Made by a program: the position numbers and the translations under genes. A stretch of 64,000 nucleotides of DNA, taken from positions 1-64,000 of the forward strand of contig JAIMBH010000010.1 in the NCBI GenBank assembly GCA_023511485.1, in the 5' to 3' direction. A model generated the notes under the pieces. That model was not told where the DNA came from and made no database searches. It saw nothing but the letters and a program-made list of their open reading frames with translations. Positions 1-64,000 of this stretch are shown one piece after another (the first letter of the stretch is position 1; each line of letters opens with the position of its first letter). This stretch comes from Bacillota bacterium (GTDB taxonomy: Bacteria; Actinomycetota; Aquicultoria; Aquicultorales; Aquicultoraceae).

Positions 1-2646
1 GAGCTAATAATAAGTCATACAAATACAGATTTCGATTCGCTTGGAGCGATGGTTGCGGCACAAAAATTGTATCCTGACGCGAAGATCGTTATGACCGGCT
101 CGGCAAACAGGAATGTTCGAGAATTTTTGTCGCTGCACAATGATGCTATTGAAACGTTGGATATAAGACACGTAGACAAGAAAGCGGTCTCAAGGATAAT
201 AATCGTAGATACAAAAATCGGACGCAGACTTGGGGAACTTCAAGAGCTGGCATACAAACCTGGGGTAGAGGTCTTTACGTTTGATCACCATCCGGCAACG
301 CCGGAAGATGTTCCGATAACCCGAGACTTCTCCGAGCCAGTGGGTGCAGCCACCACAATTCTTGTAAAGATAATCAGGGATAAGGGTATGTCGATAACAC
401 CGCTTGAAGCAACGCTTTTTGCCCTTGGGATACATGAGGATACAGGCTCTCTTACTTTTAAGACGACTACGTATGATGATGCTGAGGCGCTTGCCTATCT
501 TATGGCGAAAGGCACTAATATTGATATGATACATAGATTTTTAAACCCTGCACTGACAGCCGAGCAGCACGCACTTCTTGACGCGTTATTCCACGGGGCA
601 AAGGTAATCGACGTCTACGGTACGCCAGTCATGGTTACAATATCGGATGTGACCGGCTATATAGAAGGTGCATCAGTAGTTGTTTTGAAACTAGCTGATA
701 TCGAGAATATCGATGTCGTTTTTGCGCTTCTAAACCAGGCGCAGGATCGCATCTATATTATTGGGCGCAGCAGGACAGATACGGTAGATGTTGGGAAAAT
801 TTTAGAGAAGCTAGGCGGCGGAGGGCATTCGCAGGCGGCATCTGCCACTGTAAAAGATAAAAGCCTTGAGGACGTTGAAAAAAAGCTTGTTGCGGAAATC
901 TATGCCCATGTAAAGCAGCCGCCCGTTGCCCGGGATATTATGTCAGCCCCAGTAAGAACTGTTGACCAGGACATAACAATTCGTGAGGCAAACAAACTCA
1001 TGATCAAATATGGCTATAGCGGTCTGCCTGTAACAGAGAACGGAAAGCTAGTTGGGTTGATTGGACGGCGTGAGATAGATAAAGCTGCGCACCATGGGTT
1101 GAGTCACGCGCCGGTCAAAGGATTTATGATGCGAAGAATAGAGCCGGTAAAGCCAGATACGCCACTTCCTGATATACAGCGCTTTCTGAGCGAGGAAAAT
1201 TTAGGCCGGGTTCCTGTCGTTGAAGATGGCAGGGTCATCGGCATAATAAGCAGGACAGACATTTTAAAATCGCTCGGCGGTATGGATTACTTCAACAGGT
1301 CTAAAAATATGCCTATGTCAAAACCTCAGTATAGCCGCGGCGAGGTGGTGCAGAAGATAAAATCGCTTCTACCAGGCGCAGTGCAGGTGCTGCTGCGTGA
1401 GATCGGCGACCTGGCGGACGAAGCTGGCTATTCAGCATATCTTGTCGGGGGAATAGTACGCGATCTACTGCTGAATTACAGGAACTTGGATGTTGATATA
1501 GTTATCGAAGGCGACGCTATAGAGTTTGCGAAAATTGTATCGGAGAAGCTGGGCGGAAGAGTAAGGCCTCACCATAAATTTGGAACAGCAGTTGTTATAT
1601 TAAAGGACGGTTTCAGGCTGGATTTTGCATCAGCAAGGGCGGAGTATTACGAAAGGCCTGCGGCACTACCGCAGGTTGAACCGACATCTATCAGGCAGGA
1701 CCTGGCACGGCGCGACTTTACGATAAATGCAATGGCAGTAAGCTTAAATTCAAAGGATTACGGCAAGCTGCTGGATTTTTTCAACGGGCAACGAGACCTG
1801 AAGAACCGAAAAATACGGGTACTTCACAACTTAAGTTTTATTGAGGACCCTACCCGAATATTCAGAGGTGCACGTTTCGAACAAAGGCTTGGCTTCAAAT
1901 TTAGCTCTGAAACAGAGGAACTTTTGCGCAAGGCAATCGATATGGACCTTATAGGGCACTTATCAGATACGCGAATAAGGGATGAGCTGATGCTTATTCT
2001 CGGTGAAGAAAATCCGTTTCTGATATTAAAAAGATTGGATGAGCTGGGCGCGCTAAAGATAATCCATCCGAAAATTAATGTAGATAGTAAACTGAAGCTT
2101 CTTTTTAAAAGGATTGCGGAAGCAAAACGTGAACTTGACCACTACTTTGCCGTGCCTGTGCAGGCAAAGCTCATGTACCTTGCAGCCTTATTAAGAAATT
2201 TAGATAAAAATAGTGTTGATAGCTGGAGCGATAGGATGAAACTAAAGAAAGCGGACAGGGCGAGGCTGTCTGAGATGGTAACTGAGGTTCCGCATGTTCT
2301 GGCATGGCTTGGCCAGGAAAAAAGGTTGCAGAACAGTGAGATATATTGGTTGCTTAACCCGCTATCGCCAGAGGCAGTAATATTTGCGCATGCTATGGCG
2401 CCAAACCTTAAGGCACAAAAAGAAATAGACTTATATCTTGGGCGAATGAAGGGCGTAAAGCCATCGGTAGATGGCAGAACCCTAAGAAAAATGGGATTTC
2501 TACCATCACCCGTGTATAATACCGTGTTGAAGGATCTTCTGACTGCAAAACTTGACGGAAAAGTAGGGACTCCAGAAGATGAGGAGCAGTTCGTCATAGA
2601 AAGGTTCAGTATTTATGATAAGGAGAGTAAAAAACAGTGCAACTAG
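1..2646 (+). CDS. DHH phosphoesterase - CBS - tRNA nucleotidyltransferase fusion (5' end outside window)
   Basis: Multidomain CCA-adding or A-adding tRNA nucleotidyltransferase. The frame is open to base 1, and the bases before the first ATG (49) encode a typical DHH-family start (HTNTDFDSLGA), so the true start lies upstream of the window. Counting from ATG 49, the DHH motif is at residues 79-81 in FDHHP and the DHHA1-like GGGGHSQAA is near 263-271. Two CBS domains span about 300-420. The polymerase head follows from about 430, with LVGGIVRDLLL, the catalytic DVD in LDVDIVIEGDA, and RRDFTINAM. RNA-binding helices complete the protein. It probably matures tRNA 3' ends, and the DHH/CBS part may act as a nuclease or nucleotide sensor. 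The stop overlaps the start of the next gene by 10 bases. Confidence 0.9.
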   Translation, partial: ELIISHTNTDFDSLGAMVAAQKLYPDAKIVMTGSANRNVREFLSLHNDAIETLDIRHVDKKAVSRIIIVDTKIGRRLGELQELAYKPGVEVFTFDHHPATPEDVPITRDFSEPVGAATTILVKIIRDKGMSITPLEATLFALGIHEDTGSLTFKTTTYDDAEALAYLMAKGTNIDMIHRFLNPALTAEQHALLDALFHGAKVIDVYGTPVMVTISDVTGYIEGASVVVLKLADIENIDVVFALLNQAQDRIYIIGRSRTDTVDVGKILEKLGGGGHSQAASATVKDKSLEDVEKKLVAEIYAHVKQPPVARDIMSAPVRTVDQDITIREANKLMIKYGYSGLPVTENGKLVGLIGRREIDKAAHHGLSHAPVKGFMMRRIEPVKPDTPLPDIQRFLSEENLGRVPVVEDGRVIGIISRTDILKSLGGMDYFNRSKNMPMSKPQYSRGEVVQKIKSLLPGAVQVLLREIGDLADEAGYSAYLVGGIVRDLLLNYRNLDVDIVIEGDAIEFAKIVSEKLGGRVRPHHKFGTAVVILKDGFRLDFASARAEYYERPAALPQVEPTSIRQDLARRDFTINAMAVSLNSKDYGKLLDFFNGQRDLKNRKIRVLHNLSFIEDPTRIFRGARFEQRLGFKFSSETEELLRKAIDMDLIGHLSDTRIRDELMLILGEENPFLILKRLDELGALKIIHPKINVDSKLKLLFKRIAEAKRELDHYFAVPVQAKLMYLAALLRNLDKNSVDSWSDRMKLKKADRARLSEMVTEVPHVLAWLGQEKRLQNSEIYWLLNPLSPEAVIFAHAMAPNLKAQKEIDLYLGRMKGVKPSVDGRTLRKMGFLPSPVYNTVLKDLLTAKLDGKVGTPEDEEQFVIERFSIYDKESKKQCN

Positions 2647-3272
2647 CAGCTATACTGATAAACCTGGGTTTTAGCGCTGCTGCCTTCTTGATTATCATTA
2701 CCGTGCATGAGTTTGCACATGGTGCGGTTGCATATTTACTTGGCGATACGACTGCACGAGATAATGGAAGGTTGACGCTAAATCCGATTAAGCACCTTGA
2801 TCCGCTAGGCACGGTAATGCTTTTAATAACAGCCTTTTTTGGAAGGGGGCTTGGATGGGCAAAGCCGGTTCCGGTAAATCCGCACCGGTTTAAAAATCCA
2901 CGGAGAGATATGCTATTGACCAGCATCGCTGGTCCTATGTCAAATTTTGTACTGGCCCTATTGCTAGCAAAGATTTATCCGATGGATCTACCCGATTTAG
3001 CAAGATTTTTTATAGCAAACGCTGCTATATTGAGTGTGTGGATAGGCATATTCAACTTGTTGCCGATACCGCCACTAGACGGGTCGCAAATAATCCCAAC
3101 CTTTCTACCGTACAAAATGCATCAAGCCTGGTATCGGTTTGAGCAATATGGGATGGCGGTACTGTTAATCCTATTGTTTCTACTGCCAGGGGCGCTGGGA
3201 ACAATTATCGGCGGACCGGCGGAATATATAATAACAGCGATTTTTTATCCATATCAGGTGCCTGGCTTATAG
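2637..3272 (+). CDS. Site-2 protease family (M50) membrane metalloprotease
   Basis: Small polytopic intramembrane zinc protease of 211 residues. The HExxH motif is seen as HEFAHG near residues 23-28 in the first membrane segment, and the third zinc ligand is in NLLPIPPLDGSQ in a later segment. There is no PDZ domain, which separates it from the RseP-type protein at 54.7 kb. It matches the short YwhC/YydH-like M50 group that often sits beside tRNA nucleotidyltransferase, trpS and scpAB in Gram-positive and actinobacterial genomes. The start is GTG, overlapping the upstream gene by 10 bases, so translational coupling is likely. The substrate is unknown. Confidence 0.85.
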   Translation: MQLAAILINLGFSAAAFLIIITVHEFAHGAVAYLLGDTTARDNGRLTLNPIKHLDPLGTVMLLITAFFGRGLGWAKPVPVNPHRFKNPRRDMLLTSIAGPMSNFVLALLLAKIYPMDLPDLARFFIANAAILSVWIGIFNLLPIPPLDGSQIIPTFLPYKMHQAWYRFEQYGMAVLLILLFLLPGALGTIIGGPAEYIITAIFYPYQVPGL

Positions 3273-3312
3273 ATGCGACAGGTATCTGTTATCGCAGGAT
3301 TGTAAATTCCGG

Positions 3313-3343
3313 TATAATTGTTGAAGCTAACTTCTGTTAGCTT
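3313..3343 (+). promoter_or_regulatory. Possible promoter -10 and leader hairpin before trpS
   Basis: A perfect TATAAT lies at 3313-3318, but no convincing -35 is seen. Just downstream is an 8-bp perfect stem, AAGCTAAC (3324-3331) with GTTAGCTT (3336-3343) and loop TTCT. There is no U-run, so it is not an obvious terminator. No T-box signature is visible. Confidence 0.35.
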
Positions 3344-3421
3344 TCAGATATTAGCTAAGAATAATTGAAAAATATAACTGAACACTATTGGCTAATAGCT
3401 TTAAAAGGAGATTGATGGTTT

Positions 3422-4444
3422 TTGGCAAAACGAGTTGTTAGTGGCCAGCGCCCGACTGGCAGACTGCACCTTGGACATTATTTTGGAACATTGAAAAACT
3501 GGGTGAAGTTGCAGGACGAATATGAATGCCTGTTCTTTGTAGCAGATTGGCATGCGCTTACAACAAAATATGATGACGTGAGCGGTATTGCAGACGATAC
3601 TCGCGAGATGGTATTGGATTGGCTGGCTGTTGGTCTTGACCCGAAAAAATGTTTCATATACAAGCAATCGGACATACCGGAGGTTGCCGAGCTTTTTGTA
3701 TACCTAACAATGATAACACCTGTGTCCTGGCTTGAAAGAAACCCAACTTACAAAGAAATGATTCGGGAGATGGAGGGCAAGGATATACAAACAGCAGGTT
3801 TCTTAAGCTATCCGGTGCTTCAGACGGCGGACATAATTTTGCCTCGCGGAGAGCTTGTGCCGGTTGGTGAAGACCAACTTCCCCACCTTGAGCTCGGCCG
3901 TGAAATTGTACGCAGGTTTAATTTTCTGTACGGAGATTATTTCGCAGAGCCGCAGGCACTTCTATCTCCTGTAAAGAGACTTCTTGGGATCGACGGGAGG
4001 AAGATGAGTAAAAGCTACGGAAATGCTATATACCTTTCCGATGATCCGGATACGATAAGAAATAAAGTTAATCGGATGGTCACCGACCCGGCGCGAAAGA
4101 AAAAGACAGATCCGGGAAGCACAGAAGCCTGTATGGTTGTCTTCCCAACGCATCAGGCATATACGCCGGCGGAGGATTTGGTGCGGGTAGAAAAAAACTG
4201 CCGTGAGGCGGCATGGGGATGTACATCCTGTAAAAAAGAGCTGGCAGAGAGAATAATAGAATCATTGGCAGAGTTTCGAGCGAGGCGTGCGGAACTTGAG
4301 AAAGAGCCCGGCATAGTAGATGAGGTTCTGCGCGAAGGTCTGCATCAGGTGCGGCCGATTTGCAGAGCTACCATCAAAGACGTAAGAGAAAAATTGAATC
4401 TTTACGAGGAACCAAAAGCTCTAAAGGGACACGCATCTATATAA
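3422..4444 (+). CDS. trpS: Tryptophanyl-tRNA synthetase
   Basis: Class I aminoacyl-tRNA synthetase that charges tRNA-Trp in the cytoplasm. It has 340 residues, normal for bacterial TrpS. The HIGH-type motif is HLGHYFG near residue 17, the KMSKS loop is GRKMSKSYGNA near 195, and SGQRPTG marks the N-terminus. The start chosen is TTG at 3422, since no ATG or GTG lies in frame nearby; the AAAGGAG-like Shine-Dalgarno at about 3402-3408 sits a little far upstream. It stands alone between the M50 protease and scpA, with gaps of about 140 bases on each side. Confidence 0.95.
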   Translation: MAKRVVSGQRPTGRLHLGHYFGTLKNWVKLQDEYECLFFVADWHALTTKYDDVSGIADDTREMVLDWLAVGLDPKKCFIYKQSDIPEVAELFVYLTMITPVSWLERNPTYKEMIREMEGKDIQTAGFLSYPVLQTADIILPRGELVPVGEDQLPHLELGREIVRRFNFLYGDYFAEPQALLSPVKRLLGIDGRKMSKSYGNAIYLSDDPDTIRNKVNRMVTDPARKKKTDPGSTEACMVVFPTHQAYTPAEDLVRVEKNCREAAWGCTSCKKELAERIIESLAEFRARRAELEKEPGIVDEVLREGLHQVRPICRATIKDVREKLNLYEEPKALKGHASI

Positions 4445-4583
4445 AATTGCTAGCGACGCTGCAATATTGCCCTAGCATATTTTAAATTCGCTTTTGCTAC
4501 AATATGCGGTAAGAAAGCTTTGGCACTTAAGTATCGCATGCTAAAATAATCTAGTAGAAGCAACCGTTAAGAAGGATGTAGCA

Positions 4584-5345
4584 ATGTCTTACCAGGTAAA
4601 GCTCGAGGTGTTCGAAGGTCCGTTTGATCTACTGTTAAACCTGATTTCGCGCCAAAAAATCGATATATATGAAATACCAATATCTAAAATAACCAGGGAA
4701 TACCTTAACTATGTCGAGTCGATGCAAGAGCTTGACCTGGAAGTCAGTACAGAATTTCTGCTTATTGCAGCCACCCTTCTTGATATAAAAGCAGCGAATC
4801 TACTTCCGAAAAAAGAAGAATCTTACGATGAAGATGAGATATCCCCGCAAGAAGCGCGCGATATATTGATTGCAAGGCTTCTCGAGTACAAGAAGTTCAA
4901 GAATGTAACCGTCGAATTGGCCGCAAGATACGATGCCGAAGGAAAATATTACGTAAGAGATGTCGGTTTTGAGCAGGAATATAACGATCTAATACCGGAT
5001 TTCTTATACGGCATCTCTCCGAAAAAGTTGAGAAATACGTTTCTTAAAATAAACGAAAGAAAAGAGATCAGTCTAATTCAAGCCGACCATATAACCCCAA
5101 AACCTTTAAGCGTGGATGAATATATCGAAAGAATCGAGCCAATGCTAAAGGGGGTTAAGGCGAGAAGCTTCAGAGAACTCACATACGATTGTACGGAAAA
5201 GGTCGAGATAATAGCGATGTTCTTAGCAGTACTTGAGCTATACAAGCGGGGTGCTATAGAGCTGGGACAGGCCGAAACCTTCGGTGAAATTATGATTATG
5301 ACGAGCGGGAATACAGTTAAAGATAGCACAGGGGTGACTGTATGA
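4584..5345 (+). CDS. scpA: Segregation and condensation protein A
   Basis: Kleisin subunit of the SMC-ScpAB condensin, which bridges the SMC heads and compacts and segregates the chromosome. Its 253 residues are typical. The N-terminal FEGPFDLLLNLI motif is the SMC-neck binding helix region, and the C-terminal winged helix contains FLAVLELYKRGAIEL. The ATG follows AAGGATG at normal spacing. The stop overlaps the scpB start by 4 bases (ATGA), which indicates coupled translation. The smc gene itself is not in this window. Confidence 0.95.
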   Translation: MSYQVKLEVFEGPFDLLLNLISRQKIDIYEIPISKITREYLNYVESMQELDLEVSTEFLLIAATLLDIKAANLLPKKEESYDEDEISPQEARDILIARLLEYKKFKNVTVELAARYDAEGKYYVRDVGFEQEYNDLIPDFLYGISPKKLRNTFLKINERKEISLIQADHITPKPLSVDEYIERIEPMLKGVKARSFRELTYDCTEKVEIIAMFLAVLELYKRGAIELGQAETFGEIMIMTSGNTVKDSTGVTV

Positions 5346-5923
5346 GCGATAGGAAGCTAAGATTAAGAAGTATAATCGAGGCCCTGCTGTTTGTTAGCGA
5401 TCGGCCATTGTCAGTACCCAAGATATGCGATGTTACTGGTGCTAAGGATGAAGAAGTCAGGCAAGCAATTGACGAGCTGGTGAATGAATATAGAAGGGCA
5501 GACCGCGGATTTCAGCTAAGAGAAGTAGCAGGTGGCTACCGCCTATACAGCCATCCAGCTTATGCTACATACATCGAGAAATTGATACTCTCTTTTGACC
5601 ATCGCAGGTTGACCCAGGCTGCGCTTGAGACCCTATCAATTATTGCTTATAAACAGCCTGTAACCAAGGTAGATATAGCAGCGATTCGCGGAGTAAACTC
5701 TGACGGGGTGGTAAATACCCTTATAAACCGCGGACTTATAAAGGAAGTCGGAAGACAGGATGCTCCCGGCCAACCAATACTATACGGTACGACAGCAAAG
5801 TTTCTAGAATCATTCGGGTTAAAGAGCCTCAATGAGCTACCCCCTCTGGATGAGTTTTCACCGGATGATGAGGTAAGAAAGCAAATTGAGGAAAATTTGC
5901 GATCTAGCGTAGTAATAGAATAA
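5342..5923 (+). CDS. scpB: Segregation and condensation protein B
   Basis: Dimeric winged-helix partner of ScpA in the SMC condensin. The 193-residue protein has the conserved SIIEALLFVSDRPLS N-terminus and the signature LETLSIIAYKQPVTK, followed by IRGVNSDGVV. It overlaps scpA by 4 bases. The gene ends 52 bases before the convergent AI-2E family permease. A small hairpin in that gap (AGCAT/ATGCT, 5960-5973) could help end transcription, though its T-run is weak. Confidence 0.95.
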   Translation: MSDRKLRLRSIIEALLFVSDRPLSVPKICDVTGAKDEEVRQAIDELVNEYRRADRGFQLREVAGGYRLYSHPAYATYIEKLILSFDHRRLTQAALETLSIIAYKQPVTKVDIAAIRGVNSDGVVNTLINRGLIKEVGRQDAPGQPILYGTTAKFLESFGLKSLNELPPLDEFSPDDEVRKQIEENLRSSVVIE

Positions 5924-5975
5924 GTCAAAAATAATGAAGAGCACAGGTTGCCTGCTATTAGCATAATAATGCTGG

Positions 5976-7049
5976 CTATTGTTTTATGATAATTCGATCT
6001 GGCCCACCTTCGACCCTTTCGTACTTAAAATTATCGCGAATAAATCTTAGTATATTCGTAACAACAACTAGAGTCGGTACTGCAAGGAAAATGCCGACTA
6101 TCCCTGCTAGCTCTCCACCGGCGACAATTGCAAAAAGTATTAAAAGCGGGTTAATTCCGACCGTACCGGCGAGGATAAACGGTGCGAGAATGTTATTCTC
6201 CAACAGTTGTATAATAATAAATGCAAGTACTACCCAAAGAGCGGTTACAGGATCGATTGTAAGGGCCACAATAACAGCCGGAATTGCACCAAGGATTGGA
6301 CCGATAACCGGCACGATCTCAGTTAATCCCGCCCACAATCCGAAGAGAGCAGGAAAAGGAAGCCCAAGAATCGAAACAGCTACACCGGCTAAGAAGCCGA
6401 TTGAGGTCATTGAAGCTAAAAGGCCAAGCAGATACCGTGCTAATGCAGTTCTCATGGTTGTTAAGAACTTAGCATAAAGACCGGTTTGCCCGTGAGGAAG
6501 GGTGAAGCGGATGAAGCGGTCAATAGTCGGTAAAAAGATAAGCATATAAATCGAGATAAATAGAACTAGGAAAAGGTCTGTAACAAAATTAATTAACGAT
6601 GGAATAAGGCCAAAGATATTGCTGAGCTGGTTTGCTATAACCCTTGCAGCTTCGCTAATAAGTGTATCAGGGCTGATAGCTAAAATGCCGCCAAAACCGA
6701 TTCTTTGTATAAAGGTCTGGACAGCCTTAGCTTGCTTCCTAAGAGAAGATATATAATCGGGAAGGTTGGCTGCAAAGGTTTTGGATTCCTGAACGATAAC
6801 CGGACCTATAATAAGTAGGAATAATAAGAACAGACTAAAAAACAGAACGTAAGTCATTATTATTGCAAGAACACGAGGGACCTTCCGTTGCAAAAGAAAA
6901 TGAATTATCGGGTTTATAATAAAGACAATAAATGAGGCGATAGCAAACAGCAGTATAGTGTGTAGCACGCTGCCTGCCAGTAAATAAAGGAGAAAGAGAA
7001 TCACGGCAAAGACTATGGCCTTAAGCCAATCGGCAACCCTAAAATACAT
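5976..7049 (-). CDS. AI-2E family transporter (PerM/YtvI-like permease)
   Basis: Polytopic inner-membrane protein of the AI-2E exporter/PerM family, 357 residues with about seven or eight hydrophobic segments. The family-typical region GLWAGLTEIVPVIGPILGA lies in the C-terminal half and is followed by further helices and a short polar tail. The start is placed at the ATG at 7047-7049, preceded by GAGGAG at 7 bases; the frame stays open 41 codons further up, but that stretch does not look like the family. Members carry small molecules or Na+/H+; the substrate here is unknown. It is convergent with scpB and is transcribed away from the downstream pseudouridine synthase gene's promoter region. 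Confidence 0.85.
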   Translation of the reverse strand: MYFRVADWLKAIVFAVILFLLYLLAGSVLHTILLFAIASFIVFIINPIIHFLLQRKVPRVLAIIMTYVLFFSLFLLFLLIIGPVIVQESKTFAANLPDYISSLRKQAKAVQTFIQRIGFGGILAISPDTLISEAARVIANQLSNIFGLIPSLINFVTDLFLVLFISIYMLIFLPTIDRFIRFTLPHGQTGLYAKFLTTMRTALARYLLGLLASMTSIGFLAGVAVSILGLPFPALFGLWAGLTEIVPVIGPILGAIPAVIVALTIDPVTALWVVLAFIIIQLLENNILAPFILAGTVGINPLLILFAIVAGGELAGIVGIFLAVPTLVVVTNILRFIRDNFKYERVEGGPDRIIIKQ

Positions 7050-7203
7050 GGATTTCTCCTCAAAGTGACTACTGACTACTATATGCTGTAATTCCCAAAT
7101 GGCTAGGAAAGTAAGCAGAGAAGACTTATACACATAAACCATGATCCAAGCACTATGAGCCCTGAACCGCATAATCTAAAAAGGACCAGGTAATCTTTTT
7201 AAG

Positions 7204-7929
7204 TTATCTCAATCTTACCGCCCTATAGAGATTATCAATTTCTTTTTCAGTTAGATGCCTGAAGTCACCAAGTGGAAGGTTGTCAAGGAGTACGTTATCT
7301 ATTGATATCCTTTTAAGGAAGACTACACGGTGTCCAATGGCCTGGAACATCCTTTTAATCTGGCGTTTTCGCCCCTCGTGGATGGTAATCTCAACAAACG
7401 TAGCGTTTTTGACCTGTCTTAATATCTTAACCTCCGCCGGAGCTGTCATGCCATCCTCAAGCATGATACCTTTTCTAAGCCGGTCAAGGTTTTCATCCGT
7501 CGGGTGACCGATAACTTCGGCAACATAAGTTTTCCTAACCTTGTATCGCGGATGGGTTAGCCTGAATGCAAGCTCTCCATCATTAGTGAGAATTAGCAGG
7601 CCTTCGGTGTCGATATCGAGCCTACCAACAGGATAAACCCTATCACTGATGCCGCCGAGCAGGTCTATAACTGTAGGGCGTCCAAATTTATCAGTCACAC
7701 TCGTGATGAATCCGGAGGGTTTATTGATCATGATATACAGGCGCTCTTCTTTGGGATGTATCGCTTTATCATCTACTTCTACCTTGTCTTTAGCAGGGTC
7801 GACCTTGGTACCAAGCTCGGTTACTACTTTTCCGTTTACTTTGACACGGCCACTTTTTATGAGCTCCTCGCAGTACCTGCGAGATCCTACGCCTGAGCGC
7901 GCCATAAATTTTTGAAGACGCTCTTCCAT
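7204..7929 (-). CDS. rRNA pseudouridine synthase (RsuA/RluB family)
   Basis: Converts a specific uridine of ribosomal RNA to pseudouridine. The 241 residues begin with an S4 RNA-binding domain (RLQKFMARSGVGSRR, about 1-60). The catalytic domain follows, with the aspartate in GRLDIDTEGLLILTNDG and the family motif IHEGRKRQIKRM. This layout fits RluB/YtzG-like enzymes, and the exact target base cannot be told from sequence. In Gram-positives the gene commonly sits next to scpAB, as here. It is divergent from the cobalamin riboswitch unit. Confidence 0.9.
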   Translation of the reverse strand: MEERLQKFMARSGVGSRRYCEELIKSGRVKVNGKVVTELGTKVDPAKDKVEVDDKAIHPKEERLYIMINKPSGFITSVTDKFGRPTVIDLLGGISDRVYPVGRLDIDTEGLLILTNDGELAFRLTHPRYKVRKTYVAEVIGHPTDENLDRLRKGIMLEDGMTAPAEVKILRQVKNATFVEITIHEGRKRQIKRMFQAIGHRVVFLKRISIDNVLLDNLPLGDFRHLTEKEIDNLYRAVRLR

Positions 7930-8000
7930 TATAATTACTCACACCAAACGTATATTTGAATTCGCTTAAGACGATTATATCTTATTTAGCTTCTCGATTA

Positions 8001-8029
8001 TTGTATAAACAGGCAATTAAGCCTATAAT
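8001..8029 (+). promoter_or_regulatory. Promoter of the first cobalamin-riboswitch unit
   Basis: TTGTAT at 8001-8006, a 17-base spacer, and a perfect TATAAT at 8024-8029. Transcription would begin near 8036, about 15 bases before the aptamer. This fits a housekeeping sigma promoter whose transcript enters the riboswitch at once. Of the 429 bases between the pseudouridine synthase gene and cobU, the promoter and riboswitch account for most. Confidence 0.6.
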
Positions 8030-8050
8030 TATAGGATAAATCAGTATCCA

Positions 8051-8268
8051 GGTGCCGCATTTAGCGGAGAATAGGGAAGCCGGTGAGAATCCGGCACGGG
8101 CCCGCCACTGTAAACGGGGAGCGAGTCGCAAGTTGCCACTGGGTGATAAACCCGGGAAGGAGCGGCGAAGCATAGATCCGTAAGTCAGGAGACCTGCCTG
8201 GGATAGAAAATGCCTTCGCGGATTGAGGTTAACTGGAAGACCCTTAGCGAAAGGCAAGGGCCTTTTTT
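8051..8268 (+). promoter_or_regulatory. Cobalamin riboswitch 1 with transcription-terminator platform
   Basis: Adenosylcobalamin-type aptamer at 8051-8202, with the conserved core GCCACTG and the downstream AAGTCAGGAGACCTGCC B12-box region. The expression platform holds an intrinsic terminator (CCCTT-GC / GC-AAGGG with a bulged A, then T6) at 8241-8268. TGCCTTCGC (8211-8219) can pair with GCGAAAGGCA (8247-8256), with one bulge, which would break the terminator and act as antiterminator. High corrinoid should therefore stop transcription into cobU and the cbi genes. The aptamer is base-for-base identical to that at 25559-25710. Confidence 0.93.
8241..8268 (+). terminator. Intrinsic terminator of riboswitch 1
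   Basis: Stem CCCTT(A)GC with GCAAGGG, loop GAAAG, followed by CC and six T. It lies 90 bases before the cobU start and is the off-state structure of the riboswitch. Confidence 0.75.
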
Positions 8269-8358
8269 AATTTAAATGGTTAATGGTTAATTTATTTTAA
8301 CGGTAAATTACGCTTTAGGTTACCTAACGGCGAAGAAACAAAAACTGGAGAGCAATCA

Positions 8359-8913
8359 ATGAGAAAAAGCAAAAGCAATGTTGTCCTTTTCTTGGGTGGC
8401 GCGCGAAGTGGCAAGAGCGCACTTGCAGAGAAAATCGTCTCTGCGAATAGGGACGTTGCTTATATTGCAACCGCTAAGGCAATTGATGAGGAAATGAAGG
8501 AGAGAATAAGAAAGCACAAGCGCAACAGGCCGAGTAACTGGATAACGTTTGAGGTTGAAGGCCAGCTGCAAAATACACTGCGGCAGGCGCTAGGAAAAAT
8601 CGACACAGTTATTATCGATTGCTTGACCATATATGTTGCAAGACGCATGGAAGAAACAGCAAACGATGATGAGATTATAGATGAAATAGTGCATGTGGTT
8701 AAAGAGGCAGGGCAAACAGGAAAAACGGTTATTATAGTATCAAATGAAGTCGGGATGGGCCTTGTGCCGGATTATCCGTCAGGTCGTAGGTATAGAGACC
8801 TGCTGGGGATAGTGAATCAGAAAGTAGCAGAGTATGCAGATAAAGTGCTGTTAACTATAGCAGGAATTCCAGTTGACATAAAGTCGCTGAGCAGCAATTT
8901 TGATGGATTTTAA
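8359..8913 (+). CDS. cobU: Adenosylcobinamide kinase / adenosylcobinamide-phosphate guanylyltransferase
   Basis: Bifunctional enzyme of nucleotide-loop assembly. It phosphorylates adenosylcobinamide and then transfers GMP to give AdoCbi-GDP, the substrate of CobS. The 184 residues match CobU. The P-loop GGARSGKSALAE is at about 12-23, and VSNEVGMGLVP is a conserved family segment. It is the first gene behind riboswitch 1, with ATG preceded by TGGAGAG. The cobS partner lies in the second riboswitch unit at 27.1 kb, so both units are needed for the same late steps. Confidence 0.95.
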   Translation: MRKSKSNVVLFLGGARSGKSALAEKIVSANRDVAYIATAKAIDEEMKERIRKHKRNRPSNWITFEVEGQLQNTLRQALGKIDTVIIDCLTIYVARRMEETANDDEIIDEIVHVVKEAGQTGKTVIIVSNEVGMGLVPDYPSGRRYRDLLGIVNQKVAEYADKVLLTIAGIPVDIKSLSSNFDGF

Positions 8914-8946
8914 ATATAAACTATGAACCGATCGGCGTGATTTGTA

Positions 8947-10527
8947 ATGAAAGCCAAAACCTTGATGATTCAGGGAACATGCTCCGATGCAGGCAAAAGC
9001 CTGTTGGTAACTGCCCTTTGCAGGATATTTGCAGATAGGGGATACAAGGTTGCGCCGTTCAAGAGCCAAAATATGGCCCTCAACTCTTTTGCTACGGAGG
9101 AAGGTCTTGAAATTGGGAGGGCGCAGGCTTTGCAGGCAGAGGCGGCAAGAATTAAGGCATCGGTTGATATGAACCCGATCCTTTTGAAGCCCACCGATAG
9201 CAGACGCGCGCAAGTCATTGTAAAGGGAAGAGTGTATAAAAACTTATCTGCACACGATTACTATTTGGAGAAAAGACAGCTTCTGGACTTAGTCGAAAGT
9301 TCTTTAAATAAACTATTGGACACTTATGACCTTGTAATAATTGAAGGGGCAGGAAGCCCTGCCGAAGTTAACCTGAAGGAAGAAGATATTGCAAACATGA
9401 GGATCGCGAAGATGGCAGATGCACCGGTAATCCTGGTTGGAGATATTGATAGGGGCGGGGTATTTGCATCTTTGATAGGCACTCTTGAGCTGCTAGAACA
9501 AGATGAAAAGGATAGGATAAAGGGCTTTGTTATAAATAAGTTCCGCGGCGACATATCGCTTCTAAAAGCAGGCCTTGACTTTCTTGAAGAGCGAACTGGA
9601 GTAGGCGTGATAGGCGTTATTCCTTATATACACGATTTAAAGCTGGATAGCGAAGATTCACTGGCGTTAGATAATCTGGGTTGCAATCATAAGGGCGAAA
9701 ACGGTATGTTGATAAATGGCAATGCGGTAGATATAGCCGTTATTAGGCTTCCTCATATATCGAATTTTACCGACGTAGATGTTTTTGCGCACGAACCTGG
9801 CGTAAAGTTGCGATATGTAACTCCAGGGTCACCAATTAGAGATACGGATCTAGTCATAATTCCGGGAACGAAAAATACAATAGAAGACATGGAAGTTCTG
9901 CATAAGAAGGGAATGGTAAAGGAGATTAGGGAACTTCGGGATAAAGGAACTCCGGTTATAGGCATTTGCGGAGGGTATCAGATGCTCGGTAAAGTACTAA
10001 GGGACGAGTACGGCGTCGAATCTGGGAGGAAGCAGATAGAGGGGCTTGGGCTTTTGGAATGTGAAACAAAATTAAGCCGCGAAAAAGTAACTGTACAGGT
10101 TGAGGCGGAAGTAACTGGCGGTGGAGCCATATTAGGGCCTATCGCAAAATGCAGGATTAGAGGATATGAGATACATATGGGGCGAACCGAGCTATATGAT
10201 GGGGCATCGAAGGCGTTTAGCATAAAAAGGCGTGGCGAAAAAGAAGACAGCTTCGGCGACGGGTGCGTCTCGGAAGACGGGTTGGTTTTCGGTACGTACA
10301 TACACGGTCTTTTTGATAACGGTGTTTTGCGCAAATCTCTTCTTGATTTTATTAAAAGCAGGAAGGGGCTTAAAAGGGATAGCATTGGCATCGACTATAA
10401 TCTTTACCGTCAATCGCAAATCGATTACCTTGCAAAGAAAGTACTAGAGAGCGTCGATGTCGATTTTATTGAAAGAAACATCCTGAAAATAGGGGGAGAA
10501 TTGAAAAACCGTAGCGCAGCCCTTTAG
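8947..10527 (+). CDS. cobQ: Cobyric acid synthase
   Basis: Glutamine-dependent amidase that adds four amide groups to adenosylcobyrinic a,c-diamide, giving cobyric acid. It has 526 residues. The N-terminal ATP-binding dethiobiotin-synthetase-like domain has GTCSDAGKSLLVTALCR and a KSQNMALNS segment. The C-terminal glutaminase-like domain has the nucleophile in GICGGYQMLG and the histidine in GTYIHGLFD. The last residues (NRSAAL) and the stop codon are encoded inside a REP-like palindrome (10516-10552), so the C-terminal tail may have been altered by that element. Confidence 0.95.
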   Translation: MKAKTLMIQGTCSDAGKSLLVTALCRIFADRGYKVAPFKSQNMALNSFATEEGLEIGRAQALQAEAARIKASVDMNPILLKPTDSRRAQVIVKGRVYKNLSAHDYYLEKRQLLDLVESSLNKLLDTYDLVIIEGAGSPAEVNLKEEDIANMRIAKMADAPVILVGDIDRGGVFASLIGTLELLEQDEKDRIKGFVINKFRGDISLLKAGLDFLEERTGVGVIGVIPYIHDLKLDSEDSLALDNLGCNHKGENGMLINGNAVDIAVIRLPHISNFTDVDVFAHEPGVKLRYVTPGSPIRDTDLVIIPGTKNTIEDMEVLHKKGMVKEIRELRDKGTPVIGICGGYQMLGKVLRDEYGVESGRKQIEGLGLLECETKLSREKVTVQVEAEVTGGGAILGPIAKCRIRGYEIHMGRTELYDGASKAFSIKRRGEKEDSFGDGCVSEDGLVFGTYIHGLFDNGVLRKSLLDFIKSRKGLKRDSIGIDYNLYRQSQIDYLAKKVLESVDVDFIERNILKIGGELKNRSAAL

Positions 10528-10552
10528 GGTTGCTAGACAGGGCTAAAGCCCT
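10516..10552 (+). repeat. REP-like double hairpin at the 3' end of cobQ
   Basis: Two adjacent stems. GCAGCCCT/AGGGTTGC lies at 10516-10533 with loop TT, and AGGGCT/AGCCCT lies at 10539-10552 with loop AA. The arms carry related words (AGCCCT, AGGGCT) in inverse order, as in bacterial REP/BIME elements. The cobQ stop TAG (10525-10527) is at the apex of the first stem. No T-run follows, so it is not a standard terminator. Confidence 0.6.
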
Positions 10553-10583
10553 ACACTGCTTTTAATCTCCCGAAGGAGGAAAA

Positions 10584-11546
10584 GTGTGGGCTCAGGTGGC
10601 ATTGGCTTATTTAGTCGACCTTGCTTTTGGTGAGCCAAAAAGAATACCTCATCCGATTTCTTTAATTGGCCGTCTTATATCGTATCTTGAACGGCTTGTT
10701 TTTGAAGATAAAATGGGTTGGATACAAAAGCGTTGTATAGGCGCAGCTGTAGTTTTGCTTGTGGTTGCAATATCGGCGTCTACAACGTGGGCTATAGTGT
10801 ATCTAGCACATAGTATAAATGAGTGGATTGGGTTTGTCGTGTCTGTCCTTTTGATATCGACTACTATAGCAACTAAGGGCCTTATGGACAGCGCAAAAGA
10901 CATCGCATCATCGCTCGGCCGGAGAAGTTTGGCAGAAGCAAGACGTAAGGTTTCGCAGATAGTTGGCCGGGATACCGAGAACATGAAACGAAAGGATATA
11001 GTGAGGGCGACAATTGAATCGGTTGCAGAAAACTCAGTTGATGGGGTAATAGCGCCGATCATTTATGCGGTTATTGGGGGTGCCCCACTTGCAATGGCAT
11101 ATAAAGCAATCAATACGCTTGATTCAATGATCGGATATAAAAATGAAAGGTACAGAGATTTTGGATGGGCCGCAGCAAAACTTGACGACATTGCAAATTA
11201 CATCCCGGCACGGGTATCGGTTTTAATACTTGCGATATCTGCGCTTATTTGCAGGAAAGATGCGTGGAAAGCCTTAAAGATAGCAATAAGGGACGGCCGA
11301 AATCATGAAAGCCCGAATAGTGGGTGGCCTGAGGCAGCGGTTGCTGGAGCTGTAGGCGTTAAACTTGGAGGCAAAAACTACTACGCAGGAGTTGCAAGAA
11401 AGACCGGTCCAATAGGTGATGGAAAAGGACCTATGACAGGCAGGAACATCAACGAGGTTGTATGGCTTGTTTTTGTTGCCTCAGCAATGACAATACTTAT
11501 AAGTAGAGCAGCATTATTTGCTGCTGATTACATAAAAGGCTTATAG
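10584..11546 (+). CDS. cbiB: Adenosylcobinamide-phosphate synthase (CbiB/CobD-type)
   Basis: Integral membrane enzyme that joins adenosylcobyric acid to (R)-1-aminopropan-2-ol phosphate. It has 320 residues with several hydrophobic helices. Family segments are LVDLAFGEPKRIPHPI at the N-terminus, TIESVAENSVDGVIAPI mid-protein, and RNHESPNSGWPEAAVAGA towards the C-terminus. The start is GTG 10584, directly after AGGAGG. Its amino-alcohol phosphate substrate is made by the threonine kinase and CobD encoded two and three genes downstream. Confidence 0.95.
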   Translation: MWAQVALAYLVDLAFGEPKRIPHPISLIGRLISYLERLVFEDKMGWIQKRCIGAAVVLLVVAISASTTWAIVYLAHSINEWIGFVVSVLLISTTIATKGLMDSAKDIASSLGRRSLAEARRKVSQIVGRDTENMKRKDIVRATIESVAENSVDGVIAPIIYAVIGGAPLAMAYKAINTLDSMIGYKNERYRDFGWAAAKLDDIANYIPARVSVLILAISALICRKDAWKALKIAIRDGRNHESPNSGWPEAAVAGAVGVKLGGKNYYAGVARKTGPIGDGKGPMTGRNINEVVWLVFVASAMTILISRAALFAADYIKGL

Positions 11547-11595
11547 CGGATCACGGCCGGTTGTCAACCGCTTACATCTATAGATGGAGTTAAAA

Positions 11596-12132
11596 ATGGA
11601 TAAAACACAAAAATTAGGTCTGGTTCATGTTTATACAGGTGCCGGCAAAGGAAAAACAACCGCAGCAATGGGCCTTGCCCTAAGGGCGGTTGGTAATGGT
11701 CTGAATGTAGTAATTATCCAGTTCATGAAGGCGTTGAGTCCTGAATCGGGCGAAATAAAGGCAATCAAGCGATTTGAGAATGCCAGGGTGATGAGATATG
11801 GAGGAAACCTTCTTGCGGCAGACCACCCACCGGTTGAAATAATAAAAGAAGATATAGCTAAAGGTATTGCGGAGGCGCTGAAGGTAATAAAAACAGGGTC
11901 TTGCGACCTATTGATCCTAGATGAGATAAACGTAGCTGTATCTATGGATTTGGCCAACAAAGATAATATTTTAGGACTGGTAAAACTGTGTAAGGGGAAG
12001 GTTGAGCTTGTCCTGACCGGAAGAGATGCTCCGCAGGAATTTATATTAGCGGCGGATTATCTTACAGAGTTTTTGATGATAAAGCATCCGTTTGAAGAAG
12101 GGATTACCGCAAGGCAGGGGATAGAATTTTAA
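11596..12132 (+). CDS. cobA: Cob(I)alamin adenosyltransferase, CobA/BtuR type
   Basis: Transfers the 5'-deoxyadenosyl group of ATP to cob(I)yrinic acid diamide or cobalamin. It has 178 residues with an N-terminal P-loop GAGKGKTTAAMGLALRA and the conserved DEINVA segment. A CobO/BtuR-type P-loop ATR is distinct from PduO. ATG 11596 is preferred over ATG 11584, because GGAG (11586-11589) stands six bases before it and nothing suitable precedes the earlier ATG. The stop overlaps the next start by one base (TAATG). Confidence 0.93.
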   Translation: MDKTQKLGLVHVYTGAGKGKTTAAMGLALRAVGNGLNVVIIQFMKALSPESGEIKAIKRFENARVMRYGGNLLAADHPPVEIIKEDIAKGIAEALKVIKTGSCDLLILDEINVAVSMDLANKDNILGLVKLCKGKVELVLTGRDAPQEFILAADYLTEFLMIKHPFEEGITARQGIEF

Positions 12133-13025
12133 TGGCTATAGAGGTAATAATGCCGGGCAGCTGCGGTGAACTTGTCCAAGGCATAATCGGAGGAGTAAAC
12201 TTCCATATCACCTGCCCTATAAAATGGTATTCGAGGGCTACAGTATCGTTGATAAAGGATAAAATAATAGAGATAACCGATGGTTGCACCAAGACCGCAG
12301 AAGCTACTAGACAGGCCATCGAAATAATAAAACCAGAGTGTGGTGTCAAAGTTGATATTAAAAGCAAGCTTGCAAAAGGAAAAGGGATGGCAAGTAGCAC
12401 GGCCGATATATCGGCAGCGCTGGTGGGCACTTTTAAGCTGTTTGAGCGGAACATAACCCCGCGAGAGCTGGCACGGATTGCGGTTTCAGTTGAACCGACA
12501 GATGGGATATTCCTTGAAGGCATAGCGGTTTTTGATCATGTCGAAGGGAAAATGCTTCAGTTATTGGGTAATGCCCCACCAATAGAGATTGTAGTGCTTG
12601 AGCCACCTGAAACCGTTGATACGGTAGATTTTAATAGGAAAAAGAAGACCGGCCTTGTAAAAGATGATCCGTATATAAAAGAAGCTTTTGAAATGGCAGT
12701 TGACGGGCTAAGAAGCGCCAACAACAGGTTAATTGGTGAAGCCGCAACCCTGAGTGCCCTTCTAAACCAATCGATTCTTTATAAGCCTGAGCTAAAAGAT
12801 ATTATAGACGTTTGCAAACGGAGAGGTGGCTTGGGAGTAAATGTTGCGCATAGCGGAACCGTAATAGGAATACTGGTTGACAAGGGATACGGCAAGCGGC
12901 TATTTGATAAAATATCACACTATATACCGAAGCTATGGGATGCCTATGTAGTAGAGATGACGAATGGGGGGCCGAATGTTACTGAAACATACCCAGAATG
13001 GAAGAGCAGAGAAGTACTAGCTTAA
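12132..13025 (+). CDS. GHMP kinase, probable L-threonine kinase (PduX-like)
   Basis: Probably phosphorylates L-threonine to O-phospho-L-threonine, the substrate of the CobD decarboxylase encoded immediately downstream. It has 297 residues. The GHMP ATP-binding motif KGKGMASSTADISAAL is near 80, and PGSCGELVQG is at the N-terminus, both as in PduX. The function is inferred from the family and from its position between the ATR and CobD genes. It overlaps the ATR gene by one base, and the gap to cobD is only a few bases, so they form one translational run. Confidence 0.85.
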   Translation: MAIEVIMPGSCGELVQGIIGGVNFHITCPIKWYSRATVSLIKDKIIEITDGCTKTAEATRQAIEIIKPECGVKVDIKSKLAKGKGMASSTADISAALVGTFKLFERNITPRELARIAVSVEPTDGIFLEGIAVFDHVEGKMLQLLGNAPPIEIVVLEPPETVDTVDFNRKKKTGLVKDDPYIKEAFEMAVDGLRSANNRLIGEAATLSALLNQSILYKPELKDIIDVCKRRGGLGVNVAHSGTVIGILVDKGYGKRLFDKISHYIPKLWDAYVVEMTNGGPNVTETYPEWKSREVLA

Positions 13026-13034
13026 GTTTTGCTT

Positions 13035-14111
13035 ATGGTAGATGAAATCGAAAGGCTAAAAAAGCATGGGGGCAACATCAGGCAGCTTGCACTTGAGCAT
13101 GGGCTTGCTAAAAAAGATATAGTTGACTTTAGTTCAAACATAAACCCTTATGGACCTCCTGAGAGTGTATTGGAAACTATCAAAAACGCCATAGATAGCG
13201 TTAGCGAGTATCCGGAGCAGCAAGCTGAGAGCCTAGTTGCCGAAATATCTAGCCGGTTGGGCATAAGTACAGAAAATGTTGTAGCCGGAAATGGAACAAT
13301 AGAGTTTATACACATATTGCCCCAGATATTTGAGCCCCAAAAGGCAATATTGCCTGTTCCTAGCTTTACAGAGTATGAGTTAGCACTTAAAAAATCAGGT
13401 GCCACAATAGATTATAAAAAATCTTTTTCGCGCAAGGAAACACTGTTAGCTTTAGACGAAGCGGCAGACGCAGATATCGTGTTTTTAGGAAATCCTAATA
13501 ATCCTTGCGGCTATATGATAAAAAAAGGAGATTTGTTAAGAGCAATCGATGAGAATACGGATTGTCTTTGGGTAATTGATGAAGCGTTTATAGATTTTAC
13601 CCAGAACTGTGCGGACGAATCGCTTGTGCGTGAAGCCGTAAGAAGAAAAAATCTGATAGTTCTCAGATCGCTAACAAAGATATACAGCATACCGGGATTA
13701 AGAGTTGGCTACGCAGTGGCCGGTAAAGACGTTACCGCAAAAATCAGGGATGCAAAATATCCCTGGAGTGTTAATTCTATAGCAATAAGCGCGGGAGTCG
13801 CGGCTCTTAGGGATAGCGAATTTGTCAGAGAGAGCGTATCAAAGCTAATGAAAGAGGCAAAGAGATTTTATGCTGCTCTTTCTAACATAGAAGGGCTTTT
13901 TGCTTTTGAGCCTGACGCTAATTTCATTTTGGTGCGGATAGAAAAAAATCTATCGGCTGCAAAGCTACAAGAGATGCTTCTATACAGGGGATTTGCAATT
14001 AGAGATTGCAGTACTTACACAGGTATATGTGAAAATTACTTCAGGGTTGCAGTAAAACACCCAGAGAATAATGAGCGATTAATAAATGCACTAAAGGATA
14101 TCTTGAGATAG
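13035..14111 (+). CDS. cobD: L-threonine-O-3-phosphate decarboxylase
   Basis: PLP enzyme that makes (R)-1-aminopropan-2-ol O-2-phosphate for CbiB. About 358 residues of fold-type I, HisC-like. KKHGGNIRQLA is near the N-terminus, followed by DFSSNINPYGPP, NPNNPCG, the aspartate in WVIDEAFIDF, and the PLP lysine in RSLTKIYSIPGLRVGY. It differs from the true HisC at 28.5 kb by its HGGN start and its cobalamin context. ATG 13035 is chosen; a TTG two codons upstream (13029) is also possible, and neither has a strong Shine-Dalgarno. Confidence 0.92.
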   Translation: MVDEIERLKKHGGNIRQLALEHGLAKKDIVDFSSNINPYGPPESVLETIKNAIDSVSEYPEQQAESLVAEISSRLGISTENVVAGNGTIEFIHILPQIFEPQKAILPVPSFTEYELALKKSGATIDYKKSFSRKETLLALDEAADADIVFLGNPNNPCGYMIKKGDLLRAIDENTDCLWVIDEAFIDFTQNCADESLVREAVRRKNLIVLRSLTKIYSIPGLRVGYAVAGKDVTAKIRDAKYPWSVNSIAISAGVAALRDSEFVRESVSKLMKEAKRFYAALSNIEGLFAFEPDANFILVRIEKNLSAAKLQEMLLYRGFAIRDCSTYTGICENYFRVAVKHPENNERLINALKDILR

Positions 14112-14129
14112 GAGAATAGAAACCACGAG

Positions 14130-15542
14130 TTGAGCGGAACAATGAATAAGAATAATAAACAAAAATTATATCCACGTGTGATAGTAGCGGGAACGTCAAG
14201 CGGGGTTGGTAAAACTACGATATCACTCGCTATTATGGCGGCACTTTCTAAAAAGGGATTTAAAGTGCAGGGATTCAAAGTTGGTCCAGACTTTATAGAC
14301 CCAGGATACTATCAATTGGCAACCGGGCGGGCCGGTCGGAATCTTGATACCTGGATGATGGGGAAGAGAAATACGCTCGCAAGCTTTACGAGTGCAGCCT
14401 CCGAAGTTGATGTCTCTATAATAGAAGGGGTCATGGGTCTTTATGACGGAAGAGGAGCTTTGGCGGTAGGCAGTACCGCTGAAGTGGCCAAACTTATCGA
14501 TAGCCCGGTTATAGTGGTTATCGATTGCGCAAAGATGGGTGCAAGTGCAGGGGCTGTAGCGCTTGGCTACCTGAAATACGATGAATCGGTTTCCATAAAA
14601 GGATTTATTTTAAATCGGATTGGAAGCAAGAAACATGAGGAAATGGTTAAACGCTCTGTTGAGAGTGCGACAGGGCTGCCAGTGCTCGGTTGTGTGAGAA
14701 AGGCGGAAGAAATAAGCATCCCCGAACGGCATCTTGGGCTTGTTACGCAGGAAGAGACCCGGTTATCGAGCCGCTATATCGAGGCTTTAGCTGAGATGGC
14801 CGAGCGAAGCATTGATATAGAAGCCACTATAGATATAGCGGTCTGCGGAGGAAAGATTAAAACAGGCTTGGAGCTATCACAGCCAGGTTTTGATTCAGAA
14901 TTACCTTGCCTTCCGCAGGGTGTAAAAATCGGCGTAGCATATGATAAGGCATTTAGTTTTTATTACCATGATAACTTCGACCTGCTGAAGATGTACGGTG
15001 CAGAACTGGCATTTTTCAGCCCGCTAAGCGATAGACGTCTTCCAGACGGCATACGAGGCCTTTATTTGGGTGGTGGCTATCCAGAGGTTTACGCAGCCGA
15101 GCTGAGCAATAACAGAAATCTAGCTGATGAGATAAAAGATATGGTAGAGAGCGGACTTCCGGTATATGCCGAATGTGGCGGGTTGATATACCTTGCGCAG
15201 GCAGTCGATGGATTTGACAACAAAACACGCATCATGAGCAAAGCGCTTCCGTTGGTATGCAAAATGCAAAACGGTCCAACGTTAGGTTATCGTGAGGTAA
15301 TCGCAATAACGGATTCAGTAATCGCGTCAAAGGGAGATATCTTAAGGGGGCATGAATTTCATTACTCAACGATAGCCGAGGTGCATGGTGAGCTAAAGCC
15401 AGCATATAAAACCGATAATGGCTCAAACGAGGGTTTCATATACAAAAACACGCTTGCCTCGTATATACATTTACATTTTGCGGGGCAACCTGAAGCGGCA
15501 GGGCGATTTGTGCTGGCATGCAGGAGGGGCTCGTATAGATGA
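14130..15542 (+). CDS. cbiA: Cobyrinic acid a,c-diamide synthase
   Basis: Glutamine-dependent amidation of side chains a and c of cobyrinic acid, with ATP. It has 470 residues. The N-terminal domain carries the P-loop GTSSGVGKTTISLA and KVGPDFIDPGYYQLATGR. The C-terminal class I glutaminase-like domain has YLGGGYPEVYA and the nucleophile in YAECGGLIYLA, plus a late GHEFHYS. The start is TTG 14130, with ATG 14142 also possible. The last codon overlaps the cbiX-cbiC fusion start by 4 bases (ATGA). Confidence 0.95.
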   Translation: MSGTMNKNNKQKLYPRVIVAGTSSGVGKTTISLAIMAALSKKGFKVQGFKVGPDFIDPGYYQLATGRAGRNLDTWMMGKRNTLASFTSAASEVDVSIIEGVMGLYDGRGALAVGSTAEVAKLIDSPVIVVIDCAKMGASAGAVALGYLKYDESVSIKGFILNRIGSKKHEEMVKRSVESATGLPVLGCVRKAEEISIPERHLGLVTQEETRLSSRYIEALAEMAERSIDIEATIDIAVCGGKIKTGLELSQPGFDSELPCLPQGVKIGVAYDKAFSFYYHDNFDLLKMYGAELAFFSPLSDRRLPDGIRGLYLGGGYPEVYAAELSNNRNLADEIKDMVESGLPVYAECGGLIYLAQAVDGFDNKTRIMSKALPLVCKMQNGPTLGYREVIAITDSVIASKGDILRGHEFHYSTIAEVHGELKPAYKTDNGSNEGFIYKNTLASYIHLHFAGQPEAAGRFVLACRRGSYR

Positions 15543-16555
15543 GTACAGGTTTTATAGTTTTAGGGCATGGAAGCAAAGTGTCGGAGACAGTCCAGATACT
15601 AAAGAGTATAACTGGTTCACTTAGAAGGCGGCTTGCTGCCGGTAAGGTCCAATATGCAGCTTTACAGTTTAACGAGCCCGACCTTCCAGCAGCAATAGCT
15701 AAGATGAAAGAAGATGGGGTGAGAGATATAGTGGTTCTGCCGCTGTTCCTGACAGACGGTAACCATGTAAGAGAAGACATTCCTGAAATTATAAAAAAAG
15801 AAAGCGCAAGGCACCCATCAATGAATATAAGGCTTGCCGACCATATCGGCGCTGATGTAAGAATAACCGATATATTGCTTGATAAGATTGTGCAAATGGT
15901 TGGGGAGGAGTTCTCCTTAAAGACCAGTTTAAATGCGCCTGCCGACATTGAAGCGGCAAGCTTTAGAATCATAGAGTCTGAGGTTGATTTATCCCATCTG
16001 AGCCCTAATGACAGAGCGGTAATAAAGAGAATGATACATGCAAGCGGGGATTTATCCCTGGCCGGATCAATTATTATTTCAGAAGGTGCAACCGAGGCCG
16101 GCTTAAAGGCAATTAAGGATGGCATGCCAATCATTACCGACGTGAGGATGGTGGCAACCGGTATAAGCAAGCACTATACAGCAATCTGCGGTAATGAGGT
16201 ATTATGCAAAGTCGATAACGTAGCAGTTGGCGATGAGGCTAAAAGAACTGGCAAGACCAGGAGTTCTATTGCAATGCGCGCACTGGCCGACTCAATAGGC
16301 GGAAGCATTGTTGCTGTTGGAAATGCCCCGACTGCTCTTTATGAACTGCTTTCGATGGTTGAAAATAAAATTGCTGCACCAGCACTTGTAATCGGTACGC
16401 CGGTTGGTTTTGTTGGTGCAGCCGAGTCAAAAGAGGCGCTTATTAAATCGGGACTTGATTTTATCACTATAAGGGGAACAAGAGGTGGGAGTGCGTTGGC
16501 TGTGGCTGCAGTTAACGCATTGCTGAAGCTAGCAAATGAGCATAAAAAACTGTAG
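15539..16555 (+). CDS. cbiXC: CbiX-CbiC fusion: sirohydrochlorin cobaltochelatase + cobalt-precorrin-8 methylmutase
   Basis: One 338-residue chain joining an early and a late corrin-ring enzyme. Residues 1 to about 120 are a short CbiX: histidine in VLGHGSKVSE and a second metal-site histidine in FLTDGNHVREDIP. From about 130 it is CbiC/CobH, with the catalytic histidine in KRMIHASGDLS and later TGISKHYTAICGN and IVAVGNAPTAL. CbiX inserts cobalt into sirohydrochlorin; CbiC moves the C11 methyl to C12. A hairpin (GCGGC/GCCGC, 16557-16575) follows the stop without a T-run. Confidence 0.93.
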   Translation: MSTGFIVLGHGSKVSETVQILKSITGSLRRRLAAGKVQYAALQFNEPDLPAAIAKMKEDGVRDIVVLPLFLTDGNHVREDIPEIIKKESARHPSMNIRLADHIGADVRITDILLDKIVQMVGEEFSLKTSLNAPADIEAASFRIIESEVDLSHLSPNDRAVIKRMIHASGDLSLAGSIIISEGATEAGLKAIKDGMPIITDVRMVATGISKHYTAICGNEVLCKVDNVAVGDEAKRTGKTRSSIAMRALADSIGGSIVAVGNAPTALYELLSMVENKIAAPALVIGTPVGFVGAAESKEALIKSGLDFITIRGTRGGSALAVAAVNALLKLANEHKKL

Positions 16556-16690
16556 TGCGGCTTGTACAATGCCGCTTCGTTGGAGCTATCTCATACACAG
16601 CTTTATTGGATCAGGGTTAAATGCTTCTATTTGCGGTCAGTTATTTAATTTAGTTGGAACTGCTTAAATTGCTGTTTAGGATTGGTTATA

Positions 16691-17809
16691 GTGCGAACGC
16701 CGAGCAAGGCAAGCCTACTAAACAAAAGACTAAAAAAAGGTTACACGACGGGAACATGCGCTGCCGCTGCGGCAAAGGCTGCAGCGAAGATGCTTTTTTC
16801 TGGTGAGACGATAAGCGAGATAGATGTTATGCTGCCGGGTAATAGCTGGGTAAAAATGAAGCTTGTTGATACAATGGTAGATAAGGATGAAGCACGGTGC
16901 GGTGTCATTAAAGATGCCGGTGACGATCCGGATGTGACCGATGGCATGGTTATTTACGCTAAGGCCGTATTGGCGGATTCAGGAGTCAAGATATCGGCCA
17001 GCGAGGGGATAGGAAAGGTAACGAAACCTGGCTTATCTGTGCCGGTTGGAGAACCAGCAATAAATCCCGTACCAAGATGGATGATAGAAGAGAATGTAAA
17101 GAGCGTTATGCCCGCAGGTAAAGGGATTGAAATTACGCTATACGCACCGGAGGGCGTTGAGAGGGCAAAGCAAACGCTCAATGAGCGGCTTGGAATTGTT
17201 GGAGGTATCTCTATCCTGGGGACAACAGGTGTTGTAAGACCAATGTCGGTTAGGAGCCTAAAAGCATCCCTGCTGCCTCAAGTCGATATAGCAGTTGCCA
17301 GCGGTTACAAAACGATTGCTCTTGTACCGGGGAATATGGGAGAGAAGGTGGCAAGAGAAAAACTCAAGTTTCCTGAAGATGCGGTTGTGCAAATGAGCAA
17401 CTTCGTAGGTGATGTGCTTGATTACTGCTTAGAAAAAGATATAGAAAGAATTTTAATTGTCGGCCATGTTGGAAAGATTGTAAAGATAGCCGCGGGGTAT
17501 CTTGACACCCATAGCAGCAAGACCGGTAGCCCAGTTGAAATGCTGCAGGGCTTGGTGCGAAAAGCTACAAAGGATATTGCACCGGTGATGTTTATGATTA
17601 GGGCAAATACGGCAGATGAGGCGGCAACAGGTCTTTTAAAACTTGGATATAAAAGGATTCTCGAAAAAATTGCAACCGAAGCAAGCCGCCAAGCAATGAA
17701 ACATGTAAAAGGGCTTATAGAAATAGGTACGGCAATGACAGTGCTAAGCGGTGAGGTTGTCGCACAGGATGAGAATGCAAAGAGAATCATCGGAGAAATG
17801 ATATGGTAA
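16691..17809 (+). CDS. cbiD: Cobalt-precorrin-5B C1-methyltransferase
   Basis: SAM-dependent methylation at C1 in the anaerobic route. About 372 residues, with the family N-terminus LKKGYTTGTCAAAAAKAA, VTKPGLSVPVGEPAINPVP and GTTGVVRPMS. The reading frame opens at TTG 16682, but GTG 16691 is preferred because AGGA lies about 9 bases upstream. The end overlaps cbiE by 7 bases. CbiD has no counterpart of the same fold in the aerobic pathway, so it is a good marker that this cluster makes B12 anaerobically. Confidence 0.95.
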   Translation: MRTPSKASLLNKRLKKGYTTGTCAAAAAKAAAKMLFSGETISEIDVMLPGNSWVKMKLVDTMVDKDEARCGVIKDAGDDPDVTDGMVIYAKAVLADSGVKISASEGIGKVTKPGLSVPVGEPAINPVPRWMIEENVKSVMPAGKGIEITLYAPEGVERAKQTLNERLGIVGGISILGTTGVVRPMSVRSLKASLLPQVDIAVASGYKTIALVPGNMGEKVAREKLKFPEDAVVQMSNFVGDVLDYCLEKDIERILIVGHVGKIVKIAAGYLDTHSSKTGSPVEMLQGLVRKATKDIAPVMFMIRANTADEAATGLLKLGYKRILEKIATEASRQAMKHVKGLIEIGTAMTVLSGEVVAQDENAKRIIGEMIW

Positions 17810-18414
17810 CTGTTGTAGGCATAGGGCCAGGACATCCAGATTTTATAACTCCGGCAGCGGTAAAGTGCATAAAAGATGCGGATGTTTTAATAGGCGGAAA
17901 AAGAGCCTTAGAGGCCGTGGAGAAGGCAGGAAAGCAGACCTATCTTGTAACAGCCGATATAGATGATACCCTATCGGCGATCAGTGACAACCGGGATAGA
18001 GAGGTTGCGGTTCTGGTAAGCGGCGACCCTGGATTTTACAGTTTGCTTAAGGCAATAAAAAAGGGGCTACCGGAATTACCGATAAAAGTTATCCCAGGTA
18101 TCAGCTCTGTGCAAATGCTGTTTAGTGCAATTGCGCAAGAGTGGCAGGATGTTCAGCTTATATCGGTACATGGCCGTCCAATAAATGAGCTAGATTCACT
18201 GATAAAGCGCACTAATAAGATATGTATCTTGACTGATGAAAAGCTAACGGCAGATAAAGTATGTAGGTACTTGCAGAGTTCAGGGTTTAACGGTAGGGCG
18301 GTAGTTGGGAGAAATCTTTCGTACCCCGACCAGGAAGTAATTGATAAAACAATCGAGGAGATTGCGGCGATGCAAAGCCTTGGCTCAAGTGTTCTTTATG
18401 TTGAAGTGATCTAG
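17803..18414 (+). CDS. cbiE: Cobalt-precorrin-7 C5-methyltransferase, CbiE domain only
   Basis: Tetrapyrrole methylase-fold SAM enzyme of 203 residues. It has GIGPGHPDFITPAA at the N-terminus, LVSGDPGFYSLLKAI mid-protein and IPGISSVQMLFSAIAQ. Only the CbiE (C5-methylating) half of the CobL/CbiET pair is present. The frame ends where CbiE proteins normally end, and the next 123 bases before cbiL cannot hold a CbiT. The C15-methyltransferase/decarboxylase step must therefore be encoded elsewhere or replaced. It overlaps cbiD by 7 bases. Confidence 0.93.
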   Translation: MVTVVGIGPGHPDFITPAAVKCIKDADVLIGGKRALEAVEKAGKQTYLVTADIDDTLSAISDNRDREVAVLVSGDPGFYSLLKAIKKGLPELPIKVIPGISSVQMLFSAIAQEWQDVQLISVHGRPINELDSLIKRTNKICILTDEKLTADKVCRYLQSSGFNGRAVVGRNLSYPDQEVIDKTIEEIAAMQSLGSSVLYVEVI

Positions 18415-18465
18415 AATATAGCAGGGTACGAAGCATTGATGCGCCGGAATCGAAGCCATGACGAT

Positions 18466-18489
18466 AACTCAAATAACTTTATTTGAGTT
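18466..18489 (+). promoter_or_regulatory. Hairpin between cbiE and cbiL
   Basis: Perfect 10-bp stem, AACTCAAATA (18466-18475) with TATTTGAGTT (18480-18489), loop ACTT. No long T-run follows. It lies at the place where cbiT is commonly found in other cbi clusters. It may be an mRNA processing or stability element; its role is unknown. Confidence 0.45.
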
Positions 18490-18537
18490 TAGTGTGCTGG
18501 AGCACTGGCACCTGAAAGATATAATCCGGAGGACTAA

Positions 18538-19275
18538 ATGAATAATTGGGGAAAGCTGTATGGAGTCGGGATTGGGCCCGGCGATACAGAACTTCTGACA
18601 ATAAAGGCAAAAAAGGTACTTAACTCGGTAGACGTAATATTTACGCCAAGGTCGGCCCCAAAAAGAGATAGCATCGCAAGAAAAATCATAGAGCCGGTTC
18701 TGGAAGGTGAAATCAGCATAAAAGAGCTAACTTTCCCAATGACGAAAGACAAAGGGGAGCTTGAGCTTCACTGGGAAAGTGCTGCAGAGGAAGTAGCCGG
18801 GGTATTGAGGAATGGGCAGAATGCAGCTTTTGTAACACTAGGAGACCCGTTCTTCTATAGCACGTATATTTATCTGTATAAGAAACTAAAAGACAGCTAC
18901 CCTGGAGTTGAGATAATTACACTGCCTGGGATAAGCTCAGCGTTTGCGTCAGCCTCGGCTGCAGGAGTGCCAATTGCAGTAGGGGATGAGAAGGTGGCTA
19001 TAATACCGCTTCCTGATGATGCAACAAGCATTCGGCGGTATTTGGAATTATTCGATACGGTGATTATCTTAAAGGTAGGCAGTAAACTCAAAGCATTGGT
19101 TGACGTGCTACTGGATACGGGTTTGGCAGATAAATCGGTTCTGGTGCAAAAAGTATCGCAAGCAGAATCGGAGAAAATTTATTTCGGGCTGTCTAGCTTA
19201 ACCGAGACTGAACTAAATAAAATTGGATACCTATCGACTGTCATTGTCAGGAATAATTATGAATCGCTAAATTAA
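18538..19275 (+). CDS. cbiL: Cobalt-precorrin-2 C20-methyltransferase
   Basis: SAM-dependent methylation at C20, the first committed methylation after cobalt insertion in the anaerobic route. The 245 residues carry the tetrapyrrole-methylase signatures YGVGIGPGDTELLTIKAKK at the N-terminus, VTLGDPFFYSTYIYL, and LPGISSAFASASAAGVP. The length and the FTPRSAPKRDS segment fit CbiL rather than CbiF or CbiH. The ATG follows GGAGGACTAA at good spacing. The protein acts between CbiX and CbiH. Confidence 0.93.
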   Translation: MNNWGKLYGVGIGPGDTELLTIKAKKVLNSVDVIFTPRSAPKRDSIARKIIEPVLEGEISIKELTFPMTKDKGELELHWESAAEEVAGVLRNGQNAAFVTLGDPFFYSTYIYLYKKLKDSYPGVEIITLPGISSAFASASAAGVPIAVGDEKVAIIPLPDDATSIRRYLELFDTVIILKVGSKLKALVDVLLDTGLADKSVLVQKVSQAESEKIYFGLSSLTETELNKIGYLSTVIVRNNYESLN

Positions 19276-19338
19276 GAAGAAGTACAGATATAATGCAGAT
19301 TTATAGAGCTAGGATTGTAGAGTAAGGATTAGTCGAGC

Positions 19339-20091
19339 GTGAAAGTCTATTTTATAGGGGCGGGGCCGGGTGACCCTGAGCTGATAACCGTAAAGGGGCA
19401 AAGAATTCTATCGGAAGCCAACATAATAATCTATGCCGGTTCGCTTGTAAACCCAGTTTTGCTCGATGTGAGAAAGCATGAATGCGAACTTTATGATAGC
19501 GCATACTTGAGCTTTGACGAAGTTACCGCAATATATGAAAAGGAGCGAGGCAGCGATAAGATTATAGCAAGACTCCATTCAGGAGAGCCCAGCCTGTTTG
19601 GCGCCATTAAGGAACAGATTGATTGGCTAAGGGAGAACGGTATAGATTATGAGATTGTTCCGGGAGTAAGTTCATTTAGTGCCTCAGCGGCCGCTCTTAG
19701 TGCGGAGCTGACTCTGCCCGGTGTTTCCCAAACGGTTGTTATCACAAGGATGGCAGGCAGAACGCCGGTACCAGAAGGCCAGGAAATAAGCACGCTTGCC
19801 AAGCATAAACCGACAATGTGCGTCTTCTTAAGCGTACATATGATAGATGAACTGGTTGAAGAGCTAAGGAAGGGATATACAGATGACACGCCAATTGCTG
19901 TTGTCGAGAGAGCATCCTGGCCGGACGAGAGGATAATCCGGGGCACGATAAGCAATATTGCAGAAAAAGTAAAGGCTGCCGGCATTACGAAGACAGCCAT
20001 GATCATTGTAGGAAGCGTACTGGATGGAGGATACGCGAAATCCAAGCTTTATGACCCTAGCTTCAGCCATGGGTACAGAAAAAGCAGGTAA
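19339..20091 (+). CDS. cbiF: Cobalt-precorrin-4 C11-methyltransferase
   Basis: Methylates C11 of cobalt-precorrin-4 using SAM. It has 250 residues: FIGAGPGDPELITVKG at the N-terminus, the CbiF/CobM marker AGSLVNPVLL, ARLHSGEPSLFGAI, and VPGVSSFSASAAAL. The start is GTG 19339. A 63-base gap separates it from cbiL, and a 200-base gap with no recognisable gene (20092-20291) follows. That gap contains a weak stem (GTGGTC/GACTAC) and nothing else I can name. Confidence 0.94.
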   Translation: MKVYFIGAGPGDPELITVKGQRILSEANIIIYAGSLVNPVLLDVRKHECELYDSAYLSFDEVTAIYEKERGSDKIIARLHSGEPSLFGAIKEQIDWLRENGIDYEIVPGVSSFSASAAALSAELTLPGVSQTVVITRMAGRTPVPEGQEISTLAKHKPTMCVFLSVHMIDELVEELRKGYTDDTPIAVVERASWPDERIIRGTISNIAEKVKAAGITKTAMIIVGSVLDGGYAKSKLYDPSFSHGYRKSR

Positions 20092-20291
20092 TTGAAGGTA
20101 GGATTAGCGTTCACTGGAGAGTGCCTTGTGTAAACTAGGTGCAACTGTAAGCAGTCGCAAAATCCTCGTTGCCCAATGCCTGTTACTAAACGTTCAACAT
20201 TAAGCCATAAACGTGGTCTTAAGGACTACAGTTATGCTATCCTGAAATATATGGAATAGCAGCGAAGAAATATAAGGCGGTTGGTATTAAA

Positions 20292-21317
20292 GTGAAGCTT
20301 GCCGTATTTACCGTGACAGAAAACGGTTTAAAGATAGCTGACAAGATCAAGGAAAAATTGAACGACACTGTCGATATATTTACAGCACCAAAAACTGATA
20401 AATCAAAACCTTGGTTGATGAGCCTGGTAAAGGAAGTATTTCCGAAATATGATGGTTTTATATTTGTTTCAGCAGTAGGTATTGCTGTTAGGGCGCTTGC
20501 TCCGAACATAAAAGACAAGGCAATAGATCCAGCCGTAGTCGTAGTCGACGATTCAGGAGCCTTCTCGATAAGCTTATTGTCGGGGCACATTGGGGGCGCA
20601 AACGACTTAGCCCGCCAAATAGCCGATGCGGTAGGTGCGATGCCGGTTATAACTACGGCGACTGATGTATCGGGAAAGCCGGCAATCGATTTGTTCATGA
20701 AGGACCTTGGGTTAAAGACGACAAATAAGCAAGGTTTGAAGAAGGTATCTGCAGGAATACTGCGCGGCGATTCGGTGTGCATATTTGCCGACATTAAACT
20801 CGGACGTTGGGGAGATAGAGCAAAGGTTGCATACAGTGTAAGGCCTTTAAGTCAGCTAATAAGATACGGAAAGTCGTATGATCATATAGTGGCGGTAATA
20901 GACGATGAGAAGATGCAACTTGGAAGAGGCATTCTTGTACTTAGAACCCGCCGAATATATGCGGGTGTAGGTTTTCAAAAGGGTGTCTCGGCAGATGATA
21001 TAAAGCAGGCCATAAGAGCTGCATTAGCAAGCAAGAATCTTCATATGCATAATTTGAAAGGTCTGGCCAGTATAGACATAAAAGGCAGTGATAAAGCGTT
21101 ATATGAGGCGGCAGACCATTTTAATGTTGCAATTGCTCTTTATACGGCAGAACAGCTTGATGAGGTTGCACCAAATACATCGCAATTTGTGAAAGACAAG
21201 GTAGGTGCTGGTGGAGTATGCGAACCCGCAGCGATTCTAGCCTCGAAGGGTGGAAAACTGATAGCAGAGAAGGCAGTTTATGGAAAGGTAACCGTAGCCC
21301 TGGCCGAGGAGGAATAG
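20292..21317 (+). CDS. cbiG: Cobalt-precorrin-5A hydrolase
   Basis: Opens the delta-lactone of cobalt-precorrin-5A with loss of acetaldehyde, a step of the anaerobic pathway only. It has 341 residues. The CbiG central region has SISLLSGHIGGANDLAR, preceded by FVSAVGIAVRALAP. The C-terminal domain (about 225 on) contains YAGVGFQKGVS and GAGGVCEPAAILAS. The start is GTG 20292. Its 3' 100 bases overlap, in another frame, the open frame of cbiH. Confidence 0.94.
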   Translation: MKLAVFTVTENGLKIADKIKEKLNDTVDIFTAPKTDKSKPWLMSLVKEVFPKYDGFIFVSAVGIAVRALAPNIKDKAIDPAVVVVDDSGAFSISLLSGHIGGANDLARQIADAVGAMPVITTATDVSGKPAIDLFMKDLGLKTTNKQGLKKVSAGILRGDSVCIFADIKLGRWGDRAKVAYSVRPLSQLIRYGKSYDHIVAVIDDEKMQLGRGILVLRTRRIYAGVGFQKGVSADDIKQAIRAALASKNLHMHNLKGLASIDIKGSDKALYEAADHFNVAIALYTAEQLDEVAPNTSQFVKDKVGAGGVCEPAAILASKGGKLIAEKAVYGKVTVALAEEE

Positions 21318-22030
21318 TAGTAATAGGCTTAGGTCCCGGTAAAGAATCTGACATGACAATTGGGGCCAGGGAAGCATTGCAAGCATGTGATGTAATTGTA
21401 GGGTATAAAAGCTATATAAAAGCAATTGAAGAAATATCAAAGGGAAAAGAAGTCTTCCAATTCGGAATGCGAAAAGAGATCGACCGCTGCAAGAAGGCCA
21501 TCGAGCTTGCACATAATGGAAAATTAGTAGGATTGGTTAGCAGCGGAGACCCCGGCATATACGGCATGGCAGGGCTTATCCTTGAGTTGGCATCGGAGAA
21601 GGATGACATACCGATAGAGGTAGTCCCAGGTGTGAGTGCTGTCAATGCTGCGGCTTCTGCCTTAGGGGCGCCGTTAATGCATGACTTTGCGGTTATAAGC
21701 CTAAGTGATCTTTTAACTCCGTGGGAGAAAATTGAGAAACGTCTAAGGTGTGCAGCAGCTGCAGATTTTGTAACCGCACTTTACAACCCGAAAAGTACAA
21801 GGCGAAATTGGCAGATAAAGACCGCTCGAGATATATTTATGCAGTACAGGGATGTAAAAACACCGGTTGGCGTCTATGCAAAAGTTGACGATGAGCAGAG
21901 GTACATAATAAGCGACCTGGCTTCGTTCGTAGACCTTCCGATAGACATGAAAACGACGATAATTATAGGGAACAGCCAGACATATGTCACAGACGGCCGG
22001 ATGATTACCCCGCGGGGATATAAGATATGA
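21218..22030 (+). CDS. cbiH: Cobalt-factor III / precorrin-3B C17-methyltransferase
   Basis: Contracts the ring while methylating C17. The tetrapyrrole-methylase signatures are IVVIGLGPGKESDMT, VSSGDPGIYGMAG and VPGVSAVNAAASALGAP. The family-like part begins only at about base 21314, immediately after the cbiG stop. The only canonical in-frame start (ATG 21218) lies 100 bases inside cbiG and would add about 32 residues of basic, non-family sequence. Either that start, a rare codon (ATA) behind GAGGAGG at 21306-21312, or frameshifting from cbiG makes the protein. Its end overlaps cbiJ by 4 bases. Confidence 0.88.
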   Translation: MRTRSDSSLEGWKTDSREGSLWKGNRSPGRGGIVVIGLGPGKESDMTIGAREALQACDVIVGYKSYIKAIEEISKGKEVFQFGMRKEIDRCKKAIELAHNGKLVGLVSSGDPGIYGMAGLILELASEKDDIPIEVVPGVSAVNAAASALGAPLMHDFAVISLSDLLTPWEKIEKRLRCAAAADFVTALYNPKSTRRNWQIKTARDIFMQYRDVKTPVGVYAKVDDEQRYIISDLASFVDLPIDMKTTIIIGNSQTYVTDGRMITPRGYKI

Positions 22031-22797
22031 TAGTTGTCCTTGGAGGTACCACTGAGGCAAACCATCTCTTAAACAAAATCGTTAAGCTGAACCATCCCAT
22101 TACGATAAGCACTGCGTACAAGTTTGCCGAAAAATTTATACCCTACCATCCGCTGATTCAGCATATCAACGGAAAACTTGATCTGGAGGATTTGCATAAG
22201 CTAATAAAAAGTAATGGCGCAAAGGTGGTAATAGACGCCACCCACCCTTACGCTACAGAAATAAGCGATAAAGCGAAAAAGGCCTGCAATAAAGCTGGTG
22301 TCAAATATATACGCCTAAGCCGTCCGCCATCTAATAACTATGATGAAGCATCCGAATTATACCGCGTAAATTCGTATGAGGAGGCTGCGGATTTATGTTG
22401 CAGCTTAGGAAAAGTAATATTCCTTGCAATCGGAAGCAGCAATGCGCATCTTTTTCGCCGGCATTCAGAGTGTGCTGGGAGAAAGTTTTACGTAAGGATA
22501 TTACCTGACGTGGCTTCTATTGAAAGATGTATTGCTGCAGGTTTTGGCGAGGATGAAATTATCACGGGAATTGGGCCGTTTAGCTTCGAGGAAAACCGCG
22601 ATACATGGTCACGACTGAGTGTAGACGTTGTAGTAACAAAAGAAAGCGGTGTGCATGGTGGATTTCCAGAAAAGGTACGTGCCGCCAGCGATCTGGGCAT
22701 AAAAGTTGTTGTAGTGAATAGACCGGTTGATGAAGAATGCGTCATCGAAAATATTGATAAAGTTGTAGATATCGTAAAGCGTATATTGGCCGGATGA
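22027..22797 (+). CDS. cbiJ: Cobalt-precorrin-6A reductase
   Basis: Reduces cobalt-precorrin-6A with a pyridine nucleotide. It has 256 residues. The N-terminal IVVLGGTTEANHLLNK is the family hallmark, followed by VVIDATHPYATEISDKA and YIRLSRPP. The C-terminal part has GIGPFSFEENRD and VVTKESGVHGGFPEK. It is the last recognisable corrin-ring gene of the first unit and overlaps cbiH by 4 bases. A 222-base gap with hairpins follows. Confidence 0.93.
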   Translation: MIVVLGGTTEANHLLNKIVKLNHPITISTAYKFAEKFIPYHPLIQHINGKLDLEDLHKLIKSNGAKVVIDATHPYATEISDKAKKACNKAGVKYIRLSRPPSNNYDEASELYRVNSYEEAADLCCSLGKVIFLAIGSSNAHLFRRHSECAGRKFYVRILPDVASIERCIAAGFGEDEIITGIGPFSFEENRDTWSRLSVDVVVTKESGVHGGFPEKVRAASDLGIKVVVVNRPVDEECVIENIDKVVDIVKRILAG

Positions 22798-22928
22798 CAG
22801 AGTTTAGGATTCCACAAAAGTAAGAACTAATTCACTCCCATGCTGGCCCACTTTAAACCATCTAAGTAAGTATGCAAAGTAGCCAAGTGCAAATTCCAAC
22901 TTATTCAAGAATTTCAATTATCAAAAAC

Positions 22929-23003
22929 GGGAGGTAAATCTCCTGATAAAGATGAAAAACCTCTATGTATGGTAAATAGAGGACAGACTTTGTTAAAACA
23001 AGG
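22929..23003 (+). promoter_or_regulatory. Hairpin-rich leader of the ATP-grasp gene
   Basis: Three stems in 75 bases: GGAG/CTCC (22930-22943), CCTCTAT/ATAGAGG with a 9-base loop (22960-22982), and CTTTGTT/AACAAGG (22988-23003). The first two loops share the word GGTAAAT or overlap it. I do not recognise the arrangement as a known riboswitch. It lies 17-90 bases before the start of the ATP-grasp gene. Confidence 0.4.
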
Positions 23004-23019
23004 GGTTTAATTTACGTCT

Positions 23020-24414
23020 ATGGAATTTGTGAATCGGCCAAGTCTGCATGTGCAAAACATATTTGATGTCTTTAATCCCTTTGTCTTTGGAGTAAATGGC
23101 TACCTGAAGATGAAGTGCGTACAGGTCCAAAACCGCGTCGTTAGCATGGCAAATCCGGGCGATATAGTGGCCGTTGGCGATGACTGTCCGCAAGCGTTCA
23201 TCGACTACATGCTTTCTATAAGAAAAATCGGTAGGGCAATTATTTTGCGGTACAGCGTTAAGAGAGACGAAAGAAAGTATCTAAACGCCTACTCTGTTTT
23301 TAAAGTCCTTCCATCAAACCCAATCTGGGGGTCGGTCATTCAAAGAAATCCAATTTTAAACCCCTATATAAAATCGCATGCTATTTATAAGGCGGCAAAC
23401 GAGGCGGGAATGAAAATCCCTGAGAGGACCTGGAGGGCTGAGGTAGAAGCCCAGGTAAGCCAGAAAATGAATGATAAGGCAAACCTTTACCGGGAATGCG
23501 AAAAGCTGAGCCTACCGATTCCTTTATACCTGATTGCTAATGGAGAAAGTCTTGCAGAAACTGCCTTAGACCTATTGAGCAGAGAAGATCGCCCGATATA
23601 CATTCGCCAGGCAAGAAGCGGTGGGGCATTCGGGAACATTACGGCGGAAAGGTTTAAGAATAAATATATAATCCACGAGGCAGGCCCACATTTGCTCACA
23701 AAAAGAGAGTTTATCGAATCAATTAGGCAATACGTTAAAGAAAATATTTGGCGTGAGTTTGTGGTAACAGAACTCCTCGATCTGTACGCGTCTCCAGGGA
23801 CGTTATTTTACGTAAGCGACACAGAGGTTAAGATAATTGCGCATACTTATCAGCTGCTGAACCAAAGAAGGCGTTTTTTAGGCTTTATGTACCCGATAAC
23901 GGATGCGAATATAGCCAGGCATATTAATTGGGTAGAGCAGGCTCTTTATGCTTTAGTGGAGCCATGGAGGCGGCTTGGCTATAGAGGTTTTGGGAATGTC
24001 GATTGGATGGTGACAAAAGATGGACATTATTATATTGCAGAATTAAATGCGAGACAGACCGCAGTTGTTCCTTGTTTAAAAATTGAGAACGCCGTTGCAG
24101 AGAGAGGCATCGGCCTTGATGAGGTATTAGAGCCAAATCTTTCGGTTTTTACGATTGATAGGCTTTATTTTAAGCGACCGATATCATTCGCGGAAGCTTA
24201 TTCGGTTTTATCAAAAAGCGATTTGCTTTGGGGACAAGGTAAAAGTGAAGCTGGCATTGTGATCACAATCCCGCCGGCACCAGCCTTCGGAATTAATAGT
24301 ATTGGATTAATGGCGCTTGGACCTGATCTGCTTTCTGCATATAAAGTATACAAGAGAGCTATTTGGGTGCTCGGAAGCAAAGAAGGGAAGCTCTTGTTTG
24401 AACCACAAATATAG
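23020..24414 (+). CDS. ATP-grasp family ligase of unknown substrate
   Basis: A 464-residue protein I do not recognise as any named enzyme. The ATP-grasp fold is suggested by a glycine-rich loop YIRQARSGGAFGN (about 195-206), followed by VTELLDLYASPG. The metal-binding block is GFGNVDWMV (323-331) with ELNARQT (341-347). ATP-grasp enzymes join a carboxylate to an amine or thiol, or form related bonds through an acyl phosphate. Residues 1-140 would be a pre-ATP-grasp domain. No partner biosynthesis gene lies beside it except the reverse-strand aldo/keto reductase. It could be a peptide or amino-acid ligase; a role in B12 is not shown. Confidence 0.65.
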   Translation: MEFVNRPSLHVQNIFDVFNPFVFGVNGYLKMKCVQVQNRVVSMANPGDIVAVGDDCPQAFIDYMLSIRKIGRAIILRYSVKRDERKYLNAYSVFKVLPSNPIWGSVIQRNPILNPYIKSHAIYKAANEAGMKIPERTWRAEVEAQVSQKMNDKANLYRECEKLSLPIPLYLIANGESLAETALDLLSREDRPIYIRQARSGGAFGNITAERFKNKYIIHEAGPHLLTKREFIESIRQYVKENIWREFVVTELLDLYASPGTLFYVSDTEVKIIAHTYQLLNQRRRFLGFMYPITDANIARHINWVEQALYALVEPWRRLGYRGFGNVDWMVTKDGHYYIAELNARQTAVVPCLKIENAVAERGIGLDEVLEPNLSVFTIDRLYFKRPISFAEAYSVLSKSDLLWGQGKSEAGIVITIPPAPAFGINSIGLMALGPDLLSAYKVYKRAIWVLGSKEGKLLFEPQI

Positions 24415-24443
24415 GAGTATGTAGAGGGGACTATTGCTAAAGA

Positions 24444-25346
24444 TTATGCAGCACTAAGCCATTCAGGATGGATTGTAGTGCTATCGTAAGCGATAGTTGT
24501 CTTATAAGGCTCAAATACACCGGATTTGCCTATGGGAGCAGTCTTCTCAAGGATTGTGTCTATCTCGGCATCGCTCAAACGTACAAAAGTAGTTGCAGCT
24601 TGAATTGCCTGGTCTAAGTCATGCTGATTTTGAAGTCCGGTGACAATTACAGAAACGGGTAAGCTCATAACATAATGGAGCGCTTCAGTTGCTGTTACTG
24701 TATGTGTATCAAATAGCTCGCCGGCCGCAAAAGGCTTCATTCCAATGCATCCTATATTCCGCTCGTTTAAAATAGGAAGGACTTTTTTCTGAAAACTTTC
24801 GTAATGTACATCAAGCACATTAAGCGGCATCTGCACGGTGTCCCACTCGAAATCCTGTTCAAGCATCTTCAGGTGGATGGCGGGATTTTTGTGGCCAGTA
24901 AAACCGATAAAACGAATCTTCCCGGTGTCACGCGCTTCTACAATCGCATCCATGGCGCCTCCTGGTGAGAAAGCCAGGTCGGGGTCATCCATGCGAATTA
25001 CCTCGTGCAGTTGAAGGAGGTCAATATGCTCAACCTGAAGCCTGCTCAGGCTCTGGTCGATCTGTTTTTTAGCCGCATTTTTAGTACGTCCATCGATTTT
25101 TGTCATAAGAAACACTTTATTACGATACCCTTTTTTCAGAGCCTCGCCCATGATACGTTCACTTTCGCCCTGGTGGTAATCCCAGCAGTTGTCCATAAAG
25201 TTAATGCCGCTGTCTATTGCGCGGCGGATTAGGTTAATAGCGTTTCCATGGTCTCGTATAAGGCCGATATGAAAGCCGCCAAGGCCGATAATTGAAACCA
25301 TCTCACCGGTTTTACCGAGCTTCCGGTAGGGTATCTCATGCTGCAT
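24444..25346 (-). CDS. Aldo/keto reductase
   Basis: NAD(P)H-dependent oxidoreductase of 300 residues with a TIM-barrel fold. It has YRKLGKTGEMVSIIGLGG at the N-terminus, the tetrad region INFMDNCWDYHQGESE with Asp and Tyr, the lysine in LMTKIDGR, and LLQLHEV carrying the active-site histidine. It is a single-domain form without the C-terminal ferredoxin-like extension seen in some anaerobes. The ATG at 25344-25346 is preferred, with AGAGGAAG seven bases upstream. It converges on the ATP-grasp gene with a 29-base gap; the substrate is unknown. Confidence 0.88.
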   Translation of the reverse strand: MQHEIPYRKLGKTGEMVSIIGLGGFHIGLIRDHGNAINLIRRAIDSGINFMDNCWDYHQGESERIMGEALKKGYRNKVFLMTKIDGRTKNAAKKQIDQSLSRLQVEHIDLLQLHEVIRMDDPDLAFSPGGAMDAIVEARDTGKIRFIGFTGHKNPAIHLKMLEQDFEWDTVQMPLNVLDVHYESFQKKVLPILNERNIGCIGMKPFAAGELFDTHTVTATEALHYVMSLPVSVIVTGLQNQHDLDQAIQAATTFVRLSDAEIDTILEKTAPIGKSGVFEPYKTTIAYDSTTIHPEWLSAA

Positions 25347-25503
25347 AGAGAATCTTCCTCTCAACTAAGAAAGAATAAAAGGATTAAAATAATGTAACGA
25401 TTTGCATTTTTCCCAGGGAAGAGAAAAGTAAACCATAAATATTATCGATCCTAGCATACTTGGCAAAGCCATAATTAGGTGCTCCATTTGCTTAACTTTT
25501 AGT

Positions 25504-25532
25504 TTGACAATTAACCGTTTGAAATATAAAGT
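25504..25532 (+). promoter_or_regulatory. Promoter of the second cobalamin-riboswitch unit
   Basis: Perfect TTGACA at 25504-25509, then TAAAGT (25527-25532) at 17 bases, or TATAAA (25525-25530) at 15. Transcription would begin shortly before the aptamer. Within the 553 bases between the aldo/keto reductase and cobT, bases 25347-25500 show nothing I can identify. Confidence 0.6.
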
Positions 25533-25558
25533 TTTATTGGAAAGTAAATATTCGCCTG

Positions 25559-25790
25559 GGTGCCGCATTTAGCGGAGAATAGGGAAGCCGGTGAGAATCC
25601 GGCACGGGCCCGCCACTGTAAACGGGGAGCGAGTCGCAAGTTGCCACTGGGTGATAAACCCGGGAAGGAGCGGCGAAGCATAGATCCGTAAGTCAGGAGA
25701 CCTGCCTGGGCTATAACTAAACGCTCGACGAGGAAAAGAGTGTTTGAAAATTGCTATATAAAAAATCCCTCGTAAAGCGAGGGATTTTTT
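25559..25790 (+). promoter_or_regulatory. Cobalamin riboswitch 2 with transcription-terminator platform
   Basis: The aptamer at 25559-25710 is identical over 152 bases to riboswitch 1, including the GCCACTG core and the B12 box. The platform differs completely. A strong terminator (TCCCTCG/CGAGGGA extended by A-T pairs, then T6) lies at 25761-25790. ACGAGG (25728-25733) can pair with CCTCGT (25768-25773) in the terminator's left arm, and so can act as antiterminator. The unit controls cobT, cobS and probably cobC. Confidence 0.93.
25761..25790 (+). terminator. Intrinsic terminator of riboswitch 2
   Basis: Twelve-pair stem AAAAATCCCTCG with CGAGGGATTTTT around a short TAAAG loop. It lies 110 bases before cobT and is the off-state of the riboswitch. 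Confidence 0.85.
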
Positions 25791-25899
25791 ATATTTTAAT
25801 AGCTAGATCTGGCCTAGAGCTGGGATAAAGAAAATGCAGTTTAACGTCTTTTCAATATAACTCTGCCTGGTAGAGGGATAAAGCAAGGAGGGATGCGAA

Positions 25900-26952
25900 A
25901 TGAGTTTGCTGGAGCAAGCAATAAACAGCATCAAACCACTTGATAGAGAGGCGATGTTAAAAGCCTCAGAGAGACAAAACCAGCTTACAAAGCCTGCGGG
26001 CAGCTTAGGAGTTTTAGAAGAAATATCGATAAAGCTCGCAGGGATAACAGGAAAAGTAAAAAACGGCGTGGAGAGAAAAACAGTAATCGTAATGGCTGGT
26101 GACCACGGCGTTACAGATGAAGGCGTTTCGGCATATCCAAAAGAAGTAACACCACAAATGGTAATGAACTTTGTAAACGGAGGGGCGGCGATAAATGTAC
26201 TTGCAAGACATGTTGGAGCAAACGTTATCGTTGTTGATGTTGGTGTAGCCGCTGGGATTGATGATGAAAGAGTACTTTCAAGAAAGATAAGGCCAGGCAC
26301 AGCAAATTTTGCGAAAGAACCGGCGATGACCAGAGAAGAAGCCGTAAAAGCAATCGAGGTGGGCATAGAGGTTGCATATAAAGAGGCCGATAATGGAACG
26401 CATCTTCTTGCAACCGGCGACATGGGCATAGGGAATACCACAGCAAGTAGTGCAATACTTGCTGCGCTCACGGGGCGGCGGTTAGATGGACTAGTTGGCA
26501 GGGGAACAGGGATTGACAACAGGGCGCTTGATCATAAGCGAAAGGTTATAGAGAATGCCATTGATTTGTTAAAGCCAGATAGGAATGACCCGCTAGATGT
26601 CCTAGCTAAAGTTGGTGGCTTGGAAATAGCAGGTTTGGCGGGTTTAATAATTGGAGCAGCAGTTAGACGTATTCCCGTGGTCATCGACGGATTTATATCG
26701 AGCGCAGCTGCGTTAGTGGCTGGTCGCATAGATTCAAGAGTGATCGACTACATGATAGCATCCCACGTATCAGTTGAGCCGGGACATCGGTTGATTTTAG
26801 ACGAGCTAGGCTTAAAGCCTATGCTTCATATGGATATGAGACTTGGTGAAGGCACTGGGGCCGCTCTGGCGATGACTTTAGTTGAGGCAGCGGCGAAGAT
26901 AATGAACGAGATGGCCACATTTTCGGAAGCCGGCGTGTCCGATAAGTCGTAA
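25900..26952 (+). CDS. cobT: Nicotinate-nucleotide-dimethylbenzimidazole phosphoribosyltransferase
   Basis: Activates the lower ligand base by forming alpha-ribazole 5'-phosphate. It has 350 residues. Family segments are KPAGSLGVLEEI, VMAGDHGVTDEGVSAYP, TGDMGIGNTTASSAI, and a C-terminal MRLGEGTGAALAM that holds the catalytic glutamate region. AAGGAGG lies upstream of the ATG. It is the first gene of the second riboswitch unit. No gene for dimethylbenzimidazole synthesis (bluB or bza) is in the window, so the native base is unknown. Confidence 0.95.
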   Translation: MSLLEQAINSIKPLDREAMLKASERQNQLTKPAGSLGVLEEISIKLAGITGKVKNGVERKTVIVMAGDHGVTDEGVSAYPKEVTPQMVMNFVNGGAAINVLARHVGANVIVVDVGVAAGIDDERVLSRKIRPGTANFAKEPAMTREEAVKAIEVGIEVAYKEADNGTHLLATGDMGIGNTTASSAILAALTGRRLDGLVGRGTGIDNRALDHKRKVIENAIDLLKPDRNDPLDVLAKVGGLEIAGLAGLIIGAAVRRIPVVIDGFISSAAALVAGRIDSRVIDYMIASHVSVEPGHRLILDELGLKPMLHMDMRLGEGTGAALAMTLVEAAAKIMNEMATFSEAGVSDKS

Positions 26953-27099
26953 GTACACATGCGCAATTATCACACGTCAACACGAAAATGCCTGAAACAG
27001 GTTTAGGTCAGGAGTAATGGCAAAAAGTAGGACAATATTGGGCTTGGAGCATTAGCATATCGAGGAGCCAGGGCATATAAAGGATAAGGTTGGTAAGCG

Positions 27100-27852
27100 T
27101 TGGAATCGTTTAGGTTAGCGCTATCCTTTTTAACGATAATACCAGGAGGCGAAAGAGAGCCAGCTGGCAAAGATGTATTTGTGCGCTCAACGAAATACTT
27201 CCCGTTAGTTGGCTTAATAATTGGAGTAATAGTCGCGACGGTATATCAGATCGCGTCATACAGGCTGCCGGATTTGGTTTCTAGCGCTCTTGCTGTGCTT
27301 AGTCTGGTTGTTGTCACGCGTGCGCTGCATTTAGATGGACTTGCCGATACGTGTGATGGCCTTGTAGGTGGAAGAGACAGCAAGCATGCGTTAAGCATCA
27401 TGAAAGATTCGAGGGTTGGGAGTTTTGGGGCAGCCGCGATAGCGTTGGCGGTAATGCTGAAAATTACGTTGCTTGCGTCAATCGCAAGCAATCTGAAGAT
27501 TAGAGCTATTATATTGTTTCCGGTAATTGGACGATGGGTGGCAACTGTTGCGCTATCAACCCAGCGGTATGCAAAGAGCGAGCCCGGGCTCGGATCGCTG
27601 TTCATGGATAGCGATGGGTTAAACAGAGTTTCTATTGGCATATCAACGATAGCATCATCAATAATAACCGTAATATCTGCCATTATAACCGTTAAGTGGT
27701 TAGCTGCTATAACCATACCGGCGGCAGCTATTTTCATGGTAGTATTTATGTTCATGGTCAATCGAAAAATTGGCGGGCTGACGGGCGATATAATCGGGGC
27801 AATGATAGAACTCTCGGAAATAACAGTGCTAATCGCATTGGCCGCAGTTTGA
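27100..27852 (+). CDS. cobS: Adenosylcobinamide-GDP ribazoletransferase (cobalamin synthase)
   Basis: Membrane enzyme that joins AdoCbi-GDP to alpha-ribazole phosphate, the last assembly step. It has 250 residues with several membrane helices. FRLALSFLTIIPGG at the N-terminus and LHLDGLADTCDGLVGGR with the metal-binding aspartates are diagnostic. A later RKIGGLTGDIIGAMIEL is also conserved. The start is TTG 27100, in agreement with family N-termini. It uses the products of cobU (8.4 kb) and cobT. Confidence 0.94.
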   Translation: MESFRLALSFLTIIPGGEREPAGKDVFVRSTKYFPLVGLIIGVIVATVYQIASYRLPDLVSSALAVLSLVVVTRALHLDGLADTCDGLVGGRDSKHALSIMKDSRVGSFGAAAIALAVMLKITLLASIASNLKIRAIILFPVIGRWVATVALSTQRYAKSEPGLGSLFMDSDGLNRVSIGISTIASSIITVISAIITVKWLAAITIPAAAIFMVVFMFMVNRKIGGLTGDIIGAMIELSEITVLIALAAV

Positions 27853-27874
27853 TAGTAACAGAAAGAGAGCATGT

Positions 27875-28429
27875 ATGAGGCTGTATCTTATAAGACATGG
27901 CGAAACGAAACTCAACAAGGAGTTTAAGTTCATAGGCGCTACCGACGTAGCGCTCTCAGATAGAGGCTTAGATCAAGCAAAAGCTGTAGCAGAGCGCCTT
28001 CAAGGCGAAAAGATAAAAGCGATATATTCATCTGACTTAATTAGGGCAAGGCAAACTGCAGACATAATATCCCTGGCGTGTTCGGTGCCGGTCAATCTAA
28101 CAAGCGGTCTAAGGGAGATCGACTTCGGCTATTGGGAAAGGCTGTCTTACGATGAGATAGATGCCAGGTACCCTGATGAGTTTCGGGCATGGCGAAAAGA
28201 TCCTGCAGGAATTCAGATACCGGGTGGAGAGACCTGGGAAGCCTTTAAGAAAAGGGTACTAAGTGCTGTAAATTCGATAATCAAAAGCGAAAAGGAAGGC
28301 CATATAGCGGTTGTGTCTCACGGGGGTCCTATAAAGATGCTAATAAGCCACTATAAAGGAGGCGATATAGGAATATTCAGGGATTTCTGGCCGTCACCGG
28401 GAAGCCTTAACATAGTGGAAATAGCCTAG
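27875..28429 (+). CDS. cobC: Histidine phosphatase, probable alpha-ribazole phosphatase
   Basis: Phosphoglycerate-mutase-like phosphatase of 184 residues. It has the catalytic RHGETKLN at residues 7-14, SSDLIRARQTADI, the acid region in LREIDFGYWERLSYDEI, and the second histidine in AVVSHGGPIKML. Removal of the phosphate of alpha-ribazole phosphate or adenosylcobalamin phosphate is inferred from its place directly behind cobT-cobS; the family alone would only say phosphatase. It lies 22 bases after cobS, so it is probably in the same riboswitch-controlled unit. Confidence 0.85.
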   Translation: MRLYLIRHGETKLNKEFKFIGATDVALSDRGLDQAKAVAERLQGEKIKAIYSSDLIRARQTADIISLACSVPVNLTSGLREIDFGYWERLSYDEIDARYPDEFRAWRKDPAGIQIPGGETWEAFKKRVLSAVNSIIKSEKEGHIAVVSHGGPIKMLISHYKGGDIGIFRDFWPSPGSLNIVEIA

Positions 28430-28465
28430 TTAACGCCTGCACAGGGCCTTTTAGCTGCGGAGAAG

Positions 28466-28493
28466 TTGAGGGCGACCACCATAGTATGATAAT
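28466..28493 (+). promoter_or_regulatory. Candidate promoter before hisC
   Basis: TTGAGG (28466-28471), a 16-base spacer and GATAAT (28488-28493). It lies between cobC and hisC and would begin the aromatic amino-acid block. Confidence 0.4.
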
Positions 28494-28540
28494 ATCTCTT
28501 TAATGTAGTAAAAAAGCGCCTGTTAGTTTGGAGGATATAC

Positions 28541-29659
28541 TTGAATAAAATTTTACGGCGTGGACTTGAGGACATTAAACCGTACGAACCCGGACGCCCG
28601 ATAGAGCTGGTAGAGAAAGAGCTTGGAATTACAGAGGCAATAAAACTTGCCTCAAACGAAAGCCCTTATGGGCCTTTTCCAAGGGTCATCGAAGCAATGA
28701 AAGACGCGCTCTTTGGTGTAAACCGCTATCCTGATGGCGGAAGCACTTTTCTGCGTGAGAAAATAGCCGATAAACTTAACATTTTGCCTTCAAGGATAAT
28801 GGTTGGACACGGTTCAAACGAGCTGCTGAGACTTCTAGCAAATGTACTGCTCAACCCCGGGGATGAGGCCGTTATGGCGGTTCCGTCATTTATTGTTTAT
28901 CCAACAGTCGTTAAGCTGATGCACGCCAAGGCGGTTGAGGTTCCCTTAAAAGACCATAGGCACGACCTTGAAGCTATGGCAAATGCGGTTACCGATAAAA
29001 CAAAAATCATATTTATATGTAACCCAAATAACCCCACCGGAACAATTGTGGCCAGGGATGAGGTAGAACGCTTTATGCAGCGCATACCGGAAGATGTAGT
29101 CGTAGTTTTTGATGAGGCGTACTATGAGCTGGTTAAAGCGCCTGAATACCCGAATGGATTAGACTTTGCTGAAGGAAAAAATCCGGTAGTTGTACTGCGC
29201 ACCTTCTCAAAGGTGTATGGACTTGCAGGATGCCGCATAGGTTACGGCATAGCGCCTGAGTTTATTATCGAAGCTATAAACAAAGTAAGAGAGCCATTTA
29301 ATGTTAATTCAGTTGCACAAGCAGGTGCTCTTTGCTGCTTGGATTGCGATGAAGAGGTAAAAGAGCGGCAAAATTTGAATTATGAAGGGCTTATGTTCCT
29401 ATACAAAGAGTTTGAACGCTTGGGGTTAGACTATATCCCGTCTCATGCGAATTTTGTGCTGGTAGATATAGGGATGAACGATAGGGCAGCCTCAGCGATG
29501 CTGATGAAGAGGGGTATAATCGTCAGGTCGGGCGATATATTTGGATATCCTAATTACCTTAGAGTCACCGTTGGCACACCCGACGAGAATGTAAATTTCG
29601 TCAAGCAACTTGAGGATATTTTGAAGAGCCGCAAGGAGGAGCACCATGCTGTACGGTAA
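28541..29659 (+). CDS. hisC: Histidinol-phosphate / aromatic aminotransferase
   Basis: PLP-dependent fold-type I aminotransferase of 372 residues. It has LASNESPYGPFPRV near 37, NPNNPTGTIV, VVVFDEAYYELV, and the PLP lysine in LRTFSKVYGLAGCRIGYG. The family interconverts histidinol phosphate and imidazole-acetol phosphate. Because the next genes are aroF, tyrA and aroA, this copy may act mainly on prephenate or phenylpyruvate-type substrates, which is an inference from context. The start is TTG 28541 behind TGGAGG. Confidence 0.9.
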   Translation: MNKILRRGLEDIKPYEPGRPIELVEKELGITEAIKLASNESPYGPFPRVIEAMKDALFGVNRYPDGGSTFLREKIADKLNILPSRIMVGHGSNELLRLLANVLLNPGDEAVMAVPSFIVYPTVVKLMHAKAVEVPLKDHRHDLEAMANAVTDKTKIIFICNPNNPTGTIVARDEVERFMQRIPEDVVVVFDEAYYELVKAPEYPNGLDFAEGKNPVVVLRTFSKVYGLAGCRIGYGIAPEFIIEAINKVREPFNVNSVAQAGALCCLDCDEEVKERQNLNYEGLMFLYKEFERLGLDYIPSHANFVLVDIGMNDRAASAMLMKRGIIVRSGDIFGYPNYLRVTVGTPDENVNFVKQLEDILKSRKEEHHAVR

Positions 29660-29681
29660 AACAAAGTTTTACCGACCGTCG

Positions 29682-29798
29682 GGAAGGTGCTGGCTCTATT
29701 ACCGCGGCTTCTAACACCGAAGATGGCGGTTTGCGCTATCGATGTTTGCTTAACAATCAAGCAAACTGAAGGTAACTGGGTTGGATAACCGTTATCCA
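29682..29798 (+). promoter_or_regulatory. Structured leader before aroF
   Basis: Four stems in 117 bases: CCGA/TCGG (29682-29692); ACCGC+CTTC with GAAG+GCGGT (29701-29730); a perfect 8-bp GTTTGCTT/AAGCAAAC (29744-29766); and a perfect 7-bp TGGATAA/TTATCCA (29782-29798). The region lies in a 225-base gap with no gene. I do not recognise it; a T-box is unlikely because the UGGN element is absent. Confidence 0.45.
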
Positions 29799-29884
29799 TC
29801 TAATATATCCCACAACAGTTCAATTGGTTTCCCACATAGTGTTTTTATTTTTGGCTTGTAGACTAACTTAGGAGTGATTTTGCA

Positions 29885-30910
29885 ATGATGATCGTGATGC
29901 GCGAAGGCGCAACGGAATCTCAAATAGAGCATGTTATCGAGCGTATAAAAAATGCTGGTGCGGATGTTCATCTATCGAAAGGACAGTTTCGTACAGTTAT
30001 CGGGGTTATTGGTGATAAAGAAGCGGTTGCAGAGTTGCCGCTCGAAGGTTTTGAGGGTGTAGAGAGCGTTATCAAGATACTGAAACCATACAAATTCGTA
30101 AGCAGGGATTTTCGTTCAGAGGATACGCTGGTAAAAGTCGGCGATACGGTGATAGGTGAGGGCTATTTCAATGTGATGGCTGGTCCGTGCTCGGTTGAAT
30201 CAAAAGAGCAGATGTTGCAAACCGCAAATGCTGTAAAGGCAGCCGGCGCAACGGTACTGAGAGGTGGAGCTTTTAAACCCAGAACGTCTCCGTACAGCTT
30301 TCAGGGGCTGGGCGTTGAAGGATTAAAATTGCTAGACGAGGCAAGAAAAGAACATGGTCTGCCGATTGTGACTGAAGTTATGGATGTAAGAGACTTAGAG
30401 GTTGTTGCTGAATTTGCGGATATTATACAGGTGGGGGCCCGTAACGCGCAGAATTTCCTTCTGCTAAAAGAGATTGGGATGTTGAGAAAACCAGTTCTAT
30501 TGAAGCGAGGGCTTGGAAATACAGTAGAAGAAACGTTAATGGCTGCAGAGTATATAGTAAAAGGCGGCAATACCGAGATTATAATTTGCGAGCGTGGAAT
30601 AAGGACGTTTGAAACGTATACGAGAAATACGCTTGATATAAGCGCAATCCCTCTAGTAAAGCAGCTAACGCACCTACCGGTAATTGTTGACCCAAGCCAT
30701 GCGGCGGGTAAACGAAATCTTGTAGAACCGCTGACGCTGGCAGGCCTTGCGGCAGGAGCAGACGGGGCGATGATTGAAGTTCACCCGGACCCGGAAAATG
30801 CACTCTGTGACGGTCCGCAATCTCTAACTTTTGCTCAATTTAACTCAGTTATGCAAAGGGTAAAGATGGTTGCCGAAGCGTTTGGTAAGAAGATGAGGTT
30901 AGCGGTTTAA
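29885..30910 (+). CDS. aroF: 3-deoxy-7-phosphoheptulonate synthase (DAHP synthase, type I beta)
   Basis: First step of the shikimate pathway: phosphoenolpyruvate plus erythrose 4-phosphate to DAHP. It has 341 residues. An N-terminal ferredoxin-like/ACT-like regulatory domain (about 1-70) precedes a KDO8P-synthase-like barrel. The barrel holds MAGPCSVES, GGAFKPRTSPYSFQG, IQVGARNAQNF, LLKRG and VDPSHAAGKR. The stop overlaps the tyrA start by one base (TAATG). Confidence 0.95.
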   Translation: MMIVMREGATESQIEHVIERIKNAGADVHLSKGQFRTVIGVIGDKEAVAELPLEGFEGVESVIKILKPYKFVSRDFRSEDTLVKVGDTVIGEGYFNVMAGPCSVESKEQMLQTANAVKAAGATVLRGGAFKPRTSPYSFQGLGVEGLKLLDEARKEHGLPIVTEVMDVRDLEVVAEFADIIQVGARNAQNFLLLKEIGMLRKPVLLKRGLGNTVEETLMAAEYIVKGGNTEIIICERGIRTFETYTRNTLDISAIPLVKQLTHLPVIVDPSHAAGKRNLVEPLTLAGLAAGADGAMIEVHPDPENALCDGPQSLTFAQFNSVMQRVKMVAEAFGKKMRLAV

Positions 30911-32013
30911 TGAAGACAACGGTTGCAATAATAGGTCTGGGCCTTCTGGGTGGCTCGCTCGCAGCTGCCTTTAAGCAGAAACCGGCAGACTATGAAATTG
31001 TCGGTTATAACCATAATCATGCCTCGGCTGAAGAAGCCTTGAGGATGGGGATTATTGATAGAGCAGCATTGACCGTTGAAGAGGCTGCCTCGGATGCGGA
31101 TGTAATATTTATATGCACGCCGGTTAGAGTAATTCCTGAGCTTGCGGTGAAGGCCGGAAAAAATGCGAAGAAAGGTGCAATAGTAACTGATGTTGGAAGT
31201 ACAAAGGTAAACATTGTCAAAGATGTTGAACAATTAATGCCGGAAGGTGTGCATTTCATCGGTGGGCATCCGATGGCTGGCTCAGAAAAGCACGGCGTAG
31301 CTGCGTCGAATCCTACCCTGTTTAAAAATACGCATTATTTGCTGACGCCGACACAAAAAACCGATATGTCTGCTTATCAGAAATTGCACTCAATGCTGAC
31401 ATCTATAGGCGCGAATGTGCTGGCGATAGACCCATATAAGCATGATAGAGCCGTCGCAGTTATAAGCCATCTACCGCACATGGTAGCGGCCGTGCTTATG
31501 AACCTGGCAAGTAGTGAGGCAAATAAAACCGAAAATCTTCTTCTGCTGGCTGCCGGCGGGTTTAAGGATACGACGCGAATTGCGGCAGGTAGTCCCCGTA
31601 TGTGGATAGATATCTGCCTAGACAATAAAGATGCCATTCTTTATTCTCTAGATAAAATGGTGGAGATGCTAAATAGCTTGAGGAATGATATAGCAGCTGA
31701 GGATAGAGGGGCTATAAAGATGGCGCTGGAGAAGGCGCAAAAGGCAAGGATTAATATGCCGTCGGTTCTTGGTAAAGAGCTTGAGCGTCTCTATGAACTT
31801 TATATACCTGTTAGCGATAAACCGGGGGTCATTAGCGATATTACACTTACCATAGGGCAACTCGGCATTAATATCGAGGACATAGAGATATTACATGTAA
31901 CAGATAGTTCTGGAACTATAAGGCTTGCTATACCCGAGAAGGGTAATGCCGATAGGGCAGCAGCAGCATTAGCCCAAAAAGGCTATGAGGTAGATTTGAG
32001 AACCCAGGGATGA
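30910..32013 (+). CDS. tyrA: Prephenate dehydrogenase with C-terminal ACT domain
   Basis: Oxidative decarboxylation of prephenate to 4-hydroxyphenylpyruvate for tyrosine. It has 367 residues. The Rossmann motif GLGLLGGSLAA is at the N-terminus, FICTPVRVIPEL and HFIGGHPMAGSEKHG follow, and the active-site region is VISHLPHMVAAVL. The last 75 residues or so, starting near LYIPVSDKPGVISDI, form an ACT domain that is likely to bind tyrosine for feedback control. It is translationally coupled to aroF. Confidence 0.94.
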   Translation: MKTTVAIIGLGLLGGSLAAAFKQKPADYEIVGYNHNHASAEEALRMGIIDRAALTVEEAASDADVIFICTPVRVIPELAVKAGKNAKKGAIVTDVGSTKVNIVKDVEQLMPEGVHFIGGHPMAGSEKHGVAASNPTLFKNTHYLLTPTQKTDMSAYQKLHSMLTSIGANVLAIDPYKHDRAVAVISHLPHMVAAVLMNLASSEANKTENLLLLAAGGFKDTTRIAAGSPRMWIDICLDNKDAILYSLDKMVEMLNSLRNDIAAEDRGAIKMALEKAQKARINMPSVLGKELERLYELYIPVSDKPGVISDITLTIGQLGINIEDIEILHVTDSSGTIRLAIPEKGNADRAAAALAQKGYEVDLRTQG

Positions 32014-32038
32014 GACCTGGGTGTATTGATGTTAAAGC

Positions 32039-32090
32039 GCCGAAGTCTGTATTTATTAACTTTGATACATTGGCACTTCCAGACTTCGGC
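32039..32090 (+). repeat. Inverted repeat between tyrA and aroA
   Basis: Perfect 11-bp arms, GCCGAAGTCTG (32039-32049) and CAGACTTCGGC (32080-32090), with a 30-base loop. There is no clear T-run. It could end or process the aroF-tyrA transcript, or be a dispersed intergenic element. Confidence 0.5.
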
Positions 32091-32115
32091 ACTTTAGAAC
32101 TAAGCGGAGTATTGG

Positions 32116-33402
32116 ATGCAACTGATTATCAATAAAGCAAACAAAATACAGGGCACGATATCTGTTCCCGGTGACAAATCAATATCTCATAGGTCGGTTA
32201 TTGTTGGCTCAATAGCCGATGGAGTTACACATGTCACGGGTTTTTTACCGGCAGATGACTGTATAAGCACAATGCACTGCCTTGAGTCGCTTGGTGTCGG
32301 CATCGAGCGTATCTCAGACACAGAGCTAAAGATACACGGGGTCGGTCTTAAAGGATTAAGAGAGTCCTCTGATGTGTTGTATGCCGGTAATTCAGGTACG
32401 ACCACAAGGATTCTTACCGGTGTACTTGCAGGGCAGGATATATTTAGCGTAATTACGGGTGATGAATCGATAAGGCGGCGGCCAATGGCCAGGGTTGTTG
32501 AGCCGTTGCGAATGATGGGCGCGGAGATACTCGGCAGGGAAAATGGAAACTATGCTCCATTGGCGATCAATGGCAAGAATCTTAAAGGTATCAAGTACGA
32601 CTTGCCGGTAGCCAGCGCACAGGTTAAAACAGCACTTCTTCTTGCAGGTCTACTTGCAGAGGGCGAGACGCAAATCACTGAGCCGTCAAAATCTCGAGAT
32701 CATACTGAGCGTATGCTTAAGCTTTTTGGTGCCAACTTAGATATAGACTCAAACACTTATAACATAAAAGGTGGTCAAAGGCTAGAAGCAGCCCATGTTG
32801 ATGTCCCAGGGGATATATCAAGCGCAGCTTTCTTTATAGTAGCTGCAACTATCGTGGCCGGTTCGTCATTGGTCATTAATAATGTTGGGGTTAACGACAC
32901 AAGGACTGGAATCATTGACTCTCTTATGAAGATGGGAGCCGATATAGAGTTATTAAATATAGAGGAGAAGAGTAATGAACCGCGGGCAAAGGTTGTCGTA
33001 AAATCACATGCACTTTCTTCGGTAACGTTGTCTGGGGACATCATTCCTAGAATCATAGATGAAATACCAGTAATTGCAGTTGGCGCAACGCAAGCATCCG
33101 GCAAAACAATCATAAAAGACGCAAGAGAGTTGAGAGTCAAGGAAAGCGATCGTATATCTGCATTATGCCGAGAATTAAGAAAGATGGGCGCAGATATAGA
33201 CGAGCTTGAAGACGGCATGGTAATTTCGGGACCAACTAGGTTAAGGGGTACAACGGTAAACAGCCATGGGGATCATCGTATCGCCATGTCTTTGGCTATT
33301 GCAGGACTCGCTGCAGATGGCAAAACGGTGATTGAGGACAGTGAGTGTATAGCAATATCGTATCCCGATTTTGAAAGCACTCTTATGTCTATTAGCAGGT
33401 AA
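32116..33402 (+). CDS. aroA: 3-phosphoshikimate 1-carboxyvinyltransferase (EPSP synthase)
   Basis: Joins phosphoenolpyruvate to shikimate 3-phosphate. The 428 residues are typical. It has VPGDKSISHRSVI with the conserved lysine, YAGNSGTTTRILTGVL, QVKTALLLAGL, RVKESDRISAL and GDHRIAMSLAIAG. The region after YAGNSGTTTR belongs to the class II-like set, which has family implications for inhibitor sensitivity, but I do not assign sensitivity. It shares the aromatic block with hisC, aroF and tyrA; the remaining shikimate genes are not in the window. Confidence 0.95.
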   Translation: MQLIINKANKIQGTISVPGDKSISHRSVIVGSIADGVTHVTGFLPADDCISTMHCLESLGVGIERISDTELKIHGVGLKGLRESSDVLYAGNSGTTTRILTGVLAGQDIFSVITGDESIRRRPMARVVEPLRMMGAEILGRENGNYAPLAINGKNLKGIKYDLPVASAQVKTALLLAGLLAEGETQITEPSKSRDHTERMLKLFGANLDIDSNTYNIKGGQRLEAAHVDVPGDISSAAFFIVAATIVAGSSLVINNVGVNDTRTGIIDSLMKMGADIELLNIEEKSNEPRAKVVVKSHALSSVTLSGDIIPRIIDEIPVIAVGATQASGKTIIKDARELRVKESDRISALCRELRKMGADIDELEDGMVISGPTRLRGTTVNSHGDHRIAMSLAIAGLAADGKTVIEDSECIAISYPDFESTLMSISR

Positions 33403-33497
33403 GATTATGAACAAAAGGAAATAGAAAAATCTCTGCTTGTATTCCAACCGCGTAAAATCCAATAGCTATAATAAGCGCGATTTGATACTATCTAAAC

Positions 33498-34169
33498 ATG
33501 ATAATAGCTATAGATGGACCTGCAGCCTCAGGAAAAAGTACAGTGGCGAAAGAGGTCGCAAAAAGGTTAGGCTACAAATATATTGATACAGGCGCAATGT
33601 ATCGAGCCGTCACCTGGAAGGCCTTGAAGGAAAAAATAGATATAACAAATGAAGATGCGCTGGTTGCATTAGCTAAAGGCTCTCAAATAGAGATCAGCGA
33701 CCTTGAGAATAATCGTTTCAGGATAAAAATAGATGGTGAGGACGTTACAGAGGCTATAAGGATGCCGAAGATAAGTGCGGCAGTATCAACTGTTGCAAAA
33801 GTACCGGGCGTAAGGGCCGCGCTTGTAAAAAAGCAAAGAAGCTATGCTGATCTATATCCCAATATGGTGATTGAGGGAAGAGATATTGGAACAGTAGTCT
33901 TCCCGGATGCGGAACTGAAAATATTTCTAAGCGCTTCAGCGGCGGAAAGGGCTAGAAGAAGATATCGTGAGCTCAAAGAAAAAGGCCATAAGATAGAACT
34001 GTCAGCTATAGAGCGCGATATAATAACGCGAGACAAAATTGACTCAACAAGAGCCACAGGCCCGCTAATGAAAGCCCCTGATGCCCACACGATAGATACC
34101 ACGGGCAAAACAATAGGTCAGGTTGTCCAAGAAATAATCAATATGGCTAAAAAAGAGCTGATGAAGTAA
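33498..34169 (+). CDS. cmk: Cytidylate kinase
   Basis: Phosphorylates CMP and dCMP. It has 223 residues with the P-loop GPAASGKSTVAKEVA at the N-terminus, YIDTGAMYRAVTWKA, VIEGRDIGTVVFPDAELKIFL, and the late IDTTGKTI. No Shine-Dalgarno stands before the ATG, but a perfect TATAAT (33467-33472) lies about 25 bases upstream, so a very short leader is possible. The gene abuts plsC with a one-base TAATG overlap, and ispH follows, an order common in clostridia and actinobacteria. Confidence 0.95.
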   Translation: MIIAIDGPAASGKSTVAKEVAKRLGYKYIDTGAMYRAVTWKALKEKIDITNEDALVALAKGSQIEISDLENNRFRIKIDGEDVTEAIRMPKISAAVSTVAKVPGVRAALVKKQRSYADLYPNMVIEGRDIGTVVFPDAELKIFLSASAAERARRRYRELKEKGHKIELSAIERDIITRDKIDSTRATGPLMKAPDAHTIDTTGKTIGQVVQEIINMAKKELMK

Positions 34170-34780
34170 TGTTTTATGGGTTTGTAAGGACGCTGCTGGT
34201 AATCGTGGTTAAGCTTTTCTACAGATACAGGATAATTGGTCTGGAGAATATACCCAGAAAAGGGCCGGTTATCATAGCGGCGAATCACCAAAGCTATCTT
34301 GACCCTATAATGGTGGCGCTGGCCGTTAAGGGGCGGCAGGTAAATTTTATGGGAAAGGCAAGCCTGTTTAAAATCCCTGTACTTGGCACTATAATAAAGT
34401 GGTTAAATACGTTTCCGGTGAAGAGGGGCACTGCTGATAAGGCTGCCATCGCGCATTCTCTGAAACTGCTGAACAGCGGAGAGGTGCTCCTGATATTTCC
34501 TGAAGGAACAAGGATAAGAAATGGCAGTCTAGGTAAACCGTATCCCGGGGTGACAGCCATGGCGTTAAAAACCGGGGCACCTATTGTTCCGCTAGGTATC
34601 ATAGGCACTGATAAGGTTGTTCCTAACGGCTCAAAAGTTCCAAGATTTCCAAAGATTACGGTTAGAGTAGGTAAACCAATTAATGTGGAAAAGACCTTAG
34701 CAAAAGGGAGAAAAGAAAAAGAAGAGGAACTTACGCTGAAAATGATGGAAGAGATTAGCAAATTAGTAAATGGTGGATAA
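34169..34780 (+). CDS. plsC: 1-acyl-sn-glycerol-3-phosphate acyltransferase
   Basis: Membrane-bound acyltransferase that makes phosphatidic acid from lysophosphatidic acid. It has 203 residues. A hydrophobic N-terminus precedes the catalytic NHQSYLDP (HX4D box) near 40, followed by FMGKASLF, the FPEGTRIRNG box and a later VPLGIIGTDK. It is coupled to cmk by a one-base overlap and is followed after two bases by ispH. plsY and gpsA at 38.6-40.3 kb supply the upstream phospholipid steps. Confidence 0.92.
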   Translation: MFYGFVRTLLVIVVKLFYRYRIIGLENIPRKGPVIIAANHQSYLDPIMVALAVKGRQVNFMGKASLFKIPVLGTIIKWLNTFPVKRGTADKAAIAHSLKLLNSGEVLLIFPEGTRIRNGSLGKPYPGVTAMALKTGAPIVPLGIIGTDKVVPNGSKVPRFPKITVRVGKPINVEKTLAKGRKEKEEELTLKMMEEISKLVNGG

Positions 34781-34782
34781 TA

Positions 34783-35628
34783 TTGAAGATATCTATAGCA
34801 AAACACGCTGGGTACTGCTATGGAGTTCAAAGGGCGCTAAAGCTGGCAAGAGAAGCAGTACAAAGGAAGGAAAAACACATATATACTTTGGGTCCGATAA
34901 TCCATAATCCGCAGGTCGTAGAATCGCTAAAGCAACAAGGGGTAACCGCAGTAAAGTCTATCGAAGAAATAGAATCAGGCACTGTGATCATAAGGACACA
35001 TGGTGTGGATCCGCTAATAACAAAGAGGGTTAAAGAGAAGGGTCTTGAGGTAATCGATGCGACTTGCCCATTTGTGGCGAAAGCGCAGCAACGAGCGGCA
35101 GGCCTTGTAAAGGATGGGTACAATGTTGTAATTATCGGCGAAAGGAATCATCCTGAGGTTGTAGGTTTGCTTGCCTATACTAAAAACAGGGCTTTGGTTG
35201 TTGAAAACGAAAAAGAACTTGACAGCATAAACATATTGGGAAAGACAGGCGTCGTTGTTCAGACGACCCAATCTCTTGAGAACTTGATAAAAATAGTAAA
35301 TAAACTATTGCTGAAGACTAAAGAACTTAAGGTATATAATACGATCTGTAATGCGACAAGCCAGCGGCAAGAAGCTGCTGCAAAGTTATCTGGAGAAGTC
35401 GATCTCATGCTTGTTGTTGGCGGGAAAAACAGTGCAAATACAACAAGGCTTGCACAAATCTGCAAGAAGCATAACAATAGGACGCATCATATTGAGACCG
35501 CAGATGAGATAGAAAATGATTGGCTGGCAGGGATAGGCAGTATAGGTATAACGGCTGGAGCATCGACACCAGATTGGATTTTACAAGAAGTTATTGAGAG
35601 GTTAAAACTGCTAACGAAAGCAAGCTAG
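34783..35628 (+). CDS. ispH: 4-hydroxy-3-methylbut-2-enyl diphosphate reductase
   Basis: Last enzyme of the MEP isoprenoid pathway; its [4Fe-4S] cluster reduces HMBPP to IPP and DMAPP. It has 281 residues. The three cluster cysteines are in AGYCYGVQRA, IDATCPFVAKAQ and YNTICNATSQRQE, and histidines in TLGPIIHNPQV and RTHGVD are also conserved. The start is TTG 34783. With uppS, dxr and ispG at 51.7-56.9 kb it shows that this organism uses the MEP route. Confidence 0.95.
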   Translation: MKISIAKHAGYCYGVQRALKLAREAVQRKEKHIYTLGPIIHNPQVVESLKQQGVTAVKSIEEIESGTVIIRTHGVDPLITKRVKEKGLEVIDATCPFVAKAQQRAAGLVKDGYNVVIIGERNHPEVVGLLAYTKNRALVVENEKELDSINILGKTGVVVQTTQSLENLIKIVNKLLLKTKELKVYNTICNATSQRQEAAAKLSGEVDLMLVVGGKNSANTTRLAQICKKHNNRTHHIETADEIENDWLAGIGSIGITAGASTPDWILQEVIERLKLLTKAS

Positions 35629-35723
35629 CGAAATAAAATTCCACTTGATTGCATCCCCATAATCATCGCATAATCATCGACCAGAACATATAAAAGTGCT
35701 ATCATCTCTCCCGGAGGTTTGCG

Positions 35724-37046
35724 TTGAGTCAGGCTGAGATAATCGAGGTAAAGCGAAACAGTATAGCTGAAAAAGCGGGCCTAAAGGCAGGCGATAAAGT
35801 TATTTCCATAAATGGAGCTGCTCTACGGGATATCCTGGATTATGAAATTAATGCAGCAAGCGAGAAAATCCGGTTAGAGTATCTAAGAGATGGTAGGAAG
35901 TGTGCTGCAGAAATAGAAAATCCAAACTACGAGGGACTTGGAATCCGTTTTGGGTCGTCTTTATTCGATGGGATAAAGACATGCGCAAACAGGTGCGTTT
36001 TTTGTTTTATAGATCAACTGCCTCCAAATATGCGCGATACTGTTTACGTAAAAGACGATGATTACAGGCTTTCGTTTCTTTACGGAAACTTCATCACTCT
36101 TACAAATCTAAAAGATTCCGATATTGACCGCATAATAGCAGATCGTATCAGTCCGATCTATGTGTCGGTTCACACAACCAACCCCGAACTCAGGTCAAGG
36201 ATGCTTGGACGGAAAAAAGCCGATAGGTCGCTAGAATATTTAAAGGCGGTATCAGAAGCCGGTATAGAAATGCATGTGCAAATGGTTATATGCCCGGGCT
36301 TAAATAACGGTACTGAGCTTGAAAAGTCGATAAACGACCTTTCGCAGAGCTACAGCAATATCGCATCGGTGGGTGTTGTGCCAGTTGGTTTAACAAGGTA
36401 TCGGGACAGATTATTTCCTTTGCGCTCTTTCACTAAAAAGGAGATAATAGAGCTTATCAGTCAGGCGGATAAATGGCATGACAGATTTCTGCAAGAAAAG
36501 GGTGTAGCCTGGGTATACATCGCTGATGAGTTTTATATATTGGGGGGGCGTGACCTTCCGCCTGCAGAGCATTATGCAGGGTTTCCACAGATAGAAAACG
36601 GTATTGGCCTATCGCGTCTGTTCATCGACGAAGCAAGCAAGGCTTTTAAAAAATCCCGAAGTGTAACTAATGGACCAAAGGTTGCTCTGCTGACAGCAAT
36701 GTTATTTGAAAATATCCTAGCAAGGATTTCAAAAGAAGCAAGCGCTGCAACCGGGTTGATGTTAGACATAGTAGCGGTAAAAAATTTATTTTTTGGCGGG
36801 GGCGTAAATGTGACAGGGCTGTTGACAGGCTCTGATATCATAGAAGGCGTCGGCGCGTGGATTAAGAAGCATGGGAAACCCGATATACTGGTTATACCGG
36901 ACGTAATATTAAACGCTGATGGTTTAACGCTTGATGATTATACGCCAGGGGCAATTGGCCATAGACTCGGAATAGAGATAAAAGTGGCTCAAAGTTCGGG
37001 ATCAGGTTTTGCAGAGGCCATAATGGAACTGGCCAGTAGATATTAA
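35724..37046 (+). CDS. DUF512 protein with PDZ and radical-SAM-like domains
   Basis: A 440-residue protein. Residues 1-70 form a PDZ-like domain (AEKAGLKAGDKVISINGA). The cysteine set CANRCVFCFIDQLP, with spacing Cx3Cx2C, follows near 90, and FLYGNFITLTN and YVSVHTTNPELRSRMLG fit a radical-SAM barrel. The C-terminal DUF512 region includes LTGSDIIEG. The biochemical role is not firmly established. In many Gram-positive bacteria the gene precedes der, as here, which suggests a link with ribosome assembly; that link is inference. The start is TTG 35724 behind CCCGGAGG. Confidence 0.85.
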   Translation: MSQAEIIEVKRNSIAEKAGLKAGDKVISINGAALRDILDYEINAASEKIRLEYLRDGRKCAAEIENPNYEGLGIRFGSSLFDGIKTCANRCVFCFIDQLPPNMRDTVYVKDDDYRLSFLYGNFITLTNLKDSDIDRIIADRISPIYVSVHTTNPELRSRMLGRKKADRSLEYLKAVSEAGIEMHVQMVICPGLNNGTELEKSINDLSQSYSNIASVGVVPVGLTRYRDRLFPLRSFTKKEIIELISQADKWHDRFLQEKGVAWVYIADEFYILGGRDLPPAEHYAGFPQIENGIGLSRLFIDEASKAFKKSRSVTNGPKVALLTAMLFENILARISKEASAATGLMLDIVAVKNLFFGGGVNVTGLLTGSDIIEGVGAWIKKHGKPDILVIPDVILNADGLTLDDYTPGAIGHRLGIEIKVAQSSGSGFAEAIMELASRY

Positions 37047-37134
37047 TATGATAGATTGAAATATCATACATGAAAAAAGCGGCTAAACGTTAAAATAAAA
37101 AGCTTAGATTAAGTGCTGGGAGTTTGAATATAAA

Positions 37135-38445
37135 ATGACTTATCCTTTGGTTGCAGTGGTTGGCAGGCCAAATGTAGGAAAATCAACACTTGTTAATAGA
37201 ATAGTCGCATCGCAAGAGGCCATAGTTCATGAGGTTGCAGGAGTTACGCGTGACCGAAATTACGTTGATACCGAATGGAACGGAAAGAAATTTACGATAA
37301 TCGATACTGGCGGCATAGATTTTGGGACCGACGTATCCATGGGCAGGCAGATTACTAAGCAGGCCATGCTGGGAATTGAAGAGGCAGACATGACTATACT
37401 GGTAGTCGACGGCATGGTAGGTATAATGCCTGAGGATGAAATGGTCGCTAGGATTCTTAAGACCTCTAACAAACCAGTACTTGTTGCGGTAAACAAGATT
37501 GACGACATCGTCCACGAGAACCTTATATACCAGTTCTATAAACTGGGTCTGGGAGAGCCGTACGCTGTATCAGGAATCCACGGTTTAGGGGTTGGGGACC
37601 TGCTTGACGCTGTAGTGAGCCTGCTTCCAGCTGTTGACATAATTGAGGCCGCAGACGAAGTAAAGATAGCGATAGTAGGACGACCAAACGCGGGCAAGTC
37701 TTCAATCTTAAACAGCCTTTTAGGGGAAGAGCGAGTAATAGTGAGTGATGTGCCGGGCACGACAAGGGATGCGATAGACACGGTGCTTGAGAAAGATGGA
37801 GTTACCTACCGATTTATTGATACTGCTGGCATGAGAAGACAGCCAAGGGTTAAAGAGGATATTGAGTATTACAGCTATATAAGGGCGTTAAGGGCGTTAG
37901 ATAGGGCGGATATAGCCTTGTTAATTATTGATTCAGAAATTGGTCCCTCGGGCCAAGATCAAAAAATAGCTAATCTTGCAGAAGAGCGCGGTTGCGCAAG
38001 CATAATTGCCTTAAATAAGTGGGATCTGGTTGCAAGCCAGGAGAAGGCAAGCAAAATCGAGGAAAGCCTTGAGAAAAAGCTGCGATTTCTTGATTATGCG
38101 CCGCGGCTAAAGGTTTCTGCAAAAACAGGAAAGGGGATATCCAGACTATACGCTGCTTTTAAAGAGGTAATGAGCGAATATGACAAGCGAGTGCCGACCT
38201 CATCCATAAACAGCCTTATAGCGAAGATAAAAGCAGAGGGCTTTCAGCCATCAAAAGGAGGGCGTACGCTTAAATTATCTTATGCTGCTCAAGTAGGGAT
38301 AAGGCCTCCTGCGTTTGTGTTCTTTGTAAACCATCCACAGCTTGTAACGCCATCATATGAGCGATATATTGAGAATCAGATAAGAAGCACCTATGGATTT
38401 ATAGGTTGCCCAATTAGCATAAGATTTAAGAGCAAGTATAAGTAA
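37135..38445 (+). CDS. der: Ribosome-associated GTPase Der (EngA)
   Basis: Essential GTPase of 50S subunit assembly with two tandem G domains, 436 residues. Domain 1 has GRPNVGKSTLVNR, DTGG and NKID. Domain 2 (from about 175) has GRPNAGKSSILNS, DTAGMRRQ and NKWD. A C-terminal KH-like domain (about 350-436) includes GFIGCPISIRFK. The Shine-Dalgarno is weak and far (GGGAG about 13 bases upstream). Confidence 0.96.
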   Translation: MTYPLVAVVGRPNVGKSTLVNRIVASQEAIVHEVAGVTRDRNYVDTEWNGKKFTIIDTGGIDFGTDVSMGRQITKQAMLGIEEADMTILVVDGMVGIMPEDEMVARILKTSNKPVLVAVNKIDDIVHENLIYQFYKLGLGEPYAVSGIHGLGVGDLLDAVVSLLPAVDIIEAADEVKIAIVGRPNAGKSSILNSLLGEERVIVSDVPGTTRDAIDTVLEKDGVTYRFIDTAGMRRQPRVKEDIEYYSYIRALRALDRADIALLIIDSEIGPSGQDQKIANLAEERGCASIIALNKWDLVASQEKASKIEESLEKKLRFLDYAPRLKVSAKTGKGISRLYAAFKEVMSEYDKRVPTSSINSLIAKIKAEGFQPSKGGRTLKLSYAAQVGIRPPAFVFFVNHPQLVTPSYERYIENQIRSTYGFIGCPISIRFKSKYK

Positions 38446-38496
38446 AGTTAGTCGAAGCTTAGAGGTATAAAAGCATAGAGGTGCTGAAGTCGAGAA

Positions 38497-38601
38497 ATGC
38501 CAAAGCAGCATGACTTTATTTTAGTATTTTATGCTTATGCTGCTAACAGTTCAGTTATCGGCTCTTGTTTTAGATGAATTTGGACGCTTGCAGCTTGGCA
38601 T
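38497..38601 (+). repeat. Nested inverted repeats before plsY
   Basis: ATGCCAA (38497-38503) pairs with TTGGCAT (38595-38601). Inside it GCAGCAT (38505-38511) pairs with ATGCTGC (38537-38543). The 181-base gap der-plsY holds no gene. The palindrome may be a dispersed intergenic element, as the ATGCCAAA word recurs in other gaps of the window. Confidence 0.4.
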
Positions 38602-38626
38602 GCTAAGACCTAATCTGGAGGATTAA

Positions 38627-39250
38627 TTGTTTTACGCTACTGCACTGATCGTATTTTCATATTTATTAGGATCGATACCATTTGGATTACTGATAGGGAA
38701 AGCTTTTTATAAAACCGATATCAGAGAGCATGGCAGCAGAAATATCGGTGCGACTAATGCGTTCAGGATATTGGGCCCGCCGGCTGGTGCGGCTGTGTTT
38801 TTAGCGGACCTTATGAAGGGGTTAATACCGGTAATGCTGGCAAAATATGCTGTTCCGTTAAATCCGGACACAATACCTTTAGTAGGCGTTCTTTCCGGCA
38901 TATCGGCAATCCTTGGGCATAGCTACTCTATTTTCATGAGGTTTTCAGGAGGCAAAGGGATGAGCACAGCGGGCGGTTTTGTTCTAGCATTATGGCCAAA
39001 GGTTGGGCTCATACTTATAATTATATGGGCAACGATACTTATTTCGACAAAATATTCATCGGTTGCATCATTAACAATCGCTATCATGCTGCCTGTGCTG
39101 GTGACGATATTATATCCTAAGCCTGTATATATTGGATTTGCAGTAGCGGTTACAGTTGTGCTGGTTTACAGGCATAGATCTAATATTGCCCGGCTTATGG
39201 CAGGCAAAGAACTAAAGCTCGGCCAAAAAGCTAGCATGGAGGAAGATTAA
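38627..39250 (+). CDS. plsY: Acyl-phosphate:glycerol-3-phosphate acyltransferase
   Basis: Polytopic membrane enzyme that acylates sn-glycerol 3-phosphate with acyl phosphate. It has 207 residues. The three PlsY motifs are visible: LGSIPFGLLIGK with GSRNIGATNAFR, then HSYSIFMRFSGGKGMSTAGG, then a late hydrophobic motif with YRHRSNIARL. The start is TTG 38627 behind TCTGGAGGA. It is followed directly by gpsA, which makes its substrate. Confidence 0.94.
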   Translation: MFYATALIVFSYLLGSIPFGLLIGKAFYKTDIREHGSRNIGATNAFRILGPPAGAAVFLADLMKGLIPVMLAKYAVPLNPDTIPLVGVLSGISAILGHSYSIFMRFSGGKGMSTAGGFVLALWPKVGLILIIIWATILISTKYSSVASLTIAIMLPVLVTILYPKPVYIGFAVAVTVVLVYRHRSNIARLMAGKELKLGQKASMEED

Positions 39251-39251
39251 G

Positions 39252-40271
39252 CTGAAACAAATTGCTGTTATAGGTGCTGGGAGTTGGGGCACGGCTATAG
39301 CAAATACACTGGCGAACAAGGGTTATGGCGTTAAACTCTGGGCGCGAGATAGCGTCGTAGCAGAGGGGATTCGTGAAGCAAGGAGAAATCCTAAGTATCT
39401 TAAAGACGCAGAGCTTCATCAAAATATATTCTCTACTGTTGACCTCGAGGAAGCCATTACCCAATCATATGTTGTGGTGATGGCGGTACCTTCGCATGCA
39501 ATGCGCACAATGGCGGTACAGGTTAAGGAATTCATCAAGGAAGAAAAGATAGTCGTGAGTGTGGCCAAGGGAATCGAAGAAGATAGCTTGGAGCGAATGT
39601 CGCAGGTGCTGAGTGGTGAGTTGGGGCACAGAAACAGGGTTGCGGTATTATCAGGTCCAAACCATGCAGAAGAGGTAGTAAAAAATATACCATCGGCTAC
39701 CGTTATATCAAGTAAAAGCAAACGCGTTGCAGAAGAACTCCAGGAGATCTTTATGACGCCATATTTTAGAGTTTACACGAATCCGGACCTTGTAGGCGTT
39801 GAGATGGGCGGTGCAACGAAAAACGTAATTGCAATAGCAGCAGGTATCTCAGACGGCCTTGGCTTTGGTGATAACACAAAAGCATCCTTAATTACGAGAG
39901 GTCTTGCAGAAATGATAAGACTTGGAGTAGCAATGGGTGCTGACGTTAGAACATTTGCTGGACTTGCGGGTATGGGAGACCTCGTCGTTACATGTATGAG
40001 TAAGCATAGCAGAAACAGAGGCGTAGGTGAGATGATGGGAAGAGGGCTGACGATAGAACAGGTTAAGCTGGAAATGGTACAAGTAGCAGAGGGCATAAGG
40101 ACAACCTCTGCTATACGTAGCTTGGCTCAAAAAATGGATGTCTACATGCCGATTACCGAGAACGTTGCTGAGGTATTGTATGAGGGCAAAAATGCTTTAG
40201 CGTGTGTTTCCGAGCTAATGCTGAGAGGCGCTGTTGAGGAGATACGCGGGATTGGCTGGGAAGAAGACTAG
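39252..40271 (+). CDS. gpsA: Glycerol-3-phosphate dehydrogenase [NAD(P)+], apparent CTG start
   Basis: Makes sn-glycerol 3-phosphate from dihydroxyacetone phosphate for PlsY. The full family N-terminus (KQIAVIGAGSWGTAIANTL, with the Rossmann GxGxxG) is encoded from 39252 on. No ATG, GTG or TTG is in frame between the plsY stop and about 39465. A CTG at 39252 stands six to seven bases after GGAGGAAG, so it is taken as the start, giving 340 residues, normal for GpsA. Later motifs are SVAKGIEE, LSGPNHAEEV, GGATKNVIAIAAGI and GLAGMGDL. A caller limited to canonical starts would cut about 74 residues. Confidence 0.93.
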   Translation: MKQIAVIGAGSWGTAIANTLANKGYGVKLWARDSVVAEGIREARRNPKYLKDAELHQNIFSTVDLEEAITQSYVVVMAVPSHAMRTMAVQVKEFIKEEKIVVSVAKGIEEDSLERMSQVLSGELGHRNRVAVLSGPNHAEEVVKNIPSATVISSKSKRVAEELQEIFMTPYFRVYTNPDLVGVEMGGATKNVIAIAAGISDGLGFGDNTKASLITRGLAEMIRLGVAMGADVRTFAGLAGMGDLVVTCMSKHSRNRGVGEMMGRGLTIEQVKLEMVQVAEGIRTTSAIRSLAQKMDVYMPITENVAEVLYEGKNALACVSELMLRGAVEEIRGIGWEED

Positions 40272-40315
40272 GGTATAAGAATCAAATAGAAATAGCAAAA
40301 AGGAGACCGACATAC

Positions 40316-41359
40316 ATGAAGATACTATTAATTTCTCCACCCTGGATTAGAGTTCCCCCTAAGGGCTACGGTGGTATTGAATGGGTAGTAGCGCTTCTGG
40401 CAGATGAGCTAGCAAAACGGGGACATGATGTGACTCTTTATGCAACAGGCGATTCTGAGACAAAAGCAAAGCTAAGGTACACTTTTAAAGAAGGGCAAAC
40501 GTCAAAATTAGGAACATTTAGCATGACCGTGTATGACTCAATGCAAGTCAGCGATGCTCTAAAGATTGCCGATGAGTTTGACTTAGTCCACGACCATAGC
40601 GGTTTTTTAGTCGTGGCTTTCTCTCATAAAATAAAAACGCCGGTGCTTCACACGCTTCATGGACCATTTAATGACGATACAAAAACTTTCTACACGCACT
40701 TTAAAGACGCATGTTACTTCAATGCGATTAGTGAGTATCAGAGGCAATGCCTTCCTGTGCTGAATTATGTTGGTACTATTTATAACGCAATCGATATTGC
40801 CAACTATCCCTTTTCTGAAAAAAAGGAAGACTACTTGATAATGGTAAGCAGGGTAAGCCCCGATAAGGCAAACCACCTTGCTATACAGGTTGCAAAAGAT
40901 CTTGGTGAGAGACTTATTTTAGTCGGCAAAGTAGATCCTAAGGATAGAGCATATTTTGAGGCGAAAGTAAAACCGCATATTGACGGTAAGCAGATCATAT
41001 TTACAGGAGAAGTTGAGGAAAATGAGAAGAGGCGTTTGCTTAAATTGGCAAAATGCTTTGTGTTTCCGATTCAATGGCCTGAACCGTTTGGCTTAGTTAT
41101 GATAGAGGCCATGGCATGCGGAACGCCAGTTGTTGCCATAAGAAATGGATCTATACCTGAGATAATTGAGAACGGAAAAGTCGGCTATATTGTAGATTCG
41201 GTTGATGAAATGGCAGATGCGGTAAAAAAGGCATCTGCATCAATCGAACCCAGGGCTTGCAGGGAGTATGTTATTTCGCGATTCAGTCCGGAAGTAATGG
41301 CCGATAACTATGAGAATGCCTACAGGAAGATACTTGGAAAAGATGAGCGAGTTATTTGA
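40316..41359 (+). CDS. Glycosyltransferase family 4
   Basis: Retaining GT-B glycosyltransferase of 347 residues. The N-terminal domain has the glycine-rich PPKGYGGIEWVVALLADEL and a DLVHDHSGF segment. The C-terminal nucleotide-sugar domain has MVSRVSPDKANHLAIQ and the EX7E-type motif EPFGLVMIEAMACGTPVVA. The acceptor is unknown. The next gene, an OtsB-like phosphatase, overlaps it by 17 bases, so the two may form a synthase/phosphatase pair making a compatible-solute glycoside through a phosphorylated intermediate; this is inference. Confidence 0.85.
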   Translation: MKILLISPPWIRVPPKGYGGIEWVVALLADELAKRGHDVTLYATGDSETKAKLRYTFKEGQTSKLGTFSMTVYDSMQVSDALKIADEFDLVHDHSGFLVVAFSHKIKTPVLHTLHGPFNDDTKTFYTHFKDACYFNAISEYQRQCLPVLNYVGTIYNAIDIANYPFSEKKEDYLIMVSRVSPDKANHLAIQVAKDLGERLILVGKVDPKDRAYFEAKVKPHIDGKQIIFTGEVEENEKRRLLKLAKCFVFPIQWPEPFGLVMIEAMACGTPVVAIRNGSIPEIIENGKVGYIVDSVDEMADAVKKASASIEPRACREYVISRFSPEVMADNYENAYRKILGKDERVI

Positions 41360-42128
41360 CGCGTTAGAGCTTTTAAAAAATAGCCCGAATAAATCTGGAA
41401 TATTTACTGACCTGGATGGGACATTAAGCGAGATAGCGCCGACACCTGCGGATGCTGTAGTGACAGAGGGTATGAGAGATGCCATAAGTAAACTTGCTAA
41501 AAAGTTCGCGGTTGTCGTGATTGTGAGTGGAAGAGATTCTGATGAGGCGAAAAATATCATAGCAGTAGAAGACCTGATATATATTGGCAATCACGGTCTC
41601 GAATGGACGCATAATGGAAAGCAGTTTTACGCGCCGGAAGCATTTAACTTTTTTGGCCTTGCCTCAAGTTTATCGGCAGAGCTAGAATCGCTAGTTGATG
41701 GGTCAGACCTTATTGTCGAGAAAAAGAAATTAGGGGTGGCGATTCATTACAGGAGGGCATCGGATAAAGAACTCGCCCGGATATCTATACTAGAGATAAT
41801 AAAACCTTTCCTAGAAAAATATCCGCTCAAGAGTTTTGAGGGACGATGCGTAATTGAGCTAAAGCCCGATCTTATGGTAAGCAAAGGCGATGCCGTGACA
41901 GCGATTGCTTTACGCCTTGGAATCAAGCAAGCGGTTTACTTGGGTGACGATGTGACCGATCTTGACGCGTTCAAAGCTCTGAAGAAACTAAGGGATGAGG
42001 GCAAGATTGAGGCAATAACTATAGGCATAGCTTCAGATGAGACCTCGAAAAGCATTGCGGAGGAGTCAGACTTTCTGCTTAGAAGTGTTGGCGAAGTTGA
42101 AGATGTGCTAAACTGGTTGGCAAATTGA
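41343..42128 (+). CDS. otsB: Trehalose-6-phosphate phosphatase-like HAD hydrolase
   Basis: HAD-superfamily phosphatase of about 261 residues with the OtsB layout. It has the catalytic aspartates in FTDLDGTLSEI (D23, D25), the cap region GLEWTHNGKQFY, and the late YLGDDVTDLDAFKAL. The start is put at ATG 41343, since the longer open frame (41310) lies inside the upstream glycosyltransferase. There is no OtsA (GT20) in the window, and the only partner is a GT4, so the substrate may be trehalose 6-phosphate or another sugar phosphate. Confidence 0.85.
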   Translation: MSELFDALELLKNSPNKSGIFTDLDGTLSEIAPTPADAVVTEGMRDAISKLAKKFAVVVIVSGRDSDEAKNIIAVEDLIYIGNHGLEWTHNGKQFYAPEAFNFFGLASSLSAELESLVDGSDLIVEKKKLGVAIHYRRASDKELARISILEIIKPFLEKYPLKSFEGRCVIELKPDLMVSKGDAVTAIALRLGIKQAVYLGDDVTDLDAFKALKKLRDEGKIEAITIGIASDETSKSIAEESDFLLRSVGEVEDVLNWLAN

Positions 42129-42207
42129 TTACTGTAAATTTCACAAGTGCACACTTTTTTGGCATTAGGCATCATTATTGCTGGTAGTTAATTTGAGCGG
42201 TGCCTAT

Positions 42208-42230
42208 CACCGGAGTAGTTCACCGGAGTA
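42208..42230 (+). repeat. Short direct repeat between convergent genes
   Basis: CACCGGAGTA occurs at 42208-42217 and 42221-42230, three bases apart. The second copy overlaps the stop of the reverse-strand MBL-fold gene. Its meaning is unknown. Confidence 0.4.
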
Positions 42231-42894
42231 AACTAAGTGCGTTTATATATTTTGGAATATAGGTGGTAAGCACAGGTCCGTGGCCGGGGGCTATGTATTT
42301 TATATTGAGGTTGCAAAGCCTTCGTATTGCATCCCTTGCGATCTCAGAATCTCCAATATGCGTATCGTAATATGCTTCGATCAACTCCGTGATATCATTG
42401 CTATTGACTGTAGCCCACCTGAAGACTGTTGTCGAGAAAGCTTCACCTGAGAACAAAATGGCGCTGTAATCGCTATAGACAAAAACAGCATCCGGAGAGC
42501 CCACAAATGGGGCAGAGTAGAAATGAAGGGTATTATGGCCGATATTAAGCGTATCCTCATCCTCAATAATCATAGGCTGGATAAGAATTCCGTATAAGCC
42601 TAGGCGAAAAGCTTCATATTCGCTTGTTACAATACGGGCCTGAGGCGCAAGTTCTGCCAGGGAGCTTACTCCACCGGCATAAGCTATATCTGCTTGATTC
42701 AAAACTATATACTGTATTTCGTGAGGTTCGATTACAGACCTAACTTTTGTTAATAAAGAGTCAACAGTTATAGGGGCGCCTGTGTTAATAAGGGTTGGAT
42801 ATTCATCGATTATAAGATAAGCGTTTATAGACAGGCCTGAGGCCGGGATGTAGGTTCCTACCCAATAAATGCCTCTTTTATCACTTAAAGCCAT
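42220..42894 (-). CDS. MBL-fold protein related to the FprA/ODP domain, metal ligands largely missing
   Basis: About 224 residues, like the N-terminal diiron domain of flavodiiron proteins but with no flavodoxin domain. The opening (YWVGTYIPASGLSINAYLI) and YIAPGHGPVL fit the family. The position of the HxExDH metal motif reads NQADIAYAGG, without its histidines. The later ligand region reads PFVGSPDAVFVYSD, and the usual aspartate is a glutamate in FSGEAFS. It is therefore unlikely to be a normal dinuclear enzyme. The ATG at 42892-42894 follows AGAGGTG. It stands alone between otsB and queH. Confidence 0.75.
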   Translation of the reverse strand: MALSDKRGIYWVGTYIPASGLSINAYLIIDEYPTLINTGAPITVDSLLTKVRSVIEPHEIQYIVLNQADIAYAGGVSSLAELAPQARIVTSEYEAFRLGLYGILIQPMIIEDEDTLNIGHNTLHFYSAPFVGSPDAVFVYSDYSAILFSGEAFSTTVFRWATVNSNDITELIEAYYDTHIGDSEIARDAIRRLCNLNIKYIAPGHGPVLTTYIPKYINALSLLR

Positions 42895-43089
42895 GTTAAC
42901 ACCTCTAAGTAGTTGCAACAGCTGACGACCATAAGAAAGCATTATGTTTAAGCTGCTAAACGGGTATATACCTAAAAGTCAAGCAGCGCAATATAAAACC
43001 AGCTGAACCGGTTTTGCATATATATTCCAGACATTGATAGAAAATATCGGGAGAAATAAAATTGATGTAGCTTTTAGAAATTAGCGAAC

Positions 43090-43153
43090 AGCGATCGGCT
43101 GTTAGGTCAAATACAATCTATAATGCCAAAATATCGGCAGATAGCCGATCGCT
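43090..43153 (+). promoter_or_regulatory. Inverted repeat flanking a -10 element before queH
   Basis: Perfect 11-bp arms, AGCGATCGGCT (43090-43100) and AGCCGATCGCT (43143-43153), enclose a perfect TATAAT at 43119-43124. No clear -35 is seen. It could be an operator pair or an mRNA hairpin; queH begins 16 bases later. Confidence 0.45.
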
Positions 43154-43168
43154 AAAAAGGGTGGTAAT

Positions 43169-43753
43169 ATGCGTAATCTGCTGGTACATACATGCTGCGG
43201 GCCATGTTTTGCGTATCCTTACAGCGTGTTAAAAGACGAGTTTAATATAACAAGTTATTTCTATAACCCGAATATACATCCGTCCATGGAGTATATTAGG
43301 CGCCTTGAAGCGCTAGCAGAGTTCTGCAGATTAAATAAAGTAGAACTTAAGGTTGGGGAGTATGACCCAAAGATATATTTCAAGGAAATTGCCGGAAGAG
43401 AGGGCGATAGGTGCCGGATATGCTATAGTATTAGGCTAAATGAGGCTGCGCGCTTTGCAGCGGAGAATGGATATAGTGCTTTTACTACAACATTGCTAGT
43501 CAGCCCGTATCAGAAACATGATGCCATAAAGGATGCAGGAGAAGAGGCCGGAAATAAATACAGAATAGAGTTTAAATACTGGGACTTTCGCCATGGGTTT
43601 AGAGCAGGCCAGGAGAGGGCGAAAGAGCTAAATCTTTATCGGCAGCCATATTGCGGGTGCGTATTTAGCGAGTTCGAGAGATACTCAAAGAAACTTGAAA
43701 AAAGCGTTAAAAAGGTTAGGGACGGTAAATATGAACTTGGAGCAATTGGGTAA
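43169..43753 (+). CDS. queH: Epoxyqueuosine reductase QueH
   Basis: Reduces epoxyqueuosine to queuosine in tRNA, the non-orthologous alternative to QueG. It has 194 residues. HTCCGPCFAYPY at the N-terminus carries adjacent cysteines, GDRCRICYSIRL holds the second cysteine pair, and YCGCVFSE a late one, as in the Fe-S/metal-site-bearing DUF208 family. It leads a run queH-DUF2905-queA-tgt, so the last steps of queuosine synthesis are together here. The preQ0/preQ1 genes are not in the window. Confidence 0.92.
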   Translation: MRNLLVHTCCGPCFAYPYSVLKDEFNITSYFYNPNIHPSMEYIRRLEALAEFCRLNKVELKVGEYDPKIYFKEIAGREGDRCRICYSIRLNEAARFAAENGYSAFTTTLLVSPYQKHDAIKDAGEEAGNKYRIEFKYWDFRHGFRAGQERAKELNLYRQPYCGCVFSEFERYSKKLEKSVKKVRDGKYELGAIG

Positions 43754-43961
43754 GTTTTTGATCATGTTTGCCGCTATCATCGCGGTTACAGGCATCGTCA
43801 TATTTCTTATCGGCAAAGGCTTTGGCATAGGCAGGCTTCCGGGAGATATATTATTGCGCCGAAATGGCTGGAGCGTGTTTATACCAATAGCCACGTCTAT
43901 TTTATTAAGCGTGATATTAACAATTTTGCTGAATGTAATCATATGGTTATTCAGGCGGTAA
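43731..43961 (+). CDS. DUF2905 small membrane protein
   Basis: 76 residues with two hydrophobic helices. GKGFGIGRLPGDILLRRNG lies between them and the protein ends in WLFRR, which matches DUF2905. Function is unknown. The family is often found beside queA, tgt and ruvB, and here it sits between queH and queA. The ATG at 43731 lies inside the queH end (23-base overlap) and fits the family N-terminus better than the longer open frame from 43695. Confidence 0.85.
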   Translation: MNLEQLGKFLIMFAAIIAVTGIVIFLIGKGFGIGRLPGDILLRRNGWSVFIPIATSILLSVILTILLNVIIWLFRR

Positions 43962-43967
43962 GAGGCT

Positions 43968-44990
43968 GTGAGGACAGAAGAATTCGACTACAAATTACCT
44001 GAAAATTTAATTGCACAGGTGCCGGTTGAGCCGCGAGACGCCTCGCGGCTCATGGTTATTCATAGAGACACGGGCGAAATTGAGAACCGAATCTTTAGAG
44101 ACATAAAAGATTATTTAAATCCTGGAGATTGTCTCGTAATAAATGATACAAAAGTAATCCCAGCAAGGCTTATGGGACAAAAGGCTGGAACTGGAGGTCA
44201 AGTTGAGATATTCCTGCTGTCGGAGGTCGAGAGCAATTTATGGGAGGCCCTAGTTAGACCAGGTAGAAGGCTGAGACCTGGAGCCGAAGTAATATTTAAA
44301 AATGGGAAGTTGACCGCAAAAATAGTTAAGCAACTGGCTAATGGAGAGAGGCTGGTATCGTTTCAGTATGAGGGGGATTTCAATGAAATCCTTGATGAGA
44401 TCGGGGAAGTGCCGCTTCCTCCGTATATAACCAAACCCATAGAGAAAATGGACAGATACCAGACAATCTACGCGAGAAGTAGCGGGTCTGTGGCGGCGCC
44501 TACAGCAGGGCTTCATTTTACGCCCGAGTTGATGAAAAGTCTTGAAAGCAAGGGGATAGTTATCGTGGCAGTGACGCTTCGTGTGGGTTTAGATACTTTC
44601 CGGCCCGTAAGGGAAGAAGTAGTAGAGGACCATAGAATGCATAGCGAGATGTATAATGTAACCGAAGAGGCTGCAAATGTGATCAACGAAACTAGAAGTA
44701 GGGGGGGGAGAATCGTCGCGGTAGGGACAACGTCGGTGCGGGTCCTTGAATCTGCAGGAAAGAGTGGAAAAGTAGTAGCGGGTACCAATAGCACAAAATT
44801 ATTTATCTACCCGGGCTATAAATTTAAGATGGTGGATGCATTGATAACAAACTTTCATCTGCCGAAGTCGACTCTGTTGATGCTGGTTGCGGCTTTTGCC
44901 GGCAAGGAGCTAATATTGAGGGCATATCAGGAAGCAATCGATAGGCACTATAGATTTTATAGCTTCGGCGATGCGATGTTTATCATATAA
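43968..44990 (+). CDS. queA: S-adenosylmethionine:tRNA ribosyltransferase-isomerase
   Basis: Transfers and isomerises the ribosyl moiety of SAM to 7-aminomethyl-7-deazaguanine in tRNA, giving epoxyqueuosine. It has 340 residues. FDYKLPENLIAQVPVEPRD at the N-terminus, VINDTKVIPARL, SGSVAAPTAGLHFT and NFHLPKSTLLMLVAAF are all family hallmarks. The start is GTG 43968, seven bases after the DUF2905 stop. It acts between Tgt and QueH, whose genes flank it. Confidence 0.96.
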   Translation: MRTEEFDYKLPENLIAQVPVEPRDASRLMVIHRDTGEIENRIFRDIKDYLNPGDCLVINDTKVIPARLMGQKAGTGGQVEIFLLSEVESNLWEALVRPGRRLRPGAEVIFKNGKLTAKIVKQLANGERLVSFQYEGDFNEILDEIGEVPLPPYITKPIEKMDRYQTIYARSSGSVAAPTAGLHFTPELMKSLESKGIVIVAVTLRVGLDTFRPVREEVVEDHRMHSEMYNVTEEAANVINETRSRGGRIVAVGTTSVRVLESAGKSGKVVAGTNSTKLFIYPGYKFKMVDALITNFHLPKSTLLMLVAAFAGKELILRAYQEAIDRHYRFYSFGDAMFII

Positions 44991-45110
44991 TTATAGTGCC
45001 AAAGTAAACAAGTGCCAAAATGCCAGGTTTTTATATATCGATTTCGGCATCATATTGCTTTAGCAAATACAGATATAACTCGGCACATTAAGCCCAATGT
45101 GGAGGGTTAA

Positions 45111-46229
<1,119 letters not shown>

Positions 46230-46252
46230 GGTTGCGAAGGGAGAGTTAATTA

Positions 46253-46543
46253 ATGGTAAGAAGTCAGATAAGCTCAGAATTGCTGCTGATAATTTACGTT
46301 ATCATATTTGCGGCTGCCTATTACTTCTTGCTAGTGCTTCCGCAGAGGCGAAGAGCACAGGAGAGGCAAAAGTTGGTAGAAAGTCTAAAGGTGAACTCAG
46401 AAGTTATAACGATCGGCGGAATAATTGGGACCGTTAAAAGAATTGAGGAAGATATTGTATACTTAGAGGTAGCTGATAAGGTAACTTTACGGGTAACTAA
46501 AGATGCCATCGGGGCAGTGATCGAAGAAAGAAAAAAGATGTAA
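46253..46543 (+). CDS. yajC: Preprotein translocase subunit YajC
   Basis: Single-span membrane protein associated with SecDF, 96 residues. The N-terminal helix (LLIIYVIIFAAAYYFLLVLP) is followed by QRRRAQERQKLVESLKVN and ITIGGIIGTVKRIEED. It lies 23 bases behind tgt, as in many bacteria. secD and secF, which usually come next, are not here; after a 122-base gap the recombinase gene follows. Confidence 0.93.
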   Translation: MVRSQISSELLLIIYVIIFAAAYYFLLVLPQRRRAQERQKLVESLKVNSEVITIGGIIGTVKRIEEDIVYLEVADKVTLRVTKDAIGAVIEERKKM

Positions 46544-46665
46544 GAGGTCGCTTTTATTAAAGGAATCTTGATTATCAGACAAATTAGCCGATAAATACCA
46601 TAGCAATAGATATAGTAATAGTAGATACTAGTAATTACTCGCAGCTGATAAAGGAATAATTACAG

Positions 46666-47577
46666 ATGGGTACGCAGGAAGCGGAAGCACTGGAAAGATT
46701 TCTTAAGCATCTGATGGCAGAAAGAAACCTCGCAAAAAACTCTATCGAGGGATATTCTAACGACGTTTTACACTTCCTTAGCTTTTTAGAAAAGCGTGAA
46801 ATAAAGTTAGATGATGCAGGCTACAGAGTATTAAGAACTTATCTTGCCCACCTCCAGGCGAGTGATTACAGTAGAAAAAGCATAGCAAGGAAGCTTTCTG
46901 CTATAAGAGCTTTCTACAGGTTTATGCAAAGGCAAAAAGGCGACTCTAAGAATCCTGCAGAGATCATTTCGACACCAAAAATTGAAAATAAACTGCCCAA
47001 GTTTTTAAAGGAAAATGATGTGAGAACCCTGATCTCTTTGCCTGATGTATCTTCACCGCAAGGATTGAGGGATAAGGCCATCCTGGAGATGCTATATGCT
47101 GCTGGAATTCGAGTAGGTGAACTGGTAGGGTTGAACCTTAACGATATAGATTACCGGAAGCTGGAGGTAAGAGTTTTCGGAAAAGGCAGAAAAGAGCGTA
47201 TAGTTCCATTACACCAGGAGGCTGCAGATGCGCTGCGCGCCTACATAAAAGACGGAAGAAGAGTATTTGCAAAGAGAAGGGACGCAGAAAAAGGCGCAAC
47301 AACCGCTCTCTTTTTAAACTTTAAAGGTGAAAGGCTTACCACACACGGCGTTAGAAGCATAATGGCGAAATATGTAAAGCAAGCCGGGCTAAGCCGCGGT
47401 ATAACCCCGCACGCAATACGCCATTCGTTCGCGACTCATCTTCTAGAAGCTGGGGCTGATTTAAGATATATACAGGAACTACTTGGACACGTTGATTTAT
47501 CGTCAACTCAAGTTTATACTCATTTAAGTAAGAGAAGGCTTAGGGATATATATTTGCGATCGCATCCTAGAGCATAA
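46666..47577 (+). CDS. xerD: Tyrosine recombinase XerC/XerD
   Basis: Site-specific recombinase that resolves chromosome dimers. It has 303 residues: an N-terminal SAM-like core-binding domain (about 1-90) and a catalytic domain. The catalytic residues are Arg in AAGIRVGELVGL, Lys in VFGKGRKERIVPL, HxxR in HAIRHSFATHLLEAG, His in LLGHVDLSST and Tyr in TQVYTHLSKRRL. Whether it is XerC or XerD cannot be told here. The sequence order with a WhiG-type sigma factor and rpsB is like Actinobacteria. Confidence 0.92.
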   Translation: MGTQEAEALERFLKHLMAERNLAKNSIEGYSNDVLHFLSFLEKREIKLDDAGYRVLRTYLAHLQASDYSRKSIARKLSAIRAFYRFMQRQKGDSKNPAEIISTPKIENKLPKFLKENDVRTLISLPDVSSPQGLRDKAILEMLYAAGIRVGELVGLNLNDIDYRKLEVRVFGKGRKERIVPLHQEAADALRAYIKDGRRVFAKRRDAEKGATTALFLNFKGERLTTHGVRSIMAKYVKQAGLSRGITPHAIRHSFATHLLEAGADLRYIQELLGHVDLSSTQVYTHLSKRRLRDIYLRSHPRA

Positions 47578-47594
47578 GTAGCCATACTCGGTTC

Positions 47595-48395
47595 ATGGGG
47601 GCAAGTGTGAATATACGACAGGAAACCGACATAAATGGGCTCTGGCAAGAATACAAAGAAAAAGATTGCCAAGAATCGAGAGACAAGTTAATACTTCATT
47701 ACTCACCGCTTGTAAAATACATCGCAGGACGTATTTCTGCGAATCTACCCCAGAGCGTAGATCAGGCCGATCTGGTAAGCTATGGAATATTTGGCCTGAT
47801 CGATGCGATAGAAAAATACGATACGAGCAGGGATATAAAATTCGAAACATACGCTATAAGCAGGATTAAAGGTGCAATAATCGATGAGTTGCGAGCTCTA
47901 GATTGGGTGCCACGGTCTGTAAGATACAGGGCGCGTGAGCTTGAACGTGTATATTATGAGCTGGAAAACAAATTAAGGCGAGTACCTACCGACGAGGAAG
48001 TTGCAAAAGCAATGGGCATGACCCTTGAGGAGTATAACGAGCTATTAAACCAGCTTAGCTATACATCGGTGCTTGCATTGGAAGAGCTCTGGAGTGTTGG
48101 CGAAAAGGACGATAAAGTAAGCCTGATTGATAGTATCGAAGACACGACAAGCCCTGATCCGGCACAGACTTTTGAGTTTGAAGAAATGAAAGGGATCCTT
48201 GCAGATGCCATAAAGAAGCTCCCAGAACGGGAACGTACTGTTATAGCGCTTTATTATTATGATGGACTGACGCTTAGGGAGATTGGCGATATTCTGGGCG
48301 TTACGGAGTCAAGGGTATCACAGCTACATACTAAGGCAGTACTAAGGCTAAAAGCAAAAATGAGAAGCGCCCAAATAGTCCAACATGAAGGATAA
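47595..48395 (+). CDS. whiG: RNA polymerase sigma factor, FliA/WhiG family
   Basis: Alternative sigma factor of the sigma-28 group, 266 residues. Region 2 contains HYSPLVKYIAGRI, DLVSYGIFGLIDAI and KFETYAISRIKGAIIDELR; region 3 has DWVPRSVRYRARELE; region 4 is LTLREIGDILGVTESRVSQ. In streptomycetes whiG likewise stands close to rpsB. No flagellar or sporulation genes are in the window to show its target set. A GTG at 47607 behind GGGGGC is an alternative start. Confidence 0.9.
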   Translation: MGASVNIRQETDINGLWQEYKEKDCQESRDKLILHYSPLVKYIAGRISANLPQSVDQADLVSYGIFGLIDAIEKYDTSRDIKFETYAISRIKGAIIDELRALDWVPRSVRYRARELERVYYELENKLRRVPTDEEVAKAMGMTLEEYNELLNQLSYTSVLALEELWSVGEKDDKVSLIDSIEDTTSPDPAQTFEFEEMKGILADAIKKLPERERTVIALYYYDGLTLREIGDILGVTESRVSQLHTKAVLRLKAKMRSAQIVQHEG

Positions 48396-48472
48396 ATATT
48401 ACAAATCCTCATAACACTTGCTCAAAATCCTGCCAGTATGTTAAACTTACTCAAATTACGCACGTCGGCGGA

Positions 48473-48504
48473 TTCTGTTCTGGTGCCTGAATGGTCGAAC
48501 AGAA
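48473..48504 (+). promoter_or_regulatory. Leader hairpin before rpsB
   Basis: Perfect 8-bp stem TTCTGTTC (48473-48480) with GAACAGAA (48497-48504) and a 16-base loop. It is followed by the strong ribosome site AGAAAGGAGGTG. It may be the binding site of S2 for autogenous control, as in other bacteria; I do not recognise a defined Rfam-type motif. Confidence 0.4.
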
Positions 48505-48546
48505 GATGAAACCGGCGGAGGAAAAAACCAGAAAGGAGGTGCAGAG

Positions 48547-49374
48547 ATGGCGGTTGTTTCCATGAAGCACCTTTTAGAAGCGGGAGTCCACTTCGGTCAC
48601 CAGACCCGCAGGTGGAACCCAAAAATGAAACCATATATCTTTACAGAGAGAAATGGCATCTACATTATTGACCTTCAGAAGACACTCGAGCTTCTAGAAA
48701 GGGCCTACGCTTTCATAAAGGAAGTATCTTCAAGGGGTGAACAAATCCTATTCGTTGGAACCAAAAAGCAAGCGCAAGAAGCTGTGCGTGAAGAGGCTAC
48801 AAAGTGCGCGATGCCCTATGTAAGCCACCGCTGGCTTGGCGGAATGCTGACCAACTTTAGGACAATTCATAGTCGCGTTAAAAGACTCGAGGAGCTAGAG
48901 CGAATAATCGAAGAAAGCCCGACCCACATGTCGAAGAAGGAGCTTCTAAAGATCGGTGCTGAGAAAGAAAAACTCGAGCGTAACCTCGGCGGTATCCGGA
49001 ATATGAATAAGCTTCCTGGGGCTGTGTTTATTATCGATCCAAGGAAGGAAAGGATAGCCGTTCAGGAGGCAAGACGCTTAGAAATACCGATAGTTGCCAT
49101 TGTCGACACAAATTGCGACCCGGATGAGATTGATTATGTGATTCCGGGCAACGATGATGCAATCCGAGCAGTTACGTTAATAACCAGGGTTATTGCAGAT
49201 GCAGCGTTGGAGGGCCGCGAGATATGGCAGGCTGAAATGGGGGCTGTAGAAGAGGCTGAAGAGGCGCCTGCTGCCGAAGCACCAGAGGAGACTTTAAGCG
49301 TTCATGTCACCGATACGCCTGCGGCTAGCCTTGCTGCTGAAGAAGAAGCGGTTAATGAAGAACTTGAGAAGTAA
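48547..49374 (+). CDS. rpsB: 30S ribosomal protein S2
   Basis: Ribosomal small-subunit protein, 275 residues. [24 protein letters not shown] is at the N-terminus and [14 protein letters not shown] and [12 protein letters not shown] follow. It has an acidic, alanine- and glutamate-rich C-terminal tail of about 45 residues, as in other actinobacterial or Gram-positive forms. AAAGGAGGTG gives a strong ribosome site. It begins the conserved rpsB-tsf-pyrH-frr set. Confidence 0.97.
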
Positions 49375-49428
49375 GAGGTTTTAAGTCGAAAAAACGAAGA
49401 GGCATATTTACAGAAATGGCTACGTCAA

Positions 49429-49492
49429 GTTACCCGTTTTCGCTTGTGTGGAAGCGGGTAACGTGTATGTACGGCAGCGTAAGTTGCCGTAC
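49429..49492 (+). promoter_or_regulatory. Tandem hairpins between rpsB and tsf
   Basis: Two strong stems: GTTACCCG (49429-49436) with CGGGTAAC (49455-49462), and GTACGGCA (49469-49476) with TGCCGTAC (49485-49492). Neither is followed by a T-run. They lie in a 184-base gap and may set the S2:EF-Ts ratio by processing or partial termination. Confidence 0.55.
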
Positions 49493-49558
49493 AAAGGCGT
49501 AGCATAAGAACAATTGGTTGAATGATGAGATTGTAAAGAGATAAATAGGAGGTTTGGG

Positions 49559-50158
49559 ATGGAAATTACAGCGGCTGCAGTAAATGAGCTTAGAAAGCTA
49601 ACAGGCGCCGGTATGATGGATTGTAAGAAAGCCTTGCAAGAGGCAAAAGGTGATATTGTTGAGGCCACCGATATATTACGAAAAAAAGGATTAGCGTCGT
49701 TGGCAAAAAGAGCTGGAAAAGAAGCAAAAGAGGGCGTCATCGACTCCTATATTCATGCAGGAGGGAAAATAGGTGTCCTCGTTGAAGTAAACAGCGAGAC
49801 CGATTTTGTTGCAAGGAGTGAAGATTTTCGCCAATTTGCGCACGATGTTGCACTCCAAATTGCGGCAGGTAACCCGCTTTATGTATCGAGAGAGGACGTG
49901 CCCGATGATGTAATCCAGAAGGAGATGGATATCTATCGAGCTCAGGGAGCCGAAGAAGGAAAGCCGGAAAATGTTCTAGATAAAATAGCAGCAGGACGTC
50001 TTGAGAAATACTTCCAGCAAGTTGTTTTAATGGAGCAAGCATTCGTCAAGAACCCGGATATAACGATAAAAGATTATCTGGGTGAGGTTGCTGCAAAACT
50101 TGGTGAGAACATAGGGGTGAGACGCTTCGTTAGGTACGAGCTAGGAGAGACGATATAA
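49559..50158 (+). CDS. tsf: Translation elongation factor Ts, short form
   Basis: Exchanges GDP on EF-Tu. It has 199 residues, the short one-core form also seen in Thermus and in some deep lineages, against about 280 in Escherichia coli. The N-terminal UBA-like part ends in LTGAGMMDCKKALQEAKGD, followed by VLVEVNSETDFVARSEDF, and it ends in ENIGVRRFVRYELGE. ATG follows TAGGAGGTTTGGG. Confidence 0.95.
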   Translation: MEITAAAVNELRKLTGAGMMDCKKALQEAKGDIVEATDILRKKGLASLAKRAGKEAKEGVIDSYIHAGGKIGVLVEVNSETDFVARSEDFRQFAHDVALQIAAGNPLYVSREDVPDDVIQKEMDIYRAQGAEEGKPENVLDKIAAGRLEKYFQQVVLMEQAFVKNPDITIKDYLGEVAAKLGENIGVRRFVRYELGETI

Positions 50159-50264
50159 ACTTTGCTATTTATGGATTACATGTTGCTCTAACGTTTCTCT
50201 TTTAGGGAGAGGTGGAGGTAAAATCTTTTGGCATGTAGACTAGAATCACATACCTTCGCTCGAT

Positions 50265-50292
50265 AAACTAGAAACTAGAAACTAGAAACTAG
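50265..50292 (+). repeat. Four tandem copies of a 7-base repeat before pyrH
   Basis: AAACTAG occurs four times head to tail, ending 30 bases before the pyrH start. The unit is not a multiple of three. It lies in the leader, so a change of copy number would move the promoter-start spacing and not a reading frame. Confidence 0.8.
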
Positions 50293-50301
50293 AAACCATA
50301 A

Positions 50302-51048
<747 letters not shown>

Positions 51049-51049
51049 T

Positions 51050-51607
51050 ATGGTGCAGGATGTTTTTGCGCAGTCTGAAGAAAAGATGAAAAAGGCTGTT
51101 TCGGCTATAAAAAGCGAATTTGCTGGGGTAAGGACCGGAAGGGCTTCGGCAGCGTTATTTGATAGAATAACTGTGGATTACTACGGAACAAAAACACCTC
51201 TGAAACAAATAGCAAGCATTAGTACACCGGAGGCTCAGACTGCAATAATCCAACCGTGGGATAAAACAGCTATAGCGGCCATCGAAAAAGCAATTATGGC
51301 TTCAGATCTTGGCGTAACCCCTTCAAACGATGGAAACGTAATTAGGGTTCCCTTCCCTCCGTTAAGCGAAGAAAGAAGAAAAGACTTTGTAAAGCTTGTA
51401 AAAAAAATGGCTGAGGACGGGAAGGTAGCGATAAGAAACGTAAGACATGAGGCAAGAGACGACTTGAAAGACCTCGAAGAAGAAAAAATGATATCTGAAG
51501 ATGAGAGAAAACGTGCCGAGAAGAAGATAGATGAGTTGACTGAGAAATACGTAAAAGAGATAGATGCGCTCCTGCAGCACAAAGAAAAAGAGATAATGGA
51601 AGTATAA
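51050..51607 (+). CDS. frr: Ribosome recycling factor
   Basis: Splits post-termination ribosomes with EF-G. It has 185 residues, the canonical length when the start is ATG 51050. A TTG 21 bases upstream would only add family-foreign residues inside pyrH. RTGRASAALFDRITVDYYG, IQPWDK, NDGNVIRVPFPPLSEERRKDF and RNVRHEARDDLK are hallmarks. It precedes uppS by a short gap. Confidence 0.96.
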   Translation: MVQDVFAQSEEKMKKAVSAIKSEFAGVRTGRASAALFDRITVDYYGTKTPLKQIASISTPEAQTAIIQPWDKTAIAAIEKAIMASDLGVTPSNDGNVIRVPFPPLSEERRKDFVKLVKKMAEDGKVAIRNVRHEARDDLKDLEEEKMISEDERKRAEKKIDELTEKYVKEIDALLQHKEKEIMEV

Positions 51608-51719
51608 GAATAAGGTGCGGGAGCTTGATCTTAAGTTTAGCGATTGCACTGGAAAAAGTAAAAATTTCAGAGGACATTCAGCCAGGGTTGTGTCGCAACC
51701 CCTTGAAGAAGGTATAAGT

Positions 51720-52502
51720 TTGGCAAGAGTTAGACCAGGTTTTCGCCGTAGTAGCCTGTATGCGAGCGAGGGCCTTTCTATAGATGAAATAAAAAAAGGT
51801 GAGATACCGAGGCATGTTGCCATAATAATGGATGGTAACGGGCGATGGGCAAAAAGCCGAGGAAAGCCAAGGCTATATGGGCATAAGGCCGGAGCCAAGG
51901 CTATAAGAGAAGTAATAGAAGTGGCTCCGGAAATTGGAGTCGAGTACCTAACCCTATACACTTTCTCAACGGAGAACTGGAAAAGACCTAAGCAAGAAGT
52001 ATCTGGATTAATGCGCATATTTGAAGAACAACTTAACAAAGAGATTGATGAGCTTGACCAAAACGGCGTTAGAATAAGAGCAATAGGTCGCCTGGATGAT
52101 ATACCTGCCTCAACCCGGAAGGCATTTCGATCTGCAGAAGAGCGCACTAAAAACAACAGTAGGCTGAACTTAAATATCGCTTTAAACTATAGCGGACGGG
52201 CTGAAATTGTTGACGCTGTAAACGCTATCTGTAAAGCCAGAAGTGAAGGAAAAGAAAAGTTAGAAATTGATGAGGAAATATTCTCGCGTTACATGTATAC
52301 TTCAAATATGCCAGACCCTGAGTTGCTTATTAGAACAAGCGGCGAGTTAAGGGTCAGCAATTTTTTGCTATGGCAAATCGCTTATGCAGAAATATGGATA
52401 ACCGATAAGTACTGGCCGGATTTTGGTAAAAGCGATTTTATTCAGGCAATAGCGGATTTTCAGAAGAGAAGAAGAAGATTTGGCGGACTTGACGAAGATT
52501 AA
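51720..52502 (+). CDS. uppS: Isoprenyl diphosphate (undecaprenyl diphosphate) synthase
   Basis: Cis-prenyltransferase that makes the lipid carrier for cell-wall synthesis. The core starts with IPRHVAIIMDGNGRWAK, with the catalytic aspartate, then YGHKAGAKAI, LYTFSTENWKRP, and the late LIRTSGELRVSNFLLWQ and AEIWI. The TTG at 51720, with AAGG seven bases upstream, gives about 260 residues. The frame stays open to a GTG at 51615, which would add 35 residues with no family likeness and a weaker ribosome site. Confidence 0.92.
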   Translation: MARVRPGFRRSSLYASEGLSIDEIKKGEIPRHVAIIMDGNGRWAKSRGKPRLYGHKAGAKAIREVIEVAPEIGVEYLTLYTFSTENWKRPKQEVSGLMRIFEEQLNKEIDELDQNGVRIRAIGRLDDIPASTRKAFRSAEERTKNNSRLNLNIALNYSGRAEIVDAVNAICKARSEGKEKLEIDEEIFSRYMYTSNMPDPELLIRTSGELRVSNFLLWQIAYAEIWITDKYWPDFGKSDFIQAIADFQKRRRRFGGLDED

Positions 52503-52525
52503 TGGTAGCAGCACAGGAGCCATAG

Positions 52526-53332
52526 ATGCTTAGGGAGAGAGTTATTAGTGCGGTCGTTGGTGTACCGATAATAGTACTTTTTTTGTTACTGGGAAAATAT
52601 TTCTTTACATTCTTAATATTAGTTATAGTGGCAGTAGGCTTGGACGAACTCTATTCGATTTTCGTGCTTAGAGATCTAAAACCAAATATTGTTGTAGGTA
52701 TGCTGGGGGCTATTGCCCTGGTCATAGCAGCTCTTGTTGGTGCGAAAAGCGGACTAGTTGCCGTTCTTTCAGCAATAGTGATAGCTGTGCTGATATGGCA
52801 GATATTTACGCAGGGCAGCATAATAAATACAGGACTAACGCTGGCAGGAATTCTATATGTTGCATTCACGCTCAGCCATATGGTATTGCAATATAACCTG
52901 AGCTTCGGCAGAATTGGCGTCTTAATGGTTTTTATTGGAACATGGCTCAGCGACATAGCTGCTTATTTCGTGGGAAGCGCTATTGGAAAGAGAAAAATAG
53001 CTCCATCTATTAGCGCAAACAAAACGCTTGAAGGGCTTGTAGCAGGGCTTATAACCCCTGCTGTCGTGCTTGCTATACTGTTTACACTGCCTTGGCTTCC
53101 ATTTGCAGCTGAACAAGGGATATTTATAGCTATTCTAAAAGGTTTTGGAATGGGGCTTATCATAGGCATATTTGCGCCGTTCGGAGATCTTGTCGAATCA
53201 AGGATAAAAAGAGAAATGAGAGTTAAGGATTCTGGAGCGATAATTCCGGGCCATGGCGGCGTATTGGATAGGTTCGACAGCGTATTATTTACGTCAGTGG
53301 CGGGATATTATTTTTGGTTGTTGGTTAAATAA
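52526..53332 (+). CDS. cdsA: Phosphatidate cytidylyltransferase
   Basis: Makes CDP-diacylglycerol from phosphatidic acid and CTP. It is a polytopic membrane protein of 268 residues. The C-terminal signature SRIKREMRVKDSGAIIPGHG continues into GGVLDRFDS. The earlier conserved PSISANKTLEG has alanine where proline is more common. Its substrate is the product of PlsC at 34.2 kb. The gene lies in the widely conserved uppS-cdsA-dxr-rseP order. Confidence 0.94.
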   Translation: MLRERVISAVVGVPIIVLFLLLGKYFFTFLILVIVAVGLDELYSIFVLRDLKPNIVVGMLGAIALVIAALVGAKSGLVAVLSAIVIAVLIWQIFTQGSIINTGLTLAGILYVAFTLSHMVLQYNLSFGRIGVLMVFIGTWLSDIAAYFVGSAIGKRKIAPSISANKTLEGLVAGLITPAVVLAILFTLPWLPFAAEQGIFIAILKGFGMGLIIGIFAPFGDLVESRIKREMRVKDSGAIIPGHGGVLDRFDSVLFTSVAGYYFWLLVK

Positions 53333-53385
53333 GCTATTAGCGATAAGCTAACGGCTGTCGGCTGGAGTTATAAATCCTGGACTGA

Positions 53386-53415
53386 CGGCTAATAGCCGAA
53401 AAGCTAATAGCTTTT
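53386..53415 (+). terminator. Tandem AAT-loop hairpins after cdsA, possible terminator
   Basis: CGGCT-AAT-AGCCG (53386-53398) is followed at once by AAAAGCT-AAT-AGCTTTT (53399-53415), then CTTGTT. The second has the form of a weak intrinsic terminator. Both loops are AAT. Confidence 0.5.
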
Positions 53416-53468
53416 CTTGTTGCATGCGAAGGCTATTTATTGTCCCGGGTTTAGCGATGAATTAAACA

Positions 53469-53480
53469 CTGTTTAAACAG
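53469..53480. promoter_or_regulatory. Twelve-base palindrome before dxr
   Basis: CTGTTTAAACAG, a perfect palindrome 27 bases before the dxr start. It is a candidate operator; no protein is implied. Confidence 0.35.
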
Positions 53481-53506
53481 AATAGTTACCGAAAGGAAGT
53501 ATTCCC

Positions 53507-54658
53507 TTGAAAAATATTGTTATTCTGGGATCGTCAGGATCAATAGGGAGGCAGACAATAGATGTGGTGGCCAGATATCCTGATATGTTTGACGTAATCG
53601 GGCTGGCGGTCCATAGCAATATAGAGATTCTGGAAGCGCAAATACAAAAAGTAAAGCCGCGTGTAATTGTAGTTGTTGACGAACATTCAGCAAAAGCTTT
53701 TAAAAGCAAGCTTAAAAAGGGGATAAAGTTACTTACAGGAGTTGAGGGGCTAGAGCAGTTAGCATCCTATTCTGATGCCGATGTAGTGCTAAACGCGCTG
53801 GTGGGCTCAGTCGGCCTAAAACCGACTTTAGCTGCTTTGAGGGCAGGCAAGACCCTGGCTTTAGCAAACAAAGAGTCGATGGTCGCAGGCGGTGCTATCG
53901 TTAAAAAGGCAAAAGAGGAATCAGGCGCAGAAATTTTGCCGGTTGATAGTGAGCACAACGCGATATTCCAGTGTATGATAGGCGAGAGAAAAAGCGAGAT
54001 AAAGCGATTAATAATTACAGCGTCTGGAGGACCGTTTAGGGGCTATTCTAAGGAGGACCTTGAATCGGTAACCGTGGAGCAGGCGCTTGCGCACCCCAGG
54101 TGGACAATGGGCCCCAAAATAACGATAGACTCAGCAACATTGATGAACAAAGGACTCGAAGTTATAGAGGCATACTGGTTGTTTGATATCCCTTATGATA
54201 GAATTGATGTGCTCGTGCATCCGCAAAGTATTATTCACTCGATGGTAGAATTCAAGGATGGGTCGATAAAGGCGCACCTTGGGCAAACCGATATGAGAAT
54301 ACCGATTCAATATGCGCTATCTTATCCTGAAAGACTTGATTCGCCGCTTCCGCCGCTTGATTTTCTAGAAGTTGAAAAACTAACATTTGAGAAACCAGAT
54401 AAGGATAGCTTTCCTTGCCTAAAATATGCGTTCGAAGTAATTGACATGGGCAGGACATATCCGGCGGTATTAAATGCTGCAAATGAAGAAGCGGTTGCCG
54501 CATTCTTAAGCGGAGAGATAAGTTTTATTGATATACCGAAGGTCATAAGGAGGGTTATTGATAAGCACGTCCCGGGCGATGAGACTGATTTGGGTATATT
54601 ATTAGAAGTAGAAGATTGGGCAAGAGAAAAAGCAAGAGAAATTATAAAGGAATTATAA
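53507..54658 (+). CDS. dxr: 1-deoxy-D-xylulose-5-phosphate reductoisomerase
   Basis: Second step of the MEP pathway: DXP to 2-C-methylerythritol 4-phosphate with NADPH. It has 383 residues. LGSSGSIGRQTIDVV is at the N-terminus, then ALANKESMVAGG, LPVDSEHNAIFQC, ITASGGPFRG, and MNKGLEVIEAYWLF with the metal ligands. The start is TTG 53507 behind AAAGGAAG. With ispG and ispH it gives three MEP enzymes in the window. Confidence 0.96.
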   Translation: MKNIVILGSSGSIGRQTIDVVARYPDMFDVIGLAVHSNIEILEAQIQKVKPRVIVVVDEHSAKAFKSKLKKGIKLLTGVEGLEQLASYSDADVVLNALVGSVGLKPTLAALRAGKTLALANKESMVAGGAIVKKAKEESGAEILPVDSEHNAIFQCMIGERKSEIKRLIITASGGPFRGYSKEDLESVTVEQALAHPRWTMGPKITIDSATLMNKGLEVIEAYWLFDIPYDRIDVLVHPQSIIHSMVEFKDGSIKAHLGQTDMRIPIQYALSYPERLDSPLPPLDFLEVEKLTFEKPDKDSFPCLKYAFEVIDMGRTYPAVLNAANEEAVAAFLSGEISFIDIPKVIRRVIDKHVPGDETDLGILLEVEDWAREKAREIIKEL

Positions 54659-54732
54659 TCTGATAGTCATAGGCGACCGTTAAGGTAAATTAAAGCGGCG
54701 GCAAGCAGACAGCGAAAAAGGAGTGGGTCTAA

Positions 54733-55824
54733 ATTTATTATCTATATATCCTGATAGCGATTGTAGGGCTGGGATTAGTCATATTTATACATGAATTTGG
54801 GCATTTTCTGGCGGGAAAGATAATGGGCTTAAAGGTCAAGGAGTTTATGTTTGGTTTACCAGGCCCAAAGCTGTTTTCTTTTAGGTGGGGTGAGACTGAG
54901 TACGGTGCGACTATGATACCGTTCGGCGGATATGTAAAATTTGCTGGAGTGGAGTCAGAACTGCAGCTTGAAGAAGACGATGAGGATAAAGATACGCCTG
55001 CCGAGCGAAAATACGATACACAACCGCGTTGGAAAAAAGCGATTATCATGATAGCCGGGCCGTTCATGAACATGGTGCTACCGGTAATCCTGATAGCGAT
55101 AGTACTTATTGTGCAAGGAGTACAGGTCGCCGACAATAGAAGCGTAATTGGTGAAGTTCTAAAGGGAAGCCCCGCCGCTGAGGTCGGTCTAAAACGGGGC
55201 GATAGAGTTATATCGATCGATGGACAAAAGGTCGATACATGGCAAGGCATGGTAAAAATTCTAAAGAATAAACCGGGCCAGCAGATTACGCTCGTAGTTA
55301 AAAGAGATGGCGATATTCTAACGCTAAAACCAACCCTCCAAGAGAAGGATGGGAACGGCTTTCTAGGCGTATCGATGAACCTGCTTCACAAACGCTTGCT
55401 TCCACACCAGGCCCTATATCATGGATTAATGCAGACGCTTGGATTCATAAAATTAATTGTCGTATCCTTATATAACGTCATAATCCATAAACCAGGTATT
55501 CTCGTAAAAGATAGCGCTGGTCCGGTTGGTATTACGGCAGTATCAGCGCAGATAGCGCAGAACAATTTCTGGGATTACATCATCTTTTTGGCCTTTATCA
55601 ACGTTAATATTGGAATATTAAATCTATTCCCTTTCCCGCCATTAGATGGCGGAAGGCTCGCAATTCTAGGGGTGGAGGCACTAAAGAGAGGCCCGCTCAA
55701 CAAAAAACTGGTTTTGGCTATCAATGCAGTTGGGATGGCATTGCTTCTTGCGTTTATGGTATTTATAGTGTTCTCAGATATTAGAAAGTTGGTTCAGGGG
55801 ATTCCATTCCCCGGTGGAGGTTAG
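54733..55824 (+). CDS. rseP: RIP metalloprotease RseP/RasP, apparent ATT start
   Basis: Site-2 protease of the regulated intramembrane proteolysis type, about 363 residues. The HExxH motif is FIHEFGHFLAGK, encoded from base 54784 on and upstream of the first in-frame ATG (54823), so that ATG cannot be the start. The frame opens after a TAA at 54730, and the first codon is ATT at 54733, ten bases after AAGGAG. This gives 19 residues before the histidine, as in homologues. A PDZ domain (GDRVISIDGQKV) lies mid-protein, and the third zinc ligand is in NLFPFPPLDGGRL. Confidence 0.93.
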   Translation: MYYLYILIAIVGLGLVIFIHEFGHFLAGKIMGLKVKEFMFGLPGPKLFSFRWGETEYGATMIPFGGYVKFAGVESELQLEEDDEDKDTPAERKYDTQPRWKKAIIMIAGPFMNMVLPVILIAIVLIVQGVQVADNRSVIGEVLKGSPAAEVGLKRGDRVISIDGQKVDTWQGMVKILKNKPGQQITLVVKRDGDILTLKPTLQEKDGNGFLGVSMNLLHKRLLPHQALYHGLMQTLGFIKLIVVSLYNVIIHKPGILVKDSAGPVGITAVSAQIAQNNFWDYIIFLAFINVNIGILNLFPFPPLDGGRLAILGVEALKRGPLNKKLVLAINAVGMALLLAFMVFIVFSDIRKLVQGIPFPGGG

Positions 55825-55825
55825 A

Positions 55826-56914
55826 ATGGGCAGCAATACGCGAAAAGTAAAGATAGGCGATGTTATAATCGGCGGCGGAAATCCCGTCGCCGTTCAATCG
55901 ATGACAAACAGTAAAACAGAAGATATTGGTGCAACAGTTGAACAAATTAGAGCTCTCGAAGAGGCAGGTTGCGAGCTTATCCGCGTAGCTGTCCCCACGA
56001 GCGAAGCTATTGCAGCGCTGTCGAAAATAAAGAAGGAAATAAAAATCCCATTAATAGCCGATATCCACTTCCATTGGGAGTACGCAATTGGTGCGATTGA
56101 GGCCGGAGTCGAAAAGATCAGAATAAACCCGGGCAATATCGGCGGCGAAGAATATGTCGCCAAAATAGTCATGAAAGCAAAGGAGAATGGCACTGCCATA
56201 AGAATAGGCGTTAACTCCGGTTCATTACATCCGAAATACTCAAAAGAGGAAGATGTAGCTACAGCTTTAGTTAAGAGCTGTCTTGAATATGTAAAATTTT
56301 GCGAAAACCTAGACTTTAATAGAATCGTTTTGTCTGTAAAGTCATCATCAGTTGTAAATTCAATAAAAGCTTACAGGATGCTGGCTGAGAGCACTGATTA
56401 TCCGCTGCATTTGGGAATAACCGAGTCGGGTTCGTTAATGTCAGGAACGGTTAAGTCAGCTGTAGGGCTTGGCATATTGCTGTCAGAAGATATTGGGGAC
56501 ACTATGAGGGTATCTCTTTCGGCGGATCCAGTTCACGAGGTGCAGGTGGCTTATCAAATACTTCAAGCTCTAGAGCTGAGAATGTACGGCCCCGAAATTA
56601 TATCCTGCCCAACATGCGGAAGATGCGATATAGATGTTATACCAGTTGTAGAAGAGATAGAAAAGCGGCTTGCTTCTATAAGAACACCATTGAAAGTAGC
56701 TATTATGGGGTGCGTAGTAAATGGCCCGGGTGAAGCTCGCGATGCCGATATTGGTATCGCGGGCGGCAAAAGAGAAGGCGTTGTTTTTAGGAAAGGAAAG
56801 GCAATAAGGCGTGTATCTTCAGACAACATGGCAGCGGAGCTAATGAGTGAGATCGAGAAACTTATCGATGATGTGAAGGAAGGCGAAAAGGCCGACGGTA
56901 CCACAGATAAGTAA
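55826..56914 (+). CDS. ispG: 4-hydroxy-3-methylbut-2-en-1-yl diphosphate synthase
   Basis: [4Fe-4S] enzyme that makes HMBPP, the substrate of IspH. About 362 residues. VQSMTNSKTEDIGATVEQI is at the N-terminus, and LIADIHFHWEYAI and IRINPGNIG follow. The cluster cysteines are in SCPTCGRCDID and MGCVVNGPGEARDADIG. ATG 55826 is chosen over GTG 55814, because GGAGG lies between them at five bases from the ATG. It directly follows rseP, in the usual order. Confidence 0.95.
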   Translation: MGSNTRKVKIGDVIIGGGNPVAVQSMTNSKTEDIGATVEQIRALEEAGCELIRVAVPTSEAIAALSKIKKEIKIPLIADIHFHWEYAIGAIEAGVEKIRINPGNIGGEEYVAKIVMKAKENGTAIRIGVNSGSLHPKYSKEEDVATALVKSCLEYVKFCENLDFNRIVLSVKSSSVVNSIKAYRMLAESTDYPLHLGITESGSLMSGTVKSAVGLGILLSEDIGDTMRVSLSADPVHEVQVAYQILQALELRMYGPEIISCPTCGRCDIDVIPVVEEIEKRLASIRTPLKVAIMGCVVNGPGEARDADIGIAGGKREGVVFRKGKAIRRVSSDNMAAELMSEIEKLIDDVKEGEKADGTTDK

Positions 56915-57058
56915 ATGCCTAGTAATGCCACAATCCCCATTACTTATCCTCAAATGATCTGAGTTATAGGAGCAATCTCCTGAATTCTGCTTTTTATTAT
57001 ATAATAAAAACTATCTTAAGGGTTGATGCTTAAGCAGTCGGTTGGAGGAACTAGAAAA

Positions 57059-58789
57059 ATGAAATTTTCAGAGCTTTATGCACCTACGTTGAAGGAAAGT
57101 CCGGCAGAGGCAGAAGTTATCAGTCACAAGCTGCTCTTGCGGGCGGGAATGATAAGAAAGGTAGCTACTGGCGTATATACTTTTATGCCGCTTGGATACA
57201 AGGTAATAAGGAAGATAGAGAAAATCATACGCGAAGAGATGGACAGGGTAGGAGGCCAGGAAATACTCATGCCCGTGATTCAACCAGCGGACGTTTGGAA
57301 GCAAACAGGGCGCTGGGATCAGTATGGCCCTGAGATGATGAGGCTAAAAGATAGACACGGAAGAGAATTTGCGCTTGGGCCAACACACGAGGAGCTTGTG
57401 ACAACGCTTGTCAAGGATGAGTTAAGGTCATACAAACAGCTTCCGCTTACGTTATACCAAATTCAGGTAAAATTCAGGGACGAAATAAGACCAAGGTTTG
57501 GTCTTATGCGTGCACGTGAATTTATCATGAAGGATGCTTATAGCTTTAACGCTGATATTGAACAGCTGCAGAAGTCATACAGCGACATGTACGACGCGTA
57601 TACGCGTATTTTTACAAGGTGCGGTTTGAATTTCAGGGCAATCGAAGCAGCGACGGGACTGATAGGCGGAAAAGTTTCTCAGGAGTTTACGGTACTTGCA
57701 GAATCGGGAGAGACCACGGTTTTATATTGCGAAAGATGCGATTATGCAGCGAGCGATGAGATTGCAACGACACGATTGCCAGAGCCATCGGACGAGGAAA
57801 TCAAGCCGTCGGAGACGGTAAGCACACCAGGTGTAAAAAGCGTGGCCGAAGTATCGGCTTTTCTTGGTGTTCCTGAGACAAAAATAGTAAAAACACTAAT
57901 ATATAAGTTTGGCGCAAGAGAGCTTGCAGCGGTTCTTATAAGGGGAGATAGAGACGTAAACGAAGAAAAGCTATCGGCTGTATTGGGGACGAATGACTTC
58001 CACCTGCTTGCAGGGATGGAGTGGGAAGAATATCCAGAACTAATACAGGGATATGTCGGCCCTGTCGGGCTTAAGGACGTAAGGATCATTGCAGATAATG
58101 AAATATCGGTGATGAGAAATTTTGTCGTAGGCGCAAATAAAAAGGATGCACACATTGTAAACGTGAATGTAGGTGAAGACTTCCAGGTGAAGGAGTGGGC
58201 GGAAGTAAAGCTGGTAAAGGCGGGTGATCAGTGCCCCGAATGCGAAGGGAAGCTCCTTGAGACAAGAGGGATCGAAGTCGGGCAAATATTTCAACTTGGG
58301 GCAAAGTACAGCAGTGTGCTAGGGGCTGTTTTTGTTGATGAGGACGGTCAAACAAAGCCCTACATTATGGGGACTTATGGAATAGGAGTTAGCAGGACTG
58401 CCGCTGCAGCTATAGAGCAACATAATGATGAAAACGGGATAATCTGGCCGATATCAATTGCGCCGTACGAGGTTTCTATTATTGTTCTTAATTACGATAA
58501 GGATGAGCAAAGGGAGATTGGCGATAAGATATACAGGGGATTAGAGGAAAAAGGCGTTGAGGTAATAATCGATGATAGGGTAGAATCGGCAGGAAAGAAG
58601 TTTGCCGACTCAGATTTAATCGGTTTCCCGCTGCAGGTGATTATTGGTGGGAGAACAATCAAAAGTGGTAACGTAGAAGTCAAAAAAAGAGAAACAAATG
58701 AGAGAGTAGAGTTTCCGCTAGAGCAGGCGGTGGATGAAATAGCAGAGCTAGTAAAAGAGATGCATAAGAGCCTACAGCCGGAGGAGTAG
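57059..58789 (+). CDS. proS: Prolyl-tRNA synthetase, bacterial type with editing domain
   Basis: Class II synthetase of 576 residues. MKFSELYAPTLKESPAEAEV starts the protein. Motif 2 and its neighbours are LGPTHEELVTTLVKDELRSYK and YQIQVKFRDEIRPRFGL. An insertion domain (about 235-385) edits mischarged Ala-tRNA, and motif 3 is YGIGVSRTAAAA. The anticodon-binding domain follows. The ATG at 57059, with GGAGG ten bases before it, is preferred to the upstream open frame (57023). Confidence 0.96.
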   Translation: MKFSELYAPTLKESPAEAEVISHKLLLRAGMIRKVATGVYTFMPLGYKVIRKIEKIIREEMDRVGGQEILMPVIQPADVWKQTGRWDQYGPEMMRLKDRHGREFALGPTHEELVTTLVKDELRSYKQLPLTLYQIQVKFRDEIRPRFGLMRAREFIMKDAYSFNADIEQLQKSYSDMYDAYTRIFTRCGLNFRAIEAATGLIGGKVSQEFTVLAESGETTVLYCERCDYAASDEIATTRLPEPSDEEIKPSETVSTPGVKSVAEVSAFLGVPETKIVKTLIYKFGARELAAVLIRGDRDVNEEKLSAVLGTNDFHLLAGMEWEEYPELIQGYVGPVGLKDVRIIADNEISVMRNFVVGANKKDAHIVNVNVGEDFQVKEWAEVKLVKAGDQCPECEGKLLETRGIEVGQIFQLGAKYSSVLGAVFVDEDGQTKPYIMGTYGIGVSRTAAAAIEQHNDENGIIWPISIAPYEVSIIVLNYDKDEQREIGDKIYRGLEEKGVEVIIDDRVESAGKKFADSDLIGFPLQVIIGGRTIKSGNVEVKKRETNERVEFPLEQAVDEIAELVKEMHKSLQPEE

Positions 58790-59449
58790 ATGGCAAACTC
58801 GCCAGAAAGAATAGCAGCCATTGTACCGGCGTATAATGAAGAAAATCAACTGGGTGCTGTATTAAAAGTTTTAACCAGGATTGATGAAATCGACGAGATA
58901 ATTGTGGTAAATGATGGATCTATAGATCAGACATCGGCTGTAGCGAGGTCATATGGAGTCAAAGTTATAGATAAAGAAGTTAATGCCGGCAAAGGTGCAG
59001 CTATGCAGACGGGGATAAATTCGACCGATGCGGATATATTGCTTTTTATTGATGCAGATCTTTTAGGGCTAGAGGAAAGGCATATAAGAGATCTTCTGAA
59101 TCCCCTGATAAGCGATAAAAAGCTGATGATGACGGTAGGGCGTTTTGTCGGCGGAAGACTAGCAACAGACCTTGCGCAGGCCCTTGTACCGACAATAACC
59201 GGACAGCGTGCTGTAAGGCGGGCTTTCTTTGAAGGTCTGTCTGACCTTAGCGATACGGGTTTCGGTGTCGAGATAGCGATAACGCAGCATGCCAGGAGGC
59301 AGGGATATAAGGTCGAAGAGGTATTGATCTCTGAGGTGAGCCAGGTTATGAAGGAAGAAAAACTTGGCAAAATTGCCGGTTTCAGGGCGCGACTTAAAAT
59401 GTACGCCGATATATTAAAGCAGATCGCACGCAACAGTAAAAAGAAATGA
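58790..59449 (+). CDS. Glycosyltransferase family 2
   Basis: GT-A glycosyltransferase of 219 residues. AAIVPAYNEENQLGAVL is at the N-terminus, then IIVVNDGSIDQT, NAGKGAAMQTGI, and the metal-binding LLFIDADLLG. It has no membrane segment. This layout is shared with dolichyl-phosphate-mannose-synthase-like and glucosyl-3-phosphoglycerate-synthase-like enzymes; the acceptor is unknown. It starts one base after the proS stop and ends directly against the convergent ferredoxin gene, with no gap. Confidence 0.85.
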   Translation: MANSPERIAAIVPAYNEENQLGAVLKVLTRIDEIDEIIVVNDGSIDQTSAVARSYGVKVIDKEVNAGKGAAMQTGINSTDADILLFIDADLLGLEERHIRDLLNPLISDKKLMMTVGRFVGGRLATDLAQALVPTITGQRAVRRAFFEGLSDLSDTGFGVEIAITQHARRQGYKVEEVLISEVSQVMKEEKLGKIAGFRARLKMYADILKQIARNSKKK

Positions 59450-59644
59450 TTAAAACTCTTTTACAGCCATTGTGTCATAAGGGCATGCTGCTACGCATTT
59501 GGCACAGCCGTAGCAAAGATTCGTATCGACAGCAACGGGCTCGTCTTCATCTAACCTAAAGAGAGCTTTAGTGCTACAGGCCTTTAGAGCCAGGCATTTT
59601 TTACAGTATTTGCAGTTATCGAATTTAACTGTTGCTTTAATCAT
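59450..59644 (-). CDS. Small 4Fe-4S ferredoxin-like protein
   Basis: 64 residues with two iron-sulfur motifs. The first is CKYCKKCLALKAC, with the fourth cysteine five residues after the third instead of the usual three. The second is the classic CYGCAKCVAACP. The N-terminal beta strand (MIKATVKFDN) resembles subunit-type ferredoxins such as the delta subunits of 2-oxoacid oxidoreductases. It follows the P-ATPase on the same strand after 35 bases, with AGAGGT at a good distance. An electron-transfer role is inferred. Confidence 0.85.
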   Translation of the reverse strand: MIKATVKFDNCKYCKKCLALKACSTKALFRLDEDEPVAVDTNLCYGCAKCVAACPYDTMAVKEF

Positions 59645-59679
59645 TTGAAATACCTCTTTTTAAGCAATCGGATTTTTAG

Positions 59680-62070
59680 CTATCCGCTATTTTTTTTGCT
59701 TGGGCTACCAGGGCTTGAAAGTAATCTCATTCCATTTAATATAACAAGAACAGCCATGCCGGTATCTGCAAACACAGCCATCCATAGACTTGCAGTACCT
59801 GCGATGCCAAGAACGATAAACAAAAACTTAATTGCAATTGCAGAAATAATATTCTGCTTGATAATTTTAAGCGCACGGCGTCCTAAATTTATCGTGTATG
59901 GAATGTTGGCTAGCTCATCGGCCATAAGTGCGATATCTGATGTTTCAAGAGCAATATCGGATCCTATTGCACCCATTGCAATCCCAATATCAGCACGGGA
60001 TAAAGCAGGTGCATCGTTAACGCCGTCACCAACCATGGCTACCTTTCCATATTTTCGGGAAATCGCTTCAATAGATCTTACTTTATCTTCAGGCAGTAGA
60101 TCCGCCTTATATTCCGAGATTCCGACCTGCGAGGCTATCTCTTTGGCAGTGCTTTTATTATCGCCGGTTAGCATGAAAATATCGGATATTCCGATGTCAC
60201 GAAGCAGCTTGACGGTTCTCCTTGCATCGATACGCAATTTATCCGCAACAGCTATGATGCCAAGAAGTTTTTCATTTGTGCCAAGTATAAAGACGGTTTT
60301 TCCTTCCTGCTGCATAGCATAGCCAAGGGATTCGACCTCTGGATCTCTAATATTTAATTGCGCAAAAAGCTTCGGGTTACCGACGTAGAATGATTTCCCG
60401 CCTATATCAGCTTTAAGTCCAAGCCCCGGCATTGATAAAAACTCGCTAATCTCTAAGGGTTCTAGGTCGCGATCCTTTGCATAATCCAAAACCGCTTTTG
60501 CAAGCGGATGCGCCGATCTAGATTCTATAGAGCTTACAATTTGAACAATTTCTTTTTCTGTGTAGCCATTAAGCGATACAATGTCCGTAACGGCCGGCTG
60601 GCCGGTAGTTAGCGTGCCGGTTTTATCGAAAATAATCGTTGATACCTGTCCGGCTGCTTCAAGGTATGAACCGCCTTTAATAAGAACCCCGTTTCGCGAG
60701 GCCGCACCGATAGCGGCGGCAACCGCGACAGGAGTAGACAATACGAGAGCGCACGGACACGCTATGACTAGAAGAACAAGGGCTCTATAGAGCCAAGCAG
60801 TGAGAGGAAACCCAAAAATTGGCGGCACAATTGCAACCGCTAAGGCGGTAGCTATAACAGCGGGCGTATAATACCTTGAAAATTTATCAATGAAGCGCTG
60901 GGAATTAACTTTCTTTGATTGCGCATCTTCAATGAGGTGGATTATGTGTGAGAGAGTCGTATCCTTGGACTCCCTTGTGACCTCAATTTCGATATAGCCT
61001 TCGTGGTTGAAGGTACCGGCATAGACAGTATCGCCTACCTGTTTAGGAACTGGAAGCGATTCGCCTGTTATCGCCGATTGGTTTACCGATGAGGATCCAT
61101 CTACGATGCGTCCATCAACAGGAATGCTTTCACCTGGCTTTACGATAACAATATCGCCAATGCGGACATCCTCGATGGAAACGACCCTGGTCCCTTCGCC
61201 CATCTTAACCGTTGCCGAATTTGGTGCAATTTCTAACAGGCTGCGTATGGCATGACGTGTCCTATCCATAGTATAGGCTTCAAGCATAGTGCCAAAGGCG
61301 AAAAGAAACATGACAGTGGCGGCTTCTTCCCATTGATGAAGAAACATGGCACCGATAACCGCAACTGTCATTAGCACGTTCATATCAAAAATAAACGATC
61401 TGATTGAGGAAACCGCACTTCTAGCAGGTCTATATCCGGCTATCGCAACTGTGGTTGCAAGTAGGGCAGTGTTGATGATTGACTCGCCAAATACAAATTG
61501 CAGAAACATTGCGAGTGAAAGAGGGATAGCCGAGATGATGGTGGTGAGGGCTCGCTTATCGGATAACCAGAATGACCTCCGCGATAGTTCGGCTTTAAAA
61601 GCCCCCTCGATATCGGCTGTGTACCCGATTGATTCAATAACCTTCAATATCATTGAAGAGGGAACAAGGTCTTCATGATGGTTTACAATAAGCTTGCCCG
61701 TTTCATAGGTTAAAAGCGCATATTCAACACCTTTAAGGGAAGAAATCTTTGCTTCAAGTTTCTTAGAGCAGTCGGGACAATCAAGGCCTTTTATGAAAAA
61801 CACTGTTTTGCGAAGATTATCGCCCGCTTCAATTTCATATCCAAAATATTTTACCGTAGAGAGGATAGCTTCTCTATCGGTTAAAGATTGGTCATATTCT
61901 ATATGAAGGTTCGCAGCGGAAAAGCTGACCGAAACGCCTTTAATTCCAGGCATTTTTCGAATTGCCTTTTCTACTTTTAACGCGCAGTCAGGGCAATCTA
62001 ATCCGGCGATATGAATATTTTCTTGAACTAATTTATTTGAAGTAATCTTGTATGTTTCCATAGTTATCAC
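59680..62070 (-). CDS. P1B-type heavy-metal ATPase, Zn/Cd/Pb type
   Basis: Metal efflux pump of 796 residues. Two N-terminal HMA domains each have GLDCPDC (at about 24-30 and 94-100). The membrane CPC motif is [13 protein letters not shown], the phosphorylated aspartate is in [10 protein letters not shown], and the ATP-binding hinge is [13 protein letters not shown]. The last helices have KFLFIVLG and [23 protein letters not shown], the pattern of the ZntA/CadA group. GTG 62070 overlaps the stop of the ArsR-type regulator gene (GTGA), so the two are co-translated. Confidence 0.93.
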
Positions 62071-62465
62071 TTCGAAATATTAAGCCAGGATGCTGCTATG
62101 GGCTCATTGAACTCCTCCTGAACATGGCTCATGCATTGGGAAACAAGCCCTATTATGTGATCGTCATCAAGTGAATAGTAAACCATCTTTGCGGATTTAC
62201 GCCTCTTAACAAGCCTCATGTCTTTTAGTTTTCTAAGCTGGTGAGATACGGCTGACTGGCTCATCCCCACAATCTCAGCGATTTCACAAACACAAAGCTC
62301 ATCCTTAAGAAGCGCAAGAACTATTTTTACGCGTGTTGCATCGGACAGGGCTTTAAACGTATCGGAAAGCCTGTCTATTGCGAGGCTATCGGGCAGCATC
62401 CTTTGGATTTGCTCAACTTTCTCTTTCTCAAGTTTTATTTCCGAACAGAGGTCGTCTGATGACAA
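62067..62465 (-). CDS. ArsR/SmtB-family metal-responsive repressor
   Basis: Winged-helix repressor of about 132 residues. [19 protein letters not shown] gives a CxC site (CVC) in helix 3 as in CadC/ArsR. The C-terminal [19 protein letters not shown] has the DxH...H spacing of the SmtB/CzrA helix-5 zinc site. It should release the operator on binding Zn, Cd or Pb and let the ATPase be made. The start is TTG at 62463-62465, seven bases after GGAGG. The longer open frame would start inside the operator. Confidence 0.9.
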
Positions 62466-62486
62466 GGAAAAGCCTCCTATAATGCT

Positions 62487-62510
62487 ATATATGAACAATT
62501 GTTCACATAT
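62487..62510 (-). promoter_or_regulatory. SmtB-type operator
   Basis: Imperfect 12-2-12-like palindrome with a perfect 14-base core TGAACAATTGTTCA (62492-62505) and flanks ATATA/CATAT. It overlaps the predicted transcription start of the repressor-ATPase unit, as in other ArsR/SmtB systems. Confidence 0.8.
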
Positions 62511-62513
62511 AAC

Positions 62514-62543
62514 ATTATATATCGGATTTTACATTCTGGTCAA
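62514..62543 (-). promoter_or_regulatory. Promoter of the repressor-ATPase unit
   Basis: Reading the minus strand: TTGACC (62543-62538), an 18-base spacer, TATAAT (62519-62514). The start would fall near 62507, inside the operator. Confidence 0.75.
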
Positions 62544-62642
62544 TTAGTAATATAGGGTTCAGAAGCTTAGATTTTAGGTTAGCAGTTAACAAGCCAGTGG
62601 AGTCCTCAAGGCGTAAAATGCCTATTAAAAAGCCTGAATAGC

Positions 62643-63803
62643 TTAGGCGGCGTGGTGATGCCCCTCAAGAAGTTGCTCATACCGGGCGGAGATAAAATCT
62701 ACTATATCATCGATCTCATACTCAGTTGTCCATTTGCCGAAACTAAATCTAATAGAGCCAAGCGCATAGGTTTCAGGAATGTGCATCGCCTTCAGGACAT
62801 GCGATATTTGGTATCTCTCAACGTCGCATTCTGCTTCTGCTAAGGCTGAAACTTCAGGCGTTGCAAGCAGCAGGTCGCGTGCAACAACTCCAGGGAAGGC
62901 GAGGTTGACGGTATTTGGAACCCGCGCTGTCGGGTGGCCGATAAGAAGAACCTGTGGAACGCTTGTAATAAAAAGTTCAAAAAGGCGTTCGCGCATTTTG
63001 AGCATATGAGAAGAAGATTGATTAAGAGACTCGGCGACTATCTGGCAGGCTTTACCCAGGCCGACAATCCCTGGAACATTTTCAGAGCCTGAACGAAGCC
63101 TGAATTCCTGGCTGTTACCTCCGATCAATGGGTCTATCTCTGTACCTTCTCTTATATAGATAGCCCCCACACCTTTAGGCCCATAGAATTTATGGCCTGA
63201 AATAGAGAGCAGATCGACGCCTAAATCATCTACGTTAACCGGTATCTTGCCAATAGTTTGGGCGGCATCAGAGTGAAAGTAAATGCCGAATTCTTTTGCA
63301 ATATTTCCGATCTCTGGAATTGGCTCAATTGTGCCGACTTCATTGTTTGCATGCATGACAGATATAAGAATTGTATCTTCGCGGATTGCATCTTTGAGAT
63401 CATCAACAGAGACCATGCCATAATCATCGACTGGCAATATTGTTAGCGAAAAACCTTGGGATTCAAGGTATCTGCAGGGTTGAAGTACTGATTGGTGTTC
63501 TACGCTCGTCGTTATGATATGTTTGCCGTGGTGTTGGTTAGCGTATGCAATGCCCTTCAGAGCGAAGTTATTGGATTCTGTTGCACCACTGGTAAAGATT
63601 ACCTCATGAGGGCGGCAGCCGATACACTCTGAAACGCGATGTCGGGCGAGTTCAATTGCTTCTCTTGATTTATAACCATACCAGTGTTTGCTGGATGCAT
63701 TTCCAAAATAATCGCTAAAGTACGGAAGCATCTCCTCGAAAACAGCAGCATCAACCGGTGTTGTTGAGTTGTAATCTGCGTAAATCGGTTTATTTGTAAC
63801 CAT
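62643..63803 (-). CDS. Cysteine desulfurase (NifS/IscS-like) with atypical catalytic loop
   Basis: PLP enzyme that takes sulfur (or selenium) from cysteine, 386 residues. YADYNSTTPVD is at the N-terminus, FTSGATESNNFALKG follows, and the PLP lysine is K205 in ISGHKFYGPKGVGAIY. The catalytic cysteine aligns at C326, at the right distance before SHVLKAM. Its loop reads SALAEAECDVERY, whereas IscS/NifS have the conserved SSGSAC. The protein ends in a histidine run (GHHHAA). It lies 16 bases behind a dihydrolipoamide dehydrogenase gene on the same strand. No iscU is in the window. Confidence 0.88.
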   Translation of the reverse strand: MVTNKPIYADYNSTTPVDAAVFEEMLPYFSDYFGNASSKHWYGYKSREAIELARHRVSECIGCRPHEVIFTSGATESNNFALKGIAYANQHHGKHIITTSVEHQSVLQPCRYLESQGFSLTILPVDDYGMVSVDDLKDAIREDTILISVMHANNEVGTIEPIPEIGNIAKEFGIYFHSDAAQTIGKIPVNVDDLGVDLLSISGHKFYGPKGVGAIYIREGTEIDPLIGGNSQEFRLRSGSENVPGIVGLGKACQIVAESLNQSSSHMLKMRERLFELFITSVPQVLLIGHPTARVPNTVNLAFPGVVARDLLLATPEVSALAEAECDVERYQISHVLKAMHIPETYALGSIRFSFGKWTTEYEIDDIVDFISARYEQLLEGHHHAA

Positions 63804-63819
63804 GAGTCCCCAGCTAGAA

Positions 63820-64000
63820 TCAGGCAGCTTTCCTGGTCACATATATCGACTCGTTATTCACGGCTTCTGCGGATTCGCCAACCATTTCAGAAAATGTCGG
63901 GTGGGCGTGTACAACCTGGCCTAACGTAGAAGCTGTCATGCCCCCAAACATGGCAACCGCAACCTCATGGACCAAATCTGTCGCCCGCTCGCCTATAATA
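63820..64000 (-). CDS. lpdA: Dihydrolipoamide dehydrogenase, C-terminal fragment (start outside window)
   Basis: The last 59 codons of a flavoprotein disulfide reductase. GERATDLVHEVAVAM and VVHAHPTFSEMVGESA form the dimerisation-domain segment with the His-Glu pair typical of Lpd (HxHPT.SE). The stop is at 63820-63822. The gene continues beyond base 64000. It is the upstream neighbour of the cysteine desulfurase gene in what looks like one transcript. Confidence 0.85.
   Translation of the reverse strand, partial: IIGERATDLVHEVAVAMFGGMTASTLGQVVHAHPTFSEMVGESAEAVNNESIYVTRKAA

Follow-up and report, generated by a model that had tools for sequence, protein, structure and literature searches.

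ATP-grasp enzymes use ATP-Mg to phosphorylate a carboxylate, whose acyl-phosphate is then attacked by an amine. The enzyme PGM1 was reportedly described by Noike et al. in 2015 as the peptide ligase of pheganomycin, and the 'ATP grasp protein' structures 3wvq and 3wvr are taken here to represent it. PGM1 is encoded in a natural-product cluster and couples a core peptide with an amino acid that is nonproteinogenic (PMC8939145, which also cites the 2015 paper), and KtmD has been described as the ATP-grasp peptide ligase of the ketomemicin clusters, which consist of the six genes ktmA-F (PMC11943689). Two further solved members are BesA, an L-propargylglycine--L-glutamate ligase (8yi6; NF042917), and an ATP-grasp peptide ligase from Streptomyces (8ynd/8ynq).

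A gene for a protein distantly related to these ligases is found in the stretch of 64,000 nucleotides analyzed here, called the window in the following. It lies 222 nt behind cbiJ and is followed by a convergent aldo/keto reductase (AKR) gene and then by the second cobalamin riboswitch, in agreement with an earlier note on this DNA (Table 1). The frame is intact, reads from an ATG to a TAG codon, occurs as a single copy in the genome, and has a GC content of 0.435, like its neighbors, and a mean log codon probability of -1.145, within the range of the cbi genes; its full-length conservation in a second genome (G004) sets it well apart from an ORF arisen by chance. The metal-binding residues D328, E341, and N343 were confirmed at the positions given in the earlier note, represent the D...ExN arrangement of the Mg/ATP ligands Asp, Glu, and Asn of the ATP-grasp superfamily, and are invariant in the G004 homologue and in 32 distant PGM1-like proteins. 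Alignment of these 34 sequences yields 18 invariant columns, including K153, G205 and N206 of a loop, S258, P259, Q278, D328, E341, N343, and R345, all of which belong, together with E251, to the ATP-grasp core. K153 is the invariant first of the two nucleotide-binding lysines of the superfamily, and the second is replaced in both homologues by an arginine (R196 in the window protein), standing where relatives carry Lys, which makes the activity of the protein not certain.

Table 1. Features of the ATP-grasp gene and its surroundings (positions within the window).
Feature	Position	Strand	Remark
cbiJ (precorrin-6A reductase), upstream neighbor, synteny anchor	22027..22797	+	
Spacer between cbiJ and the ATP-grasp gene, 222 nt	22798..23019	+	
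ATP-grasp ligase-type protein, putative distant relative of PGM1/BesA/8ynd	23020..24414	+	464 aa ORF
N-terminal pre-ATP-grasp part of alpha/beta type, about residues 1-150	23020..23469	+	sub-threshold PreAtp-grasp match
ATP-grasp core, residues about 151-368	23470..24123	+	alignment and model
C-terminal extension, about residues 369-464, collinear with PGM1_C in PGM1-like proteins	24124..24411	+	
Aldo/keto reductase (AKR), convergent downstream neighbor	24444..25364	-	
Second cobalamin riboswitch, ahead of cobT	25541..25723	+	134 bits

A natural-product cluster, which is usual for characterized members of the PGM1/BesA type without being strictly defining, is absent around both the window gene and its G004 homologue, and a search for RiPP precursors near the gene gave no plausible candidate, the longest plus-strand ORF of the spacer having 21 aa. 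The spacer itself shows no Rfam match above chance and an ordinary fold (z -0.26); its plus strand contains no sigma-70-like or terminator-like site, and promoter and terminator scans around it were no better than chance. Affiliation with a defence system was ruled out, the sole sign being an 11-bit SspB match. Just 3' of the second cobalamin riboswitch, an inverted repeat of 17 nt without mismatch, one arm of which is T-rich (25756-25794), looks like the terminator of this riboswitch.

As judged from the family models, the window protein stays below every curated cut-off, with ATP-grasp_3 as best Pfam match (20.7 bits vs a cut-off of 23.2) and BesA as best NCBIfam match (15.5 bits vs 750). 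The earlier statement that it has no recognised family partner thus holds for the curated cut-offs of Pfam and NCBIfam, but not for more distant kinship, which is visible with PGM1, BesA, and 8ynd. A phmmer search of the PDB with the single sequence returned 8ynd, annotated as 'ATP-grasp peptide ligase', as top match (E = 8.7e-6) and D-Ala-D-Ala ligase as second (0.0066), while a two-sequence profile of the window and G004 proteins yielded values of 1.2e-7 for 8ynd and 0.05 for D-Ala-D-Ala ligase as the next family. In the profile alignment, residues 147-209 and 312-346 of the window protein are collinear with residues 139-201 and 309-343 of 8ynd. For comparison by hhalign, PGM1-like proteins were gathered from the same phylum via PF18604 and a profile search; against 39 of these proteins, a probability of 87.7% was obtained over window residues 194-454, covering the ATP-grasp core and the C-terminal extension, with all controls (reversed, column-shuffled, and unrelated) at 2.1% or below, and the N-terminal half alone reached a non-significant 2.7%. 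PreAtp-grasp (PF18604) matches remain below the cut-off of 27.5 in the window protein (residues 38-71, 12.5 bits) and in the G004 homologue (residues 36-105, 16.4 bits), and PGM1_C (PF18105) is matched by 32 of the 34 aligned members, with no match in the window protein. In the reverse direction, an HMM built solely from the PGM1-like proteins assigned the window protein an E-value of about 20, within the range of shuffled sequences, and the G004 homologue one of 0.31.

Structure prediction with fold comparison, which the earlier note had proposed as a check, points in the same direction. AlphaFold reached a pLDDT of 81.7 and a pTM of 0.83 with the 34-sequence alignment, compared with a pLDDT of 34 from two close sequences alone, and residues 14-31 of the N-terminal part are unreliable in the model. 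In a Foldseek search of the PDB, ranks 1-19 were all occupied by 8ynd, 8ynq, 3wvq, 3wvr, and 8yi6 (BesA) with TM scores (target) of 0.68-0.78, a match not fully independent of the family hypothesis because the model drew on PGM1-like sequences; PurK followed at 0.64, with acyl-CoA carboxylase subunits also behind. With this reservation, the protein is predicted to adopt the ATP-grasp fold, its best PDB matches being ATP-grasp enzymes, and to share the overall fold of the solved PGM1/BesA-type members. The earlier description as an orphan and poorly explained ATP-grasp ligase-type protein is supported.

G004 represents a second genus of the family to which the window genome belongs. Its homologue shares 49% identity with the window protein across residues 4-459, corresponding to the whole length, and is encoded on a separate contig, flanked by a GGDEF gene and a NUDIX gene. 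Only these two genomes gave matches at 1e-10 in a phylum draw of 397, the other 395 containing no homologue; tblastn searches of plasmids and phages yielded none either, nor did searches of viral contigs, of three further small classes, and of the other cbiJ-bearing relatives covered, and a scan of genome contigs with four peptide patterns, which detects only relatives keeping the exact patterns, was likewise negative. Between the window genome and G004, the identity values amount to 48% for CbiJ, 46.5% for CobS, and 52.5% for CbiG, and the divergence of the ATP-grasp protein appears compatible with descent from an ancestor of the family, a transfer also being possible.

At the corresponding locus, G001, which belongs to the same genus as the window genome, keeps cbiG-H-J, AKR, cobT, cobS, and cobC and contains a 28-codon remnant of the ATP-grasp gene, with cbiJ and AKR only 72 nt apart (L025 6383-6454). 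The remnant (L025 6397-6483, minus strand) starts inside the last cbiJ codons in another frame and reads CIQVQNRVVDMASSGDFVMVNLLFKLKI up to a stop codon. Its first 20 residues match residues 33-52 of the window protein (CVQVQNRVVSMANPGDIVAV) with a score of 73 vs 51 for the best of 200 shuffles, and its short end, LLFKLKI plus stop, resembles LLFEPQI plus stop of the window protein in the same frame. The stretch agrees with the window gene in place, strand, and frame and is, as judged from its sequence, what is left of the ATP-grasp gene after deletion of its middle. The last residues of the CbiJ of G001 are in turn read from this remnant in another frame. G002, of the same genus as well, keeps cbiG-H-J and cobT-S, and its cbiJ abuts the tail of AKR, followed by the riboswitch region and cobT; only about 30 C-terminal AKR residues are left there (L026 7587-7676), overlapping the end of cbiJ, and the remainder is deleted. 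Other genes are found between cbiJ and AKR in G003 and G004, where a membrane-protein gene of about 222 aa, absent in the window genome, occurs at this place (L027 6732-7400 and L028 8050-8715). The orthologous places of G002, G003, and G004 revealed no remnants convincing against shuffles.

Since the G001 remnant dates the position between cbiJ and AKR back to the time before G001 diverged from the window genome, the gene appears to be an old dispensable resident of the locus, of which the two same-genus relatives examined have kept a remnant or nothing at all. The CbiJ proteins of G001 and G002 are 81.5% identical to each other and 56-57% identical to that of the window genome, so G001 and G002 form the closer pair, and the loss may have started before they separated. 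The suggestion of an unrelated insertion made in the earlier note should accordingly be replaced by one of presence in a common ancestor and later loss in the sister genomes. A recent insertion or a mobile element was also ruled out, as no inverted or direct repeats frame the gene, GC content and codon usage resemble those of the neighbors, and the remnant is present in G001. The gene travels constantly with neither the cbi genes nor AKR, the alternatives offered for checking, because AKR occurs at the orthologous place without it in G001, G003, and G004, and the G004 homologue is located away from the cbi genes.

The best explanation, with a probability of about 0.72, is that the gene codes for a stand-alone ATP-grasp carboxylate-amine ligase for amino acids or peptides with the architecture of PGM1, BesA, and 8ynd, acting outside cobalamin synthesis and retained as an old dispensable resident. 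The ATP-grasp core of the protein would be preceded by a pre-ATP-grasp domain and followed by a PGM1_C-like extension at the C-terminus, and the protein probably works like these ligases as a far branch of them, not as a member of a curated family. Beyond the distant homology and the conserved catalytic residues, the chemistry is modeled on that of the relatives: ATP and Mg2+, bound by the metal ligands D328, E341, and N343 and by nucleotide contacts to K153 and probably R196 and E251, would phosphorylate an amino acid or small peptide at its carboxylate, and attack of an amine on the acyl-phosphate would yield an amide, ADP, and phosphate. A different ATP-grasp subclass with a chemistry other than PGM1/BesA-type ligation, either D-Ala-D-Ala ligase-like or resembling the carboxylases PurK and biotin carboxylase, is unlikely: D-Ala-D-Ala ligase and biotin carboxylase occur among the weak matches, and in the fold comparison PurK and acyl-CoA carboxylase subunits come next, but the sequence matches are orders of magnitude weaker than that to 8ynd and mainly cover the D...ExN motif, and the C-terminal extension pairs with PGM1-like proteins in the profile-profile comparison. 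It is very unlikely that the gene represents a catalytically impaired or decaying copy heading for loss and without present function, as might be suspected from its reduction or absence in two same-genus relatives, the Lys to Arg change at position 196, and the lack of partner genes. The 464-codon frame is intact, its identity to the G004 protein is close to the values of CbiJ, CobS, and CbiG, all metal ligands and K153 are retained, and R196 is common to both homologues and hence no sign of fresh decay.

A function in cobalamin metabolism, a possibility touched on in the earlier note, is highly improbable, for instance in amidating a corrin side chain or in coupling an amino acid with a cobamide or B12 precursor, even though the gene directly follows cbiJ on the same strand with no terminator-like site between them and was already present there before G001 and the window genome diverged. 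The window encodes CobU, CbiP, CbiB, CobA, CobD, CbiA, a CbiX-CbiC fusion, CbiD, and CbiE, and further CbiL, CbiF, CbiG, CbiH, CbiJ, CobT, CobS, and CobC; with CbiA, CbiP, and CbiB present, the amide-forming steps have their usual enzymes, and CobU, CobT, and CobS are also standard. An enzyme of this pathway would be kept wherever cbi/cob genes are kept or would fill a missing step, and the ATP-grasp gene does neither: G001 keeps the block of cbiG-H-J, AKR, and cobT-S with a remnant only, G002 shows no trace of the gene despite retaining cbiG-H-J and cobT-S, the G004 homologue adjoins GGDEF and NUDIX genes, and the other cbiJ-bearing relatives searched have no homologue. A role in B12 synthesis is therefore not supported, and the tempting idea of a missing amide-forming step can be removed.

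Some further observations concern the cobalamin genes themselves. CbiE is encoded without CbiT next to it, both in the window (region 17803-18538, genome G000) and in eight family members, and a search of nine family genomes for CbiT (TIGR02469) returned only sub-threshold methyltransferases, the best with 48.6 bits vs a cut-off of 78.3; the step of CbiT may be carried out by a divergent form or by another enzyme. An ORF of 297 aa between cobA and cobD (12132-13025) has no NCBIfam match at 1e-15 and possibly codes, as judged from its position, for a PduX-like L-threonine kinase. The cbiH frame as listed shares 100 nt with the end of cbiG (21218-21317), and since the CbiH match begins at residue 33, the true start is probably located further in.

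The orphan protein thereby obtains a testable place as a candidate for a divergent amino-acid/peptide ligase branch located outside natural-product clusters, and the G001 remnant illustrates that gene loss and gene insertion can be distinguished by comparing sister genomes. An extended version, in which a previously undescribed PGM1/BesA-like branch, intact so far in only two genomes of one family, makes some dipeptide or conjugate outside biosynthetic clusters and is possibly B12-controlled by read-through from the riboswitch-controlled cbi genes, is unlikely.

Compared with the known systems, KtmD is of the same functional kind by name and description, but lies in its ktmA-F cluster, whereas the window gene has no such neighbors. 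The same difference applies to PGM1 with its natural-product cluster, although 3wvq/3wvr match the fold over the whole length at a TM score (target) of about 0.73 and 16-17% identity, and to BesA, which matches the fold at 0.68 but falls far short of its family cut-off in sequence and has biosynthetic neighbors missing beside the window gene. The PreAtp-grasp/PGM1_C proteins of the same phylum (L030-L088) have 13-20% identity to the window protein, which their HMM misses, but share the collinear ATP-grasp core and C-terminal extension with it. Closest of all is the Streptomyces ligase 8ynd/8ynq, which retains the Lys in a KQDRSGG motif corresponding to RQARSGG in the window protein and, at about 15% identity in the structural alignment, is its top match in both sequence and fold.
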